The notes under the pieces were generated by a model. The model searched no databases and was not told the origin of the DNA. It was given only the letters and a program-made list of their open reading frames with translations. Shown piece after piece: positions 1-23,667 of a stretch of DNA of 23,667 nt (position 1 is the stretch's first letter; each line of letters begins with the position of its first letter). The DNA is taken from IMG/VR virus record IMGVR_UViG_3300026097_000107, positions 1-23,667 of that record. The stretch is one strand, 5' to 3'. Both the position numbers and the translations under genes were made by a program. Origin of the DNA: a virus.

Positions 1-51
1 GAAGAAATGCAATTGAAATATGAATTCCCACCGAATATGTTTGTAGGATAA
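1..51 (+). CDS. 13: C-terminal end of neck protein gp13 (partial)
   Basis: An open frame enters from the left edge in frame 1 and stops at TAA 49-51. It encodes only about 16 residues, ending in PPNMFVG. The call rests mainly on position: in T4-like phages gene 13 lies directly upstream of gene 14 in the neck module. gp13 and gp14 together form the neck that seals the filled head and joins it to the tail. The stop lies 6 bp before the gp14 start, so the two are probably cotranslated. Too little sequence is present to confirm the family. Confidence 0.55.
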   Translation, partial: EEMQLKYEFPPNMFVG

Positions 52-57
52 AGCACA

Positions 58-1005
58 GTGCCAACAAATGTTTTTCTTTCTCCCAAAGTTCGATCAGAGC
101 AACTCTTATATGAAGATTTGGTTATTGAATCTTTAAAAATGTACGGGCAAGACGTACTCTATATACCTAGAGAAACCGTCACGCCAGATGAAATTTTGAA
201 TGAAGAATATTCAAAGTACGAATCTGCATATATGATTGAAATGTATATTGCTAACACTGACGGGTTTGAAGGTGAAGGAAACCTGTATACAAAGTTTGGT
301 TTAGAAATTCGTGATCAAGCTACCTTTGTTGTATCTCGTCGTCAATTTGCACGATTAGTCGATATCAATGAAAATGCAATTCGTGAAGAACGCCCGCGTG
401 AAGGAGACTTGATTTACTTACCGTTGTCAAAAGGTTTGTTTGAAGTCAAATTTGTAGAGCACGAATCTCCATTTTATCAACTTTCGCAATTCCCAACATA
501 TGAACTTCAATGTGAATTGTTTGAATATTCTGCAGAAAAGTTTGACACAGGAATTGAAAGTGTTGATTACTTTGAAGAGCAATACGGTCCTCAAACTGTT
601 ATTGAAATCATCGGAGGTACAAAAGGATTTGCAATTGGTGATAAGGTAAAACAAATTATTGTTCAAGCTACAACAGATGAAGAAGGTATTGAAGTATATG
701 GCGATGTGAGTGATTTTGCTCAAACAAGCGAACCGTCTGACCCAACAAGAATCGCAGATCTTACGCTAACGAACATAACATCTTCGGATGGTTCGTTGAA
801 AACATTCCAGGTTGCTAAAGATATTGTTAGAGTTGATTCTAATCTTGGTGATGATTGGACAATTAGTAAAGTTTATGGTATTAATGACGACAATAAGTTT
901 ATACCACAAGAACCGTTATCACAAAATACTTACTTTGAAAATAGAGGGGATGATATCATAGATTTTTCTGAGCAAAATCCCTTCGGCGACACGAGTACAC
1001 CATAA
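58..1005 (+). CDS. 14: Neck protein gp14
   Basis: This is a structural neck protein that joins the DNA-filled head to the completed tail. The N-terminal stretch with EQLLYEDLVIESLKMYGQDV followed by LYIPRE is the hallmark of T4 gp14, and the C-terminus ends in a DFSEQNPFG-type motif typical of the family. At 315 residues it is longer than T4 gp14 (about 256). The extra length lies in a region around residues 190-290, which seems usual for marine homologues. The start is GTG at 58. An AGGA at 45-48 lies about 9 bp upstream, and no better ATG precedes the conserved region. Its stop codon shares one base with the gp15 ATG (TAATG), which suggests translational coupling. Confidence 0.9.
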   Translation: MPTNVFLSPKVRSEQLLYEDLVIESLKMYGQDVLYIPRETVTPDEILNEEYSKYESAYMIEMYIANTDGFEGEGNLYTKFGLEIRDQATFVVSRRQFARLVDINENAIREERPREGDLIYLPLSKGLFEVKFVEHESPFYQLSQFPTYELQCELFEYSAEKFDTGIESVDYFEEQYGPQTVIEIIGGTKGFAIGDKVKQIIVQATTDEEGIEVYGDVSDFAQTSEPSDPTRIADLTLTNITSSDGSLKTFQVAKDIVRVDSNLGDDWTISKVYGINDDNKFIPQEPLSQNTYFENRGDDIIDFSEQNPFGDTSTP

Positions 1006-2015
1006 TGTTTACAGGACACTTTTACCACGAACACATCAAGCGCACCGTAGCCGTATTTGGCACGTTGTTTAATAACCTTAAAGTTGTTAAAAAAGACACC
1101 TCAGGTAAAGCGCTTTCTACAATCAAGGTACCGTTGTCGTATGGACCACGCCAAAAGTTTTTGGCTCGAATTGCAGACGAAAAATATTTGAATGACCCTA
1201 AGCTTGCCATTCGCTTACCTCGTATGTCATTTGAAATCGTATCAATGACTTATGACACAAACACCAAACTACAAAAAGGTATTACGCGAACTTTACCTTC
1301 GGAGGATCCTACTAAGAAACAATCCATATTGTATCCTACGACATATCGTATTGGGTTTCAGCTCAATGTATTAGCAAAAAATCAAGATGATGCTCTGCAA
1401 ATTCTTGAGCAAATTTTGCCATACTTTCAACCTGAATACACAGTAACGGTTAAGGAAGTTAATAATAATTTTAAATCTGACATACCTTTTGTTATACAAG
1501 CCGTAACTTTAGTTGATGACTACGAGGGTGACTTTATGTCTCGCCGTTCAATCATTTACACTCTTGAGTTTGAAGCTCGAGTAAAATTTTATGGCCCATT
1601 AAGACAAGGTAATATTATTAAAGATTCTGGTGTATTGTTGTCAAATCCTGAAATGACATCACAAGGTCTTCCATACTCATCGCAAGAGTTTGTTATTACT
1701 CCTACAAATGCAGGTCCTGATGACGATTATAGTATCACTGCAACGTATGATGACTTTACTCCTCCAGATTCTGTTAAGATATATTACGATTCATTGACTG
1801 GTGAAATTGATGTTGGAGACACTGTTACTGGCTCTACTTCTGGGACAGTTGGAACGGTAAGCGAAGTTGGGATTGGATATATAATCATATTATACCCTGA
1901 TGATAACTTTGTTGACGGGGAATCCTTAACCTCCAATACTGGTGTATCTCTGACAATAAATTCAACTGAGCCAATATATAAAACACTTATAGATACTAAT
2001 ATATTATTATCATAG
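1005..2015 (+). CDS. 15: Tail completion / sheath stabilizer protein gp15, with C-terminal extension
   Basis: gp15 forms the ring that caps the top of the contractile tail and docks it to the neck. The N-terminal part (MFTGHFYHEHIKRTVAVFG, then GPRQKF and RLPRMSFE) matches gp15 closely. The conserved protein ends near residue 235, against about 272 residues in T4. Residues about 238-336 form an added segment with GDTVTGSTSGTVGTV, a glycine/threonine-rich beta pattern seen repeatedly in marine phage structural proteins. The start overlaps the gp14 stop by one base. The extension sits just upstream of the adhesin gene, so it may add a surface domain at the tail top; that is inference. The core assignment is firm, but the role of the extension is unknown. 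Confidence 0.9.
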   Translation: MFTGHFYHEHIKRTVAVFGTLFNNLKVVKKDTSGKALSTIKVPLSYGPRQKFLARIADEKYLNDPKLAIRLPRMSFEIVSMTYDTNTKLQKGITRTLPSEDPTKKQSILYPTTYRIGFQLNVLAKNQDDALQILEQILPYFQPEYTVTVKEVNNNFKSDIPFVIQAVTLVDDYEGDFMSRRSIIYTLEFEARVKFYGPLRQGNIIKDSGVLLSNPEMTSQGLPYSSQEFVITPTNAGPDDDYSITATYDDFTPPDSVKIYYDSLTGEIDVGDTVTGSTSGTVGTVSEVGIGYIIILYPDDNFVDGESLTSNTGVSLTINSTEPIYKTLIDTNILLS

Positions 2016-2028
2016 GATAAGTTAACAT

Positions 2029-5000
2029 ATGGCTTTACCTATATCTGGTCCAATATCTTTTGCTGATATAAACGTCGAACTAAGTCGATTGCAAAATACA
2101 ACCATATCTTTAAATGAAACTCTAGTTAGAGAGCTTAGTGGAATTGTTGCGGGTACTATTTCCGTATCTGATTTTTATGGTGCAACTGCTGTTGATACTG
2201 CAATGAAACTTGTTTATGATACCACTCTAGGTAATGGGTCTAATACTGTAGGATTTAACTTAGGAGGCACGGTTGATATTATTGTCAACTGGGGTGATGG
2301 CACATTAGAGCAAATCACAACAAGTGGTTACATTACTCATACTTATGAAAACAGTGACACATATGAAGTTAAAATTGATGGTTCATTAACACAGTTTGGT
2401 GGTCTTGTTGATACACATGCAGCTAAGTTAACACAATGTACAACTTTTGGTGACATTGGTTTAACCAGCTTAAGAAACGCATTTTATAATTGTATTAATC
2501 TTATAGTTTCTCCAGACGAAATTCCTTCATCTGTAACTGATATTAGTTATATGTTTTGGGGAGCTGCGCTATTTAATGATAGTATTAGTGCGTGGGATAC
2601 TAGTAGTATTAACGCAATGGAAGGTGTGTTTTTTCAAGCCGCATCATTTAACCAACCAATTAATTCCTGGGATACATCAAGCGTTACAAACATGAGCTAC
2701 ATGTTTTATGGCGCAGTTGACTTTAATCAGCCTTTAGATGCGTGGGATGTTTCTAACGTTACAAATATGGCATTCATGTTCTTTAATGCCATATCATTTA
2801 ACCAAAGCTTGTCCGCTTGGGATGTTTCTAATGTCACTGACATGACAAGTATGTTTTCTTTTGCTGAGTCATTTAATCAACCTCTCAGTTCATGGTCCAC
2901 TAGTAATGTAACAGTAATGGATCAAATGTTTGAGTTTGCTCTTTTATTTGACCAAGATATTAGCAATTGGTGTGTTGAAAATATTACAGAAGAGCCTCCT
3001 GGATTTGCAACTGGATCCGTACTTGAACTTATTAATACCCCAATATGGGGAGCATGTCCAGGTCCGACTGATCAGTTTATGTCATTTACAATCAATACAA
3101 TATTAGATAGTGCAAATAATGACATAATTTTAAGATTGTTAGATTCTGTCGATTGTGTGGTGAGTTGGGGAGATGGTTTTAATGATACTGTTAAAGTGCC
3201 AACAAATGAATTAACACATACTTATAGTGTACCAGGAATATACACAATAAGAATAACTGGAACTGTTGCTCATTTTGCTGGATTTTCAACAACTGCATCA
3301 AAGGTTGTTAACTGTGTAAGTTTTGGTAGTTTGCAAACTACTAATTTATCTCAAGCATTCGATGGATGCACAAACTTAATATCAGTTCCAAATGATATAC
3401 CATTTACTGTAAGCCTTGTCCTTTTTATGTTTAGAAATGCTTCATCCTTTAATCAAAACATTAGTTTTTGGAATATGTCTAATGTCACACGCATGGATTA
3501 TATGTTTGATGGAGCATCATCATTCAATCAGCCAATTGGATCTTGGGACGTATCTAACGTTACTGGTATGCAAGCCATGTTTAATGGAGCATCATCATTC
3601 AATCAACCAATTGGATCTTGGGATGTATCAAATGTAAATGATATGTTTGTTATGTTTAGTGGAGCATCATCATTCAATCAGCCAATTGGATCTTGGGACG
3701 TATCAAATGTTACTAACATGGGTGCTATGTTTGGCAACGCATCTTCATTTAATCAAGATCTTACTGATTGGTGTGTTACAAATTTCACAAGTGAACCTGG
3801 TTTATTTGCTTCCAATTCAGCATTAAGTAATGCAAACAAACCAATATGGGGTACCTGCAATCCAACGTTTAATATTATATCAGCGGCAAATAATGTTACT
3901 GAAGGTGAAACATTAAACATTACAGTTAATACCACTGGTGTTGCAAATGGAACTACGTTTAATTGGTCAGTAAGTGGGCCAGAAGATTTTAGTACCTCTT
4001 CTGGATCATTTACTGTTAATAGCTCAACAGGAAGCTTTTCAGTGTCACCAACAATTGATACTACAGAGGATGACGGTGAAACTTTTACAATAACTATATC
4101 TTCTACAAGCGATCAAGCATTAGCAGTGTCAAATGCAATTACAATAAATAATGTTATTGGAGAAATTAGCGGTGCTTTAGATACTACCTTTAATATTGGT
4201 ACTGGATTTAACGATGATGTTATGAAAATTGCATTTGATTTAGATAACAAAATTTTAATTGGTGGTTATTTCACCAGTTACGATGGTACGACTCAAAACC
4301 GTATCACTAGACTGAATCTTGATGGATCAATAGATACAAGTTTTAATACAGGAAGCGGGTTTAATCAAAATGTTAAAACTATTTTAGTACAGCCTGATGG
4401 AAAAATTTTAGTAGGTGGAGTTTTTACTAGTTACAATGGAGTTACACAAAATCGTATCACTAGACTGAATCCCGATGGATCACGAGATACAAGTTTTAAT
4501 ATTGGAAGTGGATTTGGCAGTTTTGTTAGAGACATTATTTTACAACCTGATGGAAAAATTTTAGTTTGCGGAAATTTTGCAACATATAATGGGACAAATT
4601 TTGGGACTTCGGTTGTTAGATTAAATACAAATGGCACTAGAGATACAACTTTTGATGCGCCAGATTTTAGTAATTATCCAACTTCCTATGCTATTAATAC
4701 TATAGCGCTTCAATCAGATGGTAAAGTTTTAGTTGGCGGAGAATTTCATTCAGTAGGAACACGCGTTGAACTAGTTAGCGGCACTGCTGCAGAATATAGC
4801 GGTTTAGTTAGACTTAACAGCAATGGCTCATTAGATACATCATTCAATATTGGCAGTGGTTTTATAAGAGAAACTTCTAAAGTTTCAACCAACAGTGAAA
4901 TTTCCAAAATTGCTGTACAGTCTAATGGAAAAATTTTAGTAACTGGAGACTTTACAGTATTCAATAATTCAAGCCAAAATCGTCTTATTAGGCTTAACTC

Positions 5001-5310
5001 AAGTGGATCTAAAGATACAAGTTTCAATGTTGGAAGTGGCTTAAGTTTAGATGGTCGAGCATTTATTTTAGATGAAGAAAATAACAAAATTATAATAGGC
5101 GGATGGTTCAGTAGTTATAATGGTATTACTCAAAACAGGCTTATTAGGCTTAACTCAAGTGGATCTAAAGATACAAGTTTAAACATTGGAAGTGGATTTA
5201 ATAGTTTTGTTTTTGATATAGCTGAACAATATAACAATAAAATTATAGTTGTAGGTTGGTTCACTAGTTATAACGGAGTATCTCAAAATCGTATTTCTAG
5301 ATTAACTTGA
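2029..5310 (+). CDS. Mosaic adhesin / tail-fibre-like protein (PKD, BspA repeats, delta-60 propeller)
   Basis: This is a 1093-residue protein, probably virion-attached and involved in binding a surface. Residues 1-62 carry a short domain ([12 protein letters not shown] ... [11 protein letters not shown]) that recurs at the start of many marine phage fibre proteins and may be an attachment domain. Residues about 80-118 and 370-415 are PKD-like (WGDG ... HTY). Residues about 145-344 and 465-611 are BspA-type repeats (DUF285) of 25 residues, consensus [17 protein letters not shown]; each block ends in a WCV-N-T-EP ... PIWG-C cap. Residues about 614-705 look Ig- or Calx-beta-like. Residues 715-1093 hold seven delta-60 (DUF5122) repeats with KILVGG-F cores. 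There is no signal peptide, as expected for a phage protein. It lies between gp15 and gp16, where T4 has no such gene. Domain names come from recognised motifs; the role is inferred. Confidence 0.75.
3511..3735 (+). repeat. Three tandem 75-bp repeats within the adhesin gene
   Basis: Units begin with GGAGCATCATCATTCAATCA at 3511, 3586 and 3661, giving an exact 75-bp (25-codon) period. Units 1 and 3 are identical over their first 44 bases; unit 2 differs there at two synonymous positions. Each unit encodes one BspA-type repeat. The near identity in DNA, beyond what the protein needs, suggests recent duplication or gene conversion. Confidence 0.9.
4984..5180 (+). repeat. 41-bp direct repeats in the propeller-coding region
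   Basis: Positions 4984-5024 and 5140-5180 share 41 identical bases, 156 bp (52 codons) apart, encoding [13 protein letters not shown] in adjacent delta-60 repeats. A weaker pair lies near 4300 and 4450 (shared CGTATCACTAGACTGAATC). These show that the repeats have been duplicated or converted at the DNA level. Confidence 0.85.
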
Positions 5311-5329
5311 CAATCAATGGAATTGTAAA

Positions 5330-5578
5330 ATGAAATTAAAAGATATCTTACAAAAAAATGACGTAATTGCATTTGAAGTTATTGAAAACCAAAGAATATT
5401 AAGTGTTATTTTAAAAAATGATATTAGGCACGCGCTAAATGTTGACACTTCAAATATATTAGCTGGAACACAATTAACTGTTGTTGACGACTTTAGTATA
5501 AAAAATGATATATTAACCGTAAGTAATATATCATTAAATGTTAATGAAGTAGAAGTTATTACTAAAAGCTATGACTGA
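5330..5578 (+). CDS. Small protein of unknown function (82 aa)
   Basis: I do not recognise this protein. It has 82 residues, starts MKLKDILQKNDVIAFEVIEN, and looks soluble with alternating hydrophobic residues suggesting a small beta-rich fold. There is no signal peptide, membrane segment or cysteine. It follows the adhesin stop by 19 bp and overlaps the gp16 start by 8 bp, so it is cotranscribed with both. The clean overlap and the phage-like codon use support it as a real gene. It might be a partner or chaperone of the adhesin, since it sits between that gene and the conserved terminase genes. That idea comes only from position. Confidence 0.6.
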   Translation: MKLKDILQKNDVIAFEVIENQRILSVILKNDIRHALNVDTSNILAGTQLTVVDDFSIKNDILTVSNISLNVNEVEVITKSYD

Positions 5579-5966
5579 TAAAAATAAAGAACAAATAGAA
5601 GACGATTATGACTTTTCTCGAGACCAATATTACAAATTAGTCGAAAAAGGAGATGAGGCAATTGACCTGATGTTAGACTTGGCGAGAGAGTCTGAGCATC
5701 CTCGCGCGTTTGAAGTTCTTGCAAACATGATTAAAACAAATGCAGATATTGCTGATAAATTGATGGAGTTGCAAAAGAAAAAGAAAGAAGTTAATAAAGA
5801 AGATCTTCGTACGACTCCACAACTCGGAGTAACAAATAATAATTTGTTTATAGGTTCGACGAAAGATTTGTCTAAAATGATTGATGATCGTCAAGCTGCA
5901 AAAAAAGTCAGCAATGATAACAATGATAATAACGATAACGTAATTGATAATGGCAACGACTCCTAG
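5571..5966 (+). CDS. 16: Terminase small subunit gp16
   Basis: gp16 recognises the concatemeric phage DNA and regulates the gp17 packaging motor. The helical segment DEAIDLMLDLARESEHPRAF followed by EVLANMIKTNADIADKLMELQKKKK is the conserved central coiled-coil region of T4-type gp16. Length is 131 residues against about 164 in T4. The C-terminus is a low-complexity N/D tail (about residues 114-131) encoded where the gene overlaps gp17 by 17 bp. The ATG at 5571 overlaps the preceding stop. Identification by motif and synteny is strong. Confidence 0.88.
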   Translation: MTDKNKEQIEDDYDFSRDQYYKLVEKGDEAIDLMLDLARESEHPRAFEVLANMIKTNADIADKLMELQKKKKEVNKEDLRTTPQLGVTNNNLFIGSTKDLSKMIDDRQAAKKVSNDNNDNNDNVIDNGNDS

Positions 5967-7593
5967 CGCCAACTATCTTGGTAATTCAAATCTCAAAGGC
6001 GCCAACGTTCCAATCAACTGGACAAAGGAAATGGTGCAGGAATGGGTCAAGTGTAAGAATGATCCAATTTACTTTGCTCAAAATTACATAAAAATTGTTC
6101 ACGTTGATCGTGGGTTAATTACAATTGACTTGTATGATTATCAGCGTGAAATTATTGAAAAGTTCAATAACAATAGACGTACAACTGTAGTTACAAGTCG
6201 ACAAGCAGGTAAAACAACAACTGCCGTTGTTGTGATTCTTCATTACATCCTGTTTAACGATTACAAACGAGTAGGTCTTTTGGCAAACAAAGGTGACTCA
6301 GCTCGGGAAATTCTTGAACGTATTAAAATTGCATTTGAATCATTACCTAATTGGATGCAGCAAGGTGTTGTTGAGTGGAATAAAGGATCTGTTGAGTTAG
6401 AAAATGGATCAAAAGTTTTAGCAGCAGCGACTTCTTCTTCGAACATTCGCGGTAAGTCAATGAACTTACTCTATATTGATGAAACCGCATTTGTTGAAGG
6501 ATGGGATGAATTTTCTGCATCAGTGCTTCCAACAATTTCTTCAGGTAATACAACTAAGGTACTGTATACTTCGACGCCAAATGGTTTGAATCATTTTTAC
6601 AAAGTTTGTGTCGGCGCTCGGGAAGGCACGAATGGTTACGCCTTTGTCGAGGTTCCTTGGAATCGAGTACCTGGTCGTGATTTGGCGTGGAAAAAAGAAG
6701 CTCTTGATACTCTTGATGGTGATTTACAAAAGTTTGCTCAAGAATATGAGTGCGAATTTCAAGGCTCATCTGGCACGTTGATTGATGGATCTAAATTAAA
6801 ACAATTAGTACCTAAAGATCCACTTATACATAAAAACAATCTCTACCTTTATGAAAAACACGTTGAAAGCCATCAGTACGTTTGTATTGTTGACGTGTCG
6901 CGAGGAAAGGGTTTAGACTATTCCGCGTTTTCAATTATTGATATTACTAAAATGCCATACAGGCAGGTATGTACCTTTAAAGATAATATGATAACGCCTA
7001 TCGAGTATGCAGAAATTATTTATCGTACATGCAAATCATACGGTGAATGTGCCGTGCTTGTTGAAATCAATGATATTGGACAACAAGTGTCCGAAGTGCT
7101 TCACCATGATTACGAATATGAAAACGTTTTATATACTGAGTCGGCAGGCAGGACAGGTAAACGTATTTCATCAGGGTTTGGTAAGGGATCTGATGCAGGT
7201 ATTCGTACAACTAAAACTGTTAAGGCAATCGGTTGTAATATGGTTAAGTTGATGGTTGAACAAGATCAATTGATTCTTAATGACATGAATACAATATCTG
7301 AACTATCAACGTTTTCTCGTAAAGGTACATCATACGAGGCAGAGCCTGGATGTAATGATGACCTTGTTATGTCGCTTGTTCTTTTTGGTTGGTTATCAGA
7401 TCAACAGTACTTTAAAGATATAACTGATATTAACACTCTTGCTAAGTTGCGAGAAAAATCAGAAGAAGATATGATGGATGACTTAACACCATTTGGATTT
7501 ATTGATGACGGTGCTCCGAGCCCAGAAGAAGAATATATTGTAGAAGGCGGTGATGTGTGGAAAGTTAACCCCGAAATTGGTACGCTGTATTGA
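5950..7593 (+). CDS. 17: Terminase large subunit gp17 (ATPase/nuclease)
   Basis: This is the packaging motor ATPase and headful nuclease, docking on the portal gp20 and pumping DNA into the prohead. Counting from ATG 5950 (547 aa): Walker A SRQAGKTT 83-90, Walker B LLYIDE with D177 and E178, coupling motif TST 207-209, and an RNase H-like nuclease domain with acidic residues D315 (VDVSRGKGLDYS), E372 (VEIN) and D470/D471 (CNDDLVMS), in the same order as in T4 gp17. An upstream TTG at 5944 is in frame but only two codons away, and the ATG is preferred. It is somewhat shorter than the T4 protein (about 610), mainly at the ends. The gene overlaps gp16 by 17 bp, consistent with coupled synthesis of the two subunits. 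Confidence 0.96.
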   Translation: MATTPSANYLGNSNLKGANVPINWTKEMVQEWVKCKNDPIYFAQNYIKIVHVDRGLITIDLYDYQREIIEKFNNNRRTTVVTSRQAGKTTTAVVVILHYILFNDYKRVGLLANKGDSAREILERIKIAFESLPNWMQQGVVEWNKGSVELENGSKVLAAATSSSNIRGKSMNLLYIDETAFVEGWDEFSASVLPTISSGNTTKVLYTSTPNGLNHFYKVCVGAREGTNGYAFVEVPWNRVPGRDLAWKKEALDTLDGDLQKFAQEYECEFQGSSGTLIDGSKLKQLVPKDPLIHKNNLYLYEKHVESHQYVCIVDVSRGKGLDYSAFSIIDITKMPYRQVCTFKDNMITPIEYAEIIYRTCKSYGECAVLVEINDIGQQVSEVLHHDYEYENVLYTESAGRTGKRISSGFGKGSDAGIRTTKTVKAIGCNMVKLMVEQDQLILNDMNTISELSTFSRKGTSYEAEPGCNDDLVMSLVLFGWLSDQQYFKDITDINTLAKLREKSEEDMMDDLTPFGFIDDGAPSPEEEYIVEGGDVWKVNPEIGTLY

Positions 7594-7605
7594 AATCCAT
7601 ATATT

Positions 7606-7613
7606 TATAAATA
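7606..7613 (+). promoter_or_regulatory. T4-type late promoter (TATAAATA) for gp18
   Basis: A perfect TATAAATA lies in the 86-bp gap before gp18. It shares the 16-base TTTATAAATATAATCA (7604-7619) exactly with the gp67 promoter at 11552-11567. In T4 this octamer is recognised by RNA polymerase carrying gp55, which this phage encodes at 18426. Transcription would start around 7620, leaving a leader of about 60 nt before the strong AAGGGG ribosome site. Confidence 0.85.
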
Positions 7614-7679
7614 TAATCATGACAAACATCGTATTATGAAAATCATATCAATAGTTTTCAAAAATCAAGGGGAAAACAC

Positions 7680-9410
7680 ATGAGCTTTCAAGTCTCTCCA
7701 GGTGTTGAAGTCCGCGAAATTGATTTAACCAATGTTGTTCCAGCCGTTTCAAGTTCAGTCGGTGGTATTGCAGGCGCTTTTGCTTGGGGTCCAGTTGAAG
7801 AAATTGTTACCGTAGGATCAGAAAATAATTTGGTTAGTGTTTTTGGCAGACCTAATGACGACACCTACAAGTATTTTATGCCCGCCGCGCAATTTTTGCA
7901 ATATACAAATTCGCTACGGGTTGTTCGTACAAATAATTCTGGACAGTTAAATGCAGCCGCTGGCGGAGTTGGCATTTTAGTTAAAAATGAAACCGACTAC
8001 GATAACCTTTCCGTAACTGGTGATACTGCTGGCGAAGGATTTGAGTTTATTGCTAAATATCCTGGTGAATTAGGTAACAGTGTTCAAGTTGTAGTTTGTA
8101 CTAATGCTGCTGCTTTTGCTGATTCTTCATTTGCACCTTATGCAGGTCAGTTTGACTTTGCACCAAATGTAAGTGAATTTGCCGCAGATCGTGGACTCGT
8201 TTTAAACAGCGATAGCGATAATGGCGATGAAATGCACATTGTTATTGTTGACCAAGATGGCGCGTGGACAGGAATAGCTGGTACAATTTTAGAAGTATTC
8301 CAAGGCGTATCACAAGCATCAGATGCACGTCGTGCTGATGGATCATCCAATTACTATGTTGATGTTGTTAATCGACAATCAAAGTATGTTTGGTTTGGCC
8401 GTCATGACGATGAGTTGACCAATGCTGGTGAAACAGTTGCTACCGCAGGTTCTTTAGGATATGTCACCTTAGATACAGCAACATCGTATTCTTTGGGTGG
8501 TGCATCGAACGGATCATCGGCTGTTGCAACAGTAGGAGAACTTAAGACTGCTTATGACCTTTTTGGTGACGCAGAAACTGTTGATATTAATTTGATGATT
8601 GGCGCTGATGTATCTGAAACAGATGCTACTGCTCATGCAAACGGTTTGATTGCAATTGCTGAATCTCGTAAAGACATTGTTGTATTTTTATCACCTCCAA
8701 CTTCAGAAACAGTTAATAATGTTACTGCAGCCACGGACGTAAAGGCATGGGCCGATACGGTTTCGTCAAGCTCATATGCAGTAATGGATTCTACAGCTTT
8801 GTATGTGTATGATAAGTACAATGACAAATATCGCTGGACAATTGCTGCTGGTTCTGTTGCAGGTCTCTGCGCATTTACAGATTCTGTTACTGATCCATGG
8901 TTTAGCCCAGCAGGATTTACCCGTGGACAGCTCCGCGGCGTAACAAAAATTGCTTTTAACCCAAAGAAAGCAGATCGTGATGATTTGTACAAAGCTCGAG
9001 TCAATCCAATTGTTGCATTCCCAGGTGAAGGTATTATACTTTACGGCGATAAAACTGCATTGGTTAAGCCATCTGCATTTGATCGCATTAATGTACGCCG
9101 TTTGTTTATTACTCTTGAAAAGGCAACTGCTACTGCAGCTAAGTTTCAGCTCTTTGAGTTTAACGACGAGTTTACTCGTGCTCAGTTCCGTAACTTAGTC
9201 GAGCCATTCCTTCGTGATGTTCAAGGTCGTCGCGGTATTACAGACTTTGCAGTTATTTGCGATGACAGTAACAATACGGCTGAGGTTATTGACTCAAACC
9301 GCTTTGTTGCAGACATCTATATCAAACCTGCAAGATCCATTAACTTTATCACATTGAATTTCATTGCCACTCGTACTGGTGTTGAGTTCTCTGAGATCGT
9401 TGGACAATAA
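7680..9410 (+). CDS. 18: Tail sheath protein gp18
   Basis: This is the contractile sheath subunit that polymerises around the gp19 tube and contracts to drive it through the host envelope. The N-terminus SFQVSPGVEVREIDLTNVVP and the GAFAWGP motif are typical. The C-terminal part with NVRRLFITLEKAT, then FEFNDEFTRAQFRNLVEPFL and the DVQGRRGI segment, is the most conserved region of T4-like sheath proteins. Length is 576 residues against about 659 in T4, the loss falling in the variable surface domains in the middle. A strong ribosome site (AAGGGG) lies about 8 bp before the ATG, and a late promoter lies upstream. gp19 follows after 13 bp, so sheath and tube are cotranscribed. Confidence 0.95.
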   Translation: MSFQVSPGVEVREIDLTNVVPAVSSSVGGIAGAFAWGPVEEIVTVGSENNLVSVFGRPNDDTYKYFMPAAQFLQYTNSLRVVRTNNSGQLNAAAGGVGILVKNETDYDNLSVTGDTAGEGFEFIAKYPGELGNSVQVVVCTNAAAFADSSFAPYAGQFDFAPNVSEFAADRGLVLNSDSDNGDEMHIVIVDQDGAWTGIAGTILEVFQGVSQASDARRADGSSNYYVDVVNRQSKYVWFGRHDDELTNAGETVATAGSLGYVTLDTATSYSLGGASNGSSAVATVGELKTAYDLFGDAETVDINLMIGADVSETDATAHANGLIAIAESRKDIVVFLSPPTSETVNNVTAATDVKAWADTVSSSSYAVMDSTALYVYDKYNDKYRWTIAAGSVAGLCAFTDSVTDPWFSPAGFTRGQLRGVTKIAFNPKKADRDDLYKARVNPIVAFPGEGIILYGDKTALVKPSAFDRINVRRLFITLEKATATAAKFQLFEFNDEFTRAQFRNLVEPFLRDVQGRRGITDFAVICDDSNNTAEVIDSNRFVADIYIKPARSINFITLNFIATRTGVEFSEIVGQ

Positions 9411-9423
9411 GGAGAGATAAAAA

Positions 9424-9951
9424 ATGGCTATCTTAGGCGTTGATGACTTTAAGTCAAAACTAGTCGGTGGTGGTGCTCGCTCCAACCTGTTCAAAGCAAA
9501 CGTTAATTTTCCAGCTTATGCTGCTGGTGATGTTGAATTGACATCATTTATGTGCAAAGGAGCTCAGCTTCCTGCATCAACAATTGCACCTATCACGATT
9601 CCATTTCGTGGTCGTCAGGTACAAATTGCAGGTGATCGCACATTTGAACCAGCAACATTAACAATTATTAACGATACGGACTTTGCAGTTCGTAATGCAT
9701 TTGAACGTTGGATGAATGGTATTAATCAAAATCGCTCCAACACTGGTCTTACTAACCCAACTGATTATCAAGCAGATATTATTATCGAACAACTCGATAA
9801 ATCTGGCGTGGTTGTCAAGTCGTACTTCCTGCGTGGTTGCTTTCCAACTAGCTTGAGTGCAATTGAAGTGTCTTATGACAATGAAAATGCAATTGAGGAA
9901 TTTTCGGTTGAAATGCAAGTACAATATTGGGATGCGGGAACGACATCGTAA
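9424..9951 (+). CDS. 19: Tail tube protein gp19
   Basis: This is the inner tail tube subunit through which DNA passes. The 175-residue protein begins MAILGVDDFKSKLVGGGARS and continues NLFKANVNFP, with PFRGRQVQIAGDR and the ISVxYDNENxIEEFSVEMQVQYW-type C-terminus of the gp19 family. T4 gp19 is about 163 residues. A clear GGAGA ribosome site precedes the ATG. It is the last gene before a GC-rich hairpin, so it probably closes a gp18-gp19 transcript, which fits the high copy number needed for both proteins. The gp3-like protein at 15402 has a related fold. Confidence 0.94.
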   Translation: MAILGVDDFKSKLVGGGARSNLFKANVNFPAYAAGDVELTSFMCKGAQLPASTIAPITIPFRGRQVQIAGDRTFEPATLTIINDTDFAVRNAFERWMNGINQNRSNTGLTNPTDYQADIIIEQLDKSGVVVKSYFLRGCFPTSLSAIEVSYDNENAIEEFSVEMQVQYWDAGTTS

Positions 9952-9962
9952 TTAGTATTGTT

Positions 9963-9970
9963 GATAAATA
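9963..9970 (+). promoter_or_regulatory. Late-promoter-like GATAAATA upstream of gp20
   Basis: GATAAATA differs from the T4 late octamer by the first base only. It lies in the gp19-gp20 gap, 52 bp before the gp20 ATG. A start site would fall at about 9977, just before the hairpin at 9980-9998. One-mismatch octamers are not rare in AT-rich DNA, so this is moderate evidence. Confidence 0.5.
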
Positions 9971-9979
9971 AAGGAATAC

Positions 9980-9998
9980 GGGAGGGCTTGTCCCTCCC
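9980..9998 (+). terminator. GC-rich hairpin between gp19 and gp20
   Basis: GGGAGGG (9980-9986) pairs perfectly with CCCTCCC (9992-9998) across a 5-nt loop. The bases after it (TGTTTCCC) are only modestly T-rich, so it is a weak intrinsic terminator or a stabilising 3' hairpin for the sheath/tube transcript. Its place just after a late-promoter-like motif means it could also sit at the 5' end of the gp20 transcript. Confidence 0.65.
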
Positions 9999-10022
9999 TG
10001 TTTCCCTAGGAGTTGTAAAATA

Positions 10023-11540
10023 ATGGCAGATACTAGTAATACCGGATTCAATATATTTGGATTTGAAATCAAGCGAAAGAATGATGAAAAGGAAGAAAAT
10101 AAAAAAGCTTCCTTTGTACCTCCTACGACTGAAGACGGGGAAGGTTATATTGTTAATGCTGGTGGTTACTTTGGTTCATATGTTGATATGGAAGGTACAT
10201 CAGCGCGTACCGAAAGAGACCTAATATTAAAATATCGAGACATTGCGCAGCAGCCTGAGTGCGACGCAGCTATTGAGGATATTGTAAACGAATCAATTAT
10301 ATCGGATGAAGATTCTTATCCTGTTTCAATTATGTTAGATGATTTGGATCAGTCAGATAAAATTAAAGACATGATTCGTGAAGAATTCAACTACATCATT
10401 AAATTATTAAACTTCAACTGGTATGGGCACGATATGTATCGCCGTTGGTACATTGACGGGCGATTGTACTTTCATAAAATTATTGATGAAAAAAATCCTA
10501 AGAGAGGATTACTTGAACTGCGATCAGTTGACGCAACAAAAATTCGTAAAGTTCGTGAAATAAAACAAGAACGTGATCCTAAAACTGGAGTTAGTTTAGT
10601 TAAAGATATTAATGAATATTTTGTTTATCAATCCGATGCATTAGCAAAGTCAAATCAAGGATTGAAGATTGCAAAGGATTCAATTTGCTATGTGACATCT
10701 GGTGTGTTAGATCCAGCTCGTAAAAAAGTGCTGTCATATTTGCATAAAGCATTAAAACCAGTCAATCAGCTTCGCATGATGGAAGACTCTTTGGTAATTT
10801 ATCGTCTTTCACGTGCACCAGAGCGTCGTATTTTTTACATTGATGTCGGTAACTTACCAAAAGGTAAGGCTGAGGAATACCTTCGTAACGTCATGTCGAA
10901 GTATCGTAATAAAATGGTTTATGACGCAAATACTGGCGAAATGAAAGATGACCGTAAACATATGTCAATGCTCGAAGACTTTTGGTTGCCGCGTCGAGAA
11001 GGCGGTCGAGGTACAGAAATTACAACTCTTCCTGGCGGTGAAAACCTTGGGCAAATTGACGATATTGTTTATTTTCAAAAGAAGTTGTACAAATCACTTA
11101 ATGTTCCAGTCAACAGACTTGAGCAAGAAGCTCAATTTTCACTTGGCAGATCTACGGAAATTACTCGTGACGAGTTAAAGTTTCAAAAATTTATTTCGCG
11201 TCTTCGTAAAAAATTCTCTGCTCTTTTTATTGACTTGCTTAAAACTCAGTTAATTCTCAAAGGCATTTTTACTGAAGAAGAGTGGAATGAAATAAAGCAA
11301 GATATTAATATTGACTTTCTTGAGGACAACCATTTTACTGAACTGAAAAACGCTGAGCTATTGCGAGATAGAATTTCAATACTTCGTGATATGAATGAAT
11401 ACGTTGGTCGGTATTATTCAATTGAGTGGGTTCGTAAAAATGTTCTTCAACAAGATGAAGATGAAATAAAAGAAATTGATAAACAGGTTAAGGCAGAAAA
11501 AACTGCAGGTGAAATACCAAACCCTGATGAAATGAATTAG
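10023..11540 (+). CDS. 20: Portal vertex protein gp20
   Basis: The portal is a dodecamer at one capsid vertex; it starts prohead assembly, docks the terminase and later joins the neck. This 505-residue protein (T4 about 524) carries strongly conserved stretches: ERDLILKYRDIAQQPECDAA, EDIVNESI, the NWYGHDMYRRWYIDGRLYFH segment, RAPERRIFYIDVGNLPK, and the SLNVPVNRL and FSLGRSTEI region. These identify T4-family portals with little doubt. The ATG follows an AGGAG ribosome site. The N-terminal 35 residues are charged and less conserved. The next gene, gp67, has its own late promoter. Confidence 0.96.
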   Translation: MADTSNTGFNIFGFEIKRKNDEKEENKKASFVPPTTEDGEGYIVNAGGYFGSYVDMEGTSARTERDLILKYRDIAQQPECDAAIEDIVNESIISDEDSYPVSIMLDDLDQSDKIKDMIREEFNYIIKLLNFNWYGHDMYRRWYIDGRLYFHKIIDEKNPKRGLLELRSVDATKIRKVREIKQERDPKTGVSLVKDINEYFVYQSDALAKSNQGLKIAKDSICYVTSGVLDPARKKVLSYLHKALKPVNQLRMMEDSLVIYRLSRAPERRIFYIDVGNLPKGKAEEYLRNVMSKYRNKMVYDANTGEMKDDRKHMSMLEDFWLPRREGGRGTEITTLPGGENLGQIDDIVYFQKKLYKSLNVPVNRLEQEAQFSLGRSTEITRDELKFQKFISRLRKKFSALFIDLLKTQLILKGIFTEEEWNEIKQDINIDFLEDNHFTELKNAELLRDRISILRDMNEYVGRYYSIEWVRKNVLQQDEDEIKEIDKQVKAEKTAGEIPNPDEMN

Positions 11541-11553
11541 AAAATATTATTTT

Positions 11554-11561
11554 TATAAATA
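11554..11561 (+). promoter_or_regulatory. T4-type late promoter (TATAAATA) for gp67 and the head genes
   Basis: A perfect TATAAATA lies in the 39-bp gap between gp20 and gp67, inside the same 16-base sequence as the gp18 promoter. Transcription would start near 11568, almost on the AAAGGAG ribosome site (11567-11573), giving a leader of only about 10-12 nt before the ATG at 11580. Confidence 0.85.
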
Positions 11562-11579
11562 TAATCAAAGGAGTTTATT

Positions 11580-11786
11580 ATGTCTGATACAAACGAATTA
11601 ATAGCAGCTTTGGCAAGCAATGACATGGTTAAAGCTGGTGAGTCGTTTAATTCTATTATGAGTGATAAAATCAGTAGCGCCCTTGATGATACAAAGGTAC
11701 AAATGGCACAAACGATGATGGGTGCAGAAGATACTGAAGAATCAATTGAACAAGATAACGACGATATTGAAAATGATGAACTTTAA
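11580..11786 (+). CDS. 67: Prohead core protein gp67
   Basis: This is a small component of the prohead core that helps set head shape and is removed or trimmed on maturation. The 68-residue protein has the gp67 pattern: a helical N-terminal half (NELIAALASNDMVKAGESF, then a segment ending in VQMAQTMM) and a highly acidic C-terminal tail rich in D and E. T4 gp67 is about 80 residues with the same layout. It directly follows the portal gene, as in T4, with its own late promoter and a strong GGAG ribosome site. It overlaps the next gene by 14 bp. Confidence 0.85.
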   Translation: MSDTNELIAALASNDMVKAGESFNSIMSDKISSALDDTKVQMAQTMMGAEDTEESIEQDNDDIENDEL

Positions 11787-11985
11787 AGAATTTAGGCAAT
11801 CTTTGTTTGAAGCTGCCACCGAAGGCAAACCATACAAGATTGGGAAGTATAAAGCTGAAATTAGAAAGCAAGGAAATAAGTTTGTTGCTTTTTTAGATGG
11901 TGAACAGTTTGACAAATTCAGGTCTATTAAGGAAGCTGAAAAGGCGTTAAAAGATTTTGTAGAATTATTGGGTAAACAAAAATAA
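11773..11985 (+). CDS. 68: Prohead core / internal protein in the gp68 position
   Basis: This small basic protein (70 aa from the ATG at 11773) begins MMNFKEFRQSLFEA. The frame extends upstream to 11722, but that part is read inside gp67, so the ATG pair at 11773/11776 is the likely start. The first 13 residues resemble the capsid-targeting sequence of T4 internal proteins (MKTYQEFIAEA) and end in LFE|A, matching the gp21 cleavage rule L/I-x-E. Cutting after E13 would leave a 57-residue Lys-rich protein inside the capsid. Gene 68 lies here in T4 (141 aa there), but sequence similarity to gp68 is not evident to me. Its stop shares a base with the next ATG. Confidence 0.65.
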   Translation: MMNFKEFRQSLFEAATEGKPYKIGKYKAEIRKQGNKFVAFLDGEQFDKFRSIKEAEKALKDFVELLGKQK

Positions 11986-12254
11986 TGGCAAAGTATAGAC
12001 CTATTAGCACAGAGGTTGCTGCACCAACAACGCTAGGAACAGCTGTTACAGTATCAGATGCTCATGTTGTTAGAGTAACAAATACTGCAGCATCTGCGTC
12101 GTATCTTGTAACTCTAGTTGATGATACTGGTGCAGTGGCAGGCACAATGACCATATTAGGTTTTGAGGTAGTGTTAATTGATAAGCCAAAACTATGGAAA
12201 TTGTTTGCTGCAGATGCTGCGGTTAAATTCACATCGGTAACGTATCCAACATGA
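11985..12254 (+). CDS. Small conserved-looking protein of unknown function, head module (89 aa)
   Basis: This 89-residue protein begins MAKYRPISTEVAAPTTLGTA. It is rich in V, T and A and looks like a compact beta-sandwich (HVVRVTNT, SYLVTLVD, TMTILGFEVVLIDK, KFTSVTYPT). T4 has no counterpart between 68 and 21, but I recall similar short proteins in this neighbourhood of marine T4-like phages, with no known function. It begins on the last base of the previous stop (TAATG) and overlaps gp21 by four bases (ATGA), so it is tightly coupled to the prohead genes. A small structural or head-decoration protein is possible; that is inferred from the fold pattern and location only. Confidence 0.7.
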   Translation: MAKYRPISTEVAAPTTLGTAVTVSDAHVVRVTNTAASASYLVTLVDDTGAVAGTMTILGFEVVLIDKPKLWKLFAADAAVKFTSVTYPT

Positions 12255-12919
12255 AATTAATAACAGAAAACATTGAAGACGTACAATTCGTTCTTCAAGA
12301 AGATAAAAATACTGGTAAGAAAAAAGCTCTTATCGAAGGTATCTTTATGCAAGCTGAACAGCGTAACCGAAATGGTAGGATATATCCTAAAGCTGTTTTA
12401 GAAGGTGCAATTAAAAGATATATGTCAGAACAAGTTGCCAGAAATCGTGCCGTTGGTGAGTTGAATCACCCTGAAGGGCCAACGATTAATCTGGATAAAG
12501 TATCACATCGCATTACAGAACTCAATTGGGACGGAAATAATGTGATGGGTAAAGCGCTATTGCTAGACACGCCTATGGGTCAAATCGCTCGCGGTTTGAT
12601 GGAAGGTGGTGTACAGCTAGGCGTTTCTAGTCGTGGTATGGGTAGTCTTGAGCAACGCAGCGGTGTATCATATGTTAAGCCAGACTTTATGTTGGCTACG
12701 GTTGACATCGTGCAAGATCCATCGGCACCTGACGCTTTTGTTAATGGAATAATGGAAGGCGTCGAATGGATTTTAGAAAACGGTGAATGGATCGTTAAAA
12801 ACGGTATTGCTACACCTCAAGATTTTGAACAGTATGAGACTGAAATTATGAAGGCGCCATCTCGTCAGTTAGCTGAGACGCAGATGAAAGCTTTCAAAGA
12901 TTTCCTCTCGAAACTTTAA
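12251..12919 (+). CDS. 21: Prohead core scaffold protease gp21
   Basis: This is the maturation protease of T4-like phages (S80 family). It assembles in the prohead core, then cleaves gp22, gp67, gp68, gp23 and itself before DNA packaging. At 222 residues it matches the T4 protein (about 212). Visible family motifs include QRNRNGRIYPKAVLE (residues 38-51), GELNHPEGP with the likely catalytic H73, and GVSSRGMGS with the likely nucleophile at S126 or S127. The ATG overlaps the preceding stop as ATGA. gp22 follows after 19 bp, so protease and scaffold are made together as in T4. Catalytic residues are placed by motif, not by alignment. Confidence 0.94.
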   Translation: MKLITENIEDVQFVLQEDKNTGKKKALIEGIFMQAEQRNRNGRIYPKAVLEGAIKRYMSEQVARNRAVGELNHPEGPTINLDKVSHRITELNWDGNNVMGKALLLDTPMGQIARGLMEGGVQLGVSSRGMGSLEQRSGVSYVKPDFMLATVDIVQDPSAPDAFVNGIMEGVEWILENGEWIVKNGIATPQDFEQYETEIMKAPSRQLAETQMKAFKDFLSKL

Positions 12920-12938
12920 CTCAATAGGAGTAAAACAC

Positions 12939-13910
12939 ATGTCTGAAAAACATGAAGGCCTCCAAGATGATCTCGTTGAAGACGTTGAAGATTTTGACGG
13001 GGAAATCGAAGAGGCAATGGGTCATAACCCAGAAACAGCAGAAGCAGACTCAGTAAAATCTGTCGATGCTGCAGGTGATAAGACCAAAAAGCAACCACTT
13101 CGCAAAGGCGATAAGCAAAATTCTGAGCCAATGAAACCTTCTGGTCTCAAGGCAAAAGAAATGGTTATGGCAAAAGGCGTAGCTAAGGAAGACGTACAAG
13201 GTGCATTTGATGACGACTTGTCAGCCTTAGTTGAATCCGAAGCAACACTGTCGGAAGGATTTAAAGAAAAAGCTGAAGTTATTTTTGAAGCAGCTCTTTC
13301 TTCTAAATTGTCTGAGCATGTCGAGCGCCTTGAAGAGCAATATGAAACACAACTTTCTGAGCAAGTACAACAAATTCAAGAAGAACTCGTCGAAAAAGTT
13401 GACGGCTACTTGAGCTATGTTGTCGAGTCATGGGTAGATGAAAACAAGTTAGCAATTGAAAACGGTCTTCGTGCTGAAATTGCTGAATCGTTTATGTCTG
13501 CTCTACATGGTGTTTTCACTGAGCATTATATTCAAGTGCCTGAAGAAAAAGTTGATCTTGTTGACGGTTTAGCCGACAAGGTTGATGAACTCGAAGAGCA
13601 ATTGAATACTACCGTTCAGCGCAACATTGAGTTGTCAGAATCCATCAAGCAATATGCCCGCGAAGCAGTTATTCAAGAGGCAGCTAAGGATTTGTCAGAA
13701 GCTCAGGCTGAAAAGCTTAAGTCTTTAACCGAAGATATTGCTTTTGATTCGGAAGATACTTTTTCAATGAAAGTTGATACCATCAAAGAGTCATATTTTA
13801 AAAAGCAATCTGTTCAAGCCCAATCTGAGGAAGAGCAAATTGATGAGGAAACAAAGCACACTGAAGTTTCCCCATTAATGGAGCAATACCTCTCTGCACT
13901 TAAGAAATAA
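12939..13910 (+). CDS. 22: Prohead scaffolding core protein gp22
   Basis: gp22 is the main internal scaffold on which gp23 assembles, later broken down by gp21. The 323-residue protein is acidic, nearly free of aromatic residues over long stretches and predicted to be mostly coiled coil (for example residues 105-190 and 215-290). It contains five LSE triplets (TLSEG, KLSEH, QLSEQ, ELSES, DLSEA), each matching the gp21 cleavage rule. T4 gp22 is about 269 residues. The extra N-terminal charged region (1-75) may be variable. A GGAG ribosome site precedes the ATG, and gp23 follows after 19 bp. Position between 21 and 23 makes the assignment secure. Confidence 0.92.
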   Translation: MSEKHEGLQDDLVEDVEDFDGEIEEAMGHNPETAEADSVKSVDAAGDKTKKQPLRKGDKQNSEPMKPSGLKAKEMVMAKGVAKEDVQGAFDDDLSALVESEATLSEGFKEKAEVIFEAALSSKLSEHVERLEEQYETQLSEQVQQIQEELVEKVDGYLSYVVESWVDENKLAIENGLRAEIAESFMSALHGVFTEHYIQVPEEKVDLVDGLADKVDELEEQLNTTVQRNIELSESIKQYAREAVIQEAAKDLSEAQAEKLKSLTEDIAFDSEDTFSMKVDTIKESYFKKQSVQAQSEEEQIDEETKHTEVSPLMEQYLSALKK

Positions 13911-13929
13911 ACCCAAGGAGAAAACTTAA

Positions 13930-15303
13930 ATGTTTAACGCAGAAACCCTAGTTGAAAAGTGGAGCCCAGTTCTTGAAAACGAACATGCCCCATCAATTCA
14001 AGATAAGTACAAAAAAGCTATTACCGCAGCAATTCTTGAAAATACTGAAAAGGCACTCGCTGAAGAGCGCGGTCAATCTCAGTACTTGAGCGAAGCTGCT
14101 CCTACTAACTCCACCTCTGGTGGTACTGGTGCAATCAACAACTGGGATCCTATCCTTATTTCGTTGGTTCGCCGTGCAATGCCTAACCTTATTGCATATG
14201 ATATTGCTGGTGTTCAGCCAATGTCAGGTCCTACTGGTTTGATCTTCGCAATGAAGTCACGCTACAACGACAATGCAAACCGTTTGAATGCAACAGAAGC
14301 TTTGTTCAACGAAGCTGATACTGATTACAGCTCAAGCTCATTCAGTGGCACATCAGGCACTCCTAAGAATGGTACTCATTCTGGAGATTCTTCTTCGCTT
14401 CCAGGTACAGATGTTGTTCCTACTGGCGGTGACGATGTTGCTGATGGCTTTGGTTTTGGTGGTGGTATGACCACTCAGCAAGGTGAAGCTCTTGGTGATG
14501 CATCAGGCAATGCTTTCCCAGAAATGTCATTCACAATTGAAAAAGCAACTGTTAGTGCTAAAACACGCGCTTTGAAAGCTGAATACACAATGGAACTCGC
14601 TCAAGACTTGCGCGCTGTCCATGGTTTGGATGCTGAAGCTGAATTGGCTAACATTTTGTCGGCTGAAATTCTTGCTGAAATTAATCGCGAGCTCATTCGT
14701 ACGGTTAACTCACGCGCTAAGCTTGGTTGCCAACAATCAGATTTGGCTACTGCTGGTACGTTTGATTTGGACGTTGATGCTGATGGCCGTTGGTCAGTTG
14801 AAAAGTACAAGGGCTTGGTTGTTCAGCTCGAGCGTGAAGCAAATGTTATTGCACGTGAAACACGTCGCGGTAAAGGTAACTTCATTATCTGTTCATCGGA
14901 TGTTGCAACTGCTCTCCGTGCATCAGGTATGTTAGACTACACACCAGCAATGGCTGCTAACACCAACTTGCAAGTTGACGATACTGGCAATACCTTTGCT
15001 GGTTTGTTGAACAGCGGCATCAAGGTCTACATCGATCCTTATGCAACTGTCAACTACTTGACAATGGGTTATCGCGGTGCAAGCCCATATGATGCTGGTT
15101 TGTTCTATTGCCCATACGTGCCACTCACAATGGTTCGTGCAGTTGGTGAGAACAACTTCCAGCCAAAAATTGGTTTCAAGACTCGCTACGGCATGGTCGC
15201 AAACCCATTTGTTCAGGCAACACCTCAGAGCGACATTGGTGCGGTTCGTTCAAACCAATACTATCGTATCTTTAAGGTTGCTAACATCCTCGGTGAGGGT
15301 TAA
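13930..15303 (+). CDS. 23: Major capsid protein gp23
   Basis: This is the HK97-fold major head protein. The N-terminus (MFNAETLVEKWSPVLE, then HAPSI and YKKAITAAILENTEKAL) is the assembly peptide. It ends in QYLSEA, and cutting after E55 by gp21 would match T4 maturation at LSE|A. The core shows GGTGAINNWDPILISLVRRA, PNLIAYDIAGVQPM, and later GYRGASPYDAGLFYCPYVPL and FKTRYGMVANPF, all typical of gp23. Length is 457 residues against about 521 in T4. Residues about 118-195 hold a Ser/Gly-rich insertion. Strong AAGGAG ribosome site, and a strong terminator follows. No gene 24 vertex paralogue follows in this window. Confidence 0.97.
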   Translation: MFNAETLVEKWSPVLENEHAPSIQDKYKKAITAAILENTEKALAEERGQSQYLSEAAPTNSTSGGTGAINNWDPILISLVRRAMPNLIAYDIAGVQPMSGPTGLIFAMKSRYNDNANRLNATEALFNEADTDYSSSSFSGTSGTPKNGTHSGDSSSLPGTDVVPTGGDDVADGFGFGGGMTTQQGEALGDASGNAFPEMSFTIEKATVSAKTRALKAEYTMELAQDLRAVHGLDAEAELANILSAEILAEINRELIRTVNSRAKLGCQQSDLATAGTFDLDVDADGRWSVEKYKGLVVQLEREANVIARETRRGKGNFIICSSDVATALRASGMLDYTPAMAANTNLQVDDTGNTFAGLLNSGIKVYIDPYATVNYLTMGYRGASPYDAGLFYCPYVPLTMVRAVGENNFQPKIGFKTRYGMVANPFVQATPQSDIGAVRSNQYYRIFKVANILGEG

Positions 15304-15335
15304 TTAGCTACATACCTTAATCGGTAGTTATTAAG

Positions 15336-15362
15336 GAAAGGGACTTCGGTCCCTTTCTTTTT
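15336..15362 (+). terminator. Strong intrinsic terminator after gp23 (UUCG tetraloop)
   Basis: A 9-bp perfect stem (15336-15344 with 15349-15357) is closed by C-G around a TTCG loop, and is followed by five T residues (15358-15362). The C(UUCG)G loop is exceptionally stable. It lies 33 bp after the gp23 stop and just before the next late promoter, so it ends the head-gene transcript and probably protects the abundant gp23 mRNA. Confidence 0.93.
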
Positions 15363-15365
15363 GCT

Positions 15366-15373
15366 TATAAATA
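15366..15373 (+). promoter_or_regulatory. T4-type late promoter (TATAAATA) for the gp3-like gene
   Basis: A perfect TATAAATA lies 3 bp after the terminator T-run and 28 bp before the ATG at 15402. Transcription would start near 15380. The wider 16-base sequence shared by the gp18 and gp67 promoters is not kept here beyond TTATAAATA. Confidence 0.8.
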
Positions 15374-15401
15374 ATGATATAATACGATAGGATTTTCTAT
15401 T

Positions 15402-15911
15402 ATGATATACGATAAGACCGTTAACTTTGATACCAGTAGTACTTTAAATCAAAACCCTTCTTTTGCTCTACCACATAGCTTTAGGTTAGTAATTGATGGT
15501 CAACGATACAAGAATGCTATTTTTTCTGTTCAACGCGCGCAAATTCCAGATCTTACTGCCGAGGCAGCACCGTTGAATTTACCGCAACGCAACATTGCGT
15601 TTGCACCAGATAAACTTAACTATGCAGATCTTAGTTTATCTTTTTTAATTGATGAAGACTTTACAAATTATATTGAAATACATGATTGGATGTATGGCGC
15701 AGTTACTGAACCAGATTCAAACACTGAAAATAAATACAAGGATATTTCTTTACTCGTAATGAGTTCGCATAACAATGTTGTGCGCGAGTTTAAATTTGTT
15801 AAAGCCTTTCCAATTAACCTATCTGCCGTTGCATTTGATGCAACCGTTACTGATGCAGAATATTTAACTGCAGATGTAGTATTCCATTACTCATATTTTA
15901 AAATTTCCTAA
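15402..15911 (+). CDS. Tail-tube-fold protein, probable gp3-type tail completion protein
   Basis: This 169-residue protein is related to the tail-tube family. Segments such as PHSFRLVIDGQRYKN, LSLSFLIDEDFTNYIEIHDWM and the C-terminal SAVAFDATVTDAEYLTADVV followed by FHYSYFKI match the pattern of gp19-fold tail proteins. T4 gp3, which terminates the tube, is about 176 residues, and marine T4-like phages carry a gene annotated gp3 between 23 and uvsY, as here. Size and synteny therefore favour gp3, with a gp19 paralogue or a tube-initiator protein as alternatives. It has its own late promoter, as expected of a structural gene, and is followed by a separate promoter-like region for uvsY. Confidence 0.7.
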   Translation: MIYDKTVNFDTSSTLNQNPSFALPHSFRLVIDGQRYKNAIFSVQRAQIPDLTAEAAPLNLPQRNIAFAPDKLNYADLSLSFLIDEDFTNYIEIHDWMYGAVTEPDSNTENKYKDISLLVMSSHNNVVREFKFVKAFPINLSAVAFDATVTDAEYLTADVVFHYSYFKIS

Positions 15912-15915
15912 TTTG

Positions 15916-15929
15916 TGTTATAATAAATA
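15916..15929 (+). promoter_or_regulatory. Probable uvsY promoter (extended -10 TGTTATAAT, overlapping AATAAATA)
   Basis: TGTTATAAT (15916-15924) is an extended -10 element of the sigma70 type; the -35 region (TTTTAA, 15896-15901) is poor, which extended -10 promoters tolerate. AATAAATA (15922-15929) overlaps it and is one mismatch from the late octamer, so the site could serve both early and late polymerase. The uvsY ATG is at 15956, with AAAGGA before it. Confidence 0.5.
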
Positions 15930-15955
15930 ATTTAGTAAAGTGAAAAGGATATAGA

Positions 15956-16402
15956 ATGTTAAAGCTTGAAGATATACTTGAAATGTGGAAAAAAGATTCT
16001 CCTATTGATGAAATGAACCTTGACAGCTCATCAATCAATTCTGCAAAGCTTCACTCTAAATATTTAGAATTATTGTCCATTACAAAGCTTCAATGTAAAA
16101 AGAAGGAAATGGATTTTAAAGTGTTGCTCAAAAACAAATACCTTTGGTATAATGGTAAGTTATCAAAACAAGAAATGGATGACTTGGGTTGGGAATACGA
16201 TCCACTCAATGGGTTAAAAATACTCAAAGGTGAAATGGATCACTTCTACGATTCAGATAAAGACATTCAAGCAGCTCAAGGCCAAATCGAGTATTTAAAA
16301 ACGCTTATAGATACTTTAACAGAAATATTAGAAAATATCAAGTGGCGTCATCAAAATATTAAAAATACAATTGAATGGCGTAAGTTTACAAGTGGGATGT
16401 AA
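15956..16402 (+). CDS. uvsY: Recombination mediator UvsY
   Basis: UvsY loads the UvsX recombinase onto gp32-covered single-stranded DNA during phage recombination and recombination-dependent replication. The 148-residue protein (T4 about 137) begins LKLEDILEMWKKDSPID and keeps the helical, basic middle region (KNKYLWYNGKLSKQEMDDLG) and the C-terminal helix ending in IKNTIEWRKFTSG typical of UvsY. The stop shares one base with the uvsW ATG (TAATG). It is adjacent to uvsW as in T4 and cyanophages. Neither uvsX nor gene 32 lies in the window. Confidence 0.93.
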   Translation: MLKLEDILEMWKKDSPIDEMNLDSSSINSAKLHSKYLELLSITKLQCKKKEMDFKVLLKNKYLWYNGKLSKQEMDDLGWEYDPLNGLKILKGEMDHFYDSDKDIQAAQGQIEYLKTLIDTLTEILENIKWRHQNIKNTIEWRKFTSGM

Positions 16403-17904
16403 TGGATATAATCAAGGTACGTAAAAAGAATCATGTATATTTGACCGTAGAGTCTTCTCCTTCAGTAATGAATGAGCTTACAGATTTTTTTACGTTTTAT
16501 ATTCCTGGTTACAAGTTTATGCCCGCTTATAAGAATAAGTTTTGGGATGGAAAAATAAGATTGTACGACTCACGTACTCGTGAGTTATATACGGGATTAT
16601 ATAAATACCTTGAAGAATTTGCTAATGCAGAAGGCCGTAACTATAAAATAGAACTTGAGTTCGATAATTTTTATGGTGTACCATTAATGAGTCATCAAGT
16701 TGATTTAGGATTCATTAACGATACAGTACTTACCTCAAAAGGAAAACCAATTGAACCTAGGGATTATCAGCTTGAGGCCGTAGAGCATGCATTAGAAAAA
16801 CGACAAGCAATGTTAATATCACCGACTGCCTCAGGTAAGTCAATGATTATATATCTGCTACTTAGATATTTTTTAAATAATAATAAAAAGAAAGCTTTGA
16901 TTATTGTACCTACAACCTCGCTGGTACAACAAATGTATACTGACTTTAAGGACTATTCAGAGTTTGATGATGGATTTGATGCTGACTCGCTGTGTCATAT
17001 GATTTATGCTGGTAAAGAAAAAATAGACATAAAAAAACGTGTTATTGTATCAACGTGGCAATCAATATACAAAATGCCTGCTTCTTGGTTTGAACAATTT
17101 GGTGCTGTATTTGGAGACGAGGCTCATAACTTCAAGGCAAAATCCCTTACTGCAATACTTACAAAACTTCGTGATGCTGAATACCGGTTTGGCACAACAG
17201 GTACGTTAGATGGTACGCAAACTCATAAATTAGTACTTGAAGGATTGTTCGGTCCTTGTTATTATGTAACAACCACAAAGGATTTGATGGAGTCTGGAGC
17301 TCTTGCCAAATTAAAAATCAATATGCTGCTCTTGAAGTATTCTGAGGAAATTTGTCAGCAAGTCAAAAAGGCAAAATATCAGGATGAAATTGATTTTATT
17401 GTAAGGCATGAACCTAGGAACAATTTTATACGCAATCTTGCTCTTGATCAGGATGGTAATACATTAGTATTATTTCAATTTGTTGAAAAGCATGGAAAGG
17501 TACTTTACGATTTGATTAAAAATAGTGCGCACGAGCGACGTAAGGTATTTTTCGTATCAGGCTCAACGGATGTTGATGATCGTGAAAAAATTAGGTCAAT
17601 TGTTGAAACTGAAAAAAATGCAATTATTGTTGCATCTTTAGGTACATTTTCCACTGGTATAAATATTAGGAATATACATAATATTATATTTGCTTCTCCT
17701 TCAAAATCTCAAATACGAGTACTGCAGTCTATTGGTCGGGGGTTAAGGAAATCAGACAATGGAAAGGATACTGTACTATATGACTTAGCTGATGATCTTC
17801 ACCATAAGACTCATAAGAATTATACATTGCAACATTCTGCAGAACGTATAAAAATTTATACTCGTGAAAAATTTGAATACAAAATATATGAGGTACCATT
17901 ATGA
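16402..17904 (+). CDS. uvsW: UvsW helicase (RNA-DNA / branch-migrating)
   Basis: UvsW is an SF2 helicase that unwinds R-loops and branched DNA, helping switch replication from origin-dependent to recombination-dependent mode. In 500 residues: N-terminal DNA-binding domain (1-100), the Q-like motif RDYQLEAV (120-127), Walker A PTASGKS (141-147), DEAH box D239-H242, TGT motif shortly after, and motif VI QSIGRGLRK with R446 and R449. All key residues are intact. Length matches T4 UvsW (about 500). It overlaps uvsY by one base and the next ORF by ATGA, so the three genes form one translationally coupled unit. Confidence 0.95.
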   Translation: MDIIKVRKKNHVYLTVESSPSVMNELTDFFTFYIPGYKFMPAYKNKFWDGKIRLYDSRTRELYTGLYKYLEEFANAEGRNYKIELEFDNFYGVPLMSHQVDLGFINDTVLTSKGKPIEPRDYQLEAVEHALEKRQAMLISPTASGKSMIIYLLLRYFLNNNKKKALIIVPTTSLVQQMYTDFKDYSEFDDGFDADSLCHMIYAGKEKIDIKKRVIVSTWQSIYKMPASWFEQFGAVFGDEAHNFKAKSLTAILTKLRDAEYRFGTTGTLDGTQTHKLVLEGLFGPCYYVTTTKDLMESGALAKLKINMLLLKYSEEICQQVKKAKYQDEIDFIVRHEPRNNFIRNLALDQDGNTLVLFQFVEKHGKVLYDLIKNSAHERRKVFFVSGSTDVDDREKIRSIVETEKNAIIVASLGTFSTGINIRNIHNIIFASPSKSQIRVLQSIGRGLRKSDNGKDTVLYDLADDLHHKTHKNYTLQHSAERIKIYTREKFEYKIYEVPL

Positions 17905-18293
17905 AAGAATTATCAAATGTTGACATAAGGCACTTCAAACTATCCTCTGGAGATGATGTAATATCAATGGTTTCAGACGATCAAAATGATGTGGTTGTAT
18001 TGTCTCAACCACTGCAGGTACACTCTGTAATAAATAATGATACTCAGGCATATTACTTTACTGATTGGCAACCTTTATCAAAGATAAATATTTGTGCAGT
18101 ATCAAAATTACATATTATATCTTTTGTTGAGTGTGCTAACGACGTAAAGGAAAAATACATTCGCATGTGTCTTGAAACAAATGATACCTCCGATATTAGA
18201 TCGTATATTGATAATGATATTGATGAAATGGACGTTGAACTTGACGAATACCTGTCTGAGCCACCAGACGATGGTAATCCAACAATACATTAG
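17901..18293 (+). CDS. Small protein of unknown function, possible Sm-like fold (130 aa)
   Basis: I cannot assign a function. The pattern FKLSSGDDVISMVSDDQNDV followed by VVLSQPLQVH and a later YYFTDWQPLS resembles small phage proteins (LxxGDxVIxxV ... VVLxxPLxV) whose predicted fold is Sm/Lsm-like; that resemblance is my inference. The C-terminal 35 residues are strongly acidic and may be disordered. A gene in this slot, between uvsW and 55, is usual in marine T4-like phages. It overlaps the uvsW stop by four bases (ATGA) and is followed by a terminator, so it closes the uvsY-uvsW transcript. An RNA-binding role would fit an Sm-like fold, but no evidence here shows it. Confidence 0.75.
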   Translation: MKELSNVDIRHFKLSSGDDVISMVSDDQNDVVVLSQPLQVHSVINNDTQAYYFTDWQPLSKINICAVSKLHIISFVECANDVKEKYIRMCLETNDTSDIRSYIDNDIDEMDVELDEYLSEPPDDGNPTIH

Positions 18294-18346
18294 ACTGGTA
18301 TATACCCCCGCCCAAACCATAGATTTATTATATACTAAAAACACTT

Positions 18347-18367
18347 AGTTGTCAACAACTTTTTTTT
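18347..18367 (+). terminator. Intrinsic terminator after the uvsY-uvsW unit
   Basis: AGTTG (18347-18351) pairs with CAACT (18356-18360) across a TCAA loop, directly followed by seven T residues (18361-18367). The stem is only 5 bp, but the T-run and the location 54 bp after the last stop and just before a new promoter make termination likely. Confidence 0.65.
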
Positions 18368-18370
18368 CTA

Positions 18371-18399
18371 TTTACATTTTCCTCATTTTGGTTTATAAT
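18371..18399 (+). promoter_or_regulatory. Sigma70-type early promoter for gp55-gp47-gp46
   Basis: TTTACA (18371-18376) and TATAAT (18394-18399) are separated by exactly 17 bp, five of six and six of six matches to the sigma70 consensus. Start would be near 18406 and the gp55 ATG is at 18426. The same hexamers and spacing recur at 21857-21885, with a similar TATATAA downstream of the -10. Confidence 0.88.
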
Positions 18400-18425
18400 G
18401 GTTATATAATTAATAAGGTGTAAAA

Positions 18426-18998
18426 ATGATTGATGCAAAAAAGAAACCACATTACGTTAACAACAAAGAATTTTCACTTGCTGTTGTTGAATACGTTAAA
18501 AAAGTAAATGAAGCAAAGGAAAACGGAACTCCAATTCCTATTGTACCTGACTATGTCGCTCAATGCTTTTTGAAAATTGCAGAAGGCCTATCTCACAAAT
18601 CAAACTTTATTCGATATACCTATCGTGAAGAAATGGTTATGGATGGTGTGGAAAACTGTCTCAAAGCTATTTTGAATTATAATATTGATGCTGCAACGAG
18701 AACGGGTAACCCCAACGCATTTTCTTATTTTACTCAAATTTGTTATTTTGCTTTTTTGCGCCGTCTTGCAAAAGAAAAAAAGCAACAAGATATTAAATTT
18801 AAATTTATAGAAACCGCATCAATTGAAAACTTTATTCAGTTTGATGGTTTGGATGACTTTAACCAAAACATTGCTCAACCATTTGTTGAACAGCTTAAAG
18901 ATAGAATTGATAAGGTTAAAACAACAGATACTCAAATTAAAGAATTTGCAGCAGAGCAAAAAAAGAAAGGTATTGAATTTTTTATGGGTAGTGACTAA
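18426..18998 (+). CDS. 55: Late-promoter sigma factor gp55
   Basis: gp55 is a reduced sigma factor that directs host RNA polymerase to TATAAATA late promoters. The 190-residue protein (T4 about 185) has the conserved core YTYREEMVMDGVENCLKAI (sigma region 2-like, core-binding), then NPNAFSYFTQICYFAFLRRL, where the late -10 is recognised. The extreme C-terminus ends GIEFFMGSD; in T4 gp55 the C-terminus contacts the sliding clamp, and this short hydrophobic patch may do so here (inference). It has its own near-consensus early promoter. Neither gp33 nor gp45 lies in the window. The gp47 ATG follows the stop by 1 bp. Confidence 0.94.
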   Translation: MIDAKKKPHYVNNKEFSLAVVEYVKKVNEAKENGTPIPIVPDYVAQCFLKIAEGLSHKSNFIRYTYREEMVMDGVENCLKAILNYNIDAATRTGNPNAFSYFTQICYFAFLRRLAKEKKQQDIKFKFIETASIENFIQFDGLDDFNQNIAQPFVEQLKDRIDKVKTTDTQIKEFAAEQKKKGIEFFMGSD

Positions 18999-18999
18999 T

Positions 19000-20064
19000 A
19001 TGAAAATTGCTGTAATTTCTGATACGCACTGTGGCATACGCAATTCGTCTGACATTTTTATTGAATACCAAGAGCGGTTTTATAATGAAGTATTTTTTCC
19101 ATATCTGTTAAAAAACGATATCAAAACAATACTTCATTTGGGTGATTACTACGATCATCGTAAATATATTAACTTTAAGGCATTGAACTCTAATCGTAAG
19201 GCATTTCTGAATCGTTTAGTCGATGAAGGAATGCATATGGATATTATTCCTGGCAATCACGATGTGTATTTTAAATCTACAAATGAACTTTGCTCTCTCA
19301 AAGAGCTCATGGGTTATTATACTAATAATGTCAACATTGTAATGAAACCACGAGTCATGGACTACGACGGTCTTCGCATGGCATTGATTCCATGGATTAA
19401 CAATGAAAATTATCATGATACAATGAAGTTTATTTCTAAATGTGATGCTGACTGGGTCGGCGCGCATCTTGAACTAAGTGGTTTTGAACACATGAAAGGC
19501 ATTATTTCAACAGGTGGTATGGAAGCAGATGTGTTTAGCAGGTTTGAAACAGTTCTTACAGGACACTTTCATACTAAATCAACAAAAGGCAATGTACACT
19601 ACCTAGGTTCTCAAATGGAATTTACATGGGCTGATGCTCATGATACAAAACATTTCCACGTGATTGATACTAAGACTCGTGAATTAACTGCAGTAGCAAA
19701 CCCTCTTACATTATTTGAAAAAATCCTTTACGACGACACAAAAATGGATTATAATATAGAATACGATGTGTCAAAGCTAAAGGACAAATTTGTTAAGTTA
19801 GTTGTTGTCAATAAATCAGATCCTTACCTATTTGATTCGTTTGTTGACAAAATTCAAAATACTGAAGTTCATGAACTCAAAATTGCTGAAACCTTTAATG
19901 AGTTTATGGGTGAAAACATTGATGATGAAAATATTTCTGTTGAAGATACAACTCAACTTCTTGACTCGTATGTAGATGCAGTTGACACTGAACTTGATAA
20001 AGAGCGCATGAAAGGCTTTATGCGTTCAATATATGTTGAAGCTTGTAATGAGGAAATTGTATAA
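19000..20064 (+). CDS. 47: Recombination endonuclease subunit gp47 (Mre11-like)
   Basis: gp47 is the nuclease subunit of the gp46/gp47 complex, which resects DNA ends to start recombination. Counted from ATG 19000 (354 aa; T4 about 339), the metallophosphatase motifs are complete: D8-x-H10, GDYYDH with G48, D49 and D52, GNHD 85-88, and GHFH with H189 and H191. The open frame extends upstream to 18823, but that part lies inside gp55 and lacks homology, and MKIAVISDTHCG is the natural start of this family. The start is 1 bp after the gp55 stop. Its stop shares one base with the gp46 ATG, coupling the two subunits. Confidence 0.95.
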   Translation: MKIAVISDTHCGIRNSSDIFIEYQERFYNEVFFPYLLKNDIKTILHLGDYYDHRKYINFKALNSNRKAFLNRLVDEGMHMDIIPGNHDVYFKSTNELCSLKELMGYYTNNVNIVMKPRVMDYDGLRMALIPWINNENYHDTMKFISKCDADWVGAHLELSGFEHMKGIISTGGMEADVFSRFETVLTGHFHTKSTKGNVHYLGSQMEFTWADAHDTKHFHVIDTKTRELTAVANPLTLFEKILYDDTKMDYNIEYDVSKLKDKFVKLVVVNKSDPYLFDSFVDKIQNTEVHELKIAETFNEFMGENIDDENISVEDTTQLLDSYVDAVDTELDKERMKGFMRSIYVEACNEEIV

Positions 20065-21791
20065 TGCTCCACTTTAAATCTGTTAGATGGCGCAATTTTT
20101 TATCGACTGGAAATGAATTTACTGAAGTTTTACTTGACCGCTCTCCGACTACATTGATTGTTGGATCAAACGGCGCAGGTAAGTCTACTTTGCTTGATGC
20201 GCTGTCATTTGGTTTATTTGGTAAAGCTCACCGTGACATAAACAAAATGCAATTGGTTAACTCAATCAATGGGAAAGGTACAATTGTTGAGGTTGAGTTC
20301 AAGGCAGGAGCACACGAGTTTAAGATAGTGCGTGGTATCAAACCAACAAAGTTTGAAATATACCAAAACGGTAACATGATTAATCAATCAGCTGCCGCTA
20401 AGGACTATCAAAAGTTCCTTGAGCAAAACGTACTAAAGCTCAATCATAAGTCTTTTCATCAAATCGTAGTGCTTGGTTCATCATCCTTTATTCCTTTTAT
20501 GCAACTTCCAGCTCATGCTAGAAGGGCAGTGATTGAGGATCTTTTGGATATTCAAATCTTTAGTAAAATGAATACTATTATTAAAGAAAAAATGTCAAAG
20601 CTTAAGGAAGAAATTACGGCTGCAACTCATGCTATTGAATTAGTAAAAGAAAAAATCACCATGCAAGTCAAATACATCAAAGATATAACAGAAATCAATG
20701 ATGCACACCTCCGCGATAAAAAAGAAAAGATTGTTGAAATACAAAAAGAAATTACATCAATTCAAAAAAACAATTCAGATCTTACTGTATCAATTGACAG
20801 TAATCAAAAAGGACTTCAAGAAAATATTGACAAGACTCGAAAAGAGCATCAGTCAGTACTCAAATATGAAGCACAATTTAAACATCAAATAACAGGTGTA
20901 GTAAAAGATGCAAAGTTTTATGAAGAACATCAGAATTGTCCGACTTGTACTCAAGTCATTTCTAATGCGATTAGAAAAGCAAAACTTGAAGAAGCTCAGG
21001 AAAAGGCTCGTGAACTGCAAAACGGAATGGAGTTAGCTGCAAATAAATCAAATACTCTTGATGCTCAACTTAAACTCCTTAATGACACAAACGAAAAGGT
21101 GCAAGAATGGAACAATGAAATTTACGCAAACAATAAAGCAATTGCTCGCTTACAAGATCAAATTGTACAAATTGAAGGTGAAATTGCAAACCTATCTAGT
21201 AAGTCAGGTGACTTGTCAAAAGCAAATGAAGAACATCGCAATTTGATTGATGAGCGTGATAGTTTAAATGAGCGTAAGTTAAAACTACTCGAAGATCGTA
21301 CATATTCTGAAGCTGCATATGAAATGCTCAAGGACACTGGCATTAAAACTAAAATTATCAAAGAATACCTGCCAGTCATGAACACGTTGATTAACAAGTA
21401 TCTCAATGTTTTAGACTTTTTTGTATCATTTCATCTTGATGAAAACTTCAATGAAACAATCAAGTCTCGCCACCGCGATGATTTTAATTATACGTCGTTT
21501 TCAGAAGGCGAAAAACAAAGGGTTGATTTAGCACTATTGTTTGCATGGCGACAAATTGCTCGTATGAAAAACTCTGCATCAACAAACTTGCTTATTCTTG
21601 ATGAAACTTTTGATAGCTCACTCGATCAAGACGGTGTTGACAATCTTATGAAAATCCTACACACTCTTCGTGATGATGCAAACGTATTCGTAATAAGTCA
21701 TAAAGGGGATATACTTGACGGAAAGTTTAGATCAAAAATCGAATTTACTAAGGATCGCAACTTTTCAAAGATGGTCAAGGCACAAAATTAA
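20064..21791 (+). CDS. 46: Recombination endonuclease subunit gp46 (Rad50-like)
   Basis: gp46 is the SMC/Rad50-type ATPase partner of gp47. In 575 residues (T4 about 560): Walker A GSNGAGKST (34-42), a long antiparallel coiled coil interrupted by the zinc hook C292-P-T-C295, ABC signature FSEGEKQ (S480, G482), and Walker B LLILDE with D513 and E514 followed by the D-loop SSLD. All ATPase and hook residues are present. It is translationally coupled to gp47 by a one-base overlap. In many T4-like phages the clamp gene 45 follows; here a palindromic region and a VWA gene follow instead. Confidence 0.95.
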   Translation: MLHFKSVRWRNFLSTGNEFTEVLLDRSPTTLIVGSNGAGKSTLLDALSFGLFGKAHRDINKMQLVNSINGKGTIVEVEFKAGAHEFKIVRGIKPTKFEIYQNGNMINQSAAAKDYQKFLEQNVLKLNHKSFHQIVVLGSSSFIPFMQLPAHARRAVIEDLLDIQIFSKMNTIIKEKMSKLKEEITAATHAIELVKEKITMQVKYIKDITEINDAHLRDKKEKIVEIQKEITSIQKNNSDLTVSIDSNQKGLQENIDKTRKEHQSVLKYEAQFKHQITGVVKDAKFYEEHQNCPTCTQVISNAIRKAKLEEAQEKARELQNGMELAANKSNTLDAQLKLLNDTNEKVQEWNNEIYANNKAIARLQDQIVQIEGEIANLSSKSGDLSKANEEHRNLIDERDSLNERKLKLLEDRTYSEAAYEMLKDTGIKTKIIKEYLPVMNTLINKYLNVLDFFVSFHLDENFNETIKSRHRDDFNYTSFSEGEKQRVDLALLFAWRQIARMKNSASTNLLILDETFDSSLDQDGVDNLMKILHTLRDDANVFVISHKGDILDGKFRSKIEFTKDRNFSKMVKAQN

Positions 21792-21811
21792 CTGTTGCAA
21801 ATTTGCAACAG
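21792..21811 (+). repeat. 20-bp perfect palindrome after gp46 (site 1)
   Basis: A perfect inverted repeat with no spacer begins on the base after the gp46 stop codon. Its 16-bp core is GTTGCAAATTTGCAAC. No T-run follows, so it is not a standard terminator. The same core recurs 30 bp downstream. Confidence 0.9.
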
Positions 21812-21818
21812 ATAAATA
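21811..21818 (+). promoter_or_regulatory. Late-promoter-like GATAAATA between the palindromes
   Basis: GATAAATA, one mismatch from the late octamer, fills the gap between the two palindromes. A start near 21825 would fall inside the second palindrome. It could give the VWA gene late expression in addition to the sigma70 promoter downstream, but it may be chance in AT-rich DNA. Confidence 0.4.
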
Positions 21819-21844
21819 TAATTGTTGCAAATTTGCAACAATTA
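21819..21844 (+). repeat. 26-bp perfect palindrome (site 2)
   Basis: A perfect, spacer-free inverted repeat with the same core GTTGCAAATTTGCAAC (21824-21839). Its centre is exactly 30 bp from that of site 1. It ends 12 bp before the -35 element of the VWA-gene promoter, so its centre is near -60 relative to the expected start. Likely a binding site for a dimeric regulator. Confidence 0.9.
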
Positions 21845-21856
21845 GGAAAAAAATCC

Positions 21857-21885
21857 TTTACAAGACTCTAGATCCAGTATATAAT
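21857..21885 (+). promoter_or_regulatory. Sigma70-type early promoter for the VWA gene
   Basis: TTTACA (21857-21862) and TATAAT (21880-21885) with a 17-bp spacer, the same arrangement as the gp55 promoter. Both are followed by a TATATAA three bases after the -10. The start is expected near 21892; the gene's ATG is at 21911, after a GGAGG ribosome site (21899-21903). Confidence 0.87.
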
Positions 21886-21910
21886 TGCTATATAACCTGG
21901 AGGAATACGT

Positions 21911-23667
21911 ATGGAATCCAACTCAAAATCTATCCTTGCTAAGCTGCTAGCTCGTGAAAACATTACAATTCAGCATGGGAACATTCCTACAGCATATTTT
22001 GATGTTGAAAATCGAGTACTTGGTCTTCCTTTGTTCAAGGAAATGGACAAGAATGTATATGACTTGCTTATTGGCCATGAAGTAGGTCATGCACTTGAAA
22101 CGCCTTCAGACGGATGGCACAATTCGAGCTTTGATATTCCTGGATGTCCACGTGCATTCATCAACGTTGTTGAAGATATTCGCATTGAAAAGCTGATTCA
22201 AAACCGATATCCAGGATTGATTAATTCATTCAAAAAAGGCTATCATAATTTAATGGTTCAGGACTTTTTTGGCATTGGCGATACAGACGTCAATACAATG
22301 AGCTTTATGAATCGTCTTAATCTTAAGTCAAAACTACGAGATTTAATAAGCGTTGACTTTTCTAATGAAGAACAACCATATGTTGACATGGCTATGTCTG
22401 TGCAAACATGGGATGATGTTATTTCTACATGCCGCGCAATATATGAATACTTAAAGGAAAAGCAAAAAAATGAGCAAAAGGAAACTCAGAGCTCACCAAA
22501 CGGAGGATCAGGAGAATCATCTTCTGAAGACAGCGCTGATGAAAGCAGCGATCAGTCAACATCAAAAGAAACCCCTTCAGAACAAACTACTGAGCCTAAC
22601 AGTAAGGATGATACCGATTCGTCTTATTCATTGGATAGTTTCGAAAATAATAACAATACGTTTGAAAATAATACTTTTCAAAACGAACAGACTGATCAAA
22701 AAACTGAAGAAACAACAAAAACGTTAGGGTCTGACTGCGATGATGATATTAATCAAGATATCATGGATACGTCAACAGATGACAACTTTAGAACTAATGA
22801 AAATAACTTAGTTGAGCGTAATCGTGACGGTAGTATTCCTGACGCAATTAATCTTTGCAACAGCAAACAGCTTCAAGATATGATTATTCCTTATCACGAA
22901 ATTGCAAGGTCGCGTGCCGAAAACAATCAAACTGTTTTTTCTCAAGATACTGTGCCAGATACATTTCGGCATACTAATTATAAGTCAGAATTAAAAACCT
23001 TTGTTGATGAGACCACTAAAATTGTTAACGTTATGGTTAAAGAATTTGAAATGCGTAAAGCTGCCTTTCAATACTCTAGGTCTAAAACATCTCGTGCAGG
23101 TTCTTTGAATGTAAACAAGTTACATGAGTACAAATTCAATGATGATATTTTTAATAAAGTAACAAAGTTAGCTGATGCAAAAAGCCACGGTATGGTTATG
23201 TTTATTGATCGTTCAGGATCAATGCGAAACATCCTAGGAAATGTCATACGTCAAACGCTAACATTAGCAATGTTTTGCAAAAAAGTAGGTATTCCTTTTG
23301 ATGTGTATACGTTTACTTCCTATGATAGACACAGATCAAATACACAAGAAGGTTATAAGTACAAAGTTGGCGATTTAGATCATAGCTACACGGCAGTTTG
23401 TCATCTTTTGAGCTCATCGTTTAAAAAGTCAGACTATACTGAAGCCTTTAACAACTTGTTTTATCAAACCGTTGGGTATGACTTGACGCATTACCTGTGG
23501 TATTCTGAATATGAACGCATGGGTGGTACACCACTTGTTGAAGTTTTATCCGCGGTTCCTGAGTTAATTGCAAAGTTTAAAAACAAGCACGGCGTACAAA
23601 AAGTTATTATGCCGCTGTTAACTGATGGTGCAGCTTCAAGCTTCAGTTATGTTTTTGGTTTTAACGG
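21911..23667 (+). CDS. HExxH metalloprotease-like, VWA-domain (CobT-like) protein, partial at the right edge
   Basis: The frame is open from ATG 21911 to the window end (585 codons) and incomplete. Residues 45-92 hold GHEVGHALETP with H56, E57 and H60, and E88 in NVVEDIRIEK as a likely third zinc ligand. Residues about 185-300 form a Ser/Asp/Glu/Asn-rich acidic linker. From about 425 a von Willebrand A domain shows a full MIDAS set: MFIDRSGSM (D433, S435, S437), GGTP (T540) and LLTDG (D572). This plan matches the CobT/VWA proteins of T4-like marine phages, sometimes labelled peptidase or cobaltochelatase subunit. Relatives usually work with a MoxR/CobS-type AAA+ ATPase, not seen in this window. 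Substrate and role are unknown. Strong GGAGG ribosome site and its own promoter. The ATG is the first in-frame start after the promoter. Confidence 0.88.
   Translation, partial: MESNSKSILAKLLARENITIQHGNIPTAYFDVENRVLGLPLFKEMDKNVYDLLIGHEVGHALETPSDGWHNSSFDIPGCPRAFINVVEDIRIEKLIQNRYPGLINSFKKGYHNLMVQDFFGIGDTDVNTMSFMNRLNLKSKLRDLISVDFSNEEQPYVDMAMSVQTWDDVISTCRAIYEYLKEKQKNEQKETQSSPNGGSGESSSEDSADESSDQSTSKETPSEQTTEPNSKDDTDSSYSLDSFENNNNTFENNTFQNEQTDQKTEETTKTLGSDCDDDINQDIMDTSTDDNFRTNENNLVERNRDGSIPDAINLCNSKQLQDMIIPYHEIARSRAENNQTVFSQDTVPDTFRHTNYKSELKTFVDETTKIVNVMVKEFEMRKAAFQYSRSKTSRAGSLNVNKLHEYKFNDDIFNKVTKLADAKSHGMVMFIDRSGSMRNILGNVIRQTLTLAMFCKKVGIPFDVYTFTSYDRHRSNTQEGYKYKVGDLDHSYTAVCHLLSSSFKKSDYTEAFNNLFYQTVGYDLTHYLWYSEYERMGGTPLVEVLSAVPELIAKFKNKHGVQKVIMPLLTDGAASSFSYVFGFN

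Follow-up and report, generated by a model that had tools for sequence, protein, structure and literature searches.

The stretch of DNA analysed here (the window) comprises the 23,667 nucleotides of IMG/VR record IMGVR_UViG_3300026097_000107 and represents a fragment of a T4-like phage, with genes for terminase, sheath, tube, portal, gp23, UvsY, UvsW, gp55, gp47, gp46 and a VWA peptidase. The features that concern the interval between gp46 and the VWA gene are the following:

18426..18998, + strand: gp55-like late sigma factor (PHROG phrog_234, E=9.6e-52)
20064..21791, + strand: gp46, SbcC-like recombination nuclease subunit (PHROG phrog_77, E=1e-171), ending with its stop codon immediately before the distal palindrome
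21792-21811, no strand: predicted distal operator, 20-bp perfect palindrome CTGTTGCAAATTTGCAACAG, arm 10, centre at about -90.5
21793-21810: 18-mer of the distal operator, TGTTGCAAATTTGCAACA
21811-21818, + strand: GATAAATA, putative late promoter element of T4 type (NATAAATA), transcript predicted to begin at about 21824, within the proximal operator or at its border
21819-21844, no strand: predicted proximal operator, 26-bp perfect palindrome TAATTGTTGCAAATTTGCAACAATTA, arm 13, centre at about -60.5
21823-21840: 18-mer of the proximal operator
21857-21862, + strand: predicted -35 hexamer TTTACA, matching the consensus, together with the -10 hexamer, at 11 of 12 positions
21880-21885, + strand: predicted -10 hexamer TATAAT, predicted start at about 21892
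21911..23665, + strand: VWA/peptidase-like gene, open at the window end (PHROG phrog_459, E=2.5e-163)

The first-pass annotation had described two spacer-free palindromes of 20 and 26 bp with a shared core and centres 30 bp apart, and this proved exact: the 16-bp core copies occupy 21794-21809 and 21824-21839, centred at 21801.5 and 21831.5, and no other spacer-free palindrome with arms of at least 9 bp occurs in the window. By a simple estimate (4^-10 and 4^-13 per position, without base-composition correction), about 0.02 palindromes of 20 bp and 0.0004 of 26 bp would be expected by chance in 23.7 kb. Searching for the core, as had been proposed, gave no further match in the window with up to three mismatches (0.39 expected by chance) but many sites upstream of promoters in related phages. 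The predicted VWA promoter consists of TTTACA, a 17-bp spacer and TATAAT, with the -35 hexamer beginning 17 bp past the second core, so that the nearer centre falls near -60.5, in agreement with the annotated value of around -60. A second promoter-like pair, TTGCAA at 21795 and TATAAT at 21817-21822 separated by 16 bp (10 of 12 positions), overlaps the distal palindrome and GATAAATA; it may represent a weak promoter that the distal site would cover.

Elsewhere in the window, a 1093-aa protein (2029-5310) containing repeats of DUF285 and of the DUF5122 beta-propeller type lies between the neck/tail-sheath-stabiliser and terminase genes, an unusual place for a surface- or fibre-like protein. A hairpin with a TTCG loop, GAAAGGGACTTCGGTCCCTTTC (15336-15357), located 3' of the major capsid gene, is probably a terminator, and a 12-bp inverted repeat, AATGATATATTAACCGTAAGTAATATATCATT (5504-5535), lies where a small ORF ends.

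At the gp46-VWA locus of relatives, the contig L003 (gp46 95% identical) keeps both sites, each drifted, as GTTGTAAATCTGCAAC (distal) and GTTGCAAATTTACAAC, and two more distant ones (L017 and L038, gp46 about 65% identical) keep the proximal site only, as GTTGTATTTTTACAAC. Despite these sequence changes, in which the half-sites drift independently, the distance from site to -35 is the same 17 bp in the window and in all three. Among the 46 related contigs scanned, a VWA-locus site is present only in these lineages, and it is missing from many further relatives that share the gp46-VWA order. The core is therefore not absent from all relatives with this gene order, the outcome which the first-pass annotation had named as telling against its operators.

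Across related contigs, further sites were found, each immediately upstream of a strong predicted promoter, and the shared element is better written as the 18-bp motif TGTTGY-N6-RCAACA: at 119 promoter-linked sites the core is preceded by T in 99 and followed by A in 110, and no A/T pair is needed at its inner positions. The 18 phage contigs analysed, either related or recruited, contain 215 unique strong sigma70-type promoters, of which 79 have the 18-mer upstream (match of at least 11 of 12 positions), a count that overstates independence since related phages contribute several sites each. The match scores taken from promoters are bimodal, either near-perfect or at background. Part of these contigs had been recruited by the site-plus-promoter pattern, which fixes the layout; the sites outside recruitment were therefore tested separately, and over whole contigs nearly all of them likewise precede a strong promoter, other distances included. 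The gap of 6 is required; gaps 3 and 9 gave some matches too, though fewer, which we take to be register echoes produced by TGTTGT-like repeats.

That such matches arise by chance, or as an alignment artefact of AT-rich intergenic DNA, is suggested by the small size of the motif and by nothing else, and we regard it as practically negligible. With the half-sites permuted into 60 distinct orderings, three close variants gave comparable counts and the rest 0-2 (median 0), which refutes this explanation; the reversed pattern gave 0 in 49 contigs, the window itself holds no other match to the core, and none of the 154 strong promoters of seven site-less phages (C48C1 39, HTVC008M 18, Melnitz 32, G042 30, G004 25, G045 6, G011 4) has the 18-mer. 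The strict 18-mer is also absent from ten cultured phages, and searches of cultured phages for a site-bearing promoter returned nothing convincing. The literature search turned up no description of the element, a previously uncatalogued site of many uncultured T4-related phages.

Downstream of the sites lie, for the most part, short ORFs of early type, together with the VWA gene and a gene for an AAA-ATPase. Small ORFs also occur in runs, each with its own operator and promoter, for instance four within about 1 kb in contig G059 (33174-34213; L354/L353) and six operator-promoter-ORF units within about 2.6 kb in G068 (L349). Some exact-core matches (L087 and L148 among them) differ in layout, and those overlapping coding sequence (L182, L227, L314) look fortuitous. 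In L087, a 71-kb phage contig, GGTGTTGCAAATTTGCAACACC occurs four times (3722, 4348, 5023 and 9457) as apparent intergenic hairpins.

Could the palindromes act instead as RNA hairpins after gp46, that is, as terminators or as processing or stability elements? Both arms indeed fold strongly by prediction (-10.9 and -12.2 kcal/mol singly, -26 jointly, z -8.7), pairing of flanks 2-5 is slightly above expectation, and copies in L251, L285, L320 and L283 resemble intrinsic terminators with T-runs. Such T-runs accompany 12 of the 119 sites, and terminator-like copies were excluded from the operators. In the window, however, no T-run follows either palindrome on the + strand (21792-21844), as the first-pass annotation had observed in judging terminators unlikely; weak terminator-like tails exist on the - strand, a direction in which no gene is transcribed here. 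The sub-threshold Rfam matches across the pair, mostly to eukaryotic microRNA hairpins, were set aside as an inverted-repeat effect. At core positions 5/12 the combinations T/A, T/G, C/A and C/G were observed 47, 27, 26 and 19 times, against 45, 29, 28 and 17 expected from the margins under independence. Since C...A is as common as T...G and all four combinations match independence, pairing is not what has been selected; the half-sites vary freely, and the selected entity would be a dimer-bound operator. The C.A mismatch of the proximal copy in L003 (+ strand), the conservation of sequence beyond pairing and the phased promoter distance point the same way, and the hairpin explanation is consequently very improbable.

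The distances from site to -35 cluster at 4-9, 14-19, 24-25, 36-39 and 46 or more bp, with a best period of 10.0 bp that was equalled in none of 2000 uniform draws; the commonest position is near -52. The dyad thus sits upstream of the -35 hexamer at helix-phased distances, in the manner of class I-type sites. Because the sites lie upstream and are phased, we consider it probable that the palindromes are two operator copies for a dimeric protein which activates the adjacent sigma70-type promoter in class I fashion. In this scenario, a dimer would bind TGTTGY-N6-RCAACA at about -61, -52, -70 or -90, always on the same side of the helix, and touch RNA polymerase. By analogy with class I activators, a dimer centred near -60.5 would be well placed to reach the alpha C-terminal domain. 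Several distal positions were seen, among them the -90.5 of the distal site here, which may add occupancy. The operator's target in this phage would be the VWA gene; in relatives it would act on the next gene, for an AAA-ATPase, and on numerous small genes of early type. It might be objected that most of these promoters are near consensus and may do without an activator.

Cooperative binding of a dimeric regulator to the two sites had been suggested at the outset. The kept 17-bp spacing and dozens of further promoters with the site support operators that belong to the downstream promoter and bind a dimeric regulator, but not cooperation between two sites 30 bp apart: most site-bearing promoters have one site, L017 and L038 retain the proximal one only, and other pairs (G083, G071) are 25 bp apart.

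The same arrangement might serve a repressor or timing operator, through which a phage protein shuts early promoters later in infection, and both the frequent small early-type ORFs downstream and the weaker promoter-like pair under the distal palindrome would accord with it. Yet the sites stand upstream of the -35, mostly 4-26 bp off, leaving the hexamers uncovered, and they are helix-phased, all of which fits activation better; repression is therefore improbable in our view.

As to the origin of the regulator, we scanned for the layout of core, 16-18 bp, TTKACA, 16-18 bp and TATAAT, and found it in 49 viral stretches. In bacteria and archaea (257 Gb, 84,980 species genomes) the identical layout, with spacers of 16-18 only, gave two matches, both copies of one Phd/RelE-like toxin-antitoxin plus resolvase element; the scanned layout is thus nearly confined to phages. 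In the two Clostridia MAGs concerned (L297, L298), the Phd/RelE-like pair and resolvase are accompanied by two sites 42 bp apart upstream of a promoter. CRP/FNR-type sites have a similar layout, TTGNN-N4-NNCAA, and a host factor of this type might have been recruited by the phages to the same operator, as is thought for NtcA in cyanophages, where 1-16 sites per phage are found (PMC3037559). Near-consensus early-type promoters would require their factor from time zero, which a host protein could satisfy, and neither a CRP-type HTH gene (0 of 18 contigs) nor any one regulator gene common to all was found in the phages. A host regulon, on the other hand, should have appeared in the bacterial scan, where the layout with 16-18 bp spacers was almost absent, so that recruitment of a host factor seems rather unlikely. 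In the absence of any bacterial regulon with the scanned layout, we infer that the regulator is more likely encoded by phages than by their hosts.

The helix-turn-helix search proposed earlier identified no regulator and yielded one lead. A CRP-type HTH (PF13545) was found in 0 of 18 records and Ogr_Delta (PF04606) in 0 of 34, no noteworthy small protein with the zinc-finger pattern CX2C...CX4C appeared among 2072 ORFs, and gene-content comparison gave no regulator gene common to all site-bearing contigs; all these records are fragments, for which the absence of a gene proves little. The only recurrent DNA-binding family was the HTH_39 winged helix, present in 9 of 26 records tested, all nine site-bearing; it is also present in the site-less Melnitz and HTVC008M, and is accordingly a lead only. 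An acidic AbrB/MazE-like 57-aa protein headed the gene-content comparison (11 site-bearing versus 0 site-less) but is disfavoured, being strongly negatively charged and occurring also in cyanophages that lack the site. This family tracks the operator across contigs, and in L361 (G084 40448-40690) and L345 (G074 7788-8030) a small gene of the family ends exactly at the operator before the VWA gene.

Among known systems, Ogr/Delta of P2/P4/186 comes close, being a phage late-gene activator with an operator upstream of host-polymerase promoters and the half-site TGTTGT/ACAACA, as in TGTTGT-X13-ACAACA of the Ralstonia P2-like phages phiRSA1/phiRSY1 (PMC5694545) and TGT-N12-ACA of P2 (PMC3931495). 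The gap, however, is 6 here (79 promoters) instead of 12-13, gap 13 occurring at 1 of 215 promoters and gap 12 at 0; the phiRSY1 promoters lack sigma70 hexamers, which are strong here; and no contig among the 34 has an Ogr_Delta gene. The element thus falls outside this family, though a similar working principle is possible. NtcA in cyanophages is alike in that many T4-like phages have copies of a palindromic regulator site at promoters (PMC3037559), but its site is GTA-N8-TAC, the protein is host-encoded, and the cyanophages examined are without the present site. Phage-encoded DNA-binding activators working with the sigma70 polymerase are also represented by Mor of Mu, a dimer on inverted repeats (PMC4390567), and by MotA of T4, and in both comparisons the present promoters differ by an intact -35 with the site upstream of it. 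Mor binds at -43.5, and the MotA box, which is non-palindromic, replaces the -35. CRP/FNR class I sites resemble the present ones in dyad length, in their short centre and in their positions at about -61 and -70, on the same side of the helix; in contrast, the half-site here is TGTTGY rather than TGTGA or TTGAT, the consensus forms TTGAT-N4-ATCAA and TGTGA-N6-TCACA do not fit, the commonest sites are near -52, and neither a CRP-type HTH gene nor a bacterial regulon accompanies them.

The motif noted between the palindromes, GATAAATA, matches the T4-type late promoter, NATAAATA being the late promoter consensus of T4-like cyanophages (PMC2984593). It stands shortly upstream of a gene, and the gp55-like factor encoded in the window likely reads it. 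The ATAAATA core is also found upstream of the structural ORFs at 7607, 9964, 11555, 15367 and 15923; with 14 late motifs in the whole window against 10.3 expected, the total is not above chance, and support therefore rests on the positions upstream of ORFs. The element is kept in L003 and absent in L017 and L038. Additionally, the tail sheath gene is preceded by a perfect palindrome, TATATTTATAAATATA (7600-7615), that contains the late motif in both orientations. With a gp55-dependent late promoter lying between the two operators, the VWA gene would stay expressed late in infection, an arrangement that agrees, by analogy, with the overlapping early and late control suggested for cyanomyoviruses without MotA; the cyanophage-like T4 relatives have neither MotA nor AsiA (PMC2984593). 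The first-pass annotation was thus correct in outline and is partly supported, having missed the wider, more degenerate motif, its helix phasing, its role as a phage-wide promoter element and the late-promoter match of GATAAATA.

More tentatively, and with our confidence falling somewhat short of even, the operator may serve a phage-encoded and possibly virion-carried dimeric activator shared by uncultured T4-related phages and replacing the MotA/AsiA middle mode; carriage in the virion may apply if the target genes are truly early. Early and middle timing in T4-like phages beyond the T4 and KVP40 groups is poorly known, and the operator makes the question testable, with a countable regulon of up to about 10 promoters per contig that names the promoters, predicts spacing rules and provides a bait for the regulator. 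If the proposal is true, the element would be an undescribed transcription switch in a broad uncultured group of T4-related phages.
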